Assembly (NCBI RefSeq): GCF_020103725.1
Contig: NZ_JAHXBG010000005.1
Span: forward strand, 1-64,000
DNA length: 64,000 bases
Direction of reading: 5' to 3'
Origin: Hyalangium gracile
GTDB taxonomy: Bacteria > Myxococcota > Myxococcia > Myxococcales > Myxococcaceae
Shown: piece after piece, positions 1 through 64,000 of the stretch
Layout of the letters: every line of letters begins with the position of its first letter
How positions within the stretch are numbered: position 1 is the stretch's first letter
Translations under genes and position numbers: made by a program
Notes under the pieces: generated by a model
What the model was told of the DNA's origin: nothing
Seen by the model: only the letters and a program-made list of their open reading frames with translations
Databases searched by the model: none

Positions 1-356
1 GCGTGCTCCTGTTTTCGATGCCGACCGCTTGGGGTCGGTGAGTATGGCTGACCCCTACTGCACCCCCCATGCCATGACATGAAGGGAGCTGGCGACCAAG
101 GTATCCCCCAAGGGTTTCAAGGGTTTGGGCACGAATTGGGAGAAGCCCCGCGCGCCGGGTGGAGACAGCAGACACCAGGAGCCCCTGGTGACTGCGGTCA
201 CCACCGGTGACAACCGTCATCGGGGGGCTGGCCGGCCACCCGTGGCCATCGTCGCCCGCAGCCCATGCGGGCGGGCGCTCCCCGCTCGCGCGATCGCCAG
301 CGTGCGCCATGGTCTACTGACGGGCCCCCCGGCATCTCCGGTCGACACACGAGACC
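1..356. other. Leading non-coding stretch
   Basis: No credible gene was found before the chemoreceptor. Visible are a 6-bp inverted repeat (CCGACC at 21-26, GGTCGG at 33-38) without a following T-run, and two adjacent copies of CAAGGGTTT at 109-117 and 118-126. The open frames that cross this stretch are extensions of antisense or out-of-frame shadows of the downstream gene. The chemoreceptor promoter should lie here, but I cannot place it. Confidence 0.6.
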
Positions 357-2405
357 ATGGCCTTCCGAAACAGCATCGCCACCAAGCTGCTCATCGCCCT
401 CTGCGGCGTCATCACCCTTGCCCTCTGCCTCCTCGTCTTCGTCGTCAACGAGCGGTCTTCCCAGGTCGCCGAGGCGCAGGCGACGCAGACCGCGACCGAG
501 GTGGCCGAGCGTTACTCGGTCATGATCAAGGCCCGGCTCGATGCGGTGATGATCCCCGTCAGGACGGTGGCGCAGGCCTTCATCGCGCAGAAGGTCACTG
601 GCGCCACCGATCGCCGGCATGGCGACGCGTTGCTGCGGAAGGTCGCCGAGGGCAACCCCGGGCTGCTGGGCACCTGGACGGTGTGGGAGCCCAACGCCTA
701 CGACGGGCGGGATGCGAGCTTCGTGAACACGCCCGGCACGGATGCCACGGGGCGATACATCCCCTACTGGAACCGCGGCACGGGAGAGATCCGGCTCGAG
801 CCCACCGTCGACTACCACCACGAGACCCTGGGGGGACCGAGCGACTACTACCTGCTGCCCAAGCAGAGCGGGAGGGAGATCATCATGAACCCCTTCAGCT
901 ACACCGTCGCCGGCAAGCCGACGCTGATGACCAGCGCCATCGTTCCGCTCCTGCTCGACGGCAAGTTCCTCGGGGTGGTGGGCGCGGACCTCGCGCTCGA
1001 TCAGATCCAGCAGGAGATCCTGAAGATCCACCCCTTCGAGAAGGGCCACCTGCTCCTCGTCTCGAACAACGGCGCGTACGTCTCGCACCCGTCGCCGGAG
1101 CTTCGCGGCCAGCCGCTGGGGAGCTCACGTTCCGAGGAGCTGGTGAAGTCGACGCTCGCGAGTGGCGGCACGACCACGGCCCGGATCGACTCGGAGCTCC
1201 TGGGGGGCGAGGCGATCCAGGTCGTGATTCCCTTCCGGGTGGGAAACACCACGACACCATGGGCGCTCGCGGTGCTCGTGCCGCTCGACCAGGTGCTCGC
1301 TCCGGCGCACGAGCTGCGCCGCTTCACCATCACGCTGGGCGTGCTCGGGATGGGGGCTCTCGGCCTGGCGGTCATCGTCGTGGTCCGCCGCATCACCCGT
1401 CCCCTGAGGACGATCTCCACCGTCGCCGAGCGCATCGCGGAGGGCGATCTCACCGGGAAGCTCGACCACCGCTCCAACGACGAGATCGGCGTCCTGGCGG
1501 AAGCGTTCCGGTCGATGCAGCAGCGGCTGGCCCAGGTGATTGGAGAGGTCCGCACGGGCGCGAGCGCGCTCTCGTCCGCGTCCGCGCAGCTGTCGACGAT
1601 GTCCCAGTCCCTCTCCACCGGCACGAGCGAGCAGGCCGCGACCGCCGAGGAGGTGACGTCGAACCTCCAGCGGATGAGCACCTCCATCGCCCAGAACGCC
1701 GAGAGCAGCCGTCGCGTCGAGACGATCGCGCGCGAGGGGGCGACGAGCGTCGAGGCGTGCAACCGGGCGGTCACCGAGACGGTGGAGGCGATGAAGCAGA
1801 TCGCCTCGCGCATCTCCATCATCGAGGACATCGCGTACCAGACGAACCTGCTGGCGCTCAACGCCTCCATCGAGGCCGCGCGCGCGGGTCCCCAGGGGAG
1901 AGGCTTCGCGGTCGTCGCCTCCGAGGTGCGCAAGCTCGCGGAGGGGAGCCAGGCCTCCGCGAAGCAGATCATCGACCTGGCCTCCAGGAGCGTGAAGATC
2001 GCCGAGCGCTCGGGGGCGATGCTCGGCCAGCTCGTCCCATCGATCGGGAGCACCACCCAGCTGATGAAGGACGTGGCCCTCGCGTCCAACCAGCAGGCAT
2101 CGGGTGTCGGCCAGATCAACCACGCGATGCTGAGCCTGAACCTGGCGACGCAGCGCAACGCCTCGGCCGCCGAGGAGCTGTCGAGCATGGCGGAGGAGCT
2201 GGCATCGCAGGCCGAGAGCCTGCTGCAGCTGATGGGCTTCTTCCGCGTGAGCGAGGCCGCGCGCCAAGGCCCCATGGGAGGCTCCGTCGCCCCGCCGGGC
2301 GCCGCGAGCCAGCCCCCCGGCACGCCCAGGCCCTACCCACACCCGCCGCCCGAGAGCGCGGCGGGTGGGCTGGGGCCCGCGGCCATGCGTCGCTGGCGAC
2401 GGTGA
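357..2405 (+). CDS. Methyl-accepting chemotaxis protein with extracytoplasmic Cache sensor
   Basis: 682-aa transmembrane chemoreceptor, expected to signal to a CheA/CheW complex. An N-terminal transmembrane helix (about residues 9-30) is followed by a periplasmic region of about 290 residues that looks like a double Cache ligand-binding domain. A second transmembrane helix (about 320-343) leads into a HAMP domain (core [20 protein letters not shown]). The cytoplasmic part ends in the MCP hairpin, whose tip reads [20 protein letters not shown], followed by [16 protein letters not shown], the conserved family signature. A Pro-rich tail of about 30 residues closes the protein. No che genes are adjacent, so it is an orphan receptor. 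The ligand cannot be read from sequence. The identification is very secure. Confidence 0.96.
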
Positions 2406-2465
2406 CGTCAGCCCCATAGGGAACGCCACCTCCGAAGGGGGAGGGGCCGCCTGGGCTTGCCGAAT

Positions 2466-2481
2466 TATAACAGCACTTATA
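2466..2481. promoter_or_regulatory. Inverted repeat in AT-rich island before the MarR gene
   Basis: Perfect inverted repeat TATAA-cagcac-TTATA inside an AT-rich patch (about 2462-2485) that stands out in this GC-rich DNA. It ends 11 bases before the MarR ATG. MarR proteins commonly bind short palindromes overlapping their own promoter, so this is a plausible autoregulatory operator that includes the -10 region. That role is inferred from position and symmetry only. Confidence 0.45.
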
Positions 2482-2492
2482 TATCCGCCCCG

Positions 2493-2990
2493 ATGTCAGC
2501 GCCTCAGCCCCCTACGCTCGGCACACTCCTCAGGCACCTCGTCGAGACGCTCGACGACGCCGTCGAGCAGGCCTATGCCCACGCCGGTCTGGACTACCGC
2601 CCGCGCTACACCCCGGTCGTGCGGGCCCTGCTGGCGCTCGGGCCGACCTCGCTCCGGGAGATCGCCCAGCGCGCCGGAATCACCCACTCGGCGGTCAGCC
2701 AGACGGTGTCGCAGATGGTGGCGCGCGGCCTGGTCAGCCTCCAACCCGGGAAGGACGCGCGGGAGCGGATCGTCTCCCTCACGCCCGCCGCCGAGGCGAT
2801 GCTCCCCGCGCTCGAGCGCCAGTGGGCCGCGACCAATGCGGCCGCCGCGGGCCTGGACGGCGAGCTCTCCGCCCCGCTCTCTCGAGTGCTCCGCGAGGCG
2901 ATCGCGGCCCTGGAGCGCCGGCCGTTCTCGGAACGGATCGACGAGGCGGCGAAGCGACTGGAACCTCACCGAAAGAAGGTGCGCTCATGA
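2493..2990 (+). CDS. MarR-family transcriptional regulator
   Basis: 165-aa winged-helix regulator. The helix-turn-helix is seen in the stretch LREIAQRAGITHSAVSQTVS, followed by MVARGLV and the wing (QPGKDARERIVSLTP), the classical MarR layout. ATG 2493 is preferred over an upstream in-frame TTG at 2457, because that extension crosses the AT-rich operator-like patch. The stop codon overlaps the next ATG (ATGA, 2987-2990), so the regulator and the S41 peptidase are translationally coupled. It probably controls that two-gene operon in response to a small molecule. The ligand is unknown. Confidence 0.9.
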   Translation: MSAPQPPTLGTLLRHLVETLDDAVEQAYAHAGLDYRPRYTPVVRALLALGPTSLREIAQRAGITHSAVSQTVSQMVARGLVSLQPGKDARERIVSLTPAAEAMLPALERQWAATNAAAAGLDGELSAPLSRVLREAIAALERRPFSERIDEAAKRLEPHRKKVRS

Positions 2991-4333
2991 CCCCGTGCTT
3001 CGTGTCACGCTCCCTGCTGCTGGGGATGCTCGTCCTGGCGGCAGTGCCCTCCCCGGCCCTGGCGCAGCAACGCGTGCCAGCCCGCCCCGCGGCATCGGCG
3101 CCCGCCCGGCTCACCACCGCCGATCGCGCCGCGGCCTTGAAGGGCATCCAGGCCGCCATCGAGAAGTCCTATGTCTTTCCCGAGCTGCGGGCGCCGATCA
3201 TCCAGCGGCTCCAGCAGGCGCGGCAGGCCGGGCGCTATGAGCAGGACGATCCGATCCTCTTCGCCGAGCGGATCACCGAGGACCTGAGGGCCGCCAGCCG
3301 CGACGGCCACATGTCCCTCAGCGCTGCTCCAGGGCAATACGCCGCCGCCCTGGCGCCTCCGGCGAGCGAGGAGGGTTCGGAGGCGTTCCATCGGCGCCGG
3401 GCCATCCGCTTCCATCACGGCCTGGCCGAGCTGAAGCTCCTTCCCGGCAACATCCGCTATCTGAGGATCACGGGCTTCGAGTGGGTCCGCGACGAGACAG
3501 GCGCCGCCTATGACGGCGCGATGCGGTTCCTGCGGGACGGCGATGCGGCGATCATCGATCTGCGCGGCAATGGCGGCGGCTCGAGCGCGGCGGTCCAGTA
3601 CCTGACCAGCCACTTCCTGGACGAGGACACTCTGCTGATGACGTTCCTGCAAGAGTCCGAGCCGCCCAATCAGTCGCGAACCCTGAGCCACCTCCCCGCC
3701 GGACGCATGAAGGGCAAGCCGCTGTACGTGCTGATCGACGGCGGGGTGGCCTCCGCCAGCGAGGAGTTCGCCTATCACGTGCAGCAGTTCAAGCTGGGCG
3801 AGCTGGTCGGAGCCAGGACGGCTGGCGGGGCCAACAACAACGCGCTGCTGCCCATCACCCCGGGCTTCATCCTCAGCATCTCGGTGGGGCGCCCCGCGCA
3901 TGCGCTCAGCAACACGAACTGGGAAGGCGTCGGCATCCAACCGACGGTGGAGGCTCCGCCCGAGCAGGCGCTGGACGTGGCCCTGTCGCTGGCCTTGACC
4001 CGTCTTTCGCGGGAGCGCGCCGCCGATCCCGTGGCCCTTGCTGAGTACGACTGGGCGCGCATCCAGGTCGAGGCGCGCCGTCATCCGCCCGTCGTCGCCC
4101 CGACCCGGCTGAAGACCCTGGCCGGCCGCTACGGCGAGGTCAGCGTCACCTTGCGCGACAACGCCCTGTGGCTGACCCGGCCCGACCGCCCGACACGGCG
4201 CCTGTCACCCCTGACGGCGGACGGCCTGTTCGCGGTCGACGGCATGGACTTCCTGCGTGTGCGGTTCACGGCGCGGAGCCTGGAGCTGCAGTGGCAGGGA
4301 GAGCCCGCGCCTCGGGTCTACGAGAAGGGCTGA
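2987..4333 (+). CDS. Secreted S41-family (IRBP/C-terminal-processing type) peptidase
   Basis: 448-aa exported protein with a signal peptide (about residues 1-26, core LLLGMLVLAAVPSPALA). The S41 fold is recognised by AAIIDLRGNGGGSSAAVQYL and by GVASASEEFAYHVQ, where the first Ser of the ASAS motif (S256) is the expected nucleophile. It is followed by VGARTAGGANNNALLPI. There is no obvious PDZ domain, so it resembles the IRBP-like S41 group rather than CtpA. A C-terminal domain of about 100 residues looks like the small beta domain often found in such hydrolases. It is coupled to the MarR gene by a 4-base overlap. The substrate is unknown. The family call is firm and peptidase activity is inferred. 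Confidence 0.88.
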   Translation: MTPCFVSRSLLLGMLVLAAVPSPALAQQRVPARPAASAPARLTTADRAAALKGIQAAIEKSYVFPELRAPIIQRLQQARQAGRYEQDDPILFAERITEDLRAASRDGHMSLSAAPGQYAAALAPPASEEGSEAFHRRRAIRFHHGLAELKLLPGNIRYLRITGFEWVRDETGAAYDGAMRFLRDGDAAIIDLRGNGGGSSAAVQYLTSHFLDEDTLLMTFLQESEPPNQSRTLSHLPAGRMKGKPLYVLIDGGVASASEEFAYHVQQFKLGELVGARTAGGANNNALLPITPGFILSISVGRPAHALSNTNWEGVGIQPTVEAPPEQALDVALSLALTRLSRERAADPVALAEYDWARIQVEARRHPPVVAPTRLKTLAGRYGEVSVTLRDNALWLTRPDRPTRRLSPLTADGLFAVDGMDFLRVRFTARSLELQWQGEPAPRVYEKG

Positions 4334-4538
4334 GGCGCGTCACGCTCCGGTCCCCGGAAATGCAAAACAATTCCCCCGGGCGCGTCCTCTCCGGTGACAG
4401 CCTTGCTCCCTGACTCTGCAAGGGGTTGCACCGATGGTCTGTCCCTCCACGATCTCGCCAAGGACACTGCCGATGACGCTGCGCCCCTGAGAGCCTCGGG
4501 GTGCTCGGGGAGTGCTACCTTGGCTCACAGGAGGTGTC

Positions 4539-5828
4539 ATGAGCCGGTTCGTCAGCGTGTGGTCGTTCCTCTTCCTGGCCGGAATCTCGGCGGCCCAGCC
4601 CGCGCCCCAGAGCGCGCCACCGAAGCCTCGGGTCGTCCGCGCCGCCCGGCTGCTCGATGTGCGCACCGGCGCCTTCCTCCAGAACCCGGTCATCGTGATC
4701 GAGAACGAGCGGATCTCCGCGGTGGGCTCCGGGCTCGCGATTCCGGAAGGCGCGGAGGTGATCGATCTCGGCGGCGCCACCGTGCTGCCAGGGCTGATCG
4801 ACGGCCACACGCACCTGCTGGCGCGGATGCCCGAGACGCCCGAGGGCTATGCGCAGGATCTCATCACCAAGTCCCAGGCGTTCCGAGCCCTGGAGGGCGC
4901 GGCCAACGCCCGGGCCACGCTGCACGCCGGCTTCACGACCGTCCGGGACGTCGAGAGCGAGGGCGCCTTCTACGCGGACGTCGCGCTGCGAGATGCCATC
5001 CGCCAGGGGCTCGTGGAGGGCCCCAGGATGCGGGTGTCCACCCGGGGGATTGGCGCGGTGGGCACCTACTACCCGACGGGCCTCTCACCCGATCTGAAGG
5101 ACCGGCCCACCGGCGCGCAGCTCATCAGCGGCGCCGAGGAGGCGCGACGCGCGGCACGGGAGCAGCTCGGCCATGGCGCGGACCTCCTCAAGCTCTACGC
5201 GGACTGGCACCACCCTACCCTCACCGTGGAGGAGATCCGGGCCATCGTCGAGGAGGCGCACAAGGCCGGCCGCAAGGTGGCCGCCCACGCCGTGACGAGT
5301 GAAGGCATCCGCAACGCCCTGGCAGCCGGCGCGGACTCCATCGAGCACGGGCATGAGGCGGACCGCGCCGCGCTGGAGCTCATCAAGAAGCACGGGGCCT
5401 TCCTCGTCCCCACCATCGGCTACTTCGAGGCGTCCGTGGCGGAGGCGACCAGCGAGCAGGCACGGCGGGCAAGCGACCAGCGGCTCCAGTCCCTGCGCAA
5501 GATGGTGTCGCTCGCGCACAAGCTCGGCGTGAAGATCGTCAGCGGCTTCGACGCGAGCTCGGCACGCAACCAGGGACGCAACGCCTGGGAGGTGGTGGCG
5601 CTCCACCGGGCCGGGCTGCCGCCCATCGAGGCGATCCGGGCGGCCACCACGCGGGCCGCGGAGCTGCTCGGGATCCAGGAGCACGTGGGCACGCTGGAGC
5701 CCGGCAGGTACGCCGACCTGATTGCGCTCTCTGGCGACCCGCTCGCGGACGTGACGGAGCTGCAGCGCGTGCGGTTCGTGATGAAGGGTGGACGGGTGGT
5801 CCGAGACGAGCTCCGCCCCCGGCCGTGA
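4539..5828 (+). CDS. Secreted metal-dependent amidohydrolase (imidazolonepropionase/prolidase-like)
   Basis: 429-aa protein with a short signal peptide (core VWSFLFLAGISAAQ) and a good ribosome binding site AGGAGG at 4529-4534, which fixes the ATG at 4539. The amidohydrolase-superfamily metal site is visible: the HxH pair in LPGLIDGHTHLL (about residues 89-91), a candidate bridging Lys in DLLKLYADW, His in KVAAHAVT and EHGHEAD, and the Asp in VSGFDAS. A closing beta segment LEPGRYADLIALSGDPL is typical of the group. Relatives hydrolyse dipeptides or cyclic amides. The exact substrate is not deducible. It is separated by 205 bases from the S41 peptidase, so co-transcription is uncertain. Confidence 0.9.
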   Translation: MSRFVSVWSFLFLAGISAAQPAPQSAPPKPRVVRAARLLDVRTGAFLQNPVIVIENERISAVGSGLAIPEGAEVIDLGGATVLPGLIDGHTHLLARMPETPEGYAQDLITKSQAFRALEGAANARATLHAGFTTVRDVESEGAFYADVALRDAIRQGLVEGPRMRVSTRGIGAVGTYYPTGLSPDLKDRPTGAQLISGAEEARRAAREQLGHGADLLKLYADWHHPTLTVEEIRAIVEEAHKAGRKVAAHAVTSEGIRNALAAGADSIEHGHEADRAALELIKKHGAFLVPTIGYFEASVAEATSEQARRASDQRLQSLRKMVSLAHKLGVKIVSGFDASSARNQGRNAWEVVALHRAGLPPIEAIRAATTRAAELLGIQEHVGTLEPGRYADLIALSGDPLADVTELQRVRFVMKGGRVVRDELRPRP

Positions 5829-5954
5829 GCATTGGGGCACAGCGAAGTTGAAGGACTGCGATCCCATTGCGTCATTTCATCCATGGCACGCACTCCGGCC
5901 CGTTTTCGCGCACATGGGGACTCTGACAAGAGTCGGCCCCCTGAGGAGGAACGC

Positions 5955-6779
5955 ATGAACCGGACGATCGTGTCGTTGGCTACCGTGGGGCTTCTCGTCG
6001 GTTGTGGCGTGCCGAAGTCGCAGCTCGACGCCAAGGCCATGGAGGCGGAGAACCTCCGCCGGCAGTACGGAGACGAGTCGGAGAAGGCGAAGTCGCTCGA
6101 GGAGAAGGTGGCGAAGCTCTCGGCGGAGCTGGAGGCCGCGCAGAAGGAGCGCTCGAAGTCCGACGAGGCGCTCGCCGCCAGCGAGGCCCGCACCCGCGAG
6201 CTCCAGAAGAAGGTGGAGGAGCTGTCTGCGCTCAACGAGTCGCTGGCGCAGAGCAAGGACAAGCTGGAGAAGGCCCGCGCGGAGCTGGAGAAGAAGTCCG
6301 AGCAGTACGAGTCCCTCGCCAAGAGCCTCAAGGACGAGATCAACGCCGGGAAGATCGAGCTGTCCGAGCTCAAGGGCCGGATGGTGGTGAAGATGAAGGA
6401 CAAGATCCTCTTCTCCTCCGGCAGCGTGAAGATCAACCCGGAGGGTCAGGCGGCGCTCGCCAAGGTGGCCGAGGCGCTCAAGGACGTGCCGGGCAAGCTG
6501 GTCCGCGTGGAGGGCCACACGGACGACGATCCCACCGATCCCAAGGGCCCCTTCCCGAGCAACTGGGAGCTGTCCACCACGCGCGCCCTCGCGGTCGTGA
6601 AGCTGCTGCAGGACAAGGGCGTGCCGGCCGACAAGCTCTCCGCCGTGGGCTATGGCCAGTTCCACCCCATCGCCTCCAACCGCACCGCGCAGGGCAAGAG
6701 CCAGAACCGCCGCATCGAGATCGTCCTGGCACCCGAGGATCAGGCGCCGGGCACGAAGACGAAGGCGGCGAGCCGGTAG
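5955..6779 (+). CDS. OmpA-family lipoprotein with long coiled coil
   Basis: 274-aa outer-membrane lipoprotein candidate. It has a signal peptide ending in a lipobox (LLVGCG, Cys about residue 16) and a charged coiled coil rich in Glu, Lys and Ala (about 20-135). The C-terminal OmpA-like peptidoglycan-binding domain (about 140-262) reads ILFSSGSVKINPEGQ, VEGHTDD, LSTTRALAVVKLL and GKSQNRRIEIVL. GAGGAGGA just upstream selects ATG 5955. The architecture suggests a spacer tethering the outer membrane to peptidoglycan. The downstream lipoprotein starts 27 bases later and is likely co-expressed. Confidence 0.93.
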   Translation: MNRTIVSLATVGLLVGCGVPKSQLDAKAMEAENLRRQYGDESEKAKSLEEKVAKLSAELEAAQKERSKSDEALAASEARTRELQKKVEELSALNESLAQSKDKLEKARAELEKKSEQYESLAKSLKDEINAGKIELSELKGRMVVKMKDKILFSSGSVKINPEGQAALAKVAEALKDVPGKLVRVEGHTDDDPTDPKGPFPSNWELSTTRALAVVKLLQDKGVPADKLSAVGYGQFHPIASNRTAQGKSQNRRIEIVLAPEDQAPGTKTKAASR

Positions 6780-6806
6780 GCCAGGACCACCACGGGAGAC
6801 AACACC

Positions 6807-7445
6807 ATGAACGTTCGACTCGCCTGGACCGCCGCGCTCGCGGCGGTGTGCGCGTCCGGCTGCGCCGCGCAGAACTCGAAGCTGCCGACGCTGGACATGC
6901 GCTTCTATGAGACGCCCGCCAACGCGATGCCCAAGGAGCGCATCCACGAGCAGTTCATGCTCAACGCGACGCTGCTGGGAGACGCCAACCTGCGCTACCT
7001 CAAGCCCGCCGAGCTGCTGAAGGCGGCGGAGACGGGCTCGGCCCGGGGCGATCCCCAGAAGCTGATGCGCGCCGCGCGCACGCTGGTGCCCGGGGATGGC
7101 GTGGTGCTGCTGGGCACGGTGCGCAACGCGGCCACCGGCGGAGGCAGCGCGAACATGGCCATCTACTCGCTGGCGCTGGCCTGCGAGAAGGCGAACCTGG
7201 ACGAGCCGGGAGACCTGCGCGGCTGCAAGGGCTACGTGCTGCGCGTGACGCGCACCTGGCCCGCGGAGGTCTACGAGCTCAAGGACGCCACCGTGTCGCT
7301 CATCCCCGAGGGAGGCACGGCCCACGGCCGCATCCGCGCGAAGAGCGAGCCGGGCGCGTTCAAGGCCGAGCTCGAGGGCGAGTTCGCCGCGAGCCTCGTC
7401 GAGCTGGGGACGGGGAGCCCGGTCGCCTCGGACTCCGCGCCGTAG
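6807..7445 (+). CDS. Lipoprotein of unknown function
   Basis: 212-aa protein with a signal peptide and lipobox (VCASGC, Cys about residue 19), preceded by GGGAGA as ribosome binding site. I do not recognise a domain. The mature part alternates charged helices and short strands, has Cys pairs near the middle (LACEK...RGCKGY), and carries no catalytic motif I can name. It follows the OmpA-type lipoprotein at 27 bases on the same strand, so a joint envelope role is a reasonable inference and nothing more. Confidence 0.75.
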   Translation: MNVRLAWTAALAAVCASGCAAQNSKLPTLDMRFYETPANAMPKERIHEQFMLNATLLGDANLRYLKPAELLKAAETGSARGDPQKLMRAARTLVPGDGVVLLGTVRNAATGGGSANMAIYSLALACEKANLDEPGDLRGCKGYVLRVTRTWPAEVYELKDATVSLIPEGGTAHGRIRAKSEPGAFKAELEGEFAASLVELGTGSPVASDSAP

Positions 7446-7489
7446 GGCATGCCGCCGGGAGGCCAGCGCCACGAGCCGCGTGGCCTGGC

Positions 7490-8005
7490 CTACCCGTCCC
7501 CCGCGACCGTGCGCGTGAGCACCCAGCTCGCGAAGGCCTCGGGCTGCAGGAAGAGCACCTTCACCTCTCCGAAGCGCAGCCGCGTGCCACTGGCCAGCGG
7601 CGCGGGGATGCGCGCGTCCACGCGGGCGTCACCCACGAAGGTGCCGTTCTGGCTCTCCGCGTCGTGCAGGTGCCACACCCCCGTGCGCTCGTCCTGCTGG
7701 AAGGCGGCGTGGAAGCGGCTCACCGTGGGATCGTCCAGCATGATGTCGTTGTTGGCGGCCCGGCCCACGGTGATGCCGAAGCCCAGCCCCGTGGGGCGCG
7801 CATGCACGCCCTTGCGCACCTCGAAGATGAGCGGCTCGGAGGCCGCGGAGCGCTCCGGCGCGCTCCCCGGCTGCGTCACCCACGCCAGCTGGTGTGCTTG
7901 CGCGGGCGGTGTCTCCCAGATCAGCAACGGCGCGCGCACCTGCACGATGAAGCCCGCGGGATCGCGCAGCGCCGTCCGCGTCAGCATGGAGAAGTTCAGT
8001 GGCAA
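7490..8005 (-). CDS. FHA-domain protein
   Basis: About 171-aa soluble protein with one forkhead-associated domain, a phosphothreonine-binding module. Motifs are GITVGRAANNDIMLDD (conserved GR), SRFHAAF (conserved SxxH) and AESQNGTFVG (NG turn), in the right order at about residues 70-140. The start is taken as TTG at 8005, because GGAGG lies exactly 9 bases upstream of it. The internal ATG at 7987 has no such site. FHA proteins are abundant in myxobacteria and work with Ser/Thr kinases. No kinase is adjacent, so the partner is unknown. Confidence 0.88.
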   Translation of the reverse strand: MPLNFSMLTRTALRDPAGFIVQVRAPLLIWETPPAQAHQLAWVTQPGSAPERSAASEPLIFEVRKGVHARPTGLGFGITVGRAANNDIMLDDPTVSRFHAAFQQDERTGVWHLHDAESQNGTFVGDARVDARIPAPLASGTRLRFGEVKVLFLQPEAFASWVLTRTVAGDG

Positions 8006-8184
8006 GGCCCCGTTCCTCCTCGACGTCCCCGCGGCACCCTTCGCCCGGGCAGTGGCTCCACTCTGAAGCCTGCGCCCCGGGCCTCGCAAGCGCGGCCCCC
8101 GTGGAGGTGTGCGCTCGTAGGCATCGCTTCTCCCTGGAGTGCATTTTCACCGTCGTCTGGAAGTCTGCGGGGGGTTGACGGGAG

Positions 8185-8808
8185 CTACTTGCGCTGCCGT
8201 ACCCGCTCCACCTCCTTGCGCAGCTCCTTCACGATCTCCTCGTCCTTCTCGGCGGTGATCCTCGAAGGCTGCTCCATCTTCTCGAACTTGCGCGAGAAGA
8301 GGAGGAACGGCGGAAGCGTGAACGTGTTGCGCTCCATTCCCTCGGGGCGAAGCCGCTCGTTGGACAGGGCCAGGAGCTTGAGCTCCTTGTCGATGAGCAT
8401 CGGGTACGTGACCCCCATCTCCTTCGCGATCTCCCGAATCACCGCCATGTCGTCCGCGTTCTTCGGCATGTCCACGTTGATGGCGAGGACGACCACGTCC
8501 TTGCTGCCGCGATAGCTCTTGTGGAGCCCCTCCAGGTACTTGAGGACCGAGTGCTCGGGGGAGATGGTGCTCCAGAGCGAGACCACCACCACCTTGGCGT
8601 CATGGTCGCCCAGGCGCACGTCCTTGCCGTCCAGCGTGGTGAGGGGGATCTGCGCCGCCGGGATGGTGACCTTCTGGCTGGCCAGCTTGACCACCGTGGG
8701 CGCGTCATCCGCCGGAGCAGTGCTGCTGGAAGGCTCAGGTGCGGAGGTGGATTGCTGCGCATGCACCAGGGTGGTGGTGAGCAGGCACAGCAGGAAGGTG
8801 AAGCGCAT
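8185..8808 (-). CDS. Exported thioredoxin-fold (TlpA/AhpC-like) protein lacking the CxxC motif
   Basis: 207-aa exported protein with a signal peptide (core FTFLLCLLTTTLVHA). The middle shows the TlpA/peroxiredoxin pattern: IPLTTLDGKDVRLGD, VVVVSLWSTISPEHSVLKYL, VVVLAINVD and YPMLIDKELKLL. Where active relatives have W-C-x-x-C, this protein reads WSTISPEHS, with no cysteine, so classical dithiol chemistry is not possible. It ends in a charged helix. The function may be structural or binding. It is divergent from the next lipoprotein gene across only 57 bases. Confidence 0.82.
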   Translation of the reverse strand: MRFTFLLCLLTTTLVHAQQSTSAPEPSSSTAPADDAPTVVKLASQKVTIPAAQIPLTTLDGKDVRLGDHDAKVVVVSLWSTISPEHSVLKYLEGLHKSYRGSKDVVVLAINVDMPKNADDMAVIREIAKEMGVTYPMLIDKELKLLALSNERLRPEGMERNTFTLPPFLLFSRKFEKMEQPSRITAEKDEEIVKELRKEVERVRQRK

Positions 8809-8865
8809 GAGCGACCTCTGAAAGGGGGAGGCGCATTCTATGCAGCCAGACGGTATGAAGCCGGC

Positions 8866-9735
8866 ATGGATCATGTCCGCCGGCTGCTCCTCCTGGTCCT
8901 CGTGTCCGCTACCGCGTGCCGCTCCGCGTCCCCCAAGCCCGCGACCGCGGAGTCCCCTCCCCCTCCTCCCGTCACGACGGCCGCGGAGCCCGCGAAGGTG
9001 GAGCCGCCTTGCGCCGACGGCTTCATCGACCTCGAGCGCTGGCTGTCCGAAGGGCTGCTCGTGCTCGGGGAGTACCATGGCACCGAGGAGCTCCCCCGCG
9101 CGGTGGCGGAGACCGTGTGCGCCGCTGCCGCCAACGGAAAGAGCGCGTGGCTCGCGCTGGAGCTCCCTCGGGACGAGCAGCCCCGCATCGACGCCTTCCT
9201 GGCCGCGGGGAATGAGGCGCCGCTGCTCGAGGGCCCTTTCTGGCGCCGTGACTACCAGGATGGCCGGAGCAGCCAGGCCATGCTCGGACTGCTGCGCGAG
9301 GTGAGGCGGATGCGCTCGGCGGGACGCGACGTGCGCGTCCTGGCCTACGACATCCCCTCCACGGGAGGCACGGCGGGAGAGGATCGCGATGCGCAGATGG
9401 CCGCGTTCGTCGCGCAGGCGCGCACCCAGGCCCCCGCCGAGCCGATGGTGCTCCTCGTGGGCAACATCCACGCCACGCGCCGGCTGAAGATTCCCCGCTC
9501 GATGGTCTGGCACCTGGTGAAGCTGGGGGTGCCGCTGAAGACCTTGAACGTGGCCTCTCGCGGCGGCACCGCGTGGATGTGCGGTGCCACCTGTGGCGTC
9601 GCGCAGCTCGCGGGCGAAGATCTCGGTCCCGACCGACGTGTCCTCGAGACGCCCGAAGCCGCGAAGGCGGGGTACGACGGGCTCTGGTACGTGGGTACCG
9701 TCACCGCGTCCCCGCCGGCCTGGAAGAAGCCGTGA
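8866..9735 (+). CDS. ChaN/EreA-like lipoprotein
   Basis: 289-aa protein with a lipobox signal (SATAC, Cys about residue 16) and a Pro-rich linker. The catalytic-type domain shows LLVLGEYHGTEE near its start, WLALELPRDEQ, VLAYDIP and LLVGNIHATRR, an arrangement matching the ChaN/EreA/Tiki-like superfamily (Glu-His pair early, His late). Members include haem-binding ChaN and erythromycin esterase. Which activity applies here cannot be told. ATG 8866 is the start that yields the signal peptide. Its 3' end converges with the lipase-like gene, 4 bases apart. Confidence 0.8.
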   Translation: MDHVRRLLLLVLVSATACRSASPKPATAESPPPPPVTTAAEPAKVEPPCADGFIDLERWLSEGLLVLGEYHGTEELPRAVAETVCAAAANGKSAWLALELPRDEQPRIDAFLAAGNEAPLLEGPFWRRDYQDGRSSQAMLGLLREVRRMRSAGRDVRVLAYDIPSTGGTAGEDRDAQMAAFVAQARTQAPAEPMVLLVGNIHATRRLKIPRSMVWHLVKLGVPLKTLNVASRGGTAWMCGATCGVAQLAGEDLGPDRRVLETPEAAKAGYDGLWYVGTVTASPPAWKKP

Positions 9736-9739
9736 GCGC

Positions 9740-11668
9740 TCAGGCGGCGGCGCGAGTGGCCTGCTCGCGGGCCTCGCGCGCCACGCGGAGGGCCTCGTTC
9801 ATGTTGCGCTCGGCCTGAGCGGCGTTGACGACGGAGCCCGCCGCGGCAGGCGGCGCTCCACCGGGCACCCAGCCGATGCCCGCCGCCGGGTCCGCTCCCG
9901 TCTCGCGCAGCGCGTCCTTGGCCGCCTCCTGGGCGCGCTGGAAGGCCTCGACGGCCCTGTTGGCGGCTTGCTCCGCGCGGGCTGCGGCCTGGGCCGCGCG
10001 AGCCGGATCCCCCGAGGCCGCGGCCGCGCGAGCCTCACGGGCGGCCGCCTCGGCCTGAGCGCGGGCGAGCGCGGAGTCCGACTCGGCCTGACCTGCCCGG
10101 CGACGGGCCGCCTCGGGGCCCGACGGCGGCGCGGGGCTGTAGTACGCGGCCTCGCCCTCGTGGCCGGGCACGTTGAGCACCGGGCTGGCGCCGGAGAGAT
10201 CCGCGTTGCTGGCGTGGCCCTCGTTGAAGGGCATGCGGTGCGCCATGTAGCCCTGGTTGAAGTCGTGGGCGGGGATCAGCTCGCCGATCTGGGTCAGGTT
10301 GTTCTGCAGGAGCGGGTTGGAGGTCCGCGGATCGTCGTGGATGAAGTGGAAGGTGGCGCGGTCGCCGCCGCCCTGCATCTGGCGCAGGTAGGCATCCGTG
10401 TAGCTGCCCAGGCCGGCGTTCATCGGCACGGTGTCGAAGGTGTTGATGTAGTGCACGTACTGCGGGCCGTAGGGGTAGCTGGCCGCGGCGCCGCCGAACG
10501 TCTCCACCTTGATGCGGCTCATCATCTTGTCCACCGCCGCCTCGCTGAGGGGCGGCTGGCGCTCGTGGAGCAGGTACTCCTTGGTGGCGGAGAGCGCATT
10601 GGAGGTGACGAGCGCGCCCTGGCTGTGGGCCATGAGGTGGACGGGGCGACCGGCCTCGAGATCCTTCACCACCTGCAGGGCCAGCGCGGAGGTGGCGCTG
10701 TTCGGCACCCTGCCCGTCTTGTCCGTGAGGCACTGGACCAGATCCCCGACGAAGCTGCCGAGCGGATGGTCCTCGGCGGTGGAGTTGTGGATGCCGTAGA
10801 CGTTGGCGCCCAGCTCGTTGGCCACGGTCTGCATGCTGCCGTACTGGACGTTGGCGGTGTTCTGGATGCCGTTGACGTAGATGACCGTCTCGGTGGCCGG
10901 CTTGCCGTTGGTGGGGCCCACGGGCGTGGTGGAGTACGCGTCCGTGCCAGACGCGTAGGCGGCGCCGCCCGCGCCGATGACGGCGCCATCGAGCTGACGC
11001 TCCGGCACCTGGCCCTCCTGATCGACGTAGCCGATGGGCCGAGGCTTGGAGGCCGTCCCGCCCTCGGCCACCGCGGAGGTGGGAGTGGCGGTCGGCGTCG
11101 GGGAGGCGTTCGCGGTCGGTGTGGCGGTCGGGCTCGGAGAAGAGGCCACGGGCGTGGGCCGGGGGGTGACCGGAGGAGTCGTGGGGCCCGGCGTGAAGCT
11201 GGACTGGCCCTGCTCCAGGGCGCGCGCGGCGGTGCTGGCCTGGGTGCTCGCGGCGGAGGCCTGGAGGGTGGACGTCTTGGCCTCCGTGAGCGACTTCTGT
11301 GCCTGCCGCAGGGAGCTCTCCACGGCCGGACGCTGCGCAGGCGTGGCGGTGGTGAGCTCACGCTTGAGGGCATCGACACTCGCCTGGGCCCGCTGCTGGG
11401 CCACCTGTGCCCGCCCCTGGGCTGCCTTGGCCTGATCCGCCAGGCGCCGGGCCTCCGCCGCGGTCCGAGCCTTCAGGGCGGCCTCGGCGGCCTTACGCGC
11501 CTCCTCGGCGGCCTTGCGTGCCTCCTCGGCGGCCTTGCGTGCCTCCTCCGCCCGGTCCGAGCCACTGCTCCGATCGCTCTTCTCACTCCGGCCCGACTTC
11601 TCGGACTGGCCCGTGGAGTTCGTGCCGCTGGAGCTGCTGGAACGGTTGGAGCGGATTTCGGTCGACAT
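9740..11668 (-). CDS. Large coiled-coil protein with central alpha/beta-hydrolase domain
   Basis: 642-aa protein with no signal peptide. Order of parts: a Ser/Gly-rich N-terminus (SNRSSSSSGTNSTG), an Ala/Glu/Arg coiled coil with heptad repeats (about 40-180), a Thr/Pro-rich linker (about 185-245), a hydrolase domain (about 265-500), and a second Ala-rich coiled coil (about 515-640). The hydrolase part has a nucleophile elbow MAHSQGALV with S349, a strand TVIYVNGIQNT and a candidate acid/His region (FHFIHDDPR). I infer a lipase/esterase fold. The flanking helices suggest assembly or delivery rather than a free enzyme. It might be a secreted effector, but that is speculative. Confidence 0.72.
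   Translation of the reverse strand: MSTEIRSNRSSSSSGTNSTGQSEKSGRSEKSDRSSGSDRAEEARKAAEEARKAAEEARKAAEAALKARTAAEARRLADQAKAAQGRAQVAQQRAQASVDALKRELTTATPAQRPAVESSLRQAQKSLTEAKTSTLQASAASTQASTAARALEQGQSSFTPGPTTPPVTPRPTPVASSPSPTATPTANASPTPTATPTSAVAEGGTASKPRPIGYVDQEGQVPERQLDGAVIGAGGAAYASGTDAYSTTPVGPTNGKPATETVIYVNGIQNTANVQYGSMQTVANELGANVYGIHNSTAEDHPLGSFVGDLVQCLTDKTGRVPNSATSALALQVVKDLEAGRPVHLMAHSQGALVTSNALSATKEYLLHERQPPLSEAAVDKMMSRIKVETFGGAAASYPYGPQYVHYINTFDTVPMNAGLGSYTDAYLRQMQGGGDRATFHFIHDDPRTSNPLLQNNLTQIGELIPAHDFNQGYMAHRMPFNEGHASNADLSGASPVLNVPGHEGEAAYYSPAPPSGPEAARRRAGQAESDSALARAQAEAAAREARAAAASGDPARAAQAAARAEQAANRAVEAFQRAQEAAKDALRETGADPAAGIGWVPGGAPPAAAGSVVNAAQAERNMNEALRVAREAREQATRAAA
11478..11549. repeat. 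21-bp tandem repeat encoding heptads
   Basis: Two identical 21-base units (11499-11519 and 11520-11540) and flanking degenerate copies. On the minus strand they encode the heptad EEARKAA in the N-terminal coiled coil of the hydrolase protein. The DNA-level identity indicates recent slippage or duplication, so the coiled-coil length may vary between strains. Confidence 0.75.
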
Positions 11669-11818
11669 GGGGGCCTCTCGGGATGTGCAGCGCAAGGGGT
11701 GCGCGGAATGCTGCGGTGCACACCTCCACTGCAACCGGGAGACCAGCCTCAAACCCTTGATATCAGGAGGATTTTTTCACGAGCCCGCGTGATGGGAGCG
11801 CGCATGCGCAGTCCATGT

Positions 11819-11852
11819 GTCCCACGCCAGGGACACCCCCAGGGCGTGGGAC
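11819..11852. terminator. Strong inverted repeat, possible transcription end
   Basis: Perfect 10-bp arms GTCCCACGCC (11819-11828) and GGCGTGGGAC (11843-11852) around a 14-base loop. There is no T-run on either side, so it is not a textbook intrinsic terminator. It lies about 200 bases past the RNase T2 stop on that gene's strand. It could be a 3' stabilising hairpin or a protein site. Confidence 0.4.
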
Positions 11853-11866
11853 GGTCTCGCGGCCAC

Positions 11867-11898
11867 TGACACGTCAATGACATGTCAATGACATGTCC
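11867..11898. promoter_or_regulatory. Three tandem TGAC-AY-GTC palindromes with 11-bp period
   Basis: Copies TGACACGTCA (11867-11876), TGACATGTCA (11878-11887, a perfect palindrome) and TGACATGTCC (11889-11898), each separated by a single A. The 11-bp period puts each dyad near the same helical face, which favours cooperative protein binding. It lies about 200 bp upstream of the lipase-like start codon. The binding protein is unknown. Confidence 0.55.
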
Positions 11899-12058
11899 TC
11901 AACGCCTCACACGCCCCCCGTCTCCCGCCCGCCCCTCTGAGAAGACAACTGGCACGTACGTTGCTCAAGGCTTGATACAAAAACTTCCGAGGAGCTCTCT
12001 CCTGATACCTTCTCAAGCCCGGGACACGCTCGACTCCATGGCATTCTCAAGAGGTCGC

Positions 12059-13114
12059 TCAGAGGGGCACGGTGGTGCAGCAGCCTGACTTCGCGCAGCG
12101 CAGATAGCCCTGCGAGACGCAGGCGGAGTCCTCGGTGCAGGCAGGCCCCTGCCCCGGGTTGCCGCACTGGCCGCCCGTGCCACCGCCGGAGCTGGAGCCG
12201 CCTGAAGAGCACTGACCCGCAGCCTGAATCGTCACGTTCTGGCAATTATTGACGAAACAGCCGTTGTCATAAGAGGAGCTCGTCGCGTTGCTCGGACAGG
12301 CGGTCCGGGTCACGAACGGGGGCGAGTTCGTATTCGCCAGACAGATGCTGACCTGCGACAGGTTGCAGCTGGAGTCGCAGCTGAGCATGACGGACTCGGG
12401 AGAGCCGAAGGCCGCCCGCAGCTCCGTGGCAGCCACCGTGCCGCCCACGCTCTTCGTCAGCAGTCCGGGGGTGCCCTGATCACCGGGCAGGCTCTTCAGC
12501 GCGGAGATGGCCGCGGAGAAGTAGGTGCCGGAGTCCAGGCCGGTGCAGCTGCCGTGCTTGGGCCACTCGTGGTCCGCCAGGAAGTAGTCGTCGGACACGT
12601 AGCCGGGGCCGTAGATCTTCATGTCGTCCGGAATGGTGGAAGTATCCGGGTCGCAGCCGGGGGCCGGGTTCTTCGTGTTACAGGAGCCATAGGGAGCGCA
12701 GTACTGGGGCCAGCTGGCGCCCGCCTGCTTCGCCTGCGCATCCGTGTAGTTCGGCCACAGGCCATGGATCGTCAGGTGGGTGGCGCCAAAGCTGCCATCC
12801 AAACCCTGGCACTCCTCCTTGCCGGAGTGGCCGCAGCAGAAGTTGGGCTCCCAGGAGAGCGCCAGCACATAGAGCCCGAAGGTGGCCGCCACGCCGGGGC
12901 CTCCGTTGGGGCTGCCCGAGGCGCTCTGCTCGGTGGGAGTGCTGCCGGACTCCACGGGGCGCAGGTTGAACTCGCGGGCCACCAGGCGGGGCTCGGCGCG
13001 GACGGATGAAGTGCCCCCGCCCGTCGATGGCGAGGGCTCGGAAGGCGCGGGCGTCGCACGGACACAGGCGGACAACACGCTGAAGAGGACAAGGCTTGGG
13101 ACGATGTGGCGCAT
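12059..13114 (-). CDS. Secreted RNase T2-family lipoprotein
   Basis: 351-aa protein with a lipobox signal (SVLSAC, Cys about residue 17) and a good ribosome binding site GGAGGT before ATG 13114. Both RNase T2 active-site segments are intact: THLTIHGLWPNY (CAS I) and HEWPKHGSC (CAS II). The protein is rich in paired cysteines, as expected for a disulfide-bonded secreted nuclease. After the nuclease a Gly/Ser linker leads to a C-terminal Cys-rich module of about 40 residues (CGNPGQGPACTEDSACVSQG and on). Function: extracellular cleavage of single-stranded RNA, likely nutrient scavenging or predation. The catalytic inference is strong. Confidence 0.93.
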   Translation of the reverse strand: MRHIVPSLVLFSVLSACVRATPAPSEPSPSTGGGTSSVRAEPRLVAREFNLRPVESGSTPTEQSASGSPNGGPGVAATFGLYVLALSWEPNFCCGHSGKEECQGLDGSFGATHLTIHGLWPNYTDAQAKQAGASWPQYCAPYGSCNTKNPAPGCDPDTSTIPDDMKIYGPGYVSDDYFLADHEWPKHGSCTGLDSGTYFSAAISALKSLPGDQGTPGLLTKSVGGTVAATELRAAFGSPESVMLSCDSSCNLSQVSICLANTNSPPFVTRTACPSNATSSSYDNGCFVNNCQNVTIQAAGQCSSGGSSSGGGTGGQCGNPGQGPACTEDSACVSQGYLRCAKSGCCTTVPL

Positions 13115-13255
13115 GAGAAGACCTCCGTAAATGGAAGCGTGGCCACCCTGGAACTTCCGTTCCCAAGGCATGGCCACTTCTTGCTGTGAGAGTAAGAACA
13201 AGACTACTCTGTCCTGAATTGAACACTAGTATTGAATGATCACGTAGGGGGGCCC

Positions 13256-16200
13256 ATGCCCAAAAAACTGTCGTTCTTCCTCAATGGCAGACCCGTCACG
13301 ATCGACGACCCGTCTCCGGATCTGCTGTTGATTGACTATCTGCGCTCCCCCGAAGTGGCGCTGGCGGGCCCGAAGAAGCCTTGTGGCCAGGGTGGCTGCG
13401 GTGGCTGCACCGTCATCCTCTCGAGCTGGAACGAGAAGAAGCGCCGCCCCGAGCATCGCGCCATCAACTCCTGTCTGCGCCCCGTCCTCGCCCTCGAGGG
13501 AATGGTGGTGACCACGGTGGAGGGCACGGGTGCCGCGCGGCGCCCCAACCCGAAGAACCTGTCCCACTCGGCCGTCTACTTCCGAGAGGGCGCGCTGCCG
13601 GAGAGGAAGGAGATCCCTCCCCCGCCGGCGATGGTGGAGGCCCACGAGGCGGCCAACAAGAAGCGCCTCGAGGTGATTGCCCGCGTCAACGCGAAGTCCC
13701 GGCCCAAGGCCCTGAGCGCGTCGCTCCGCGAGGTCGTACCGCACCACCCCGTGGAGTTCTCGCATGAGGGCATGAACCCGGTGGCCCACCGGCTGGCCAT
13801 GAACAACGGCACGCAGTGCGGCTACTGCACCGTGGGCTTCGTGATGAACATGTCCGAGTTCATCGTCAACAACCCCAAGGCCACCAAGCGCGAGATCGAG
13901 GAGATCTTCGACGGCAACCTCTGTCGGTGCACGGGCTACCGCTCCATCCTCACCGGCATGAAGACCTTCGCCTCCGACTGGTCCCAGGAGGATGCGGACA
14001 ACCGGATGCAGTGCTTGCCGGATGACTACGCCGCGCAGCAGCTCCCCGCCTCGAGCGTCGTGATCCCGTTCCCGTCCGAGGCCCAGGCGCCCGCCACGGG
14101 CATCTCGCTGGAGGATGAGTCGCGCGTGTGGCGCACCCCCACCAGCCTGTCCGAGCTGGCCAGCCTCATGCGCCAGTACCAGGGCCGCAAGGTGCGCCTG
14201 GTCCACTCCAACACCGCCTACGGCATCTACAAGGAAGAGTATCTGGAGGCGGAGATCTACCTGGACATCCGCTTCATCCCCGAGCTGAGCGCGCAGCCCA
14301 GGGCGACGGACACCGGGCTGCGAGTCGGCGCGGGCATGAGCTACAGCGACTTCATCCGGGCCCTGGAGAGCACGATGCTCTCCGTGGGCGAGGCGAAGGC
14401 CCGGAAGAGCGAGGAGACGGACTACCCGGAGACGACGCGGCTGGGCGCCACGCGCTTCATGGCGCGGCGGACCGCCGGGCGCATCGTGCGCAACGCGGCG
14501 TCGCTGGGCGGCAACACGATGCTGGTGCTCAAGCACATCGCCGAGGGCACCGGTGAGCCGTTCCCGTCCGATGTCTTCACGGTGCTGGTCGCCATCGACG
14601 CGGAGATCGAGTACCTGGACACGCAGGAGGGCGAGAGCGCCAGGCCCCGCCGCGCCACGGCCCAGGAGCTGGTGGAGCAGGTGATCGCCACGCCCGCCCT
14701 GGCGGACTCCATCGTCCTGCTGGCCTACCACGTGCCCTTCGGCAAGCGGAACGAGGTGGTGCTCGCGCAGAAGGTGGCGCTGCGGGACGTCAACGCGCAC
14801 AGCATCCTCAACGCGACCAGCCGGCTGCGGCTGTCGAAGTCGCTGCAGGTGGAAGAGGCCGTGCTGGTGTTCGGCGGCATCGCGCCCTACCCGTGGCGCG
14901 CCCGGAAGACGGAGCAGGCGCTGGTGGGCAAGGAGCTGTCCCTGAGCGCCGTCCCGGCCCTGGCCCGGAGCCTGGCCAGCGAGGCGGGCGTGGAGCTTGC
15001 GCGCTGGACCCGGCGCATGCAGGGGCTGCCCTCGGAGGGCTTCACGGACGAGTACCGGACGCAGCTCGCCACGGCGTTCCTCTACAAGGCGGTGGTGAAC
15101 GCGCTGTCCGAGCGGGGCGGCGACATCCCCCAGGAGCTGCAGTCCGCCGGAGAGATCACCTGGGGCCGCTGGGGCGTCAGCGACGGCACGCAGGACTACA
15201 AGAAGCAGTTCTACAAGGCGCCCGTCGCCCTGCCCTACATCAAGGACACCGCGATGCAGCAGGCCTCCGGGCAGCTCCACTACACCCAGGAGCTCCCGGT
15301 CCCTCCGAAGACCCTCAATGCCTCCTTCGTCCAGAGCCGGCGGGCCCTGGCCACCTTCCACTTCGTCATCCCTGGCAAGAGCAGGGAGGCCAGCGAGAGC
15401 GAGCTGCGCCAGCACCTGTCGAGCGTCCACGCCGGCTTCGTCGATCTCATCACCGCCTCGGTCTTCAAGGACGGAGGGCTCAACAACCAGGGGATGGGCT
15501 CCGACCAGCCGCTCTTCGCCGATGGCGAGGTCAACTACGTGGGCCAGTCCATCGCGCTGGTGCTCGCGGGGACGGAGCAGGAGGCCGAGCGGATCGCGAA
15601 GTACGTCACCGATCAGTGCATCGCCTACGAGGCGGTCAAGCCTCGGATGAAGCCCCGCATCGGCATGAAGAAGCTGCCGGACTGGTGGTGGCAGCCCGTC
15701 TTGACGCTGGACGATGCCATCCGCCTGGGGAGCATCTACCCGGACTACCCCACCCAGGCCCCCTTCGTGTCACACATCTGGAAGGTGACGCGCAACGGGA
15801 GCCGGTTCGACTGGGTCACCCCCAAGGACACCCCCGAGGGGCGGATCGACCGGACGATCGTCAACCGGGAAGGGACTCTGGACGGCATCCCCTGCCAGAT
15901 CGTCGAGAGCACGCAGACGTGCGGTGGCCAGGCGCACTTCTACATGGAGACGCAGGCGGCGATCGCCGAGCCCCTGGACAACCATCGCATGCTGCTGCGG
16001 CCTTCCTCGCAGAGCCCCGCGGCGATGCACCAGACGGCCGCCATGGCGCTGGGTGCCAGCTACAACAGCATCGAGGTGCAGGTGGCGCCGGTGGGCGGTG
16101 GCTTCGGCGGCAAGACGGAGCAGTCGCGCTTCGTGGCGGGGGCGGCGGCCATCGCCGCGCACGCGACCAAGCGGCCGGTGCGCCTGGTCCTCTCGCGTGA

Positions 16201-17881
16201 GCAGGACACGTCGATGATCGGCAAGCGCCACCCCTACTTCGGCCAGTACCAGATCGCCATCGATCGCGGCGAGGTGAACCCCGAGGACAAGGGCCTCATC
16301 CGCGGCCTGCAGCACAAGATGTGGGGTGACGGCGGCGCGTTCTACGACTGCTCGTTCGTCGTCTCCAACTGCATCCAGACGCGCTCGGACAACGCCTACC
16401 GGATCGCCAACTTCGAGTCGCAGATCGACGTGTGCCGCACCAACACGGCGCCGAGCACCGCGTTCCGGGCCTTCGGAGACGTCCAGGGCAAGCTGATGCT
16501 GGAGAACGCCGTGGACGACGCGGCCTTCTCCATCGGCATGCTGCCGGAGGACGTGCGCGAGAAGAACCTCTACGAGCGCGGGGATGTGACGCCGTTCGGC
16601 CAGGCGCTGACGTACTGCTACATGCGCGAGGTGTGGGCCTACCTCAAGAAGCAGTGCGACTACGAGACGAAGCGCCGCGAGGTGGACGAGTTCAACGCGA
16701 CGAACCGCTGGCGCAAGCGCGGGCTGGCGATGATGCCCGTCAAGTACGGCTCGGGCTACAACGTGGCGATGCTGGAGCAGGCCGGCGCGGTCGTCTCCGT
16801 GTACCACTCCGACGGCAGCATCATCATCCACCAGGGCGGCGTGGAGATGGGACAGGGCCTGCTGACGCAGGTCCGCCAGATCGCCTCGTACGTGCTGAAC
16901 GTGCCCATGGACAAGATCCAGGTGGAGGCGGCCCGCACGGCCGTCATGCCCAACCCCACCGGCACCGGCGCATCCACCGGAACGGCCTACAACGGCGAGG
17001 CCGTCAAGCGCACCTGCCAGGATCTCGCCTCCCGCCTGAGGGACTTCGGCTACGAGATGCTCAAGGAGAACGGGAACGACTGGTGCGTGACGCAGGGCAT
17101 CGACTTCTGGAACCACGGCCAGGCGGGCTGGAACACCGAGGTGGAGATCCACGGGCAGAAGAAGCTCATCTGGCAGAACCTGGTGGCGCTGGCCTACCAG
17201 TACCGCGTGGGCCTGGTGGCCACCTTCACCGCGCCCATCCTGGGCGGTGAGACGCCGATGCCGTCGCTCACCTACAAGCCGATCGAGCAGCAGCCCGAGC
17301 TCGCCGACTACAAGGCGGTGCCGACGGGCAAGCCCGGCGCGTACGACTCGTTCACCGGCTTCACCTACTCGGCGGCGTGCTCGGTGGTGGAGGTGGACAT
17401 CCTCACCGGCGAGGTGAAGGTGCTGAGCTCGGACATCGCCTATGACATGGGCTGGAGCTTGAACCCGGCCATCGACGTGGGCCAGGTGGAGGGCGCCTTC
17501 GTCCAGGGCATCGGCTACGTGCTGTCCGAGAAGCTGGCCTTCGAGCCTGACGGGCCGGAGGCCGGCCGCCTCAACTCGGTGAACACCTGGCGCTACAAGC
17601 CACCGGCCATCACCAGCATCCCGCTGCAGCTCAACGTGTCCCTGTTCCCCCGGGACTCGGTGGACGTGCCGGCCAGCCCCATGGAGGGCATCTTCTCCTC
17701 GAAGGAGATTGGCGAGCCGCCCCTGGTGCTGGCCACCAGCGTCTTCCTGGCGGTGAAGGCGGCCATCCGCGCCTCGCGCCTGGAGCGCAAGCTCAGCGGC
17801 CTGTTCCGCTTCGATGCCCCCGCCACCGTGCAGGAAGTGCGCAAGGCCTGCGAGGTGAGCGCGAACGATCTCAAGCCGTAA
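13256..17881 (+). CDS. Single-chain xanthine dehydrogenase/aldehyde oxidase-like molybdenum hydroxylase
   Basis: 1541-aa enzyme with all three modules of the xanthine oxidase family fused, as in eukaryotic enzymes. The plant-type 2Fe-2S domain has C43, C48, C51 and C73. The second 2Fe-2S domain has C188, C191, C223 and C225 (CGYCTVGF and NLCRCTGYRS). An FAD domain follows (about 290-540), then the molybdopterin part with GGGFGGKTEQ (about 947), APSTAFRAFGDVQ, GGVEMGQGLLTQ and the catalytic Glu E1487 in EIGEPP. The 2Fe-2S domains are separated by about 80 extra residues not usual in the family. There is no signal peptide. ATG 13256 is preferred over an in-frame TTG at 13232. It is first in a likely three-gene operon. 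The substrate could be a purine, aldehyde or N-heterocycle. Confidence 0.93.
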   Translation: MPKKLSFFLNGRPVTIDDPSPDLLLIDYLRSPEVALAGPKKPCGQGGCGGCTVILSSWNEKKRRPEHRAINSCLRPVLALEGMVVTTVEGTGAARRPNPKNLSHSAVYFREGALPERKEIPPPPAMVEAHEAANKKRLEVIARVNAKSRPKALSASLREVVPHHPVEFSHEGMNPVAHRLAMNNGTQCGYCTVGFVMNMSEFIVNNPKATKREIEEIFDGNLCRCTGYRSILTGMKTFASDWSQEDADNRMQCLPDDYAAQQLPASSVVIPFPSEAQAPATGISLEDESRVWRTPTSLSELASLMRQYQGRKVRLVHSNTAYGIYKEEYLEAEIYLDIRFIPELSAQPRATDTGLRVGAGMSYSDFIRALESTMLSVGEAKARKSEETDYPETTRLGATRFMARRTAGRIVRNAASLGGNTMLVLKHIAEGTGEPFPSDVFTVLVAIDAEIEYLDTQEGESARPRRATAQELVEQVIATPALADSIVLLAYHVPFGKRNEVVLAQKVALRDVNAHSILNATSRLRLSKSLQVEEAVLVFGGIAPYPWRARKTEQALVGKELSLSAVPALARSLASEAGVELARWTRRMQGLPSEGFTDEYRTQLATAFLYKAVVNALSERGGDIPQELQSAGEITWGRWGVSDGTQDYKKQFYKAPVALPYIKDTAMQQASGQLHYTQELPVPPKTLNASFVQSRRALATFHFVIPGKSREASESELRQHLSSVHAGFVDLITASVFKDGGLNNQGMGSDQPLFADGEVNYVGQSIALVLAGTEQEAERIAKYVTDQCIAYEAVKPRMKPRIGMKKLPDWWWQPVLTLDDAIRLGSIYPDYPTQAPFVSHIWKVTRNGSRFDWVTPKDTPEGRIDRTIVNREGTLDGIPCQIVESTQTCGGQAHFYMETQAAIAEPLDNHRMLLRPSSQSPAAMHQTAAMALGASYNSIEVQVAPVGGGFGGKTEQSRFVAGAAAIAAHATKRPVRLVLSREQDTSMIGKRHPYFGQYQIAIDRGEVNPEDKGLIRGLQHKMWGDGGAFYDCSFVVSNCIQTRSDNAYRIANFESQIDVCRTNTAPSTAFRAFGDVQGKLMLENAVDDAAFSIGMLPEDVREKNLYERGDVTPFGQALTYCYMREVWAYLKKQCDYETKRREVDEFNATNRWRKRGLAMMPVKYGSGYNVAMLEQAGAVVSVYHSDGSIIIHQGGVEMGQGLLTQVRQIASYVLNVPMDKIQVEAARTAVMPNPTGTGASTGTAYNGEAVKRTCQDLASRLRDFGYEMLKENGNDWCVTQGIDFWNHGQAGWNTEVEIHGQKKLIWQNLVALAYQYRVGLVATFTAPILGGETPMPSLTYKPIEQQPELADYKAVPTGKPGAYDSFTGFTYSAACSVVEVDILTGEVKVLSSDIAYDMGWSLNPAIDVGQVEGAFVQGIGYVLSEKLAFEPDGPEAGRLNSVNTWRYKPPAITSIPLQLNVSLFPRDSVDVPASPMEGIFSSKEIGEPPLVLATSVFLAVKAAIRASRLERKLSGLFRFDAPATVQEVRKACEVSANDLKP

Positions 17882-17915
17882 CCCCCCTCCCCGCCGCACC
17901 TCAGGAAGAGACGAC

Positions 17916-19427
17916 ATGAACCCCAGAACAATCGCCGCCCGGCCCTCCCGGCGCGGCTTCCCGAAGTCCGTCCTTTTGGGCGCCACGGTGGCGCTGTCGA
18001 CGATGTCCGGCGCGGCGTACGCCCAGGCCGCCGCGCCTGCTCCCGCCGCGCCTGCTCGCGCGGCGCCTGCTCCCGCGACCGGAGCCCCTCAGCAGGCCGG
18101 AGCCGCGGCCCTGCTGCGCAGGCCGGAGGGCTACAAGCTCGAGCAGAGCCCCTTCCCGGACTTCGGCTTCATGGTCCCGGTCTCCGAGTACCTGGAGAAG
18201 TACTCCGACCAGCCGCTCTTCCGCCTGAAGACGGACTACCCCACCACCAAGCCGAAGAAGCAGCCGGACTTCGTCACGAAGATCGACTTCCGGAAGAACC
18301 CTCTGGAGTACCTGCTGGCCGTGCGGGACTACTCCTTCGACGGCAACCTGCCGGACTGGGATCCCTTCAAGAACACGAAGCGTGGCTGGTACCACATCCC
18401 CTGGCTCCACCCGACGGCGACGGGGCCCGACGCCTATCCCCCGAACGGCGGCACCGAGGGCTTCCACGGGCTGATCAAGGAAGCGGCGATCGACCCGTTG
18501 CAGCTGGCGCCCGGCCAGAAGGGCAAGGAGGGTAACTACTCCGTCTACGCCATCACCCTCGTCAACGACATGGCGGGGTACACGCTGGGGCGGATGTGGA
18601 AGGACCCCATGAACCCGGACCCCCGGGCGACGGACAAGCGCTATGGCGGCGGCTTCCCCCCCGGCACGGTGTTCGCCAAGCTGCTGTTCACCGACGCGCC
18701 CCAGGGGACCGACAAGATCCCCTTCCTCGAGAACCCCCTCCAGTGGACGGCGTACATCACCGAGAGCTTCTCCGGCTCCAGCAAGCGCGTGGTGGGCAAG
18801 GTCAACCTGCTGCAGATGGACATCGCCGTGCGCGACGTGCGCGCCGAGGGGCCGGACGGCACCGGCTGGGTGTTCGGGACGTTCGCGTACAACGGCCAGG
18901 TCAACAACCCCAACAAGTTCCTCAACCTCGTGCCGGTGGGGATCATGTGGGGCAATGATCCGGAGAACACGGTGAACGCCACCACCCCGTTCCCGCCGAC
19001 CCAGACGAGGATCAACACGGACCTGAAGCAGAACGTCATCTTCCCCTCCAAGGATCTGCCGCCGCAGCACCTGGGGTGGAACGGGCGACTGAACGGGCCC
19101 GCCGACCTGAACACCACCTCGTGCCTGAGCTGCCACATCATGGCGCAGTACCCCGCGGCGACGGCCCTGGTGCCGAAGGGCGCGGCTCCGGGTGGCGGCC
19201 CCACGCCGCCCCCGGAGGGCGGCTCGCCGGAGTGGATGAAGTGGTTCCAGAACGTGCCGGCGGCCACCTCCACGGATCCGCGGGTCTACTCCACGGACTT
19301 CTCGTTCCAGGTGGCCATGAGCCTGCAGAACTTCTACACGATGAAGAGCGGCGTGCTGCAGGGCTTCTACGCGAGCGAGTACCAACTGGCCCCGATCCAG
19401 ATCAACCGCGACGGACTCCGCAAGTAG
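17916..19427 (+). CDS. Tat-signal monohaem cytochrome-like protein of unknown family
   Basis: 503-aa protein. The N-terminus carries a twin-arginine motif (SRRGFPK) followed by a hydrophobic stretch and a cleavable-looking end (SGAAYAQA), then an Ala/Pro-rich linker. I do not recognise the main domain. Near the C-terminus a single CLSCH (C403, C406, H407) fits a covalent c-type haem site, followed by Met residues that could be axial ligands. It lies 34 bases after the molybdenum hydroxylase and 47 before the multicopper oxidase. I infer an electron-transfer partner for one or both. One CxxCH can occur by chance, so haem is probable but not proven. Confidence 0.7.
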   Translation: MNPRTIAARPSRRGFPKSVLLGATVALSTMSGAAYAQAAAPAPAAPARAAPAPATGAPQQAGAAALLRRPEGYKLEQSPFPDFGFMVPVSEYLEKYSDQPLFRLKTDYPTTKPKKQPDFVTKIDFRKNPLEYLLAVRDYSFDGNLPDWDPFKNTKRGWYHIPWLHPTATGPDAYPPNGGTEGFHGLIKEAAIDPLQLAPGQKGKEGNYSVYAITLVNDMAGYTLGRMWKDPMNPDPRATDKRYGGGFPPGTVFAKLLFTDAPQGTDKIPFLENPLQWTAYITESFSGSSKRVVGKVNLLQMDIAVRDVRAEGPDGTGWVFGTFAYNGQVNNPNKFLNLVPVGIMWGNDPENTVNATTPFPPTQTRINTDLKQNVIFPSKDLPPQHLGWNGRLNGPADLNTTSCLSCHIMAQYPAATALVPKGAAPGGGPTPPPEGGSPEWMKWFQNVPAATSTDPRVYSTDFSFQVAMSLQNFYTMKSGVLQGFYASEYQLAPIQINRDGLRK

Positions 19428-19474
19428 TCACCTCTTCCCACGCCTCACCCCTTCCCTCTTTTGGAGTCCGAAGC

Positions 19475-21160
19475 ATGAGTCCCTTCTCACGACGTACCCT
19501 CCTCAAGGTTGGCACGGGCCTGGCGGCGAGCCTCAGCCTGCCCAACCTCACCGCCTGCTCGGGTGACGACTCCGAGCCCACGACGCTCACGGTCGATTTC
19601 ACCACCCTCACCCTGGGAGACCGCCAGGTGAGGCTGCGCACGTACAACGGGGCCCTCGGAGGCCCGACGATCTACACCAGGCCTGGCGCGAAGCTCCGGA
19701 TCAACATCGACAACAAGCTCCCGGAGTACGACTCATCGGCCTGGAAGAACCTCTCCGGTGTGTCGCACACGGTGATGATGAACATCCCGCACGATCTCAA
19801 CACCACCAACCTTCACGTGCACGGGCTGGAGGTCATCCCGCACCTGTTCGAGCCCGTCGGGACGTCCGATCCGTCGTCCCACATGATCGCGATCAAGCCT
19901 GGCGAGAAGAAGGAGTACACCTTCGAGATGCCGGACGATCACCCGACCGGGCTGTACTGGTATCACCCGCACCACCACGGCTCGACGTCCGTGCAGGTGG
20001 CCAACGGCCTGGCGGGGCTCATCGTCGTCGAGGGCGCCATCGATGAGGTGAAGGAGATCGCCGCCGCCCGGCAGCAGCTGATCGCCATCCAGGACGTGGG
20101 CCTGTTCGAGTCCAAGAGCCAGCCGGGCCTGTGGAGCTACGATCCTCCGCAGAACGCCATCTACAGCACGGACACCGGCACCAGCTCCTTCAAGGATGCC
20201 CAGGGAAACACCCTGGGCCCGGCCGACAGCGGCTTCACGACGGGCGACTTCCCGCTGCGCATCTTCCTCAACAACGGCTCGCCCATCTACGAGGAGAAGC
20301 ACAACCCGGAGGCCGTCACCAAGCCCAAGGGCATGCAGCTCTCCGTCCCGCGCTACCAGATGCGCCCCGGCGAGGTGGTGCGCTTCCGCATGCTCAATGG
20401 CTGCACGGACAACATGATCCCCCTCGTCGTGGAGCAGCACACGATGTACCTGCTGGCCATGGACGGGGTGAACTTCCCCGCCCCGAGAGAGCGCCAGTAC
20501 GTGAACAACACCACCTTCGGGCAGCAGCAGGTGCTGCTCGCTCCCGGAGGCCGCGCCGAGTTCCTCATCAAGGGCGCCAAGGAGCCGGGCGTCTACAGGA
20601 TCATGCAGCTGGCGCAGACGCAGCAGTTCCTCGAGAGCCAGGCCAAGGTGCTGGCCGAGATCGAGATCTCAGGCGAGCCCATGGACATGGCGCTGCCGAC
20701 GAGCCTGCCCCTGCCGAAGCGGCACTACCCGCTCATCAAGCCGGACGAGGTGAAGCGGACGCGCGACATCAGCTTCGACATGCACTACCCGCCCCAGAAG
20801 AACCTGCTGGTCGGTCTGGACTTCGCCATCAACGGCCAGCTGTATGACGAGACGGCCATCCCCGTGGAGGTGGAGCTCGACACGGTGGAGGAGTGGGTCA
20901 TCCACGACAATGGCCATCACGCGGGTGGCTCGGGCGAGGGGCACCCCTTCCACATCCACACCAACTCCTTCGAGGTGATCTCCGTCGGAGACGAGATGAT
21001 GGAGCCCGGGACGATCCAGGACACCGTCTGGGTGCCTCACAACACGGAGGTCCGGATCCGCATCAAGTTCAAGCAGTGGAGCGGCAAGGACGTCTTCCAC
21101 TGCCACATCATTCCGCACGAGGACGCGGGGATGATGCAGAACGTGCTCATGAAGAAGTAG
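19475..21160 (+). CDS. Tat-exported multicopper oxidase (laccase/CueO-like)
   Basis: 561-aa copper oxidase. The signal has a perfect twin-arginine motif (SRRTLLK) and then a lipobox-like LTAC, so it may be a Tat lipoprotein. All four copper-ligand segments are present: LHVHGLEV, YWYHPHHHGSTS, HPFHIHTNSFEV and the T1/T2/T3 segment HCHIIPHEDAGMM, with Met as axial T1 ligand. It oxidises phenols, metals or a protein donor with reduction of oxygen to water. Third in the probable operon with the molybdenum hydroxylase and the haem protein, and followed by a terminator hairpin. The family call is certain and the physiological donor unknown. Confidence 0.95.
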   Translation: MSPFSRRTLLKVGTGLAASLSLPNLTACSGDDSEPTTLTVDFTTLTLGDRQVRLRTYNGALGGPTIYTRPGAKLRINIDNKLPEYDSSAWKNLSGVSHTVMMNIPHDLNTTNLHVHGLEVIPHLFEPVGTSDPSSHMIAIKPGEKKEYTFEMPDDHPTGLYWYHPHHHGSTSVQVANGLAGLIVVEGAIDEVKEIAAARQQLIAIQDVGLFESKSQPGLWSYDPPQNAIYSTDTGTSSFKDAQGNTLGPADSGFTTGDFPLRIFLNNGSPIYEEKHNPEAVTKPKGMQLSVPRYQMRPGEVVRFRMLNGCTDNMIPLVVEQHTMYLLAMDGVNFPAPRERQYVNNTTFGQQQVLLAPGGRAEFLIKGAKEPGVYRIMQLAQTQQFLESQAKVLAEIEISGEPMDMALPTSLPLPKRHYPLIKPDEVKRTRDISFDMHYPPQKNLLVGLDFAINGQLYDETAIPVEVELDTVEEWVIHDNGHHAGGSGEGHPFHIHTNSFEVISVGDEMMEPGTIQDTVWVPHNTEVRIRIKFKQWSGKDVFHCHIIPHEDAGMMQNVLMKK

Positions 21161-21187
21161 CCGCTGGCGCGTGAGCACGAGGTGATC

Positions 21188-21240
21188 GCGGTGGAGAGGC
21201 ATGCACTCTCCACCGCTTCAGATTTTCGGTTCTTCTGTAA
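21188..21240 (+). terminator. Probable terminator of the hydroxylase-haem protein-copper oxidase operon
   Basis: Perfect 11-bp stem GCGGTGGAGAG (21188-21198) and CTCTCCACCGC (21206-21216) with a 7-base loop, followed by a T-rich stretch (TTCAGATTTTCGGTTCTTCT). It sits 27 bases after the multicopper oxidase stop and before the amylase gene, separating the two transcription units. Confidence 0.6.
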
Positions 21241-21313
21241 ATCCGGCTTTTTCTTGAAAGCGGATTCCAGTTTCTTCACTGTGCGTGACCTCTGAGGAAC
21301 AGAGGGGGACGCC

Positions 21314-24253
21314 ATGATGCAGTGGAGAGCCTGGGCCTTGATGGGGCTGCTGCTGGGAGTGAGCCTGCCGGCAGCCGCCGGTACGGCGACGGTCTACTAC
21401 TACACGCCGTACAAGGGCTGGAGCAGCGTCTATCTCCACCACAATGCCGGTGGTGGCTGGACGAGCGTGCCAGGCACGGCGATGAGCTCGGCCTGCACGG
21501 GCTGGGTCGTCCACGTCCTCACCACGGGGAGCGGCAGCACCTTCCAGGCCGTCTTCAACGATGGCCAGAACCACTGGGACAACTACAACAACCAGTCCGG
21601 CGCCAACTACGTCGTGCCCACGCAGGGCACGCACCAGGTCAAGAACGGCCAGCTGCTCGCCAACGCGGGGACGCCCTGCACGGCGGACCCCCAGCCCCCC
21701 ACCGAGGTCTACTACTACACGCGCACGCGCGGCTGGAGCACCGTCAACATCCACTACGCGCCCACTGGCGGCACGTGGACGACGGCGCCCGGCGTGGCGA
21801 TGAACGAGCCGGCCTGCACCGACTGGGTAAAGAAGACGATCAACCTGGGCGCCGCCACCGGCATGAAGGCCGCGTTCAACAACAACAGCGGGAGCTGGGA
21901 CAACAACGGCGGGGCGGACTACTCCCTCGGGACGGGGCGCATCACGGTCAAGGATGGCGTCGTCACCGCCAACGCCCCGACGCCGTGCGTGGTCCTGCCG
22001 CCGGACACCACTCCCCCCACGACGCCCACGGGAGTCACCGCCTCTGCGACGCAGACGCGCATCGATCTGGCCTGGAGCGCCTCGACCGATGATCGCGGCG
22101 TGACGGGGTACGAGATCTCCCGCACGGGCGGAACCCAGGGGCCGAGGACGTTCACCTCCACGGGCACCGGCTACAGTGACACCGGTCTGACGCCCCAGAC
22201 GACCTACAGCTACACCGTGAAGGCCGTCGACGCGGCCGGCAACAAGTCCGCCGCCAGCGCCTCGGCCTCGGCCACCACGGGCAGCGCCCCGCCTCCGCCT
22301 CCCGCCGGGCAGCCGCTGGGCGGGGACATCCGCGAGGACAGCATCTACTTCGTGCTGACCGCCCGCTTCTACGACGGCGACGCGGCCAACAACCGCGGCG
22401 GCAGCATGCACGTGAAGTCGGGCAACGCCGCCAACAACGACCCCATGTTCCGAGGGGACTTCAAGGGGCTGATCCAGAAGCTGGACTACATCAAGGCCCT
22501 GGGCTTCTCCGCCATCTGGATCACCCCGGTGGTGCTCAACCGCTCGGACTACGACTACCACGGCTATCACGCGTGGGACTTCCACAAGGTGGATCCGCGC
22601 CTGGAGTCCCCGGGCGCCACGTATCAGGACCTGATCAACGCGGCCCACTCCAAGGGCATCAAGATCATCCAGGACGTGGTCTACAACCACTCCAGCCGCT
22701 GGGGCGCCAAGGGGCTGTGGAGCGCCAAGGTGTACGGCGTGCGCGACAGCCAGTGGAGCTGGTACTACGACGCGCCGGTGTCCGGCTTCGAGTACGACGG
22801 GCTGACGATCGAGCCGAGCACCGGCAAGTCCTATTACAACGGGGATCTGTGGTCGACGGCGGAGCCCGCGGGCAACACCTGCCGCAGCTGGGGCGTGCCG
22901 ACGGGGAGCTACAGCCAGGAGGGCTACCGCATCTACAACTGCCAGTGGCCCAACCCCACCTCCGGCATGTTCCCCTCGCAGTACTTCCACCAGTGCTGGA
23001 TCGGCAACTGGGAGGGAGAGGACTCGCGCAGCTGCTGGATCCACGAGGATCTGGCGGACTTCAACACCGAGAGCACGCCCGTCCAGAGCTTCCTCATCGG
23101 CGTGTACAACAAGTACATCGACATGGGGGTGGACGGCTTCCGCATCGACACCGCGGTCCACATCCCGCGCGTGACATGGAACCGGCGCTTCCTGCCCGCG
23201 GCCCACCAGTACGCCGAGCAGAAGTTCGGCGCCAAGGGGAAGGACTTCTTCATGTTCGGCGAGGTGGGCTCGTTCGTGAACGACAAGTGGAACCGGGGCT
23301 CGCCCAACCACTCGGCGCAGTTCTTCACCTGGAAGGAGCGCAGGACGTACAGCGCGGATGACACGGTGGCCGCGCTCGAGCAGTACAACTACGAGCAGTC
23401 CATGGGCACCGCGAACCAGCCCACCTCCACCAACGCTTTCCTCCAGGGCAACAGCTACCACGCCCCGGATCACAGCCAGTTCTCCGGCATGAGCGTGATC
23501 GACATGCGCATGCACATGAACTTCGGCGAGGCCAGCAACGCCTTCTGGAACGGCAAGGACTCGGACGACAGCTACAACGACGCCACCTACAACGTGGTGT
23601 ACGTGGACTCGCACGACTACGGCCCCAACAAGTCCTCCACCCGCTACATGGGCGGCACCGAGGCCTGGGCCGAGAACATGAGCCTGATGTGGACCTTCCG
23701 GGGCATCCCCACGCTCTATTACGGCTCGGAGATCGAGTTCCAGGCGGGCCAGAAGATCGACTGCGGCCCCACGTGCGCGCTGGCCACCACCGGCCGCGCC
23801 TACTACGGGGACAACCTCGAGGGCAGCGTGACGGCCTCGGACTTCGGAGTGGTGGCGTCCGCCTCCGGCAAGGTCGCGGAGACGCTCAGCAAGCCGCTGG
23901 CGAAGCACCTGCAGCGGCTGAACCAGCTGCGACGGAGGATCCCTGCCCTCCAGAAGGGCCAGTACTCCACCGATGGAATCTCGGGAGGCATGGCCTTCAA
24001 GCGCCGCTTCACGGACACCGCCCGAGGCGTGGACAGCTTCGTGCTGGTCACCATCTCCGGCGGCGCCACCTTCTCGGGCATCCCCAACGGCACCTACAAG
24101 GACGCGATCACCGGCGACGTGCGGACCGTGACGAACGGGGCGCTGACCGCCAGCGTCGCCGGCAAGGGCAACATGCGCGTGTACGTGCTCGACCTGCCCG
24201 GCAACCCGGCTCCGGGCAAGGTGGGCAGTGACGGTCCCTTCCTGAAGCCCTGA
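21314..24253 (+). CDS. Secreted alpha-amylase with two starch-binding domains and FN3 domain
   Basis: 979-aa extracellular glycoside hydrolase. After a signal peptide (ending PAAAG) come two related modules of about 100 residues (VYYYTPYKGWSSVYLHHN and VYYYTRTRGWSTVNIHYA) typical of CBM25/26 starch-binding domains. A fibronectin type III domain (about 230-325) and a GH13 catalytic domain follow. GH13 conserved regions: DVVYNH, DGFRIDTAVHIP (nucleophile D612), FGEVGS (acid/base E650) and VDSHD (D768). A C-terminal beta domain ends the protein. It hydrolyses alpha-1,4-glucans outside the cell. The ribosome binding site AGGGGG precedes the first of two adjacent ATGs. Confidence 0.95.
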   Translation: MMQWRAWALMGLLLGVSLPAAAGTATVYYYTPYKGWSSVYLHHNAGGGWTSVPGTAMSSACTGWVVHVLTTGSGSTFQAVFNDGQNHWDNYNNQSGANYVVPTQGTHQVKNGQLLANAGTPCTADPQPPTEVYYYTRTRGWSTVNIHYAPTGGTWTTAPGVAMNEPACTDWVKKTINLGAATGMKAAFNNNSGSWDNNGGADYSLGTGRITVKDGVVTANAPTPCVVLPPDTTPPTTPTGVTASATQTRIDLAWSASTDDRGVTGYEISRTGGTQGPRTFTSTGTGYSDTGLTPQTTYSYTVKAVDAAGNKSAASASASATTGSAPPPPPAGQPLGGDIREDSIYFVLTARFYDGDAANNRGGSMHVKSGNAANNDPMFRGDFKGLIQKLDYIKALGFSAIWITPVVLNRSDYDYHGYHAWDFHKVDPRLESPGATYQDLINAAHSKGIKIIQDVVYNHSSRWGAKGLWSAKVYGVRDSQWSWYYDAPVSGFEYDGLTIEPSTGKSYYNGDLWSTAEPAGNTCRSWGVPTGSYSQEGYRIYNCQWPNPTSGMFPSQYFHQCWIGNWEGEDSRSCWIHEDLADFNTESTPVQSFLIGVYNKYIDMGVDGFRIDTAVHIPRVTWNRRFLPAAHQYAEQKFGAKGKDFFMFGEVGSFVNDKWNRGSPNHSAQFFTWKERRTYSADDTVAALEQYNYEQSMGTANQPTSTNAFLQGNSYHAPDHSQFSGMSVIDMRMHMNFGEASNAFWNGKDSDDSYNDATYNVVYVDSHDYGPNKSSTRYMGGTEAWAENMSLMWTFRGIPTLYYGSEIEFQAGQKIDCGPTCALATTGRAYYGDNLEGSVTASDFGVVASASGKVAETLSKPLAKHLQRLNQLRRRIPALQKGQYSTDGISGGMAFKRRFTDTARGVDSFVLVTISGGATFSGIPNGTYKDAITGDVRTVTNGALTASVAGKGNMRVYVLDLPGNPAPGKVGSDGPFLKP

Positions 24254-24276
24254 GGGCCTGTCCGGCCGAAGCACCA

Positions 24277-24305
24277 CGAACTGGTATGCTTGTCATACCA
24301 GTTCG
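24277..24305. promoter_or_regulatory. Perfect 12-bp-arm palindrome between amylase and phosphoesterase genes
   Basis: Arms CGAACTGGTATG (24277-24288) and CATACCAGTTCG (24294-24305) with a 5-base centre. The core TGGTAT/ATACCA resembles operators of GntR-family regulators. An A-run, not a T-run, follows on the plus strand, so a simple intrinsic terminator is unlikely. It lies 24 bases after the amylase stop and 219 before the phosphoesterase start. It could be an operator for the downstream gene or a 3' hairpin. Confidence 0.5.
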
Positions 24306-24339
24306 CAAAAAGGTCGGCCGGCAGCGCGCGTCCTCCGCT

Positions 24340-24356
24340 GCGTTCGTTCCGAACGC
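24340..24356. repeat. Small perfect hairpin GCGTTCG/CGAACGC
   Basis: 7-bp arms with a 3-base loop, 34 bases downstream of the 12-bp palindrome and in the same intergenic region. There is no T-run. It may form part of the 5' leader of the phosphoesterase transcript. The role is unknown. Confidence 0.35.
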
Positions 24357-24524
24357 GCCTGCGTCCCCTCGAAACGCCTGGGTTCCCCATCCTCCACGGC
24401 TCTCCGAGGGTTTACGCGCTCATGGTCCCGCGCCAGGCACTGGTACGGGCGTTGCTCTGTGGCCGACCGCCAACGCGCCACGGAGCAAACCCGCTCGCCC
24501 CGGCGCTCGCACGAGAGAACGACC

Positions 24525-26480
24525 ATGAGAGAGACGATGAGCCGACTTCACTGTTGGAGTGCGTGGGTACTCGCCTGTTGTCTGATGGCGACGGGCTGTG
24601 GCGGCGTCACCGAGCCGGGCGCCGAGACGCCCCCCGAAGCGGTGGAGCGGACCGAGGCGCAGGAGCTCACGGGCGCGGGCCCCGCCCTCCAGGGAGTCAC
24701 CACCGCCAACGACGCCACCACCTTCAACGCCGGCTGCACGGACGGCAAGGTCTTCGACGCGGGCCTTTGCTACCCGCGCTGCGACGCGGGCTACAAGGGC
24801 GTGGGCCCCGTGTGCTGGCAGCACTGCGCCGAGGGCTACACGGACGACGGCGCCTTCTGCCGCAAGGACGCTCACATCTTCGCCAAGAGCACCTACGGCC
24901 GTGGCGCCGGGACGCCGCTCCAGTGCGGCGCCGGCATGCAGTACGACGCCGGGCTGTGCTACCCCACCTGTGCCGCGGGCTACTACGGCGTGGGCCCGGT
25001 GTGCTGGCAGAGCTGCCCCGCCGGCTACACGGATGACGGCGCCTTCTGCCGCCGGGATGCCCGCATCATCGGCGCCAACACCTCGAGCTGCCCCTGGTAC
25101 GACGCGTGCGGTCTGACGTTCGCTCGTGGCTGCTCGCAGTGCCCGGCGGGCTACGCCAACGACGGCTGCACCTGCCGCATCGACGCCCACATCTTCGCCA
25201 AGGCCACCTACGGCCGCAGCCTGGGCCAGGTGCCGAACACCTGCCCCGGCGGGACGCATCAGGACGGCGCGCTGTGCTACCCCTACTGCGCTTCCGGCTA
25301 CTACGGCGTGGGTCCGGTGTGCTGGCAGAGCTGCCCCGCCGGCTACACGGATGACGGCGCCTTCTGCCGCAAGGACGCGCAGATCTACGCCAAGGCCACC
25401 TACGGCCGCGGCGCGGGCGTGGTGCCCACCACGTGCACCTCCTCCAGCTTCACCCGCTCGGCCACCGGCGCGGGGCCCTGGGGCACCTTCACGATGATCG
25501 TCGCCTCCGATCCGCAGTTCCCCTGGCGTGGCAGCTCCTGCTCTCCCAACGAGTCCGAGACGAGCTGCTCGCTGCGCGAGAACCGCCACCAGGTTGACGC
25601 GATGAACAACATCCAGCAGGCGCAGGGGCCCTCCTCGCAGATCGGCGCGTGGCCTTCCGGGCCGGGCCTCTCGCGCGGCGCGGGCGCGCCCATCCGGCGG
25701 CCCGAGGGCGTCATCGTCAACGGAGACCTGACCGCCTACTGGCACGACTGGCAGGTGGATCTCTTCGAGGAGTACTTCAACAACCCCAAGAGCCTGAAGT
25801 TCCCGCTGTTCCCCGGCCTGGGCAACCACGACTACGCCAACAACGTGCCCGAGCCCGGGGTGGACTCCGGCTGCTGGTGGCTGCGTGACGGCGCCTATAC
25901 CGGGTACGGCCTGGAGGGCTGCTCGCGCAACGCGGTGGACTTCATGAAGGCGACCGTGCAGTGCAACAAGGTGCCCAGCTTCCCCGCCTCCCTGGTGCGC
26001 GACTTCGATCAGAAGAGCCTGGCCTACTCCTGGGACATGGGCGGCTACCACTTCGTGCAGCTCCACAACTACCCCACGTATACCCGGACGAAGATCGGCA
26101 TCTCCTCCTCCATCCCCTGGCTGAAGGCGGACCTGACGCGCGCCACCGCCGAGGGGAAGAAGATCGTCCTCAACATGCACGACTACGGCGAGCACATGGC
26201 CGTCACCGACCCGGAGTTCCTCGCGGCCATCGCCGGGCAGCGCGTGGTGGCCCTCTTCGCCGGCCACGCCCACCATCTGAACGGCTTCAACGAGACGGTG
26301 CCCAACACCAACATCCCCGTCTTCCGCAGCGGCTCGACGGACGAGCACAAGTTCCTGCTGGTGGAGTTCGCCGACACACACATGAACGTGGCCGTCATCG
26401 ACAGCACGGCCGGAGCCCCGCGCTTCCTCGACACGTGGGACTCCAGCAAGCTGCGCACGGTGGTGTTCCCATCGCCGTGA
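24525..26480 (+). CDS. Lipoprotein with Cys-rich repeats and calcineurin-like phosphoesterase domain
   Basis: 651-aa surface protein. Its lipobox (LMATGCG) makes it a lipoprotein. The N-terminal half carries four units of about 55 residues with the pattern GLCYP-C-GY-GVGPVCWQ-CP-GYTDDGAFC, the third degenerate. The C-terminal metallophosphoesterase domain shows all five motif blocks: VASDPQF (Gln where many relatives have His), VNGDLTAYW, LGNHDYAN, NMHDYGEH and AGHAHHLN. It should hydrolyse a phosphoester or nucleotide outside the cell. The start may be ATG 24525 or ATG 24537. Similar Cys-repeat/phosphoesterase proteins occur in predatory bacteria and eukaryotes. The substrate is unknown. Confidence 0.88.
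   Translation: MRETMSRLHCWSAWVLACCLMATGCGGVTEPGAETPPEAVERTEAQELTGAGPALQGVTTANDATTFNAGCTDGKVFDAGLCYPRCDAGYKGVGPVCWQHCAEGYTDDGAFCRKDAHIFAKSTYGRGAGTPLQCGAGMQYDAGLCYPTCAAGYYGVGPVCWQSCPAGYTDDGAFCRRDARIIGANTSSCPWYDACGLTFARGCSQCPAGYANDGCTCRIDAHIFAKATYGRSLGQVPNTCPGGTHQDGALCYPYCASGYYGVGPVCWQSCPAGYTDDGAFCRKDAQIYAKATYGRGAGVVPTTCTSSSFTRSATGAGPWGTFTMIVASDPQFPWRGSSCSPNESETSCSLRENRHQVDAMNNIQQAQGPSSQIGAWPSGPGLSRGAGAPIRRPEGVIVNGDLTAYWHDWQVDLFEEYFNNPKSLKFPLFPGLGNHDYANNVPEPGVDSGCWWLRDGAYTGYGLEGCSRNAVDFMKATVQCNKVPSFPASLVRDFDQKSLAYSWDMGGYHFVQLHNYPTYTRTKIGISSSIPWLKADLTRATAEGKKIVLNMHDYGEHMAVTDPEFLAAIAGQRVVALFAGHAHHLNGFNETVPNTNIPVFRSGSTDEHKFLLVEFADTHMNVAVIDSTAGAPRFLDTWDSSKLRTVVFPSP
24742..25430 (+). repeat. Cys-rich tandem repeats inside the phosphoesterase gene
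   Basis: Four successive units, of which the first, second and fourth are nearly identical at DNA level over long stretches (for example around 24960-25050 and 25270-25375). The third is shortened and diverged (SQCPAGYANDGCTCR). Each unit has six cysteines, suggesting disulfide-bonded modules. The DNA similarity indicates recent internal duplication or gene conversion. Confidence 0.8.
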
Positions 26481-26536
26481 GGTAAACGACGGGTGCGCCC
26501 CTGCTGCCCGCTGTGGGCAGGGGCCTCCTGGATGCC

Positions 26537-26571
26537 CTTGCAGTTCCTTCCCAAGGAGCCTGCAAGTTTTT
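26537..26571 (+). terminator. Intrinsic terminator after the phosphoesterase gene
   Basis: CTTGCAG (26537-26543) pairs with CTGCAAG (26560-26566), an inner CCTT/AAGG extends the stem, and TTTTT follows directly (26567-26571). It stands 57 bases after the stop codon. A second GC-rich hairpin (GCCCCTGC 26497-26504, GCAGGGGC 26517-26524) lies just before it. Confidence 0.8.
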
Positions 26572-26686
26572 CAGGGTAGAAGGCCGTCCCGCTGACAATC
26601 CTGAGTGTTTCTCTCTGGATGCGCGTTGGCCCTCGCGTTGCACCGTCCACCCCTCGAAATCCCGGAGGGGTGAGGCGAGGTACGCA

Positions 26687-27133
26687 ATGGTGACGACGAT
26701 GTCCTTCACGGAGGCAATCGCAGGAGTTTCGGACGAGCTGTACGCCCAGGCGATGGCTCGCATGGCGGACAAGCGCTGCCAGCTGCTCGGAGTGCCGGGG
26801 CTTCACGCCAACGCGCGCACGAGCATGGCCTTCGAGGTGAAGCTCGGCCCCGGCGGTGTCGCGAACCTCTCGGTGAAGCGGTACTGCTCGGGCTTCACGC
26901 TGGACTGCAATGCCTGGATCGAGTCCCCCATCCCGGGGACGCTCCTGTCCGGTCACATCCAGTCCAGTGATGGAGGCGGCACGGCGTTCGTGGACGTCCA
27001 CGCGGGACAGCGCATCCGGTTCGAACTCAAGACGAACCTGTGGGCCCGCACCGAGCTCTCGCTGCACCTGCGCAGCACGCCGGCCCTGCCCGCGGGGACG
27101 GTGCTCAAGGTCTGCATGGACATCCGCTACTGA
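26687..27133 (+). CDS. Small protein of unknown function
   Basis: 148-aa protein without a signal peptide. GAGG 8 bases upstream supports ATG 26687. I recognise no domain. The sequence begins with an amphipathic helix (MSFTEAIAGVSDELYAQAMA). It continues as an alternating pattern rich in beta strands (MAFEVKLGPGGVANLSVKRY, GTAFVDVHAGQRIRFELK, ELSLHLRST), which suggests a beta-sandwich. Its stop overlaps the convergent aldo/keto reductase gene by 7 bases. The third-position GC bias supports a real gene. Confidence 0.65.
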   Translation: MVTTMSFTEAIAGVSDELYAQAMARMADKRCQLLGVPGLHANARTSMAFEVKLGPGGVANLSVKRYCSGFTLDCNAWIESPIPGTLLSGHIQSSDGGGTAFVDVHAGQRIRFELKTNLWARTELSLHLRSTPALPAGTVLKVCMDIRY

Positions 27134-28107
27134 GCACCCGCGGAGGGCTGCTGGCGGAGGAAGTCCTCGAGCTCCTGCTGCTCGGCGGCTGAGAGCCGGA
27201 AGTCCATGGCGCCGATGAAGCCCTCCACCTGCTCGGGGCTGCGCGCGCCGACGATGGCCGCGGTGACGACGGGGCGCCTCAGCGTCCACGCGATGGCGAC
27301 CTCCCCGGGTGAGCGCCCGTGCCGCGCGCCGATCTCCCGCAGCCGCTCCACCAGCGCCAGGTTGCGCGTCAGGTCCGGCTCCTGGAAGTCGGAGCTGCGG
27401 CGGCGCCAGTCATCCTCGGGAAAGGCGGCCACGCGCTCGCGCGTCATGGCGCCCGTCAGCAGCCCCGAGGCCATGGGCGAGTAGCCGATGACGCCGATGC
27501 CGTTGCGCTCGCAGAACGGGAGGACGTCCGCCTCGATGTCACGGTGGATGAGCGAGTACGGCGGCTGCAGCGAGGTGATGGGCGCGATGCGCTGGGCGAA
27601 CTCCAGCTGCCTGGCGTTGAAGTTGGAGACGCCGATCCAGCGCACCTTGCCCTGGCGCTGCAGCTCGGCCATGGCCTTCCAGCCCTCCTCGAGGCCCTCG
27701 AGCGAGTCTTCCTCCAGGGGCCAGTGGATCTGGTAGAGGTCGATGGTGTCCACCTTGAGGCGGCGCAGGCTCGCCTCACACTCGCGGCGGATGGAGTCCG
27801 CGCCGAGCTCGTTGCGCACCTGGCCCTTGGAGTCCCAGACCAGGCCGCACTTGGTGAAGAGGTACGGGCGGCCCGAGCGGCCCTCCAGGGCCTTGGCGAC
27901 GACCTCCTCCGAGTGGCCGAGCCCATACACGGCGGCGGTGTCGATCCAGTTGATGCCCAGATCGAGCGCGCGGCGGATGGAGCGGATGGACTGATGATCG
28001 TCCTGGGGCCCCCACGCGAAGGCCCAGCCTCCACCGCCGATGGCCCACGCCCCGAAGCCGATGGGGGTGATGTGAAGGTCCGAGTTGCCGAGCTGCCGCT
28101 TCTGCAT
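27127..28107 (-). CDS. Aldo/keto reductase
   Basis: 326-aa NADPH-dependent oxidoreductase of the AKR superfamily. The catalytic tetrad is visible: Asp in GINWIDTAAVYG, Tyr in the same segment, Lys in LFTKCGLV and His in YQIHWPLE. Further family signatures are WIGVSNFNARQLEF and, near the C-terminus, TAAIVGARSPEQVE, which binds the cofactor. GGGAGG before ATG 28107 fixes the start. It reduces aldehydes or ketones; the true substrate is unknown. It lies 90 bases downstream of the ABC-2 permease on the same strand and may share its transcript. Confidence 0.94.
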   Translation of the reverse strand: MQKRQLGNSDLHITPIGFGAWAIGGGGWAFAWGPQDDHQSIRSIRRALDLGINWIDTAAVYGLGHSEEVVAKALEGRSGRPYLFTKCGLVWDSKGQVRNELGADSIRRECEASLRRLKVDTIDLYQIHWPLEEDSLEGLEEGWKAMAELQRQGKVRWIGVSNFNARQLEFAQRIAPITSLQPPYSLIHRDIEADVLPFCERNGIGVIGYSPMASGLLTGAMTRERVAAFPEDDWRRRSSDFQEPDLTRNLALVERLREIGARHGRSPGEVAIAWTLRRPVVTAAIVGARSPEQVEGFIGAMDFRLSAAEQQELEDFLRQQPSAGAQ

Positions 28108-28197
28108 GTCCTGCCTCCCGTTCGATGGAGGCCCTGACTTCCACGTCGAGGCTCGAGGGGCAATTTCCCCCATGGCCAGGGCCTCCGCTCACGTTCT

Positions 28198-29001
28198 CTA
28201 GCTCACGCTCTCTGCGCTGTAGCGGGCAATGAGGCCGGTGCGCACCGCATGGCGGAAGACACGCATGAAGAACGCGCACGCCAGCACGATGTAGACAAGG
28301 GCCAGCCCCACGCCCCAGAGCAGCGTGGTGCCCGAGAACCCACCGCCCGCGACGATCGCTCGCATGCCCTCGAACACGTAGGACGGCGGCAGCAGGCGGG
28401 CGATGAGCTGCATCCACTCCGGCAGCGTGGCGATCGGATAGAAGACGCCGGCGAACGGCGATACCACGGCGGGGATGGGCCAGACGAACCACTCCGCGGA
28501 CGGCCCGAGCCGGAGCACCACGGCGCTGCCGAAGATGCCCAGCGCGATGCCGAACAGGAAGAGCACGAACAGGAACGGCACGATCATGATGCCGTAGAAG
28601 AACAGGGACAGGCCGAACGCCGCGCTCGCCACCACGACCATCACGATGAGCCCCACCGAGCTGGTGGCGATGCTGGAGAGCACCAGGCCGCCCACGTACT
28701 CCGAGATCGAGATCGGCGTGGCGAAGACGTTGAGGAAGTTGCGCGACCAGACGTCCTCGAAGAACGCCATCGTCACGCCCTGCATGACGCGGGTGAGGAA
28801 GTCCCACAACAGCACCGCTCCCAGCAGCGACGGCAGGAGGTTCACGCCCGTGGCGGTGAAGGAGCTGAAGTACTTCGTGATGAAGCCCCAGAGGATGATG
28901 TCGATGGCCACCCAGACGAAGAGCGGGAAGATGCGCGAGAGGCTGCCTCGGATGAGGAAGAACTGACGCAGGACGACGGCGGCGGCGCGGCGGAGGGACA
29001 T
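28198..29001 (-). CDS. ABC-2 type transporter permease
   Basis: 267-aa integral membrane protein with about six hydrophobic helices. The arrangement and the segment FGSAVVLRLGPSAEWFVWPIPAVVSPFAGVF match the ABC-2 exporter family (as in drug, polysaccharide or haem export). It starts 5 bases after the ATPase stop, forming a two-gene exporter. The substrate is not predictable. The divergent neighbour is the SIR2-like gene, with no sign that they cooperate. Confidence 0.9.
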   Translation of the reverse strand: MSLRRAAAVVLRQFFLIRGSLSRIFPLFVWVAIDIILWGFITKYFSSFTATGVNLLPSLLGAVLLWDFLTRVMQGVTMAFFEDVWSRNFLNVFATPISISEYVGGLVLSSIATSSVGLIVMVVVASAAFGLSLFFYGIMIVPFLFVLFLFGIALGIFGSAVVLRLGPSAEWFVWPIPAVVSPFAGVFYPIATLPEWMQLIARLLPPSYVFEGMRAIVAGGGFSGTTLLWGVGLALVYIVLACAFFMRVFRHAVRTGLIARYSAESVS

Positions 29002-29006
29002 GGTGC

Positions 29007-29753
29007 TCAGGACCGCCCCAGCGTGAGGGGCTCTCGGGCCACGGTGATGAACAGCTCCTCGAGGGTGGCCTTACCGTGCTCGCCCGGCAGACTCTTCGGA
29101 TCGCCCTCGAGCAGGACCTTTCCCCGCGAGACGAAGAGTACGCGGTCGCAGACCTCCTCCACCTCGTACATGTTGTGCGAGGTCCACAGCACGCCGCTGG
29201 TGCCTCGCGAGGAGAACTCGCGGATGCGGGCACGGATGTCCCGGGCCGTCGCGGGATCGAGCGAGGCCGTCGGCTCGTCGAGCAGCAGGAGCTGGGGGCT
29301 GTTGAGCATCGCCTTGGCCAGGGCCACCCGCGTCTGCTCTCCCGAAGAGAGCACTCCGCACTTCACGTCCCGGAACTTCACCAGATCGAACTCCGTGAGC
29401 AGCGCCTCGATGCGCTCGGAGAGCTTCTTCACGCCATAGAGGAGCCCGAAGACGCGCAGGTTCTGCCGCACGGTGAGGTTGCCCGGCAGGGGCGCGTAGA
29501 CAGCGGCGAAGTTGGTGCGCTCGAGCGCCTGGGTGCGCCGCCGCGCGAGGTCCACGCCCTCGATGTGGATGGTCCCGGAGCTGGGCTCGAGGACGCCGAG
29601 GATCATGTTGATGGTCGTGGTCTTCCCGGCGCCGTTGGGCCCCAGGAGTCCGACGATCTCGTTGCGGCCCACCTGGAAGGAGATGCCGTCCACGGCGACG
29701 GTGGCGCCATACTGTTTGCGCAGCTCCTGGACCGAGAGCACGGTCGAATTCAT
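29007..29753 (-). CDS. ABC transporter ATP-binding protein
   Basis: 248-aa ATPase with Walker A GPNGAGKTTT, ABC signature LSSGEQTRVALAKAM (an SSGEQ variant of LSGGQ), Walker B LLLLDEPTASLDP and H-loop WTSHNMYE. It powers the adjacent ABC-2 permease. The DrrA/NodI-like sequence fits export. The ATG at 29753 is the first in-frame start and gives a full N-terminal strand (VLSVQELRKQYG). Confidence 0.95.
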   Translation of the reverse strand: MNSTVLSVQELRKQYGATVAVDGISFQVGRNEIVGLLGPNGAGKTTTINMILGVLEPSSGTIHIEGVDLARRRTQALERTNFAAVYAPLPGNLTVRQNLRVFGLLYGVKKLSERIEALLTEFDLVKFRDVKCGVLSSGEQTRVALAKAMLNSPQLLLLDEPTASLDPATARDIRARIREFSSRGTSGVLWTSHNMYEVEEVCDRVLFVSRGKVLLEGDPKSLPGEHGKATLEELFITVAREPLTLGRS

Positions 29754-29861
29754 GTCCGTCCGCCCTTATCGCGCGCCCCGGGCATCGTCCATCGGAGTCA
29801 CGTCCAATGCTGGCCTGGCGAACATGGCACCGGGTTTCGGGATGGGCTTGAATGCCGCTCC

Positions 29862-30722
29862 ATGTCCTTGCTGACACTCCAGAAGGCACTTCCCCAGCTC
29901 CGGAAGGCGTACAAGGAGCGCCGCCTGATTCCCTTCCTCGGCGCGGGGTTCTCGGCGCCCCTGCGGCTCCCCACCTGGAGCGGGCTCATGAAGTGGATGG
30001 GCGAGGGCCTCCAGTTCACGCCGCCGGAGCTCTTCGAGGTGCATGGCAATGCCCAGCAGCTGGCCGGCTACTTCGACCTGGAGCACCCTGAGAAGCTGCC
30101 GGGCTTCATCCAGGAGATGGAGCGGCGCTTCCATGCGCCCGAAGTCGAAAGGCGGCGTCGGACCTCCATCCAGCATCGAGCGCTCGCGGACTGCGAGTTC
30201 CGGACGATCTACACGACCAACTTCGAGCACCACATCGAGCGGGCCCTACGAGACAGGGACAAGAAGCGGAAGGTCTCGGTGCTCGCCCGGCTCCAGGACT
30301 TCATGCGTCCCGTGGATCCGGCCGCGTGCAGCGTCATCAAGTTCCACGGAGACCTGGCATTCCCCGAGACGATCGTCCTGACCGAGAGCCAGTTCTTCGA
30401 TCGCCACCTCCTGGAGGCCGCGCCCGATCAGCGCCTGCGCAACGATCTGCTCGGCAATGCCTTCCTCTTCCTCGGGTACAGCTTCAGCGATCCCAACATC
30501 CGGTACATCTGGCACCGCATGTACCGGCTCCGCCAGGAGAGCATGGAGGGCGCGGACAAGAGCGCCTCGCCCCCACCGGAGCTGCGTTCCTACTGGGTCA
30601 CCTTTGGCGCGGGCCTCGTCCAGCCCCGGCTGCTCGAGGAATGGCACATCGATGTGATCGAGCTCGACGCGAGCGACAAGTCCAAGAGCGTCGCCGAGCT
30701 GCTCAACGCCCTGCACTCCTGA
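29862..30722 (+). CDS. SIR2-like (NADase-fold) protein, probable defence effector
   Basis: 286-aa protein. SIR2 signatures are intact and in order: NAD-site glycine loop LIPFLGAGFSAP (G27-S31), TTNFEHHIER (N120), the catalytic-type His in IKFHGDL (H162) and FLGYSFSDPNI (G205-D210). There is no Cys4 zinc ribbon as in deacetylase sirtuins, so it belongs to the SIR2-like group that in bacterial immunity hydrolyses NAD+. The next gene, a HAM1-like protein, starts 7 bases downstream. I infer that this is the killing effector and the HAM1-like protein its sensor. No strong ribosome binding site is seen before ATG 29862, perhaps reflecting low expression. Confidence 0.88.
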   Translation: MSLLTLQKALPQLRKAYKERRLIPFLGAGFSAPLRLPTWSGLMKWMGEGLQFTPPELFEVHGNAQQLAGYFDLEHPEKLPGFIQEMERRFHAPEVERRRRTSIQHRALADCEFRTIYTTNFEHHIERALRDRDKKRKVSVLARLQDFMRPVDPAACSVIKFHGDLAFPETIVLTESQFFDRHLLEAAPDQRLRNDLLGNAFLFLGYSFSDPNIRYIWHRMYRLRQESMEGADKSASPPPELRSYWVTFGAGLVQPRLLEEWHIDVIELDASDKSKSVAELLNALHS

Positions 30723-30729
30723 GGCACCG

Positions 30730-31278
30730 ATGCCCACCATCTACTTCAGCACGTCGAACGAGCAGAAGTACGAGGACGTGAAGCAGTGCTTCCTCAGCTG
30801 CAAGAACCCTCCGCGGATGCTGTGGCAGAAGGTACCGGAGATGCTCTCCGGCGATCTCGAAGAGGTCGTCCGCACCAAGGCGCTCGAGGCGTACAAGCGG
30901 GCGCAGGTACCGCTCTTCGTGGAGCACGGCGGGCTCTACATCGAGTACCTGAAGCAGCTGCCGGGTCCGCTGGTGAAGCCATTCTGGGAGGCGCTGGAGG
31001 GAGACCTCTGCGCCATCATCCCCCCGGGAGCCTCGCGCCGCGCCCACGTCATTCAGCAGGTCTGCTACTGCGATGGACGGAAGCTCCAGGTCTTCGAGGG
31101 ACGCATTGACGGCCGCATCGCCGACCAGAAGGAGGGCACGGGCATCCACTGGGAGCCCGTGTTCATCCCCGACGGTCAGCACAAGACGATGGGGCAGATG
31201 TCGATCGCCGAGAAGGTGACCTACAGCGGCAACGCCAAGGCCTACGCGCAGCTCCGGCGCGCGCTCCGCATCCGGTAG
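30730..31278 (+). CDS. HAM1/ITPase-like protein with altered active site, probable nucleotide sensor
   Basis: 182-aa protein of the non-canonical purine NTP pyrophosphatase fold, closest in appearance to eukaryotic ITPA. Alignable landmarks are FSTSNEQKYEDVK (phosphate-binding T-S-N...K), LEEVVRTKALEAYK, FVEHGGLYIEYLKQLPGPLVK, EGRIDGRI, WEPVFIPDG and MSIAEK. Deviations: the usual Glu-Asp before S/T-G-L is Glu-His (E65-H66), the F/W-D-P motif is W141-E142-P143, and the C-terminal S-H-R is S166-G167-N168. Binding may persist while hydrolysis is lost. GAGG precedes the ATG. Hand counts of two 60-base lines gave 60 and 65 percent GC, below the neighbours, which is compatible with transfer. Confidence 0.85.
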   Translation: MPTIYFSTSNEQKYEDVKQCFLSCKNPPRMLWQKVPEMLSGDLEEVVRTKALEAYKRAQVPLFVEHGGLYIEYLKQLPGPLVKPFWEALEGDLCAIIPPGASRRAHVIQQVCYCDGRKLQVFEGRIDGRIADQKEGTGIHWEPVFIPDGQHKTMGQMSIAEKVTYSGNAKAYAQLRRALRIR

Positions 31279-31358
31279 CCCACCGCTACCTGAGGTTGGC
31301 GTCTCCAGGTGACACGGTCAGGGGCTATCACACCCCCTCGTCCTGGGCGCCCGCAGCG

Positions 31359-31451
31359 ATGACCTCCCACCAAGAGCGGAACATGCTCTGGGTCGTCCAG
31401 AACAACCTGTTCAACGAGCGCGGGTTCCATGATTCTGAACCGGATCCCTAG
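31359..31451 (+). pseudogene. Possible 5' remnant of a lost gene
   Basis: A short in-frame stretch of 30 codons starting at ATG 31359 and stopping at TAG 31449-31451. It has mostly G/C third positions and a protein-like N-terminus (MLWVVQNNLFNERGF). To me this resembles the first strand of ATP-grasp-type proteins. It is cut off abruptly where the convergent cyclase gene ends, with overlapping stops. It could also be a tiny gene or chance. Recognition is from memory of the family pattern only. Confidence 0.35.
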
Positions 31452-34400
31452 CCCAGCGTGTGCAGCTCCGGCTCCAGCAGCCGGAGCCAGCCGCGCAGGT
31501 CGGAAGAAGCCCCCTCCAGGGGGACATTCCGCGCATGCTCCAGCCGCCGGCGGAACTCGGCCCGGCTCCGCTCCGCCTCCGGGCTCCCGGGCGCCGCCGC
31601 GCGAGCCTCCACCAGATCCATCGTCGCGTACAGCAGCGTCGCCAGCTCGCGCAGCACCGGATCGTTCTTGATCTCGGGCGCCGAGCCCAGCGCGGAGAAT
31701 CCCCGGCGCGCCTCGGGCACCGCCCCTCGCGAGGCCTGCACCGCGGCCAGGTGCAGCGCGAACCGCAGCGCGTGCCAGCGCGACACCTGGGCCAGGATCG
31801 ACGTGGCGCTCATCAGGTGGGACTCGGCCACCTCCAGCGCTCCAGAAGTCAGGAAGGCCCGGCCCAGCTCGCCCCGCGCGCACCCTTCCACGATGCGCAT
31901 GCCGAGCTGCCGCGCCAGCTCCACCACCGCCTCCAGGTGCTCGCACGCCTCGGCGGGACGATCCGCATCCATCAGACAGCAGCCCAGGTTCAGCCGCGCG
32001 AACGCCTGGCCCGAGCGGCTGCCCGCGCCCAGCGCCTTGGCGAGCGCCTCCTCCAGGAAGCCCACCGCCTCCGACGTGCCCCCGGACTCGCCGATGGCCA
32101 GCGCCAGGTTGTTGAGGAAGAGCACCTCGAACGTCAGATCGCCCACCGCCCGGAACAGCCCCAGCGCCGCATGCAGGTGTGGCACCGCCGCCCCCGGGCC
32201 GCTGCGCACCTGCTCGATGATGCCCAGGTTGCCCACCGCGTAGGCCTCCAGCCACCGATCCCTGCCGGACGGCAGGCTCCGCGCCTCCTGGATGAAGCTC
32301 CAGGCCGCGTCCATGTCTCCCTCGTGCCGAGCGACGATCGACAGATCGACCAGGAGCCGCTTCTCGCGCACCCCCTCTCCCAGCGTGTGGAAGAACGCGC
32401 GCGCCTCCTCCAGATCCTTCCGAGCATTGGCGAGCTGGCCCGTCTCCAGCCGGGCCCGTCCCCGCACCGCCAGCGCCTCGGCCCGCAGCAACGAGTCCTC
32501 CGAGAGCGTCGACGCCTGCTCCAGCGCCCGATCCAGCCGATGCAGCGTGATGCCCACCGGCCCGCGGGAGGTGATGTCCGGCTCGAGCGCCACCAGCGCC
32601 TCCAGCGCCCGCTTCACGGACTCCGGTGTCGGCGGCCACGAGGCCAGCGCGTGATCGCACACCGCCAGCAGGTTCTCCCGCTCCAGCGTGAGCCGACGCA
32701 GCGCCTCCACCCCACCCCCTCGCGCCGGCCCGCGCAGCTCCCGGGCCGTCGCCAGGTAGTACTCCGCGTGCCGGCCAAGCAGCGCCTCGCTGTCCCCCGT
32801 CTCTGCCAGCCGCGCGGAGGCGTACTCACGGATGCTCTCGTACATGCCCAGGCGCAGCTCGCCCGGCAGCCCCTCCGAGGCCCCCGCCCGCAGCAGCGAC
32901 TTGGACCGCAGCGCCTGGACGATCTCCAGCACGTCCGGCCCACCCGCCGTGGGCGCGAGCACGGACTCGGCGGCCTCCAGGGTGAAGCCTCCTCGGAACA
33001 CCGAGCACTGCGCCAGCACGTTCTGCTCCGTCACATCGAGCAGGTTCCACGACCAGTCGATCGCTCCCCGGAGCGTCGCCTGCCGCGTCACCGCGTCCCG
33101 CTGCCCGCTGCGCAGCAGCTCGAAGCGCTTGGACAGCCGATCCCGGATCTGCCCCACGCTCAGCAACGCCGTGCGCGCCGCCGCCAGCTCGATGGCCAGC
33201 GCGATTCCATCCAGCCGCCGGACGATGTCCGCCACCAGCGGCGCCTCCGCCTCCGTCAGCGTGAAGCCCTCCCGAGACGCCTGCGCCCGCCGGACGAACA
33301 GGCGCACCGCCTCCGAGCGGGAGATCGTCTCCAGCGTGTGAGCCCCCTCGTCCGGCAGCCCCAGCGGGGCCAGATCCAGGATGCGCTCCCCGGCCAGGCG
33401 CAGCGACTCCTGGGAGGTGACGAGGAACCGGGCTTGCGGCGCCAGCACGATCCACCGCCGGAGCGTGGCCGGGACGTGCTCCAGCAGGTGCTCCAGGTTG
33501 TCCAGGATGACCAGGGCCGGCCCGCGACCGCTCAGCGCCCGGCCGAGCTGCCCCACCAGCTCCTCCCCCGCGCCGCTCGTCAGGTGCACGCCCAGCGCCT
33601 GACCGACGACATGGCAGACGTCCTCGAGCGTCTCCGCCTCGGTGAGATCGCACCACCACACGCCGCCCTCCCAGGTGCGCGTGGTTGCCTCAAGGCTGCC
33701 GAAGTGCGTCACGAGCCGGGTCTTCCCCATGCCCCCCGGCCCCATGATGGTGATGAGCCGAGCCCCCTCCGCCAGCCACAGCCGCAGCGTCTCCAGCTCC
33801 TCCTCGCGGCCGATGATGTCCCCCGGGTCCTCCGGGAGGTTGCCGCGCCGCTCCTCTCGCACCCGCAGGGACTCGAACCGCCGCTCCGAGAGCGAGAGCG
33901 GGAGCACCTCCACCAGCGGGACGGGCTCGGAGATCCCCTTGAGGCGGAAGTCGCCGAGCACGCGCACCGTCGGGCGGCCCAGGCGATCCAGCATGCCGGC
34001 CACCTGCGCCCACGCCGCGCCGCTCAGGAGCACCTGCCCGCCGTGGCCCGCATCCGCCACGCGGGCCGCGACGTTCACCATGCGCCCCACGTAGTCCACA
34101 TTGCCCGTGCGGGGATCCACGCGCAGCTCGGGCTCGCCTACATGCACGCCCATGCGCAGGCGCAGCCCGCGGTACAGCAGCCCCCGAGCCCCCCGCTCCT
34201 CCGCGGTCTCGGGCCAGGCCAGCAGCTCCTCCGGCCAGGGAGCGTCCAGCAGCCCCTCCTGAACGTCCAGACACCAGCGCACGGCATCCGCCACCGTGGG
34301 GAAGGCGACCATGAAGGAGTCGCCCTGCGTCTTCACCTCATAGCCGGAGGAGGACGCCAGCAAAGAGCGCAGGATCCGATCATGCAGCTCCAGCGCGGCG

Positions 34401-34510
34401 CGCATGCCGGTGCTGCAACGCTCCCACAGCAAGGTGGAGCCCTGGATGTCCGTGAAGACGAGGGCCACCGTGCCGGACGGGGCTTCCATGGGCATGGCGA
34501 GAGCGTTCAT
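31448..34510 (-). CDS. Class III nucleotide cyclase fused to AAA/STAND-type ATPase and TPR region
   Basis: 1020-aa signalling protein. The N-terminal class III cyclase domain has both metal Asp (VFTDIQGST and TQGDSF), a Lys typical of adenylate specificity in EVKTQGD, and the transition-state Asn/Arg in GRMVNVAARV. Next is a P-loop ATPase of the STAND/AfsR kind (IMGPGGMGKTRLV, Walker B VILDNLEHLLEH, then RRLDGIALAIELAAAR). The C-terminal half is helical TPR-like repeats. This cyclase-ATPase-TPR layout is common in actinobacteria and myxobacteria. It senses an unknown signal through the ATPase/TPR part and makes cAMP. ATG 34510 was chosen; ATGs 15 and 21 bases further in are possible. It is convergent with the SIR2/HAM1 pair. 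Confidence 0.9.
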   Translation of the reverse strand: MNALAMPMEAPSGTVALVFTDIQGSTLLWERCSTGMRAALELHDRILRSLLASSSGYEVKTQGDSFMVAFPTVADAVRWCLDVQEGLLDAPWPEELLAWPETAEERGARGLLYRGLRLRMGVHVGEPELRVDPRTGNVDYVGRMVNVAARVADAGHGGQVLLSGAAWAQVAGMLDRLGRPTVRVLGDFRLKGISEPVPLVEVLPLSLSERRFESLRVREERRGNLPEDPGDIIGREEELETLRLWLAEGARLITIMGPGGMGKTRLVTHFGSLEATTRTWEGGVWWCDLTEAETLEDVCHVVGQALGVHLTSGAGEELVGQLGRALSGRGPALVILDNLEHLLEHVPATLRRWIVLAPQARFLVTSQESLRLAGERILDLAPLGLPDEGAHTLETISRSEAVRLFVRRAQASREGFTLTEAEAPLVADIVRRLDGIALAIELAAARTALLSVGQIRDRLSKRFELLRSGQRDAVTRQATLRGAIDWSWNLLDVTEQNVLAQCSVFRGGFTLEAAESVLAPTAGGPDVLEIVQALRSKSLLRAGASEGLPGELRLGMYESIREYASARLAETGDSEALLGRHAEYYLATARELRGPARGGGVEALRRLTLERENLLAVCDHALASWPPTPESVKRALEALVALEPDITSRGPVGITLHRLDRALEQASTLSEDSLLRAEALAVRGRARLETGQLANARKDLEEARAFFHTLGEGVREKRLLVDLSIVARHEGDMDAAWSFIQEARSLPSGRDRWLEAYAVGNLGIIEQVRSGPGAAVPHLHAALGLFRAVGDLTFEVLFLNNLALAIGESGGTSEAVGFLEEALAKALGAGSRSGQAFARLNLGCCLMDADRPAEACEHLEAVVELARQLGMRIVEGCARGELGRAFLTSGALEVAESHLMSATSILAQVSRWHALRFALHLAAVQASRGAVPEARRGFSALGSAPEIKNDPVLRELATLLYATMDLVEARAAAPGSPEAERSRAEFRRRLEHARNVPLEGASSDLRGWLRLLEPELHTLG

Positions 34511-34748
34511 GACCGGCTTCTGGCCCCGCGAGACCGTGCACCTGGAACGGTGCCGCAAGGCCCCTCACAAGAGAGGCATCCCCGCGCTACAGGCATCCCC
34601 GGATATCGGGAACTGGACGGAGGATCTGCGTGCTGTTGAGCAGCGCACGTCGCTCCCGTTCGGAAGCGAAAACCGGATCATCCAGGAAACGGAGGCACAC
34701 TTCATTACCGCGTCACGGTTGCCATCTTGTCCCACTGAAAGGACCCCC

Positions 34749-35642
34749 ATGACAGAGATGACCCCCCAGGCGCGGAGCCGTGCTGGAGCGCAGTGCCGAG
34801 CGAGTGGAGCAGGCAGGTGGATGCTGGCCGCGGCGTTGCTGGTCGCCGCGACTGCGGGCTGTGGCCCCGTGGAGGACTCGTCCGAGCCCTCCTCGCTGAG
34901 CACCGGGAGCCAGGAGCTCGACTCGATGAACGGGCTCAGCGCCAACGGGCTCAGTGCCAACGGCTTGTCGGCCAACGGGCTCAGCGCCAACGGGCTGGCC
35001 ACCAACGGGCTGGCGACGGCGAGCTTCAAGGCCTGGTTCGGAGCGGATCCGGCCCTGGGAGACATGGTGATGCGCTACCTCGTGAGGTGCGCCGTCCCCG
35101 CGGGAGAGACGCGGTCCCATGTCGATGCGAGCACGGGCCAGCGCTACACGTGGAGCGGGAGCCTCGGCCTGGCTCCGAGGTGGGCCCGTGGCGCCGTCGC
35201 CAGCCGCACCGAGCAGCAGATCATCAGCGCCTGCCTGATGGCGCATGTGAACCGGTATGGAGAGAGCGTCCCCATCTCCGTGCTGGGGCACGACGCCGAC
35301 GGCGACATCATTCCCTACAGCCGCCGCGAGCTCGGCAACTACGTGGCGCGAGAGGCCTGCTTCTTCGGCAACCTCTTCACGCAGGAGGGGCTCTACTTCG
35401 GCACGGACCAGCTCGTGGGCAACCACTCCATGTACCTGACGCGGGCCTGCGCCGGGCTGGGAGGCGGCTCCGCCACGGCGTGCGCGCCCATGCGCTTCGT
35501 CGGCGACTGCTGGTCGAGCTGCGTGCGCGATCCCCGCGGCCCGTTCTACTGGAGCTGCAGCCACAACGGGGTGAGCTACCCGGCCATCACCACCCGGATG
35601 CGCGCCGCGGACTACGTGGAGCTCTTCAAGGACAACGACTGA
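34749..35642 (+). CDS. NGLSA-repeat lipoprotein
   Basis: 297-aa lipoprotein (lipobox TAGC, Cys about residue 38 after a long n-region). Right after the anchor lie six pentapeptides NGL(S/A)(A/T), then a globular domain of about 210 residues with paired cysteines (CAVPAG, SACLM, REACFF, RACAG, TACAP, GDCWSSC, YWSCSHNG). I do not recognise the domain. The Asn-Gly-Leu repeat after a lipobox is something I associate with myxobacterial surface proteins. The divergent neighbour is the cyclase-ATPase gene 238 bases away. Function unknown. Confidence 0.82.
   Translation: MTEMTPQARSRAGAQCRASGAGRWMLAAALLVAATAGCGPVEDSSEPSSLSTGSQELDSMNGLSANGLSANGLSANGLSANGLATNGLATASFKAWFGADPALGDMVMRYLVRCAVPAGETRSHVDASTGQRYTWSGSLGLAPRWARGAVASRTEQQIISACLMAHVNRYGESVPISVLGHDADGDIIPYSRRELGNYVAREACFFGNLFTQEGLYFGTDQLVGNHSMYLTRACAGLGGGSATACAPMRFVGDCWSSCVRDPRGPFYWSCSHNGVSYPAITTRMRAADYVELFKDND
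34929..35018 (+). repeat. 15-bp tandem repeat, six copies
   Basis: Six consecutive 15-base units encoding NGLSA (four) and NGLAT (two). The typical unit is AACGGGCTCAGCGCC, with synonymous differences in the third copy (ggcttgtcg), so the array is not brand-new. Copy number is likely to vary among relatives and it may act as a flexible stalk. Confidence 0.85.
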
Positions 35643-35643
35643 C

Positions 35644-38562
35644 TCAGCGCCCGCGGCGCCCGGGCTTGAACTTGCCGCGGGACTTCGAGGGCTTCCCTCC
35701 GCCTCCCGCGCCCTTGCGCTTGCCCGCGGGCGCGGCCCGGCTCGACTTCTTCCCACCGGGTGCGGCCTTGCGCGCGGGACGCGTCTCCCGAGGCTCGCGA
35801 GACGGCAGCTCGAACGCGGCGCGAGGCGCCTCGGTGGGCTGGCGCTCCTCGCTCTTGTTCGCGCGCCGGGCCGCCAGCGCCCGAAGGCGATCGAACCCCG
35901 GTGGCGGTGTCGGCGGAGGCGCATCCGCCATGAAGGCCGCCAGCGGATCTCCCTCGGCGATGGGGTGGGGCTCGGGACGCCACGTCGAGCCCGGCGCTTC
36001 GGCCTCCCGCGCTCGCTCCGCCTCCTGCACCGGGCGCACGACGAAGCGCCGCCGCGGCGTGCCGTCCGCCGGCTCGGGTGCCGCCGCTCGAGGCTCGGGC
36101 CGCCGAGGCTCCTGCTCCCGCCCGGCGCCGCGCTCACCCTGCCAGCGCTTGCGGTCGGCCTTGCTCGGAGCCGCCTCCTCCCGCTGGCCGGCTCGCACGA
36201 AGCGCCGGCGCTTCTCCTCGAACCGAGGCGCCTCCTCCCGAGGTTCCTCGCCCTTGCCCCCCCGCCCTCGCGGCTCCTGGGACACCACGCCGAACCGGGG
36301 CTCCTCCGCGTCCGGCCGCCACGGCCCGAACCGGCTCCCGGGACGCCCGGGGCGCTGGGCCCGCTCGCGGCGCGTCACGGGCTTGCCATCGATCTCCAGG
36401 GGCTCGAAGTCGATCTGCCGCCGCTCCGGGCTCACCGACGCCAGCCGCACGCGGCACTTCTGCCCCACGCGGATGCGCCGCCCGTCCGGGAACACCAGCG
36501 CGTGCAGCATCTTGTCCAGCTTCCCGCCGAACCCGAGCGTCTCGAGCTTGACCAGGCCCTCCACGTGCTCGGTGTCCAGCTCCACGAAGCAGCCGAACTC
36601 GGCCAGGCCGGAGATGGTGGCGTCGAACTCCTCGCCCACGCGGTCCTTCATCAGCAGCGTGGCGTAGAAGGACACCACCTCGCGCTCCACCTGCATGGCG
36701 GCGCGCTCGCGCTCGGAGCTCTGCTCGGCCATCTCCTCCAGCTGGGCCTCCTCGCGCTCCAGGTGCGCCTGAGAGCGCTTCTTGCCCTTGCGCACCCAGT
36801 GCGCCTTGAGCAGCCGGTGCACCAGCAGATCCGGGTAGCGGCGGATGGGCGAGGTGAAGTGCAGGTAGTGCTCCGCGGCCAGGCCGTAGTGCCCCACCCG
36901 CGAGGCCGAGTACACCGCCTGCATCATCGAGCGCAGCAAGAGCTGGTTCAGCGCGCGCTGCTCCGGGTGGCCCTCGAGCTGGGAGATGAACGCGTCCAGC
37001 TCCTTGGAGGACACCCCGTCCTCGAAGCGCAGCTTGAAGCCGTACGCCTGCGCCAGCGCGGCGAAGGCGGCCAGCTTCTGCTCGTCCGGCTCGCCGTGGA
37101 AGCGGTAGACGGTGGGCAGCCCCTCGTCCTGGAAGAACTTCGCCACCGCCTCGTTGGCGGCCAGCATGCACTCCTCGATGAGGCGGTGGCTCTCCTTGCG
37201 CTCGCGCTTGTCCATGCGCTCGGGCAGGCCGTCCTCGCCCATCACCACCTTGTGCTCGGGCAGATCGAAGTCGATGGCGCCCCGCTCCTTGCGCATCTTC
37301 CGGAGCGCGCGGGACACCGCCAGCAGCCGCTCGAAGAGCGGGCGCAGCGAGTTGCGGTGGGGCACGTCCTTGCCGTCCAGGACGTCCTGCACCTCGTTGT
37401 ACGTGCACCGGGCCACGCTGCGCATCACGCCCGGGTACAGCTCATAGGAGCGCAGCTGGGCGCGCGCGTCGAACACCATGTCCGCCACCATGCACAGCCG
37501 ATCCTCGTCCGGCCGCAGCGAGCAGATGCCGTTGCTCAGCCGCTCCGGCAGCATGGGCAGCACGCGGTCCGGCAGGTACACCGAGGTGGCCCGGCGCAGC
37601 GCCTCCGCGTCCAGCGGCCGGCCCTCGCGCACGTACTGCGTCACGTCCGCGATGGCCACCACCAGCCGCCAGCCCGAGCCGTGGGGCTCGGCGTACACCG
37701 CGTCGTCGAAGTCCCGCGCGTCCTCGCCGTCGATGGTGATCAGCGGCATGGTGCGCAGATCCCTGCGCCCCTCGGCTCGCGCCTCCTCGTCGGTGACGGC
37801 CGGGCCCACGCTGTCCGCCTCGTCCATCACCTCGGGCGGGAACTCGTCGTTGAAGCCCTGGCCGTAGGCGATGGAGAGCACCTCGGCGCTCGGATCCCCG
37901 GGCCGGCCCAGCGAGCCGGCCACCTCGCCGAACAGCCCCTCGCCCTCGTCCAGCATCCGCGCGCCCACGCCCAGGCGCACCTTCACCAGGTCGCCCTGCC
38001 GCGCCATCTGGGTGCGCGGGACGCGGATGGGGCCCGGCAGCGTGTTGTCGCTCGGCAGCACCAGAGCGTGCCGGCCCTGCTCCGAGTACACCCCCACCAC
38101 CAGCTCTCGGCGCCGCTGCACCACATCCACCAGTCGGCCCTCCAGCCGCCCGGGGCGCCCGGACACCTCCACGAGGACGCGATCGTTGTCCAGCGCGCGC
38201 GCGGCCTCCGCCGGAGGCAGGAACACGTCCTCGCCCTCGCCGGACAGCGGCCGGACGAAGCCGAAGCCATCCCGGTGGACGCTGAGGATGCCCTCCACCT
38301 GCGTGCGCTCGGCCCTGGTGGGGATGGGCCCCTTGCGGCCCTTGCGGCGCTCGGGCTCGGCGGGCTCGGCGCGGCGGTGCTCGAGCCGGAAGCGCTTGCC
38401 CTCCTTGAGGATGTGGCCCTGACGGACCATCTCCCGCAGGGTGCGCTTGAGGGTCGTCTGCTGCCCGGCGTGCATGCCGGCCAGCCGCAGGAGCTCCTTG
38501 ACTCCCAGCGGGTGGTCGGCGTCGGAGAGGATCTGTCTCAGCTGCTCAGGGGATGGATTCAC
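35644..38562 (-). CDS. rnr: Ribonuclease R with long basic C-terminal tail
   Basis: 972-aa 3'-5' exoribonuclease. An N-terminal winged-helix segment (ILSDADHPLGVKELLRLAG) is followed by cold-shock domains (VHRDGFGFVRPL). The RNB catalytic domain has the metal-binding TIDGEDARDFDDAVY, then SNGICSLRPDEDRL and HFTSPIRRYPDLLVHR, and is followed by an S1 domain (VGEEFDATISGLAEFGCFVEL). About 220 residues of Arg/Pro/Glu-rich, low-complexity tail follow, longer than the E. coli tail. The start is GTG 38562, and no stronger site is seen upstream. It degrades structured RNA and takes part in RNA quality control. Confidence 0.96.
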   Translation of the reverse strand: MNPSPEQLRQILSDADHPLGVKELLRLAGMHAGQQTTLKRTLREMVRQGHILKEGKRFRLEHRRAEPAEPERRKGRKGPIPTRAERTQVEGILSVHRDGFGFVRPLSGEGEDVFLPPAEAARALDNDRVLVEVSGRPGRLEGRLVDVVQRRRELVVGVYSEQGRHALVLPSDNTLPGPIRVPRTQMARQGDLVKVRLGVGARMLDEGEGLFGEVAGSLGRPGDPSAEVLSIAYGQGFNDEFPPEVMDEADSVGPAVTDEEARAEGRRDLRTMPLITIDGEDARDFDDAVYAEPHGSGWRLVVAIADVTQYVREGRPLDAEALRRATSVYLPDRVLPMLPERLSNGICSLRPDEDRLCMVADMVFDARAQLRSYELYPGVMRSVARCTYNEVQDVLDGKDVPHRNSLRPLFERLLAVSRALRKMRKERGAIDFDLPEHKVVMGEDGLPERMDKRERKESHRLIEECMLAANEAVAKFFQDEGLPTVYRFHGEPDEQKLAAFAALAQAYGFKLRFEDGVSSKELDAFISQLEGHPEQRALNQLLLRSMMQAVYSASRVGHYGLAAEHYLHFTSPIRRYPDLLVHRLLKAHWVRKGKKRSQAHLEREEAQLEEMAEQSSERERAAMQVEREVVSFYATLLMKDRVGEEFDATISGLAEFGCFVELDTEHVEGLVKLETLGFGGKLDKMLHALVFPDGRRIRVGQKCRVRLASVSPERRQIDFEPLEIDGKPVTRRERAQRPGRPGSRFGPWRPDAEEPRFGVVSQEPRGRGGKGEEPREEAPRFEEKRRRFVRAGQREEAAPSKADRKRWQGERGAGREQEPRRPEPRAAAPEPADGTPRRRFVVRPVQEAERAREAEAPGSTWRPEPHPIAEGDPLAAFMADAPPPTPPPGFDRLRALAARRANKSEERQPTEAPRAAFELPSREPRETRPARKAAPGGKKSSRAAPAGKRKGAGGGGKPSKSRGKFKPGRRGR

Positions 38563-38679
38563 AAGGAACCTGGGCGCGGGCCCTTCCGCTCATGAAACGG
38601 GTAGGCCCTGGCCCGCTGGACGGGAACCCCCCAGGCAGCCGTGCTCGGCCCCTGGGCTGCTCCCGGTCCTGTCAGCCGC

Positions 38680-40074
38680 TCACGGCTTGACGGTGACGTT
38701 GATCTTGAACGAGCGCTCCACGACGCCCGGAGTGAAGGCCTTCGCCAGGAAGAACTCCATCTCCGAGGTGCCGGGGTTGCGCGGGGTGAAGAAGAACTCG
38801 CGGGTGCCGGCGCTGCCACCCTCGTCCGGCTCGTAGCGCGCCTCGCGCAGGCCCACGCGCTTGGCCGCCGTGGGCTCGATGGCCCACGTGTAGCCGGGCT
38901 GCTCCTGGAGCCGCACGGTGAGGCCGTGGTTGAGCTTCACCTCCACGGAGGTGGGCACCTCGCCCTCCACGTGGACGATCTCCATGTCCTCGCGGGACAC
39001 GCGGGCCTCGGGCGGACGCGGCTCGAAGTTCTCGACGAGGATCTTCCCGCCCCAGCCGGAGGACTTCTCCACCACGCCCGTGAGGAAGAGCAGCTGCCCC
39101 ACGTACTTGCGCATGCCCTTGGTGCCCTTGCCCTCGAGGATGAAGGACACCTGCTGCCGGGTGCCGGCGTTGGAGACCACGAGCACGAAGTCCTCGCCCG
39201 TCATCTCCAGGTTGCCGCGCAGCGAGGCGAAGCCCTTGATGCCCGAGCCCATGCCGGCGCTCGTCACCATGGACACCTCGCCCGGGGACAGGAAGCGCAG
39301 CTTGGCCTCGGTCTCGGCCGGCGGGGGCGCGGGGGCCTCGGCCTCCGGCTTCTTCGCCGAGTACTTGCGCACGTCCACCGTGCCGCCGTAGTTCGTCGTC
39401 TTGCGGATCAGCCCGCTCACGGAGACCTTGTGGTCCACGTAGGCCGGCAGCACTTCCTGATCCGGGCCCTGGAGCAGGAACGTCAGCTCGCGCTTGTCGC
39501 GGCCCACCACCAGCAGGTGCGGCATGCCGTCGGTCACCACGAGCCGGCCCTTGAGGCTGCCCTCGCCGAACACGCCGCGGCCCTCGCCCGCCGACAGCAG
39601 CTGCTCCATCTCCCGCTTGGTGAGCGCGTCGCCCACCGGAGGCAGCTTGGTGGCGCGCGGCCGGGGCTTCTCCTGGGCCGGAACCGCCGGCGCAGACGAG
39701 CCGCCCTTGCCCTTGGCCGCACCCGCGGGCGCCTTGGCCTTGGCCTCGGCCTTCTCGCCCTTGGCGGCCTTCTCGCCCGGAGCCTTCTCGGCCACGGCCT
39801 TCTCGGCCTTGGGCGCCGCCTCGCCCTTCTCGGCGGTCTTGGTCTTTGGAGCAGCGGCCTTCGCGGCGCTCTTGGGCGCGCTCTTCGAGGCCGACTTCGT
39901 CGCGGGTGCTTTCCCCTTGGTCACTTCTGCCACCTTCTCCTTGACGGCCTTGACCACTTTCGTCGCCGTCTTCGCCACCCGCTCACTCGCGTTCTTGAGA
40001 AGCTCCAGCCGCGCGGCCTTGTCCTTCTTGGCAGCGGGGGTCGCCTTCTTGGCCCCAGACTTGGGCTTGGCCAT
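38680..40074 (-). CDS. Histone H1-like protein fused to binding domains and a chagasin-like C-terminus
   Basis: 464-aa protein. Residues 1-135 are Lys/Ala/Pro-rich like histone H1 tails (MAKPKSGAKKATPAAKKDKA), suggesting nucleic acid binding. Residues about 150-360 contain two similar beta-rich segments (LKGRLVVTDGMPHLLVVGRD and FASLRGNLEMTGEDFVLVVS), each followed by a VSGLIRK/LTGVVEK strand, perhaps OB-like. The last 90 residues resemble the chagasin/I42 cysteine-protease inhibitor pattern (EQPGYTWAIE, then AGTREFFFTPRNPGTSEM). AAGGAGA supports ATG 40074. There is no signal peptide. The combination is unusual and its role unknown. Confidence 0.75.
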   Translation of the reverse strand: MAKPKSGAKKATPAAKKDKAARLELLKNASERVAKTATKVVKAVKEKVAEVTKGKAPATKSASKSAPKSAAKAAAPKTKTAEKGEAAPKAEKAVAEKAPGEKAAKGEKAEAKAKAPAGAAKGKGGSSAPAVPAQEKPRPRATKLPPVGDALTKREMEQLLSAGEGRGVFGEGSLKGRLVVTDGMPHLLVVGRDKRELTFLLQGPDQEVLPAYVDHKVSVSGLIRKTTNYGGTVDVRKYSAKKPEAEAPAPPPAETEAKLRFLSPGEVSMVTSAGMGSGIKGFASLRGNLEMTGEDFVLVVSNAGTRQQVSFILEGKGTKGMRKYVGQLLFLTGVVEKSSGWGGKILVENFEPRPPEARVSREDMEIVHVEGEVPTSVEVKLNHGLTVRLQEQPGYTWAIEPTAAKRVGLREARYEPDEGGSAGTREFFFTPRNPGTSEMEFFLAKAFTPGVVERSFKINVTVKP

Positions 40075-40160
40075 CGACGCTGTCTCCTTGGGATCCCGTG
40101 TTATTTCAACGGGTTGGCGGATCTCCCCTGGCACGGGGGCGTGTCGCGCGATCAACGTCG

Positions 40161-40189
40161 CTTGTAACGGTGATCAGCGGGACTGTCAA
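40161..40189 (-). promoter_or_regulatory. Sigma70-like promoter of the histone H1-like gene
   Basis: On the minus strand TTGACA (40189-40184) is followed after exactly 17 bases by TACAAG (40166-40161). That gives a perfect -35 and a 4-of-6 -10, placing the start of transcription near 40154 and leaving a leader of about 80 bases before ATG 40074. The region is AT-richer than its surroundings. The divergent moeA promoter should be in the same gap. Confidence 0.55.
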
Positions 40190-40232
40190 ACAAAGTCTTG
40201 AATTTCCTAGAGACTTCGATCTCAGTGCGCCC

Positions 40233-41465
40233 ATGAGCACTGGATCCGATCTGCTGCCGGCGGAGGACGCGCGAGCCCGAGCGCTCGCCCTGGCCTCCCC
40301 TCTTCCCGTGGAGTGGGTGCGCCTCGAAGAAGCCCTCGGGCGAGCGCTGGGCGCGGACGTGCTCGCGCAGCGCACGCTACCACCGTGGGACAACTCCGCC
40401 ATGGACGGCTACGCGGTGCGAAGCGCCGATCTCTCCGGTCCGCCGCCCGTCCGGCTGGCCGTGGGAGAGATCATCCACGCGGGGCAGACACCTCGCAGCG
40501 AGCTGCGCCCGGGCGTCTGCGCCCGGATCATGACGGGCGCGCCGCTGCCCGCCGGAGCGGACGCGGTGGTGATGCAGGAGCGCACCCGGCCCCTCCAGGG
40601 CGCCGAGGGCCCGGCCGTGGAGATCCTCGAGGCCGTGTCGGCGGGGAACTTCGTCCGCCCCCGAGGCGAGGACGCCCGGGCCGGCGAGCCGCTGCTCGGG
40701 CGAGGCACGCCGCTGGGCATCCCGGAGCTGGGGCTGATCACCGCCCAGGGCCTGCTCACGGTGCCGGTCCCGCGCCGCCCCCGGGTGGCCATCCTCTCCA
40801 CCGGGGACGAGCTGTGCCGCGCCGACGAGGCCCCCGAGGGCCGCATCGTCGACACCAACGCCCCCTCCCTCGCGCTGGCGGTGGCGAGGGCCGGAGGGCT
40901 CCCCACCCTGCTGGGCATCGCCCGGGACACCCAGGAGGAGGTGTCCGCGCGCCTGGCGGAGGCCCAGGGCTTCGACGTGGTGCTCACCAGCGCGGGCGTC
41001 TCCGTGGGAGAGCGCGACTTCGTGAAGGCCTCCCTCCAGGAGCAGGGCGTGGAGATGAACTTCTGGCGGGTGGCCATCAAGCCCGGCAAGCCGCTGGCCG
41101 TGGGCCGCAAGGGCCGCACGCTCTACTTCGGGCTACCGGGCAACCCCACCTCCTCCCTGGTCACCTTCGAGCTGTTCGTCCGCCCGGTGCTCCGGCGGCT
41201 GCTCGGCCACTCGGACGTGGAGCCACCCCGGGTGGCCGGCCGCCTGGACGGCGAGCTGCGTAAGGCGCCCGGGCTGGCGCACTACATCCGTGTAGCGGCC
41301 AGCTGGCGTGAGGGCGAGCTCTGGGCCCGGCCGCTCGCCACCCAGACGTCAGGGGCGCTGCGCTCGGCGGCCTCGGCCACCCACCTGCTCCACTTCCCCC
41401 GGGAGGCAAGCAGTCTGGCTCATGGGGGGCATGTCGTTCTCTTGCCGGTCTCCTGGAGCGCGTGA
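40233..41465 (+). CDS. moeA: Molybdopterin molybdotransferase MoeA
   Basis: 410-aa enzyme inserting molybdate into adenylated molybdopterin, the last general step of molybdenum cofactor synthesis. Signatures: PPWDNSAMDGYAV, TGAPLPAGADAVVMQE, ILSTGDEL, TSAGVSVGERDFVK, KPGKPLAVGRKG and FGLPGNPTSS. Full length for the family. It supplies cofactor for enzymes such as the molybdenum hydroxylase at 13.3-17.9 kb. No other mo genes are visible nearby. ATG 40233 was chosen over an upstream in-frame codon that lies in the promoter gap. Confidence 0.96.
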   Translation: MSTGSDLLPAEDARARALALASPLPVEWVRLEEALGRALGADVLAQRTLPPWDNSAMDGYAVRSADLSGPPPVRLAVGEIIHAGQTPRSELRPGVCARIMTGAPLPAGADAVVMQERTRPLQGAEGPAVEILEAVSAGNFVRPRGEDARAGEPLLGRGTPLGIPELGLITAQGLLTVPVPRRPRVAILSTGDELCRADEAPEGRIVDTNAPSLALAVARAGGLPTLLGIARDTQEEVSARLAEAQGFDVVLTSAGVSVGERDFVKASLQEQGVEMNFWRVAIKPGKPLAVGRKGRTLYFGLPGNPTSSLVTFELFVRPVLRRLLGHSDVEPPRVAGRLDGELRKAPGLAHYIRVAASWREGELWARPLATQTSGALRSAASATHLLHFPREASSLAHGGHVVLLPVSWSA

Positions 41466-41499
41466 GCAACGTTCAGTCCCCAAGGGCATCCAACCTGTT

Positions 41500-41517
41500 G
41501 GGACTCTGGGCAGTCCC
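41500..41517. repeat. Short hairpin GGGACT/AGTCCC between moeA and ribA
   Basis: 6-bp perfect arms with a 6-base loop, followed by TTGACTTG. Either a weak transcription end for moeA or part of the ribA promoter region, since TTGACT resembles a -35 element. The evidence is insufficient to decide. Confidence 0.3.
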
Positions 41518-41576
41518 TTGACTTGAACCCCAACGAACCCCGAAAAAGGGTTCCCCTCTTGGGAGAACGTCTCATC

Positions 41577-42245
41577 ATGTCCGACACTCGTCCACCCCAG
41601 GTGCTCCCCTCGCGCAAGCCGACCCAGAACCTGGAGCGGTACTCGGAGGCGGACATCCCCACCGAGCGAGGAATGCTCCGCACGGTGGTCTTCCGGGACC
41701 GGCGTAACGGCCGCGAGCACATCGCCATGGTGGTGGGCGACGTGGCCAAGGAGGGGGTGCCCGTCCGGGTGCACTCCGAGTGCCTGACCTCCGAGGTGTT
41801 CGGCAGCCTCAAGTGCGACTGCCGCCAGCAGTTGGACCGGGCCCTGGACTTCATCACCCAGGGGGGATGTGGGGTAGTCCTGTACCTGCGTCAAGAGGGA
41901 CGCGGCATCGGTTTGGGCAACAAGATCAAGGCCTATGCCCTGCAGTCCAAGGGGTACGATACGTACGAGGCCAACCGGCAGCTGGGTTTCGCGGATGATC
42001 TTCGCAGCTATGATATTGCAGCGGAGATGCTGCGGTCCCTGGATGTCCGGTCGGTGGACCTCATTACGAACAACCCATTGAAGATCGCCGGGCTGGTGGA
42101 GGAAGGCATGCCGGTGCGGCGTCGAATCCCTTCCCGGACCGAGCACAATCCGCATAACGTCGGATACCTGAAGACCAAGCGCGAGCGCACGGGGCACCTG
42201 ATTGAGCTCTTCGCCGAGGAAGACACCGAAGCAAAAGCCGGCTGA
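41577..42245 (+). CDS. ribA: GTP cyclohydrolase II (riboflavin synthesis)
   Basis: 222-aa enzyme converting GTP to the first pyrimidine intermediate of riboflavin/FAD synthesis. The zinc site CLTSEVFGSLKCDC and the catalytic RQEGRGIGLGNKIKAYALQ are intact, and the end NPHNVGYLKTK is typical. It is the stand-alone form, not fused to RibB. GGGAGA about 11 bases upstream supports ATG 41577. FAD made by this pathway is a cofactor of the hydroxylase and lipoamide dehydrogenase, though genomic distance gives no direct link. Confidence 0.94.
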   Translation: MSDTRPPQVLPSRKPTQNLERYSEADIPTERGMLRTVVFRDRRNGREHIAMVVGDVAKEGVPVRVHSECLTSEVFGSLKCDCRQQLDRALDFITQGGCGVVLYLRQEGRGIGLGNKIKAYALQSKGYDTYEANRQLGFADDLRSYDIAAEMLRSLDVRSVDLITNNPLKIAGLVEEGMPVRRRIPSRTEHNPHNVGYLKTKRERTGHLIELFAEEDTEAKAG

Positions 42246-43167
42246 GAAGCCGCTGCGGAAGTCCCGCGCCCAGGAGGCCGCGCGCCGGGTGAAGGCTGCG
42301 GTGAAGCGGGCCAACGGCGCACCGGCGAAGACGCACTTCCACGTCCGCTTCTGGGGCGTGCGTGGATCCATTCCCTCTCCCGGCCCGCATACGCGGCGCT
42401 ACGGCGGCAACACCCCGTGCGTGGAGATGCGCGTGGGCGACTCGCTGCTGGTCTTCGATCTGGGCACGGGCGCGCGGGTACTGGGCGACTCGCTGATGGC
42501 CAAGGGGCAGCCGGTGAGCGCCTCGGTCTTCCTGTCGCACTACCACTACGATCACCTGCAGGGCCTGCCCTTCTTCAAGCCGATCTTCGTGCCGCACAAC
42601 GCCTTCACGTTCTACGGCGCCACGCGCAACGGGCAGACGGTGAAGCAGATCATCTCGGGGCAGATGACGCAGCCCTACTTCCCGGTGACGGCCGACGGCG
42701 TGTTCCGGGCGCAGCTGAGCTACCACGACATCCAGGCCGGCGAGGCGCTCACGGTGGGCTCGGCGCAGGTGAGCACCCTGGAGCTGAACCACCCGGGCGG
42801 CAACCTGGGCTACCGCGTGGAGTGTGATGGCCGCTCGGTGGTGTACGCCACGGACATCGAACACGGCGGCGGCGACGAGGAGCGCTTCTTCGAGTTCGCC
42901 CGCGGCACGGACCTGCTCATCTACGACTCGATGTACACCGAGGACGAGTACTGCGGGCGCCGGGGCGGGCCACCGCGCACGGGCTGGGGCCACTCCACGT
43001 GGCAGGCGGCGGTGCGCGCGGCCAACGAGTCCCAGGCGAAGACGCTGGTGCTCTTCCACCACGATCCGGAGCGCGACGACACGGAGATGAACCGGCTGGT
43101 GCGCCAGGTGCGCAAGCACCGCCCCGAGGTCATCGCCGCGCAAGAGGACATGACCCTCACGCTGTGA
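42202..43167 (+). CDS. Metallo-beta-lactamase-fold hydrolase
   Basis: 321-aa predicted metal hydrolase. Active-site blocks: FLSHYHYDHLQGLP (HxHxDH), LELNHPGGNLGY, VVYATDIEHGG and LVLFHHDPERDD. It resembles the phosphodiesterase/PhnP-like branch. The conserved start is HFHVRFWGVRGSIPSPG, preceded by a Lys/Arg-rich leader. Third-position GC stays at 100 percent over the 14 codons after the ribA stop, so coding begins earlier. The only in-frame start after a stop is TTG 42202, giving a 44-base overlap with ribA and likely translational coupling. The substrate is unknown. Confidence 0.88.
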   Translation: MSSSPRKTPKQKPAEKPLRKSRAQEAARRVKAAVKRANGAPAKTHFHVRFWGVRGSIPSPGPHTRRYGGNTPCVEMRVGDSLLVFDLGTGARVLGDSLMAKGQPVSASVFLSHYHYDHLQGLPFFKPIFVPHNAFTFYGATRNGQTVKQIISGQMTQPYFPVTADGVFRAQLSYHDIQAGEALTVGSAQVSTLELNHPGGNLGYRVECDGRSVVYATDIEHGGGDEERFFEFARGTDLLIYDSMYTEDEYCGRRGGPPRTGWGHSTWQAAVRAANESQAKTLVLFHHDPERDDTEMNRLVRQVRKHRPEVIAAQEDMTLTL

Positions 43168-43191
43168 GGGCGTGGCTCACGGGGCTGACGG

Positions 43192-44274
43192 CTACTCGGG
43201 GAGCGCCGTCGCGCGCTTCACGCCCTCGCGCAGGCCGCGGTACTCCAGCCGCTCCAGCGCGGTGCGGACGTCCAGCCACTCGTGGGCGTCGTGCTCGGCG
43301 CTGAGCCGCACCTCCTGGCCCTCCGGACACCAGGCCGCGAACGCCGTCTCCTCCACCAGCATCGGCGGGAGGATCTCTCCCAGCGCGAAGGCATGCTGGT
43401 AGTCCAGCGCTCGCACCGGGACGTCCAGGCCGGTCTCCTCCTTCAGCTCCCGCGCGGCGGTCTTCTCCGGCGTCTCGCCCGGCTCCACCCGGCCGGTGAT
43501 CGTCTGCCAGAAGCCTCCGCGCTCGGGGATGCGGCGCACCAGGAGCACCCGGGCGTCGGCCCCGCGTCCTCGCAGCAGGGCAATGCTCACCGTGCGCACG
43601 GGGATGCCGGCGTCGCGGCGCTCGCTCTCGAAGACGGAGCAAAAGTGGCGGGCGAGCGTCTCCTCCACGTCCGGCACGGAGACGCGGTGGCCCAGCTCGC
43701 GCTGCATGGAGGTGACTCCCGCCTCGCGGATGCCGCACGGCACGATGAGGTTGAAGTGCGGCAGGTGCGTGTTGACGTTGAGCGCGAAGCCGTGCGTCGT
43801 CAGCCACCGGGAGATGTGGATGCCGATGGCGGCGATCTTCCGAGCGTCCGGCGAGCCCTCCTGGCCCAGCCACACCCCCGGCCACTTGGGGATGATGCCG
43901 GCCTGGAGCCCGTACTCGGCGAGCGACTGGATGATGCAGCGCTCCACGTCGCGCACGTAGCGCCGCACGTCCTGGCGCTCCTTGGGCAGCAGGAAGATGG
44001 GGTAGCCCACCACCTGGCCCGGCCCGTGGTAGGTGACGTCGCCGCCCCGGTTGGTCTCGAAGAGCTCGACACCCTCGGTGCCCAGCTGCTCGTCGTTGGA
44101 GAGGATGTTCTCCCGCTTCGCGCCCCGCCCCAGGGTGAGGACGGGCGGGTGCTCCAGCAGGAGCAGCGAGTCTCCGATGAGCCCCTGCTTCCGCGCCTCC
44201 GCGAAGCGCTGCATGAGCGTGAGGCCGTCCTCGTACTCCACGCGGCCCAGCCTGTAGACCGTGAGCGTGTTCAC
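43192..44274 (-). CDS. lipB: LipB octanoyltransferase fused to a Nudix hydrolase domain
   Basis: 360-aa fusion. Residues 1-215 are LipB, which moves octanoyl from ACP to lipoyl domains: ETNRGGDVTYHGPGQVVGYP, catalytic Lys K146 in DARKIAAIGIHI and Cys C180 in FNLIVPCGIREAGVTSM. Residues about 225-360 form a Nudix domain with a perfect box from G261 to L283 (GRVEPGE...RELKEETGL). Single-domain LipB ends near residue 215, so the Nudix part is an addition. The GTG start overlaps the preceding stop by 4 bases (GTGA), tying it to the operon with the E2 gene. The Nudix substrate is unknown. Confidence 0.93.
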   Translation of the reverse strand: MNTLTVYRLGRVEYEDGLTLMQRFAEARKQGLIGDSLLLLEHPPVLTLGRGAKRENILSNDEQLGTEGVELFETNRGGDVTYHGPGQVVGYPIFLLPKERQDVRRYVRDVERCIIQSLAEYGLQAGIIPKWPGVWLGQEGSPDARKIAAIGIHISRWLTTHGFALNVNTHLPHFNLIVPCGIREAGVTSMQRELGHRVSVPDVEETLARHFCSVFESERRDAGIPVRTVSIALLRGRGADARVLLVRRIPERGGFWQTITGRVEPGETPEKTAARELKEETGLDVPVRALDYQHAFALGEILPPMLVEETAFAAWCPEGQEVRLSAEHDAHEWLDVRTALERLEYRGLREGVKRATALPE

Positions 44275-46001
44275 ACCGTTCCCTTCCGTCGGCCCCGCCG
44301 GCTCGGCTTCTTCGCCGTCCCCTTCCCCACCGCGCCCCGGCTCTCGGCCTTCTTTCCCGACGCCTGCTTCTGCTCTCCCTCCAGGCTCCAGGAGCCCGCC
44401 AGCACTCGAGCCAGCAGGGCATTCAGCTCATGCCCGGCGCGAGCCGAGCGCGCGGCCTCCGTGGCGAAGGCGGAGAGCACCCCGTCCGACAAGGAGAGCT
44501 CCGCGCCGCGCAGGGCCAGCCGCCGGCGAGCGATCTCCAGGAACTCGGCCTCGGTGGGCACCTGGAGCGGGATGGCGACCTGGACCAGCTCGAGCAGCTC
44601 CAGCGGCACCGAGTCGAGCACCGCCGCCGACAGGACGCTGGTGGTGAACACCGGCAGGCTGCCCGTGGCACCGCGCAGCACGAGGCTGGGCGCCTCCAGC
44701 GAGCCCCGAGCGCTCATCAGCACCGTCCGCTCCGGGTACCGGGCGATCAAGGAGGAGAGCCGCGTCCAGTCGTCGGACATGTACCGGTCCACATCCTCCA
44801 GGAGCACCACCTCGCTGCCGCCGCCCTGCTCCAACGTGTCGAGCGTGACGATCGTCCCGCGATCCTCGCGCTCCAGCTCCCGGAACCAGACGGTCTTCCC
44901 GGTGCCCTCGGGGCCGATCACCAGCAGCCGGCGCGCACCGGCCTGAACGGCCCGCTCCAGCAGCTCCCGGGCCTCCTGCTGGCCGATGAGGGGCATCGCC
45001 TCGGACGAGGCGCTCTTGCGCCGGGCGGCCCGAGGACGCGCCACGGCCGTGTCCTCCAGGGAGAGCAGCCCTCGGGACTCCGTGACGCACGCGGCGCAGA
45101 TGAAGGAGCCGGTGGGGCCCGCGACCAGCTCGCCCACCTCGGCGCTCGGACGACAGCAGAAGGAGCACCAGGCATCGATCGCCGGATCGGCCCGGGTCGG
45201 TCCTCGATCGATCAGGCCAGGCTCCTCCGCGCGCGACTCCTCCGCCGGAGCGTCCTCCTGGTACTCCTCTGCCGCGGGAGCCTCCCGTGGCTCGGAGGCG
45301 GGCTCATAGGCGTCGATCTCCACATCCGCCACCAGGGCTCTGACGTCTCCCACGACGAGCGGCCTCACCTGCAGCGTCACGTCGGTGGCGTGGCCCCGGG
45401 GGAGCCCCACGGCCTCCTCCTCCTCCGGTCGCTCCGACTCCTCGACCGGGCGCAGCTCGAGCTCGTCCCGCGCGTCAGACTCGTCGACCGACCACTTTCG
45501 CGGAGCCATGTCATCCTCCTGGGCGTGCTGGCGCGCCCACTCGAGCGCCCGGCGGCTCGCGTCCTGGAGCTCCGGGGCCTTGGCGGCTCCGGCGCGAGGC
45601 TCCTCGACGTTCCAGCGCCGCACCTCGTCCTGGACCTCAGCCTCCACCTCGGAGGCCCCCGCGTTCCGCAGCGCCTCCTCGATGAGCCGCTGACGCTCGG
45701 CCAGCTCTTCGGGGGCCGACCTCAGCTGCCGCACCCCTGCTTCGGACCCGTCACCCTCCGTCTGGAGAGCCCCGGCGATGGGGCTGTCCGACAGCTGCTC
45801 CAGCCGCCCGAGTTCCTCGGCGACATCGCTCCGGCTCGGGTCCAGCTTCCGGGCATGCCGCAGCAGGTGGAGCGCACGCGGCATGTTGCCCGAGCGCCGG
45901 AGGAGCTCGGCCGCCTTGCGCAGCTCGGAGATGGCGCCTGCCTTGTCGCCCCTCAGCTCCGCCGCCTGGGCGGCGCGGATGTGGTCACGAGGATTGGCCA
46001 T
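44271..46001 (-). CDS. TPR protein with ClpX-type zinc finger and P-loop ATPase domain
   Basis: 576-aa protein. An N-terminal helical TPR-like part (about 1-70) and an acidic Pro/Glu-rich linker are followed by a ClpX-like C4 zinc-binding motif (C279, C282, C302, C305; within it GELVAGPTGSFICAACV resembles ClpX). A P-loop ATPase domain (GPEGTGKT at 363-370, Walker B VVLLEDVDRY) and a basic C-terminus complete it. There is no ClpX pore or IGF loop that I can see, so it is not a ClpX unfoldase. It lies between E2 and LipB in an apparent operon, 47 bases after E2 and overlapping lipB by 4. Role unknown. Confidence 0.78.
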   Translation of the reverse strand: MANPRDHIRAAQAAELRGDKAGAISELRKAAELLRRSGNMPRALHLLRHARKLDPSRSDVAEELGRLEQLSDSPIAGALQTEGDGSEAGVRQLRSAPEELAERQRLIEEALRNAGASEVEAEVQDEVRRWNVEEPRAGAAKAPELQDASRRALEWARQHAQEDDMAPRKWSVDESDARDELELRPVEESERPEEEEAVGLPRGHATDVTLQVRPLVVGDVRALVADVEIDAYEPASEPREAPAAEEYQEDAPAEESRAEEPGLIDRGPTRADPAIDAWCSFCCRPSAEVGELVAGPTGSFICAACVTESRGLLSLEDTAVARPRAARRKSASSEAMPLIGQQEARELLERAVQAGARRLLVIGPEGTGKTVWFRELEREDRGTIVTLDTLEQGGGSEVVLLEDVDRYMSDDWTRLSSLIARYPERTVLMSARGSLEAPSLVLRGATGSLPVFTTSVLSAAVLDSVPLELLELVQVAIPLQVPTEAEFLEIARRRLALRGAELSLSDGVLSAFATEAARSARAGHELNALLARVLAGSWSLEGEQKQASGKKAESRGAVGKGTAKKPSRRGRRKGTV

Positions 46002-46048
46002 GGAAGCAGCGTAACCCGGCCCCAGGCCCGGCGCTTCGTCCAACCGAC

Positions 46049-47332
46049 CTAGGACATGGCGAGGAACAGCATGTCCGGGTTCTCGAGATACTTGATGACC
46101 TCGTAGACGAACTCGGCGGCCACCGAGCCGTCGATCACCCGGTGATCGCACGACAGCGAGAGGTTCATCATCTCACGCACGACGATCTCGTCGTCCTTGA
46201 CCACCGGGCGCTTGCGCAGCCGGTGGACGCCGAGGATGCCCACCTCGGGGTGGTTGATGATGGGCGTGGCGAACAGGCCGCCGCTCTGGCCCAGCGAGGT
46301 GATGGTGAACGTGCCGCCGGTCAGCTCGTCCATCTTCAGCTTGCGCTCGCGGGCCGCGACCCCCAGGCGAGCGATCTCCTGGGCCAGCTCCCTCAGCGTC
46401 AGCCGGTCCGCGTTGCGCACCACCGCCACGGTGAGCCCGTCCGGCGTCTGCGCCGCGATGCCGATGTTGTACTCGCCGCGGACGACCAGCTCCTGCGCCC
46501 CCTCGTCGAAGTTGGCGTTGAGGTGGGGGTACTTCTTCAGCGCGGCGATCACCGCCTTCACGATGAACGGAAGGTAGGTGAGCTTCGTCTCGTCGCCCGT
46601 GGCCTGGAGCTGCTGGTTGAGGCGCTTACGCAGGGCCACCAGGTCCGTGCCATCCACCTCCTCGACGAAGGCGAAGTGCGGCATGGTGAACTTCGACCGC
46701 ACCATCTTCTCCGCGATCTTCTTGCGCAGGCCGCGCATCGGGATGCGCTCGTCGGCGCGGCCGGCGGCCACCGGGGGCGCCGGAGGAGGCGCGGAGGGAC
46801 GCGCCTGGGCCGGAGCCTCGGAGACGACGTTGCCCGAGGACTTGCCCTCCAGGGCGGCGACGACATCCGCCTTCGTCACCCGGCCCTGCGGACCGGAGCC
46901 GGAGATCTCCGCCAGGTTCAGCCCGTGCTCGCGGGCCATGCGGCGGGTGAGCGGCGTGGCCAGCACCTTGGTCGCGGGGACGGCGCCGTTCCCATTCTTC
47001 GCGGCCAGGGGCTCGGACTTCTCCGGGGTGGCGGCGGGAGCAGCGGGGCCGCCGTGCGCGCCATGGCCCTCGGCCTGGGCGGGAGCGGCGCCCTCCACGT
47101 CGAGGGTGACGAGGAGCTGGTGGACCTTGGCCATCTCGCCCTCCTTGCCGTGCGTCTTGAGGACGCGGCCGGCCTTGGGGCTGGGCACGGTGACGGTGGC
47201 CTTGTCGGTCATCACCTCGGCGATCACGTCGTCTTCCTTGATCGAGTCGCCTTCCTTCACGTGCCACTTGACGAGCTCGCCCTCCATCACGCCTTCGCCG
47301 AGGTCGGGGAGCTTGAATTCGAAGAGAGCCAT
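46049..47332 (-). CDS. 2-oxo acid dehydrogenase E2 (dihydrolipoamide acyltransferase)
   Basis: 427-aa acyltransferase core of a pyruvate- or branched-chain 2-oxo acid dehydrogenase. One lipoyl domain (1-80) has the modified Lys in EVMTDKATVTV. A linker, the E1/E3-binding domain (about 125-165, ATPLTRRMAREHGLNLAEI) and the catalytic domain follow, ending in LSLSCDHRVIDGSVAAEF with active-site His and Asp. The sequence FKLPDLGEGVMEGELVKWHV is more like branched-chain (BkdB) than succinyl E2. lipA lies upstream and lipB downstream on the same strand, so lipoylation genes travel with their substrate. Confidence 0.95.
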   Translation of the reverse strand: MALFEFKLPDLGEGVMEGELVKWHVKEGDSIKEDDVIAEVMTDKATVTVPSPKAGRVLKTHGKEGEMAKVHQLLVTLDVEGAAPAQAEGHGAHGGPAAPAATPEKSEPLAAKNGNGAVPATKVLATPLTRRMAREHGLNLAEISGSGPQGRVTKADVVAALEGKSSGNVVSEAPAQARPSAPPPAPPVAAGRADERIPMRGLRKKIAEKMVRSKFTMPHFAFVEEVDGTDLVALRKRLNQQLQATGDETKLTYLPFIVKAVIAALKKYPHLNANFDEGAQELVVRGEYNIGIAAQTPDGLTVAVVRNADRLTLRELAQEIARLGVAARERKLKMDELTGGTFTITSLGQSGGLFATPIINHPEVGILGVHRLRKRPVVKDDEIVVREMMNLSLSCDHRVIDGSVAAEFVYEVIKYLENPDMLFLAMS

Positions 47333-47394
47333 GGGGTGAGGGTTCCGTCCTTCTTGGGGGGAAACGGGACTCGAGGTGGGACTGCCGGGAAGGG

Positions 47395-48324
47395 CTAGCC
47401 GATGCGCTCCAGGCGCTCGCGCTCCATCAGGCCCTTCATGAAGAACTCGGCGGCGCGGTAGCTGGAGCGCACCAGCGGGCCGCTGGCCACGTAGAGGAAG
47501 CCGTAGGACTCGGCGAGCTTCTTGTACGACTCGAACTGCGCCGGAGTGACGAAGCGCTCCACCCGCAGGTGGTACTGCGAGGGCTGCAGGTACTGGCCCA
47601 GCGTGAGCACGTCCACGCCCGCCTCGCGCAGATCCTTGAAGGTCTGCTCCAGCTCGGCGTCCGTCTCGCCCAGGCCCACCATCACGGAGCTCTTGGTGTA
47701 GAGCCCCTCGGGGCGCTTCTTGAGGTACTCGAGCACGCGCAGGGACTGGCGGTAGGTGGCGCGGCGGTCGCGCACGGTGGGCGTGAGGCGCTCCACGGTC
47801 TCCACGTTGTGGGCCACCACGTGCGGGCGGGCCTCGGCCACCGTGGTCAGGTCCTTCTCCACGCCCTTGAAGTCGGGGATGAGCACCTCGACGATCGTCT
47901 TGGGCGACTCGCGGCGCAGCTCCCGGATGGCGGAGGCGAAGTGGCTGGCGCCGCCGTCCGGCCGGTCATCGCGGTTCACGGACGTGACGACGATGTACTC
48001 CAGGTCCATCTCCTTGACGGCCTGGGCCAGGTGGATGGGCTCCATCGGATCCAGCGGCGGCGGCGCGCCCACCTTCACGTGGCAGAAGCGGCAGGCGCGG
48101 GTGCAGACCTCGCCCATCAACATCACCGTGGCGGTGCCCCCGCCCCAGCACTCGGCGATGTTGGGGCAGCGCGCCTCCTCGCACACCGTGGACAGCTTCG
48201 TGCGGCGGACGATGGACTTCACCCGCTCGTAGCCCTCTCCGTGGGGCAGGCGCACCTTCAACCACTCGGGCTTTCGAGTGCTCTCGGAGACCTGGGGAAG
48301 AGGGAACCGATCGGGAGTCGCCAT
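47395..48324 (-). CDS. lipA: Lipoyl synthase LipA
   Basis: 309-aa radical SAM enzyme that inserts sulfur into octanoyl groups. The auxiliary cluster motif CEEARCPNIAECW and the radical SAM motif CTRACRFC are complete, as are SVNRDDRPDGGA and the Arg-Ser-Ser-Tyr end (VRSSYRA). AGAAGG before ATG 48324 fixes the start; a longer in-frame extension lacks family similarity. It is 62 bases upstream of the E2 gene and likely the first gene of the lipoyl operon. Confidence 0.96.
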   Translation of the reverse strand: MATPDRFPLPQVSESTRKPEWLKVRLPHGEGYERVKSIVRRTKLSTVCEEARCPNIAECWGGGTATVMLMGEVCTRACRFCHVKVGAPPPLDPMEPIHLAQAVKEMDLEYIVVTSVNRDDRPDGGASHFASAIRELRRESPKTIVEVLIPDFKGVEKDLTTVAEARPHVVAHNVETVERLTPTVRDRRATYRQSLRVLEYLKKRPEGLYTKSSVMVGLGETDAELEQTFKDLREAGVDVLTLGQYLQPSQYHLRVERFVTPAQFESYKKLAESYGFLYVASGPLVRSSYRAAEFFMKGLMERERLERIG

Positions 48325-49262
48325 GGGTCGCGGGCCTTCTAAGGTGGGGTCAAAAGCAGGGTCAAGCAGGAAGCCTCTAACGCGGAGCGTCAGCTGTGAC
48401 AAAGGCTTCTGGAACGTCCCGGTTTGCTTAACGCCGGACGGCCCGGCCAGCACTGCGGCACCCTCGGGCGATGCCCAGGTTGTTCGCATGGAGACGGGGC
48501 GCATCCACCTGGGCACCAGCGGGTACGTGTACAAGCACTGGAAGGGGATCTTCTATCCCCCCAAGCTGCCAGCCAGCCGCTGGCTCCCCTACTACGCCCG
48601 CGTCTTCTCCACGGTGGAGCTGAACGCCACGTTCTACCGGCTGCCCACCGCGGAGGCCGTGGACTGCTGGCGCGATCAGGTGCCGCCGGGCTTCAAGTTC
48701 GCCTGCAAGGGCAGCCGCTTCCTCACGCACATGAAGCGGCTGACGGACGTGGGGCTGGGGCTGGAGCGCTTCTTCGAGGTCATCCACCGGCTGGGGCCCA
48801 AGCTGGGGCCCGTGCTCTGGCAGCTCCCGCCGCACATGAAGAACCCGGATCCGGAGCGGCTGAACCACTTCCTCTGCCACCTGCCGCACGACCTCCAGCA
48901 CGCCTTCGAGTTCCGCGACGCCGCCTGGTACCACCCGGAGGTGCTGGAGGTGCTCGACGAGTGGGGCGCCGCCGTGTGCGAGCATGACCTGTGCCCCGAG
49001 CCTCCCTCCTTCGTCACGGGAGGCTGGCGCTACCTGCGCTTCCACGGCACCACGTCGAAGTACTCGGGGCTCTACGGCCGCAAGGCGCTGCACACCGTGG
49101 CGAGGGATCTCGATGGCTGGCGGCGCGCGGGCTACACCGCGTGGGTCTACTTCAACAATGATCTCCAGGGACACGCGCTGCTGGACGCGTTCGAGCTCGC
49201 GGATCTGCTCGGCGAGCCCGTGCACCTGCCTCCGCACGCGCCTCCTGTAGAGGAGGCTCCCC

Positions 49263-52430
<3,168 letters not shown>

Positions 52431-52447
52431 GGGCCACCTGTCTGGGA

Positions 52448-53443
52448 CTACCGCAGCTTCTCTGCCATCACCAGACGCGTCTCGACGAGGACGAGCTCGG
52501 GCAAGGGCTCGCCATCGATCGCGCGGCGCGCCAGGAGGATTCCCTGGTAGCCCTGCTCGGCGGCCTGCTGATCGACGGTGACCGCCATCCGCCCGGACTT
52601 CACGGCCTCTCGCGCGTCCTCCAGCGCGTCATAGGCGGCCACCTTCACGCCCTGGCGGCCGGACTCCTTGATGTACTTGAGCGCGCCCAGCGCCATCATG
52701 TCGTTGGCGCAGAACAGCAGGCCGATGTCCGGATGGACGGAGAAGAGGTGGCGCGTCACCTCGTAGCCCTCGTCGATCTTCCAGTTGGCCGTCTCCGTGG
52801 CCACCACCTTGATGAGCGGGTTCTCCTTGAAGGCGCGCTCGGCACCGGCCTTGCGCTGGCGCGCGTTGTCGGCGCTGCGGATGCCCTCGAGGATGGCGGC
52901 CTGGGTGGGCTTCTGGACGCCCTGGGCGATGATGCGCGCCGACTCGTAGGCCGCCTTCTCGTTGTCCACGCTGATGAAGGGGACGTGGGCCAGCCCCAGC
53001 TTCTTCATGGTCTCCGGCTCCAGCCGGTTGTCGATGTTGACGATGCGGATGCCGGCCTCCTGCGCGCTCTTCAGCACGGGCACCAGGCGCACCGAGTCCC
53101 CCGGGGCGATCGCGATGGCATCTACCTTCATGCGGATCAGCTCCTCGACGATCTGGATCTGCTGCTCGATCGAGGTCTCCTGGGAGGCCGTCTTCACGAG
53201 CAGCTCGATGCCCAGCTCCTTCTCCGCGCGCCGCGCCCCCTTCTCCATGTCGATGAAGAAGGGGTTGGTGAGCGTCTTCATCACCAGGGCGATCTTCTTG
53301 CGCTCCGGGGTCGTGTCGGAGCGACTTCCCGCGGCGGCCTTCGCGGGCTCGGTGACGCCCGCCACGGAGACCTTGCCACCTTCACTGCAGGCTCCCAGCA
53401 GCAGGAGCATCACGAGGACCGAAGCGAATCGCACGACGTGCAT
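52448..53443 (-). CDS. Periplasmic sugar-binding-type lipoprotein
   Basis: 331-aa RbsB-like solute-binding protein anchored by a lipobox (LLLLGAC, Cys about residue 19). Typical segments are KKIALVMKTLTNPFFIDMEKGA, VDAIAIAPGDS, RIVNIDNR, ANWKIDEGYE and GLLFCANDMMALGALKYI. No ABC permease or ATPase gene is nearby. Instead it precedes a hybrid histidine kinase by 17 bases, so it more likely presents a ligand to the kinase than feeds a transporter. The ligand (sugar, autoinducer or other) is unknown. Confidence 0.92.
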   Translation of the reverse strand: MHVVRFASVLVMLLLLGACSEGGKVSVAGVTEPAKAAAGSRSDTTPERKKIALVMKTLTNPFFIDMEKGARRAEKELGIELLVKTASQETSIEQQIQIVEELIRMKVDAIAIAPGDSVRLVPVLKSAQEAGIRIVNIDNRLEPETMKKLGLAHVPFISVDNEKAAYESARIIAQGVQKPTQAAILEGIRSADNARQRKAGAERAFKENPLIKVVATETANWKIDEGYEVTRHLFSVHPDIGLLFCANDMMALGALKYIKESGRQGVKVAAYDALEDAREAVKSGRMAVTVDQQAAEQGYQGILLARRAIDGEPLPELVLVETRLVMAEKLR

Positions 53444-53552
53444 GGGGGTGTCTCCCGACCAGCGCAGAAGGACTCAGCGTTCGGTTGCAAGGATCGTACA
53501 CGCAACCCCCAGCTCCGGGGAGCCCTGGCTCGGAGGCGCCCGAGCCCCCAAT

Positions 53553-53595
53553 GAAAAAGCCTGGAAGCCTGAGAGGTTCCCAGGGCTTCCAGGCT
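53553..53595 (-). terminator. Intrinsic terminator of lpdA
   Basis: Perfect 12-bp stem AGCCTGGAAGCC (53558-53569) and GGCTTCCAGGCT (53584-53595) with a 14-base loop. Read on the minus strand it is followed by TTTTT (53558-53554), the textbook form, about 100 bases after the lpdA stop. Confidence 0.88.
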
Positions 53596-53692
53596 CGAGA
53601 GTGGCTGCGACCGTCCGTGCGGGCGCCCCCACTCACAGCGCGGGCAACCCCGTGGCATTCCACATCGGGGAGGCGCGCCGTTGGATTTTGCA

Positions 53693-55090
53693 TCAGATGT
53701 GGATCGGGTGACCCAGCGTCGCCTCGGCGCCTTCCTTCATGATCTCGGAGAGCGTGGGGTGCGCGTGCATGGTGTGCGCGAGCTCCTCGGTGGTGATCTC
53801 CAGGCGCAGGGCGACGCAGGCCTCGGCGAGGAGCTCGGTGGCGTGCGGGCCCACCAGGTGCACGCCCAGCACCTCGTCGTACTTCTTGTCGGAGACGACC
53901 TTGATCATCCCGATGCCCTCGTTGGAGATGGAGGCCTTGGTGACGGCGCTGAAGGGGAAGACGGCCGCCTTCACGTCGTAGCCGCGCTCCTTGGCCTTCT
54001 TCTCGGTGAGGCCCACCGAGGCCACCTCGGGGTAGCAGTACGTGGCGGACGGGACGTGATCGTAGTTGATGGGCTGGGGGTTCTTCCCGGCGATGTGCTC
54101 CACGGCGAGCACGCACTCGGCGCTGGCCACGTGCGCCAGCATGGCCGTGGGGATCACGTCGCCAATGGCGTACACGTTGGGCTCGGAGGTGCGCATCATC
54201 GAGTCCACCTTGATGAAGCCACGGTCCGTCTGGATGCTGGTGTGCTTCAGGCCGATGTCCTCGGTGACGGGGGCGCGGCCCACGGCGGACAGGAGCAGCT
54301 CGGCCTCGATCGTCTTGGTCTCGCTGCCCACGGACATGGTCACCTTCACGCCGGTGGCGGTGTGCTCCACCTTCTCCACCTTGGCGCCGGTGTGCAGATC
54401 GATCTTGCGGCGCTTGAAGTGCCGCTCCAGCTCCTTGGAGGCGTCGATGTCCTCGATGGGCAGCAGGTTGGGCATGTACTCGACGATGGCGACCTGGCTG
54501 CCCACGTGGTTGAAGACGGAGGCGAACTCGCAGCCCACCGCGCCCGCGCCGATGACGATCAGGCTCTTGGGGATGCGGTCGACCAGGAGGATGGAGTCAC
54601 TGTTCAGCACCCGCTTGTGGTCCACCTGGACGTTGGGAAGCGACTTGGGCACCGAGCCGGTGGCGATGATGATGTTCTTGGTCTCCAGGGTCTGCTTGGA
54701 GCCATCCTCGGCGGTGACCTCCACCTTGCCCTTGCCGGCGATGCGACCATGGCCCTTGACGACCGTGATCTTGTTCTTCTTCATGAGGAAGTCGATGCCG
54801 TTGGCACCCTTGGTGACCACCTTCTCCTTGTGCTTCTGGGCGTTGGCCCAGTTGATGGTGGGGTTGGTCACGTCGATGCCGAAGTCGGCCGCCTCGTGGA
54901 TGTGGTGGTACAGGGCCGCCGTCCACAGCAGGGACTTGGTGGGGATGCACCCACGGTGGAGGCAGGTGCCGCCCAGCCGCTTGTCCTTCTCGATGAGGGC
55001 CGTCTTCAGGCCGAGCTGGGCCGCCCGGATGGCTCCCACGTAGCCGCCAGGGCCAGAACCGATGATCACCACGTCGAACGTCTCAGCCAC
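53693..55090 (-). CDS. lpdA: Dihydrolipoamide dehydrogenase (E3)
   Basis: 465-aa flavoenzyme that reoxidises lipoyl groups of E2 with NAD+. FAD site DVVIIGSGPGGYVGAIRAAQ, redox-active disulfide GGTCLHRGCIPTK, NAD site IVIGAGAVGCEFASVF and the C-terminal catalytic HAHPTLSE with His and Glu. The start is GTG 55090 with GGAGG five bases upstream. It is on its own transcript here, terminated by the hairpin at 53553-53595, and is the E3 partner of the E2 at 46-47.3 kb. Confidence 0.97.
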   Translation of the reverse strand: MAETFDVVIIGSGPGGYVGAIRAAQLGLKTALIEKDKRLGGTCLHRGCIPTKSLLWTAALYHHIHEAADFGIDVTNPTINWANAQKHKEKVVTKGANGIDFLMKKNKITVVKGHGRIAGKGKVEVTAEDGSKQTLETKNIIIATGSVPKSLPNVQVDHKRVLNSDSILLVDRIPKSLIVIGAGAVGCEFASVFNHVGSQVAIVEYMPNLLPIEDIDASKELERHFKRRKIDLHTGAKVEKVEHTATGVKVTMSVGSETKTIEAELLLSAVGRAPVTEDIGLKHTSIQTDRGFIKVDSMMRTSEPNVYAIGDVIPTAMLAHVASAECVLAVEHIAGKNPQPINYDHVPSATYCYPEVASVGLTEKKAKERGYDVKAAVFPFSAVTKASISNEGIGMIKVVSDKKYDEVLGVHLVGPHATELLAEACVALRLEITTEELAHTMHAHPTLSEIMKEGAEATLGHPIHI

Positions 55091-55162
55091 ACTCGCCTCC
55101 GTTGAGTAGAACGCGCGGGGGGCTGATAACCCCCGCACACGGTGGGAATCAAGGAGTTTGCA

Positions 55163-56344
55163 TTGCGCCGCTTTCCGCTCCGAACGCTTCTGCTGATGGT
55201 CCTGGCGTTGATCGTCTTCGCGCGCCTGTACTGGGCCACCCATTCCAAGCAGCCCAAGGAGGCTGGGGAGCCCCCCTCCCCCGGGCCGGGAATGCAGGTG
55301 GACGTGGTACCTCCCTCGGGCCCTCCCAAGGGGGCTCCCAAAGCGCCCGCCCCCGGCGGGGGCCCCTCCTCCTCGGCTTCGCCCGCCTGCGTCACGCTCG
55401 ACCGGACGTTGGACGCGGTGGTGCGCAACCCGGAGGATGCCGCCGCCCTGGCAGAGGCCCAGCGGAAGCTGGAGGCCTGCCTGGAGCCCCCCGTGCGGGC
55501 CTGCGAGCTGGGCGCCGCCCTGGCCGTCCGGGCTCCGATGGCGGCGGGCGACACGCCGGCCCGAGGGCTGCTGAAGGCGCTGTGCCAGCGGTGCCCCGCC
55601 GAGACGAATGCCTGCGCGGGCGGCGTCGCCCGGGTGCTGATGGAGGGGTCCACGGGCCACACCCGGGACACGGCCGAGGCGCTCTGGTACCTGGAGAACG
55701 CGGGCCCTGGCACCCCGGCGGCGTGCGCGGCCCTGGTGCGTCTGGCCCTGGTGCCGGCGGCGACGACGGGAGGGAAGTTCCAGGAGCCGCTTCGGCCGCT
55801 GCTGAGCGCGCTGGCTCCGAGGTGCGCGGGGGCGGGACACCTGCCCGCGGCCGTGGTGAGCGCCGCCGTGGTGCACCAGGGGGCGCAGGCCGGCGAGCTG
55901 ACCGGACTGGCGACGGCCCCGGCTGGCTCGCCCACGCCCATGACTCCCGCGCAGATAACGGGGGCGGAGGCCGGCAGCCACGCGTTCGATGGGAAGGAGA
56001 GGTCCGGGGTGGACCTGGGCAACGGGCGGACGCCCCGGTGGGAGGCGGACGGCGCGCTGCGGGGCCAGTTCGAGCCACCGCTGAAGCAGCTCACTTCGCT
56101 GCGCGTCCGGGCGAAGGGAGCGGGGAGCCTGCGCGCCATCGTCCGGCTGCCACCGGGGGTGGGCATGGAGGATCAGGAGCGCGACACGTTCTTCGTGAAC
56201 CCCACCGTGTGCCAGTTCAAGGGAACCGGCCAGTGGGAGACGTGCACGCTCCCGGTGCCGCTGCTGGACGTGGAGGCGATCAGCGTGTTCCCCGCGCTTC
56301 CGAGGATCGCGTTCTACGAGTTGGAGGCGAGCGGGACGCGGTAG
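55163..56344 (+). CDS. Membrane-anchored protein of unknown function
   Basis: 393-aa protein with one N-terminal helix (LRTLLLMVLALIVFARLYW), then a Pro/Gly-rich linker and two parts. A Cys- and Ala-rich helical part (about 75-260) resembles repeats (DAAALAEAQRKLEACLEP, ALCQRCPAETNACAGGVA). A beta-rich C-terminal part (about 265-393) looks like a carbohydrate-binding-type sandwich (RVRAKGAGSLRAIVRLPPG). I do not recognise a family. TTG 55163 is preferred because AAGGAG lies 6 bases before it. GTG 55142 is an alternative. It diverges from lpdA over a short gap. Confidence 0.72.
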   Translation: MRRFPLRTLLLMVLALIVFARLYWATHSKQPKEAGEPPSPGPGMQVDVVPPSGPPKGAPKAPAPGGGPSSSASPACVTLDRTLDAVVRNPEDAAALAEAQRKLEACLEPPVRACELGAALAVRAPMAAGDTPARGLLKALCQRCPAETNACAGGVARVLMEGSTGHTRDTAEALWYLENAGPGTPAACAALVRLALVPAATTGGKFQEPLRPLLSALAPRCAGAGHLPAAVVSAAVVHQGAQAGELTGLATAPAGSPTPMTPAQITGAEAGSHAFDGKERSGVDLGNGRTPRWEADGALRGQFEPPLKQLTSLRVRAKGAGSLRAIVRLPPGVGMEDQERDTFFVNPTVCQFKGTGQWETCTLPVPLLDVEAISVFPALPRIAFYELEASGTR

Positions 56345-56444
56345 GAGGCCGCTGGAGCCATGCGTCGATCCTCGCCACGCGCCGTGACGTGGACGCTGCT
56401 GGAGTCGCGCTGGTAGGTTTGTACGTCCTTCACGGGAGGGCCTC

Positions 56445-56663
56445 ATGCGGGGGCTTCAAGCCGGAATCGTGCTCCTTTCAGTCCTGGCGATGACTGGCTG
56501 CCCCTCTGAATTCGGCAAGGACGGCCGCGTGTCCAAGGCCGTCCACAACGATTCGCAGGAGAACCTGCTGAACCTCACGCGCTGTTCGGAGGCGAGGAGA
56601 GCGGAGGTATGCGAAGGCCCCAATAGGGATCCCTTCGAGTGTCAGAAGTGCGGCGGTACATGA
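56445..56663 (+). CDS. Small lipoprotein of unknown function
   Basis: 72-aa lipoprotein (lipobox MTGC, Cys about residue 19). The mature part of about 54 residues contains four further Cys (RCSE, EVCEG, ECQKCGG). A strong ribosome binding site GGGAGGG supports ATG 56445. Its stop overlaps the next ATG (ATGA, 56660-56663), so it is coupled to the Cys-rich membrane protein and the two probably act together. Confidence 0.78.
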   Translation: MRGLQAGIVLLSVLAMTGCPSEFGKDGRVSKAVHNDSQENLLNLTRCSEARRAEVCEGPNRDPFECQKCGGT

Positions 56664-57541
56664 ACTGGCGTCCACTCCTGCCTGTCTGCGTGGGCGTCCT
56701 GCTCATCCTGCCGCTCCTGCTTTTGCTGGGGATGATCCTTCGTCCAGAGACCGGGTCAGAGACTCCCACCAGAGTACGCATCAGCCCGGTGCTCGACGGC
56801 GAGCAGCGCGCTCGGTTGCTGACGTACAAGCGGCCCTGCCTGTCGAGTGCTGAGTGCGAACCACCGCTGGGCTGCTTGTATCAGTCCCGTTACAGGCACG
56901 CGTTCTGCACCGACAGCCAATGTGCCACGGATGCGCAGTGCCCTGAGGGCCAGGCCTGCCGCGAGCTCGCCACGAAGAGGGAGGGGCCACTCGTGCGCCT
57001 CTGCATCCCCGTGGGTGCGCGTCAGGAAGGAGAGAATTGCTTCCCCGCCCCGGAGGATCAGGAGAGCGCCTGCGCAGCTGGGCTTCTGTGCGCTGGGATG
57101 AATGGCTGGTGCGCCCGCACTTGCCATCCAGGTGCGCAGGGGGAGTGTCCCGAGGGCTTCTTCTGCGCCGACACCACACCCCAGCCCGCCTGTCTGCCCA
57201 CCTGCGAGCAGCGAGGATGCCCAGCAGGCCAGCAATGCATCCGGTTCGATGAGGGCTCGTCCATGTGCGCGCACGTCTATGGCACCAACTGCCAGCAGTC
57301 GCCTTGTCCAGAAGGACAGCGCTGCAGCGTGTTCGGCAACCCGGCGCAACCCGGGAAAGCGTGGTTCGAGTGTGTCGAGCGCTGCGGCAAGAACCTGCCC
57401 CCTTGCTCCGCGGAGAGCTTCTGCGACGACTATCAATGCCTGCCGCGCTGCGATCCCCAGGGAGCCGACATCTGCGCCGAGGGCTTCCGGTGTCGACAGC
57501 CCTGGCCGGACCTGCCCTTCGCGTGCCGACCGGATTGGTAG
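56660..57541 (+). CDS. Cys-rich membrane protein of unknown function
   Basis: 293-aa protein anchored by one helix (residues 10-30, LPVCVGVLLILPLLLLLGMI). The extracytoplasmic part has six or more Cys-rich units of about 30-40 residues with the pattern C-x-GxxC (ECEPPLGCLY, QCPEGQACRE, ECPEGFFCAD, GCPAGQQCIR, PCPEGQRCSV, ICAEGFRCRQ). Such units occur in many myxobacterial surface proteins; no enzyme domain is visible. Coupled by a 4-base overlap to the small lipoprotein. Function unknown. Confidence 0.78.
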   Translation: MNWRPLLPVCVGVLLILPLLLLLGMILRPETGSETPTRVRISPVLDGEQRARLLTYKRPCLSSAECEPPLGCLYQSRYRHAFCTDSQCATDAQCPEGQACRELATKREGPLVRLCIPVGARQEGENCFPAPEDQESACAAGLLCAGMNGWCARTCHPGAQGECPEGFFCADTTPQPACLPTCEQRGCPAGQQCIRFDEGSSMCAHVYGTNCQQSPCPEGQRCSVFGNPAQPGKAWFECVERCGKNLPPCSAESFCDDYQCLPRCDPQGADICAEGFRCRQPWPDLPFACRPDW

Positions 57542-57546
57542 CCGCG

Positions 57547-58896
57547 TCAGCGCGTGAGCCCGGACAGCTGCAGCGGGAGCCTCAGCCGCGCGCGGCACCC
57601 CGCCCCCTCCGTCCGGTTCTCGAGGCGCAGCGTGCCCCCGTGGGCCTCGGCGATCTGCCGACTGAGCACCAGGCCGATGCCGCTGCCCTGCGGCTTCGTC
57701 GTGAAGAAGGGCACGAAGAGGTTGGCCGTGTCCGCCAACCCCGGGCCCTCGTCCTCCACCCACAGCTCCACCGCGTCGGCCGAGGCCCTCGTCCAGGACA
57801 CCCAGACACGGCCCTTGCTCTCCCGGGCCGCGTCCACCGCGTTGCGCACCAGGTTGATGAGCAACTGCTCCAGCTGATCCCCATCCGCGCTCACCGTGAG
57901 CGCCGGGCCGGGACGCACCTCCACCGGCAGCCGCGTCTCCAGCGCCACCACCCGTCGCACCCAGGACTCCAGCTCCAGCGGCCCCAGCCTCGGCGGAGGC
58001 AATTTCGCCAGCTTCGCGTACGCCGACAGGAACCGGGCCAGCGACTCGCTGCGCCGCTCGATGATCCCCAGCCCCGACTTCGCGTCCTCGTCCCAGTCCG
58101 CTGGCCGCCCTCCCTGCACCAGCGCGTCCCGCAGCGCACCCGCGATGGACTGGATGGGCGTCAGCGAGTTGTTGATCTCGTGGCTCAGCACCCGAACCAT
58201 CCGCCGCCACGCCTCGCGCTCCTCCTCGCGCAGCGCCAGCCGCAGGTCCGCCAGCACCACGAGCTGGTGCGGCAACCCGCCCTGCCGGAACGTGCCCCGC
58301 CGCAGCTCGTACGGCCCGCCCTCCACCGCGAACGTCCGAGTGAGCCGGCGCGGCACCGGCCCCTCCAACAGCTCGGTCAGCCCCAGCGTCCCCGCGCTCT
58401 TGTTCACCAGGTGCGCGCGAGGCAGCCCCAGCAGCCGCTCCCCGGCGCGGTTGACCAGCTTCAGCGTCCCCTCCGCGTCGAAGGTCAGCACCGTGACCTC
58501 GATCTCCTCCATCACCTGCGTGAGCAGCGCGCCCGCCTCCAGCGCGCCCAGCCGCTGCTCCCGCAGCGTGTCGCCCAGCGCGTTGACCTCCAGCATCACC
58601 TCGCCGAGTGGATCGTCCCCGCGCGCGCCTCGCCCGCGCACCGAGTAGTCCCCCTCGCGCAGCGCGGCCAGCAGGTTGGCCACCGTCTGCAGCGGCCGGG
58701 ACACCCGCTCACGCACGGCGAGCGCCGCGCCCAGGTGCACCGCCACCACCACCACGGAGAACGTCCACTGCACCTTCGCGCTCACGTCTCCCGTCCACAG
58801 GAGCACCAGCGTGGCAATGGAGCCCGGCAGTCCCGCCAGCAGCGCCAGCAGGAAGATGCGGAGATCGTGCGGGAGCGATCTCCGGGGGCGGCTCAC
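57547..58896 (-). CDS. NtrB-type sensor histidine kinase
   Basis: 449-aa membrane kinase. Two hydrophobic helices (about 13-60) are followed by HAMP (RVSRPLQTVANLLAALREGD), a PAS-like segment (TVLTFDAEGTLKLVNRAGER), HisKA (phospho-acceptor in VLSHEINNSLTPIQSI) and HATPase (LLINLVRNAVDAA, DEGPGLAD, GSGIGLVLSRQIAEAHGG). The Asn after Glu in SHEINN is the NtrB/NtrY-type variant. The GTG start overlaps the response regulator stop (GTGA), so the two are coupled as kinase-regulator pair. Confidence 0.93.
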   Translation of the reverse strand: MSRPRRSLPHDLRIFLLALLAGLPGSIATLVLLWTGDVSAKVQWTFSVVVVAVHLGAALAVRERVSRPLQTVANLLAALREGDYSVRGRGARGDDPLGEVMLEVNALGDTLREQRLGALEAGALLTQVMEEIEVTVLTFDAEGTLKLVNRAGERLLGLPRAHLVNKSAGTLGLTELLEGPVPRRLTRTFAVEGGPYELRRGTFRQGGLPHQLVVLADLRLALREEEREAWRRMVRVLSHEINNSLTPIQSIAGALRDALVQGGRPADWDEDAKSGLGIIERRSESLARFLSAYAKLAKLPPPRLGPLELESWVRRVVALETRLPVEVRPGPALTVSADGDQLEQLLINLVRNAVDAARESKGRVWVSWTRASADAVELWVEDEGPGLADTANLFVPFFTTKPQGSGIGLVLSRQIAEAHGGTLRLENRTEGAGCRARLRLPLQLSGLTR

Positions 58897-60317
58897 CGCG
58901 CTCCCTTGATGCCGTAGTACTGCATCCGCCGGTACAGAGCGCTGCGCGAGAGCCCGAGCGCCTTCGCCGCGTCACTGACGTTGCCGTCGTTCCGGGTGAG
59001 CGCGCGCTCGATGAGGTAGCGCTCCACCTCCTCCAGCGTCATCTCCTCCAGGCGCGACGAGCCCTCGCGGCTGGTGCGCCGCAGCAGCAGATCCTCCGGC
59101 GTCACCTCGTCCCCGCTGGCCATGAGCAGCGCGCGCTCCACGGTGTGCTCCAGCTCGCGCACGTTGCCGGGCCACGAGTAGGCCATCAGCGCCTCCAGCG
59201 CCCCCTGGGACAGGCGCATCCCCGCGCGGCCATAGCGCCGGCCCTGCTCGGACAGGAAGTGCGCGGCCAGCGGAGGAATGTCCTCGCGCCGATCCCTCAG
59301 CGGCGGCAGCTGCACCTCCACCGTGTTGAGCCGGTACAGCAGATCCTCGCGGAAGCGGCCCTCGGCCACCGCCCTGGCCAGATCCACGTTCGTCGCCGAG
59401 ACGACCCGCACCGACACCCGCCGCACCTTCGAGGAGCCCACCGGGTGCAGCTCGCCCGTCTGCAGCACGCGCAGCAGCTTGGCCTGCTGGGTGAGCGGCA
59501 TGTTGCCGATCTCGTCCAGGAAGAGGATGCCGCCATCGGCCAGCTCGAAGCAGCCGATGCGGTCCGTCTTCGCGTCCGTGAAGGCGCCCTTCACGTGGCC
59601 GAACAGCTCGCTCTCGAAGACACCCTCGGAGAGCCCGCCCGAGTTCACCGCCACGAAGGGGCTGTCCGGGCGCCCCGAGGCCGCGTGGAGCCAGCGCGCC
59701 ACCACCTCCTTGCCCGTGCCGTGCTCTCCGGTGATGAGGACGTTGGCTCCCGAGGGTGCCACCCGCTCCACCAACCGCCGCACCGCCTGCATCGGGCGGG
59801 ACTCGGCCAGGAAGGCGGGCCGCTCGCCTCCCTTGCGCAGGTGGGTGTTCTCCTCCTCCAGCCTCCGGGAGCGTTTCAGCGCCCGACGCAGCTCCAGCTG
59901 CGTGCGCAGCAACGTCAGCAGCCGCGTGTTGTCCCACGGCTTCTGCACGTAGTCCCGAGCGCCCGCGCGCATCGCCTCCACCGCGCCCTCCACGCTGCCC
60001 CACGCCGTCATCACCAGCACCGGCAGCGTCGCGTCCAGCTGGCGCACGCGGGCGAGCAGATCCAGCCCCTCGCGCCCGGAGGTGGTGTCGCGCGCGTAGT
60101 TGAGGTCCATCAGCAGCACGTCCACGTCCTCGGCCTCCAGCATGGCGAGCACGCCCGCCGGAGACTGGGCCGTCAGCACCGCGTACCCGTCGCGCTTGAG
60201 CAGCAGGCGCAGCGCCTCCAGCACGTCGACCTGGTCGTCGGCGATGAGGATGCGTGCTCGCGAGTCGACCTCGGGTCGGGGAGCACTGTCAGGGGTGGAG
60301 GGAGCGGTGTCGGACAC
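58893..60317 (-). CDS. NtrC-family sigma54 response regulator
   Basis: 474-aa enhancer-binding regulator. The receiver domain (ILIADDQVDVLEAL, phosphorylated Asp in LLMDLNY, TAWGS, VQKPWD) is followed by a sigma54 AAA+ domain with Walker A GEHGTGKE, the sigma54-contact motif as GAFTDA instead of GAFTGA, Walker B GGILFLDEIGNMP and YSWPGNVREL. A Fis-type helix-turn-helix closes it (SDAAKALGLSRSALYRRMQ). GTG 60317 with AGGAAA about 8 bases upstream is preferred to an upstream TTG. It probably regulates the ABC export genes transcribed toward it from the right, a common arrangement. Confidence 0.93.
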   Translation of the reverse strand: MSDTAPSTPDSAPRPEVDSRARILIADDQVDVLEALRLLLKRDGYAVLTAQSPAGVLAMLEAEDVDVLLMDLNYARDTTSGREGLDLLARVRQLDATLPVLVMTAWGSVEGAVEAMRAGARDYVQKPWDNTRLLTLLRTQLELRRALKRSRRLEEENTHLRKGGERPAFLAESRPMQAVRRLVERVAPSGANVLITGEHGTGKEVVARWLHAASGRPDSPFVAVNSGGLSEGVFESELFGHVKGAFTDAKTDRIGCFELADGGILFLDEIGNMPLTQQAKLLRVLQTGELHPVGSSKVRRVSVRVVSATNVDLARAVAEGRFREDLLYRLNTVEVQLPPLRDRREDIPPLAAHFLSEQGRRYGRAGMRLSQGALEALMAYSWPGNVRELEHTVERALLMASGDEVTPEDLLLRRTSREGSSRLEEMTLEEVERYLIERALTRNDGNVSDAAKALGLSRSALYRRMQYYGIKGAR

Positions 60318-60442
60318 TGTGTTTTCCTGAAGAAGACGGACTCTGCCAGAAGGCCCGCGAGGAGGGGGAGCGGGATTCTTGGCCCTGGCAGGCTCGGACA
60401 AGCTCGGAGGGCAGGCGTGGGCTCACCCTCTCTCCAGTCCGT

Positions 60443-61123
<681 letters not shown>

Positions 61124-61128
61124 GGAAT

Positions 61129-63558
61129 TCACTCCGCACGCAAGGTCAAAGCGGGGTCCACCTTCGCCGCGCGGCGCGCCGGCAGCCAGCTGGCCAGCAG
61201 CGCCACGCCCGCCAGCAGCGCGGCCACGCCCACGAAGGTCAGCGGATCATGCGCCTGCACTCCATAGAGGAGCGCGCTCAGCAGCCGCCCCAGGCCCAGC
61301 GCCAGCAGCAGGCCCACGCCCACGCCCAGCAGGGTCAGGCGCATGCCGTGCTTCACCACCAGCCCCAGCACGTCCCCCTGGCGCGCCCCCAGCGCCATGC
61401 GGATGCCCAGCTCCCGGGTGCGCTGTGTCACCGTGTAGGCGATGACGCCATAGATGCCCAGCGAGGCGAGCACCACCGCCACGCCCGCGAAGATCATCAG
61501 CAGCACCATGGAGAAGCGGCGCTGGGCCACCGAGCCGTCCACCACCGCCTCCATGGGCGCCACGTCATACAGCGGCAGATCCCGATCCACCGCGCGCAGC
61601 TCGGCCTGCAGCGTCGCCAGCAGCGACTCCGGCGCCTGGCGGGTGCGAACGACGAGGTAGGCCCCCAGCACCGGCCGCTGCAACACCGAGTAATAGGCGG
61701 TGGCACGCGCGGGAACATCCAGCCCCCACTCCCTCACGTCCTTCACGATGCCCACCACCGTGGCCCACGGCGCATCCGGCGTGCGGCTCTGGGGACGGAT
61801 GCGCTGGCCGAGCGCCTCCTCCCCCGGGAAGAAGGCGCGGGCCATCGTCTCGTTGATGACCACCGCATGAGGCGCGGTGAAGCCATCCGAGTCCGAGAGC
61901 ATCCGCCCCCGAAGCAGCGGCACGCGGAGCACCTGGAGGTAGTCCGCGCTCACGACCCGGTACTCCACCGCCGGACGTTCCGGATCGCCCGGTGACATGG
62001 GCTTGCCTTCCACCTGCGTGGTCCAGTCACTGCGGCCCGTGAGCGGCAGCAGCGTCGACAGGCCCGCGGCCTCCACGCCAGGCGCCGCCCGCGCCCGCTC
62101 CAGGAACTCTCGGAGCACCGCCGCGCGCTTGGGCTCCTCGCTGTAGCGCTCCTCAGGCAGGGACAGCCGCGCGGTGAGGACTCCCTGGGGCTCGAAGCCC
62201 GCATCCACCGCCTGCAGCGCCACGAAGCTGCGCAGGAAGAGGCCCGCGCCCACCAGCAGCACCAGCGCCAGCGCCACCTGGGACACCACCAGCACGGAGC
62301 GCACCCGCCCCGAGCCGTGGCCCGTCGTGCCTCGCTCGCCCTCGCGCATCGCGCCGTGCAGATCCGCGCGGCTCGCCTGGAGCGCGGGCACCAGCCCGAA
62401 GAGCACTCCCGTCAGCACCGAGATGGCCGCGGTGAACACCACCACCCGGCCGTCCAGCCGCACCTCGGCGGCCCTCGGCAGCCCGTCACCAATGATGGCC
62501 AGCAGCACGTCCATGCCCCACATCGCCAGCAGCAGGCCGAGCACGCCTCCCGACAGGGCGAGCACCAGGCTCTCCGTCAGGAACTGCGTCATCAGGCGCC
62601 TACGGCCCGCCCCGAGCGCCGCGCGGATGGAGATCTCCCGGCTGCGCGCCGCGGCCCGGGCCAGCAGCAGGTTCGCCACGTTGGTGCAGGCGATGAGGAG
62701 CACGAAGCCCACCGCGCCCAGCAACAGCCACAGCGTGGAGCGCACCCCGCCCACCGTCTGCTCCTCCATGGACAGCACGGTGTTGTGCCACCCCCCCTTC
62801 GTGCCATAGCCCTGGGGGTTCGCCGCCAGCATGTCCGCCACCACGCGCTGCATGTCCTTGCGCGCGCCCTCCACCGTCACCCCCGGCTTCAGGCGGGCCA
62901 CGATGTCCAGGAAGCGCTGGCCCCGGGCCGGCGGCTCGAGCAGCTCCGGCGTGGGCGCGAAGGGCACGTAGAGGTCCGTCCGCTGGGGGTACTCGAAGCC
63001 CGCGGGCAACACGCCCACCACCGTGTAGGGCTGTCCGTCCAGGCTCAGCGTCGTGCCCAGGATGTCCGGCTTGGCGCCGAAGCGCCCGCGCCACACCCGG
63101 TGCGTGAGGACGACCACCCGATCCCGGCCCTGCGTCTCCTCCTCCGGAGAGAACCCGCGGCCCATCATCGGCGACACGCCGAGCGTGGGGAGCAGGGAGG
63201 CGGAGGCGAGGGTGGCGCGCAGGCGCTCGGGCACGTCCTGGCCCGTGAGCGTGATGTCCGCCACGGCGTAGGCCCCCACCGACTCCAGCGTCCGTGGCCG
63301 CTCCTGGTAGTCCCGGAACTCGAGCACCGAGGTTGGAATGTTGTTCAGCCCCAGGCTGGGGAAGTTCCCGAAGATGCGCACCAGCCGCTCCGGCTCGGCG
63401 AAGGGCAGCGGGCGCAGCAGCACGCCATTCACGACACTGAAGACCGCGCTGTTCGCGCCAATGCCGAGCGCCAGCGCCAGCACCGCGGCCAAGGCGAAGC
63501 CCGGCGTCTTGCGAAGGAGGCGCAGCGCGTAGCGCGCGTCCTGAAGGAGGTGATCCAT
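61129..63558 (-). CDS. MacB/FtsX-type ABC permease (ADOP family)
   Basis: 809-aa permease with a duplicated FtsX layout: a first helix (ALAAVLALALGIGANSAVFSVVNG), a MacB-like periplasmic domain (about 45-280), three helices, a second periplasmic domain (about 480-670) and three more helices, ending with SWLPARRAAKVDPALTLR. The N-terminal LLQDARYALRLLRKTPGF matches the ADOP permeases. AGGAG before ATG 63558. Probably works with the adjacent ATPase(s) in export or mechanotransmission. The substrate is unknown. Confidence 0.94.
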   Translation of the reverse strand: MDHLLQDARYALRLLRKTPGFALAAVLALALGIGANSAVFSVVNGVLLRPLPFAEPERLVRIFGNFPSLGLNNIPTSVLEFRDYQERPRTLESVGAYAVADITLTGQDVPERLRATLASASLLPTLGVSPMMGRGFSPEEETQGRDRVVVLTHRVWRGRFGAKPDILGTTLSLDGQPYTVVGVLPAGFEYPQRTDLYVPFAPTPELLEPPARGQRFLDIVARLKPGVTVEGARKDMQRVVADMLAANPQGYGTKGGWHNTVLSMEEQTVGGVRSTLWLLLGAVGFVLLIACTNVANLLLARAAARSREISIRAALGAGRRRLMTQFLTESLVLALSGGVLGLLLAMWGMDVLLAIIGDGLPRAAEVRLDGRVVVFTAAISVLTGVLFGLVPALQASRADLHGAMREGERGTTGHGSGRVRSVLVVSQVALALVLLVGAGLFLRSFVALQAVDAGFEPQGVLTARLSLPEERYSEEPKRAAVLREFLERARAAPGVEAAGLSTLLPLTGRSDWTTQVEGKPMSPGDPERPAVEYRVVSADYLQVLRVPLLRGRMLSDSDGFTAPHAVVINETMARAFFPGEEALGQRIRPQSRTPDAPWATVVGIVKDVREWGLDVPARATAYYSVLQRPVLGAYLVVRTRQAPESLLATLQAELRAVDRDLPLYDVAPMEAVVDGSVAQRRFSMVLLMIFAGVAVVLASLGIYGVIAYTVTQRTRELGIRMALGARQGDVLGLVVKHGMRLTLLGVGVGLLLALGLGRLLSALLYGVQAHDPLTFVGVAALLAGVALLASWLPARRAAKVDPALTLRAE

Positions 63559-63639
63559 GGAATGTGGCTCCTCGAATGAGTGAGGCCCGGGTGCTCACCC
63601 GGGGCCCTTCCCCCTGCCCCCCTCCGAGGGAGCCGGGAT

Positions 63640-64000
63640 TCAGCGCAGGCGCTCGTCCTGCACGACGCGACCGTCGAACAGGCTCACCACGCGCGTGCCG
63701 AGCCGCGCCTGGGCGGGATCGTGCGTCACCATGATGAGCGTGGCGCCCCCCTGGTGCAGCTCGGACAAGAGCTGCATCACGGACTCGCCGTTCTTCGAGT
63801 CCAGGTTACCGGTGGGCTCGTCCGCCAGCAGGATGAGCGGATCGCCCGCCACCGCGCGAGCCACCGCCACGCGCTGCTGCTGACCGCCCGAGAGCTGCCC
63901 CGGCATGTGGCGCGCCCGGTGGCTCATGCCCACGCGCTCCAGCGCCTTCTCCACCCGCGCCTTGCGCTCGTCGGCGGCCATGCCCCGATACGTGAGCGGC
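63640..64000 (-). CDS. ABC transporter ATP-binding protein, partial at window edge
   Basis: C-terminal part of a second MacB-like ATPase. The visible part has the signature LSGGQQQRVAVARAV, Walker [15 protein letters not shown] and H-loop THD. The reading frame stays open past the ATG at 63981 to the window end (residues PLTYRGM before it are family-like), so the N-terminal half with Walker A lies outside. It forms one operon with the permease and the other ATPase. Confidence 0.93.
   Translation of the reverse strand, partial: PLTYRGMAADERKARVEKALERVGMSHRARHMPGQLSGGQQQRVAVARAVAGDPLILLADEPTGNLDSKNGESVMQLLSELHQGGATLIMVTHDPAQARLGTRVVSLFDGRVVQDERLR

Follow-up and report, generated by a model that had tools for sequence, protein, structure and literature searches.

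The 64 kb window analyzed here is the whole stretch from position 1 to 64,000 on the forward strand of contig NZ_JAHXBG010000005.1 from Hyalangium gracile (GCF_020103725.1). Near its middle lie a SIR2 gene and, downstream of it, a HAM1 gene, separated by a gap of 7 bases. The HAM1 open reading frame runs from ATG to stop without interruption. The HAM1 protein matches Pfam Ham1p_like with 103.3 bits (cut-off 22.5), and the SIR2 protein matches SIR2_2 with 85.5 bits (cut-off 24.5). The genes on the left of the pair (ABC ATPase, ABC-2 permease, and aldo/keto reductase) and on the right (a cyclase/ATPase/TPR regulator) are oriented oppositely, and the pair therefore forms its own two-gene unit. 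A Pfam scan of the nine neighbors, two of which match no family, recognized no defence genes, and PADLOC assigned no family to the HAM1 protein. Elsewhere in the window, positions 34740-35642 (+) encode a predicted protein containing NGLSA/NGLAT repeats in tandem (Pfam GLTT), and the copy of this protein in congener G006 is 67% identical.

Table 1 Features of the SIR2-HAM1 locus (positions in the window).
Feature	Position	Strand	Details
Accessory stretch between ABC ATPase and cyclase genes	29754-31447		1,694 bp; holds the SIR2-HAM1 pair only
SIR2 (KomC-like) gene, predicted NADase effector	29862-30722	+	286 aa; Pfam SIR2_2; best solved match 9v0g_E
SIR2 N120 in TTN, predicted catalytic	30219-30221	+	aligned with the Asn that is Ala in the 9v12 chain
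SIR2 H162 in KFHG, predicted catalytic	30345-30347	+	aligned with KomC H146, changed in 9xvc 'KomBC(H146N)'
HAM1 (KomB-like) gene, predicted nucleotide receptor	30730-31278	+	182 aa; Pfam Ham1p_like; best solved match and model match 9v0g_A
HAM1 E37 = ITPA Glu44, kept	30838-30840	+	alignment
HAM1 E65-H66 = ITPA E71-D72, catalytic Asp to His	30922-30927	+	alignment
HAM1 I139-H140-W141-E142-P143 = ITPA F149-G150-W151-D152-P153	31144-31158	+	alignment; I139 and E142 common to L086 only
HAM1 S166-G167-N168 = ITPA S176-H177-R178 (SHR signature)	31225-31233	+	alignment

The SIR2-HAM1 pair is accessory and is present in addition to a housekeeping RdgB. Congener G006 has an empty site: its ABC ATPase and cyclase genes (proteins 88.7% and 87.9% identical to those of the window) are separated by 51 bp, and the pair is missing from between them. 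The empty site is readable in this one congener. In G001 and G003 the ABC genes are present and the cyclase gene was not found within 16 kb, and in G002, G004, and G005 there is no close match to the ABC permease, which leaves the site unreadable in both groups. A complete RdgB, with the D-D and SHR motifs intact, is encoded elsewhere in the genome (G000:C7, 216.5 bits). The HAM1 protein of the pair matched seven NCBIfam pyrophosphatase models, all below cut-off, including TIGR00042 (85.1 versus 145.35) and NF011396 (95.4 versus 203).

The Kongming system (KomABC) was reportedly described by Zeng et al. in Science in 2025. According to the available parts of two papers (PMC12774641, PMC12948488), KomA together with a phage kinase and the host NDK makes dITP, which binds KomB and activates the NADase KomC. 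Among solved structures, the closest chain to our HAM1 protein is 9v0g_A (E=9.4e-43; KomB, 6.2e-22), and the closest to the SIR2 protein is 9v0g_E (E=3.3e-87), followed by KomC 8zsf_D (5.4e-36). PDB entry 9v0g, titled 'Helical structure of KomBC Complex', was released on 2025-12-17, and the same HAM1 chain is found in 9v0y, 9v0z, 9v12, 9v2k, 9v2m, and 9v57. As both proteins are closest to chains of 9v0g, the pair consists of a KomB-like and a KomC-like protein. The sequence stretches of 9v0g (177 and 276 residues) are found letter for letter within the pair at L081, a locus of genome G102 in which the SIR2 gene also precedes the HAM1 gene (hereafter SIR2-first). Therefore, a complex of the SIR2-first clade has already been solved, and its depositors named it KomBC. 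The literature matches listed included no publication on the 9v0g complex and none on myxobacterial KomBC, which weakly suggests that none is in print.

The HAM1 protein was modeled with AlphaFold2 from a 10-row alignment, three rows of which are HAM1 proteins from viral contigs. This model (mean pLDDT 92.1) replaced a single-sequence fold with a mean pLDDT of 38.8. It superposes on 9v0g_A (Z 27.1, rmsd 1.6, 179 residues), on ITP-bound ITPA 2j4e_G (Z 25.1, rmsd 1.7, 176 residues), on the ITP complex 2dvo (Z 25.2, rmsd 1.9, 181 residues), and on dITP-KomBC 9xvc_A (Z 23.9, rmsd 1.9, 180 residues). These superpositions indicate that the HAM1 scaffold is retained, as the initial annotation of this gene had stated, and the altered sites were placed by alignment. 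In the SIR2 protein, the predicted NADase residues N120 and H162 are intact.

HAM1 residues were compared in a 33-row MAFFT alignment of 17 SIR2-first, nine KomB-type, and seven canonical rows. The alignment includes human ITPA, Mj0226, and PH1917 (sequences of PDB chains), as well as E. coli RdgB and the RdgB of the same genome. ITPA numbering was anchored on SHR as residues 176-178, following the accessible part of PMC5075207, which describes these residues as the specificity signature of ITPA and Arg178 as a postulated base contact. Glu44, Asp72, Arg178, and Phe149 are named among the crucial residues of human ITPA in the portion available of PMC9016069. All seven canonical rows have Asp at the D72 and D152 positions and an intact SHR. 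The initial annotation had pointed to three altered motifs in the window HAM1, and the alignment with ITPA, RdgB, and KomB-type proteins places them at the catalytic and base-recognition positions. Among the four crucial ITPA residues, the window HAM1 keeps Glu44 (E37) only, and the other three are H66, N168, and I139. The change from F149 to I139 comes in addition to the three motifs first noted. The phosphate motif T/S-S-N...K is present, as had also been noted (T8, S9, N10, and K13), and K50 (ITPA K56), K83 (K89), K162 (K172), S166, and W141 are kept as well. We note that the E37 column holds Ser in E. coli RdgB and the K50 column holds Gly in two archaeal rows, which is probably local misalignment or real variation. 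These two columns are less telling because canonical rows vary there. Since E37 is kept, residual hydrolysis by HAM1 is possible. From the loss of H177, R178, and F149, we infer that base preference may have changed.

We collected relatives of the pair to see how far these changes spread. HAM1 matches at E<=1e-25 were found in 16 of 195 genomes of the phylum. Setting aside G007 (KomB-type) and G008 (no SIR2 on a short contig) leaves 14 genomes with 15 SIR2-first loci, and two further loci from Bacteroidetes bins bring the total to 17, including the window. Repeats were left out: L041, L043, L044, and L045, like some loci from the genome searches, duplicate others already in the count, L112 and L115 recur as L113, L114, and L116, and L086 and L128 are the same locus. 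L111 and L112 have identical HAM1 proteins; L112 was kept in the residue table, which thus has nine KomB-type rows and eight sequences, and was omitted from the tree. A disrupted copy (L108) was left out, the longer HAM1 proteins of L009, L032, L038, and L039 were unused, and L007/L036, which is without SIR2, was taken as a canonical row.

SIR2 and HAM1 are the only genes common to all 17 SIR2-first loci, and flanks are common only to close relatives. A search of these loci for a conserved third gene found none; other components occur in two to four close relatives, and one component present in 15 loci has coordinates antisense to SIR2 and HAM1. In all ten NG86 comparisons (five pairs, both genes), dN was lower than dS, with synonymous sites possibly saturated in distant pairs. 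YN00 agreed in six of the ten comparisons and gave no estimate in the other four. Five KomB-type loci are present in viral contigs. A scan of viral contigs with the HAM1 alignment confirmed none of 37 candidate stretches as a relative, and tblastn of the window HAM1 against a phage collection found no relative. Vibrio KomB gave one weak match (22%) to phage sequences.

The catalytic Asp is replaced in all 26 KomB-like rows (25 His, 1 Gln): His is found in 17/17 SIR2-first and 8/9 KomB-type rows, the Gln belongs to the Zymomonas KomB-type row, and none of the seven canonical rows has the change to His. His177 is also absent from all 26 KomB-like rows. Arg178 is absent from 17/17 SIR2-first rows and present in 9/9 KomB-type and 7/7 canonical rows. 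Glu at the D152 position (W-E-P) and Ile at the F149 position are found in two of the 17 SIR2-first rows, the window and L086. L086 is the nearest relative of the window HAM1 (63% identical over 180 aa), and S-G-x recurs there. Across the SIR2-first clade, the residues on the triphosphate side (N, K, E, and K) are for the most part preserved. The changes thus look layered, with the Asp lost throughout the KomB-like proteins, Arg178 gone from the SIR2-first clade, and E142 and I139 confined to the branch of the window. They had initially been read as one pattern; the changes themselves are real, but their spread differs, as one is KomB-like-wide, one marks a clade, and one is limited to two members. 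An origin of these changes in sequencing or frame error or in chance is ruled out by the intact open reading frame, by H66 in 17/17 SIR2-first rows, and by the recurrence of E142 and S-G-x in L086.

Phylogenetic trees show the same division. In the HAM1 tree (32 rows), one group unites the 17 SIR2-first rows (100/99) and another the eight KomB-type rows (100/100); together they are separated from the seven canonical rows (95/88). The window HAM1 branches with that of L086 (100/98). The sister relation between the SIR2-first and KomB-type rows is less sure than each group, because long branches meet there, as the program warned. The SIR2 tree (25 rows) contains the same two groups (100/100). 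Such matching groupings are expected if receptor and effector travelled together.

We searched for KomA with a profile built from four adenosine deaminases located beside KomB-type pairs. The profile recovered all four, together with ordinary deaminases on other contigs of the window genome. It found no KomA anywhere in the 64 kb of the window or in any of the remaining 16 SIR2-first loci, which span 3.5-19 kb each; two of these are short (3.5 and 7.6 kb) and bounded by contig ends. Deaminase-family matches were found in all 16 genomes searched, so that KomA function in trans is possible. With the same profile, the contig C3 deaminase of the window genome reaches 169.9 bits, versus 433-572 for the four training genes. 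Among KomB-type pairs, L061, L107, L111, L112, and L115 have a deaminase, and L037, L062, L109, and L110 are without one and keep the Arg. Loss of KomA is therefore ruled out as a simple rule for loss of the Arg, which is kept in three KomA-less Pantoea pairs and in the myxobacterial L037. In the alignment, the Arg split runs with clade and with gene order, not with KomA loss. L037 (positions 6830-8180, genome G007, Myxococcaceae) is itself a KomB-type HAM1-SIR2 pair, with HAM1 first, the Arg kept, and no deaminase within 12.9 kb.

Comparisons with known systems place the pair closest to the 9v0g complex. Both consist of a SIR2 and a HAM1 protein, the HAM1 proteins are 42% identical, and both have His for the catalytic Asp and no Arg at the SHR site. 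The matching L081 locus also has no KomA in the stretch examined. The window HAM1 departs from that of 9v0g at three sites: E142 replaces D, I139 replaces F, and S-G-N stands where 9v0g has S-P-L. Kongming (KomBC structures 8zsg and 9xvc) likewise joins a HAM1 receptor to a SIR2 effector, with the same Asp-to-His change in most KomB-type proteins. However, it has KomA, its HAM1 gene precedes SIR2 in the loci inspected, and KomB-type proteins keep the Arg of SHR, whereas the window has SIR2 before HAM1 and Asn in place of the Arg. Since KomA was sought beside the pair and not found, the pair is not Kongming itself. The KomB-KomC pairs on Pantoea plasmids also combine HAM1 and SIR2, with no adenosine deaminase in three loci inspected, but they belong to the KomB-type clade, with HAM1 first and the Arg kept. 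Pantoea accounts for 95 of 102 plasmid records matching KomB; other plasmid matches (Acinetobacter, Novosphingobium, and Streptantibioticus) lay outside the locus comparison. In all three Pantoea plasmids inspected (L062, L109, and L110), the pair is directly upstream of a yebG-family gene. Pyrophosphatases of the ITPA/RdgB/HAM1 family share the Ham1 fold and domain and the phosphate-side residues with the window HAM1, in which the equivalents of Asp72, Asp152, His177, Arg178, and Phe149 are all changed.

A SIR2 NADase domain is also found in Thoeris ThsA, in which a ligand-binding domain is part of the same protein and a TIR protein is the partner, according to the part of PMC12948488 available. 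PADLOC ThsA models match the window SIR2 (best 9.4e-27), and the best model covers SIR2 residues 14-225 and profile positions 12-211 of 478. In the window, the sensor is instead a separate HAM1 protein. A Pfam search at E up to 1 found only SIR2_2 in the 286 aa SIR2 protein, with no ThsA ligand-binding domain (SLOG or macro). No TIR family, as expected for ThsB, was found at E up to 0.001 among the nine neighbors (two without any family). On these two results, we reject membership in Thoeris.

We believe, with a probability of about 80%, that the pair is a two-gene sensor-effector module of the KomBC type with no KomA beside it, in which a nucleotide bound to a HAM1 that does not normally hydrolyze it would release the SIR2 NADase. 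SIR2 and HAM1 would form one complex, perhaps helical like 9v0g. Infection would raise the level of a nucleotide, and HAM1 would bind it through the kept triphosphate side (T/S-S-N..K, E37, K50, and K162). HAM1 would not hydrolyze the nucleotide normally, because the catalytic Asp is His. Nucleotide binding would then switch on the SIR2 NADase, NAD+ would fall, and the cell would stop before the phage spreads, an anti-phage role that we infer. The best solved relatives of the two proteins are the two chains of one KomBC complex, which supports the KomBC-type reading, as do the matching SIR2 and HAM1 trees, the replaced Asp in all KomB-like rows, the restriction of common genes to SIR2 and HAM1 in the 17 loci, the accessory site, the separate RdgB, dN below dS, and the precedent of Kongming; against it count the HAM1 identity to KomB of about 30%, the lack of recognized defence genes among the neighbors and of a PADLOC family for HAM1, the possible supply of KomA function in trans, the KomA-less pairs that keep the Arg, the kept E37, and the long branches behind the sister relation. 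That the pair works like KomBC is quite probable, and it would then be of a known kind, with the structure of a clade-mate already deposited.

The ligand is the most uncertain part of the KomBC-type reading. As there is no KomA beside the pair and H177 and R178 are lost, we rate some other nucleotide no less likely than dITP itself, and the absence of the base-reading His and Arg from 17/17 SIR2-first rows leads us to lean slightly toward such a ligand. The SIR2-first clade may thus be an immune receptor of two genes that is complete in itself, reading a non-dITP nucleotide directly from the pool without a dedicated signal synthase, a proposal that we hold tentatively, at somewhat under even odds. 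The ligand could be, for example, a phage-made or phage-displaced (d)NTP. The change from D72 to His would keep it unhydrolyzed, without H177 and R178 HAM1 would no longer be tied to the hypoxanthine code, and in the branch formed by the window and L086 (I139, E142, and S-G-x) the pocket would have shifted once more. Roughly one chance in three goes to the alternative that the pair matches Kongming in everything except how its genes are ordered and laid out, and senses dITP (or ITP/XTP) that comes from a distant deaminase or from the chemistry of infection. This alternative falls within the KomBC-type reading and differs in ligand only, and its probability is not to be added to that of the reading. 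It would fit the name KomBC given to the same-clade complex 9v0g, the deaminase-family genes elsewhere in the genome, and the kept W141, K162, and S166. However, the SIR2-first rows have lost the base-reading residues, the Arg of which every KomB-type row keeps, no deaminase lies beside any of the 17 SIR2-first loci over the stretches searched (3.5-19 kb; 64 kb for the window), and the C3 deaminase scores far below the KomA training genes.

Two further explanations do without a nucleotide signal. HAM1 could act like an antitoxin, keeping the SIR2 NADase silent without sensing any nucleotide, until SIR2 is set free by a phage event, for instance the loss of HAM1 or its binding to a phage protein. 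The tight two-gene unit and the strict co-occurrence in 17 loci are compatible with such restraint, but simple restraint has no need of the triphosphate-side residues that are largely kept, and the relative KomB binds dITP, as stated in the available parts of PMC12774641 and PMC12948488. We consider restraint unlikely. Less likely still is that HAM1 is an active NTP pyrophosphatase for house-cleaning, with an atypical pocket, and that its place next to SIR2 is incidental. The Ham1p_like score above the Pfam cut-off, E37, and the phosphate-side residues would agree with this role, but SIR2 co-occurs with HAM1 in 17 loci, and we reject the role on the loss of the catalytic Asp, the pyrophosphatase models below cut-off, and the intact RdgB elsewhere in the genome. 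The altered residues, the kept scaffold and phosphate side, the grouping with KomB-type proteins, and the separate RdgB make a receptor likelier than a house-cleaner. The initial proposal of a receptor that binds a nucleotide without hydrolyzing it thus gains support from the KomB-type grouping and from RdgB; it was incomplete in that it left out the SIR2 partner.

Enzymes that clean up the nucleotide pool have been recruited as receptors in immunity. The SIR2-first clade keeps the receptor-NADase pair, without an adjacent signal-making enzyme or the known base-reading residues, which raises the question of which nucleotide is watched and whether a dedicated signal is needed. Genes of this SIR2-linked HAM1 kind that are annotated as pyrophosphatases are probably misnamed. 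A HAM1 gene with the catalytic Asp changed to His beside a SIR2 gene can serve as a search mark for more of them.

Several other HAM1 and KomBC loci were seen during the comparison. In two other Myxococcaceae, L038 (5190-7057, -) and L039 (5825-7780, +) encode HAM1-domain proteins of 387 and 397 aa, in which the Asp72 and SHR sites are altered by eye. The HAM1 gene in both adjoins an open reading frame resembling an RNA or DNA ligase core (EKLDGSC motif; read by eye), and these loci may possibly represent another HAM1-derived module. In L040 and L042 (Bacteroidetes bins; 4545-7.4 kb), an overlapping methyltransferase-like open reading frame precedes the pair and a Dam-type methylase-like one follows it (read by eye), and these flanks are common to both. 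DNA similar to Vibrio KomBC was found in 80 of 5,426 E. coli genomes. At the one E. coli locus inspected (L111), adenosine deaminase, HAM1, and SIR2 genes are surrounded by genes whose names, for example ydaV and DUF1367, are of phage type. The KomB-KomC copy on Pseudomonas silvicola plasmid p1 (L108) has annotated HAM1 and SIR2 genes far shorter than usual, as if decayed.
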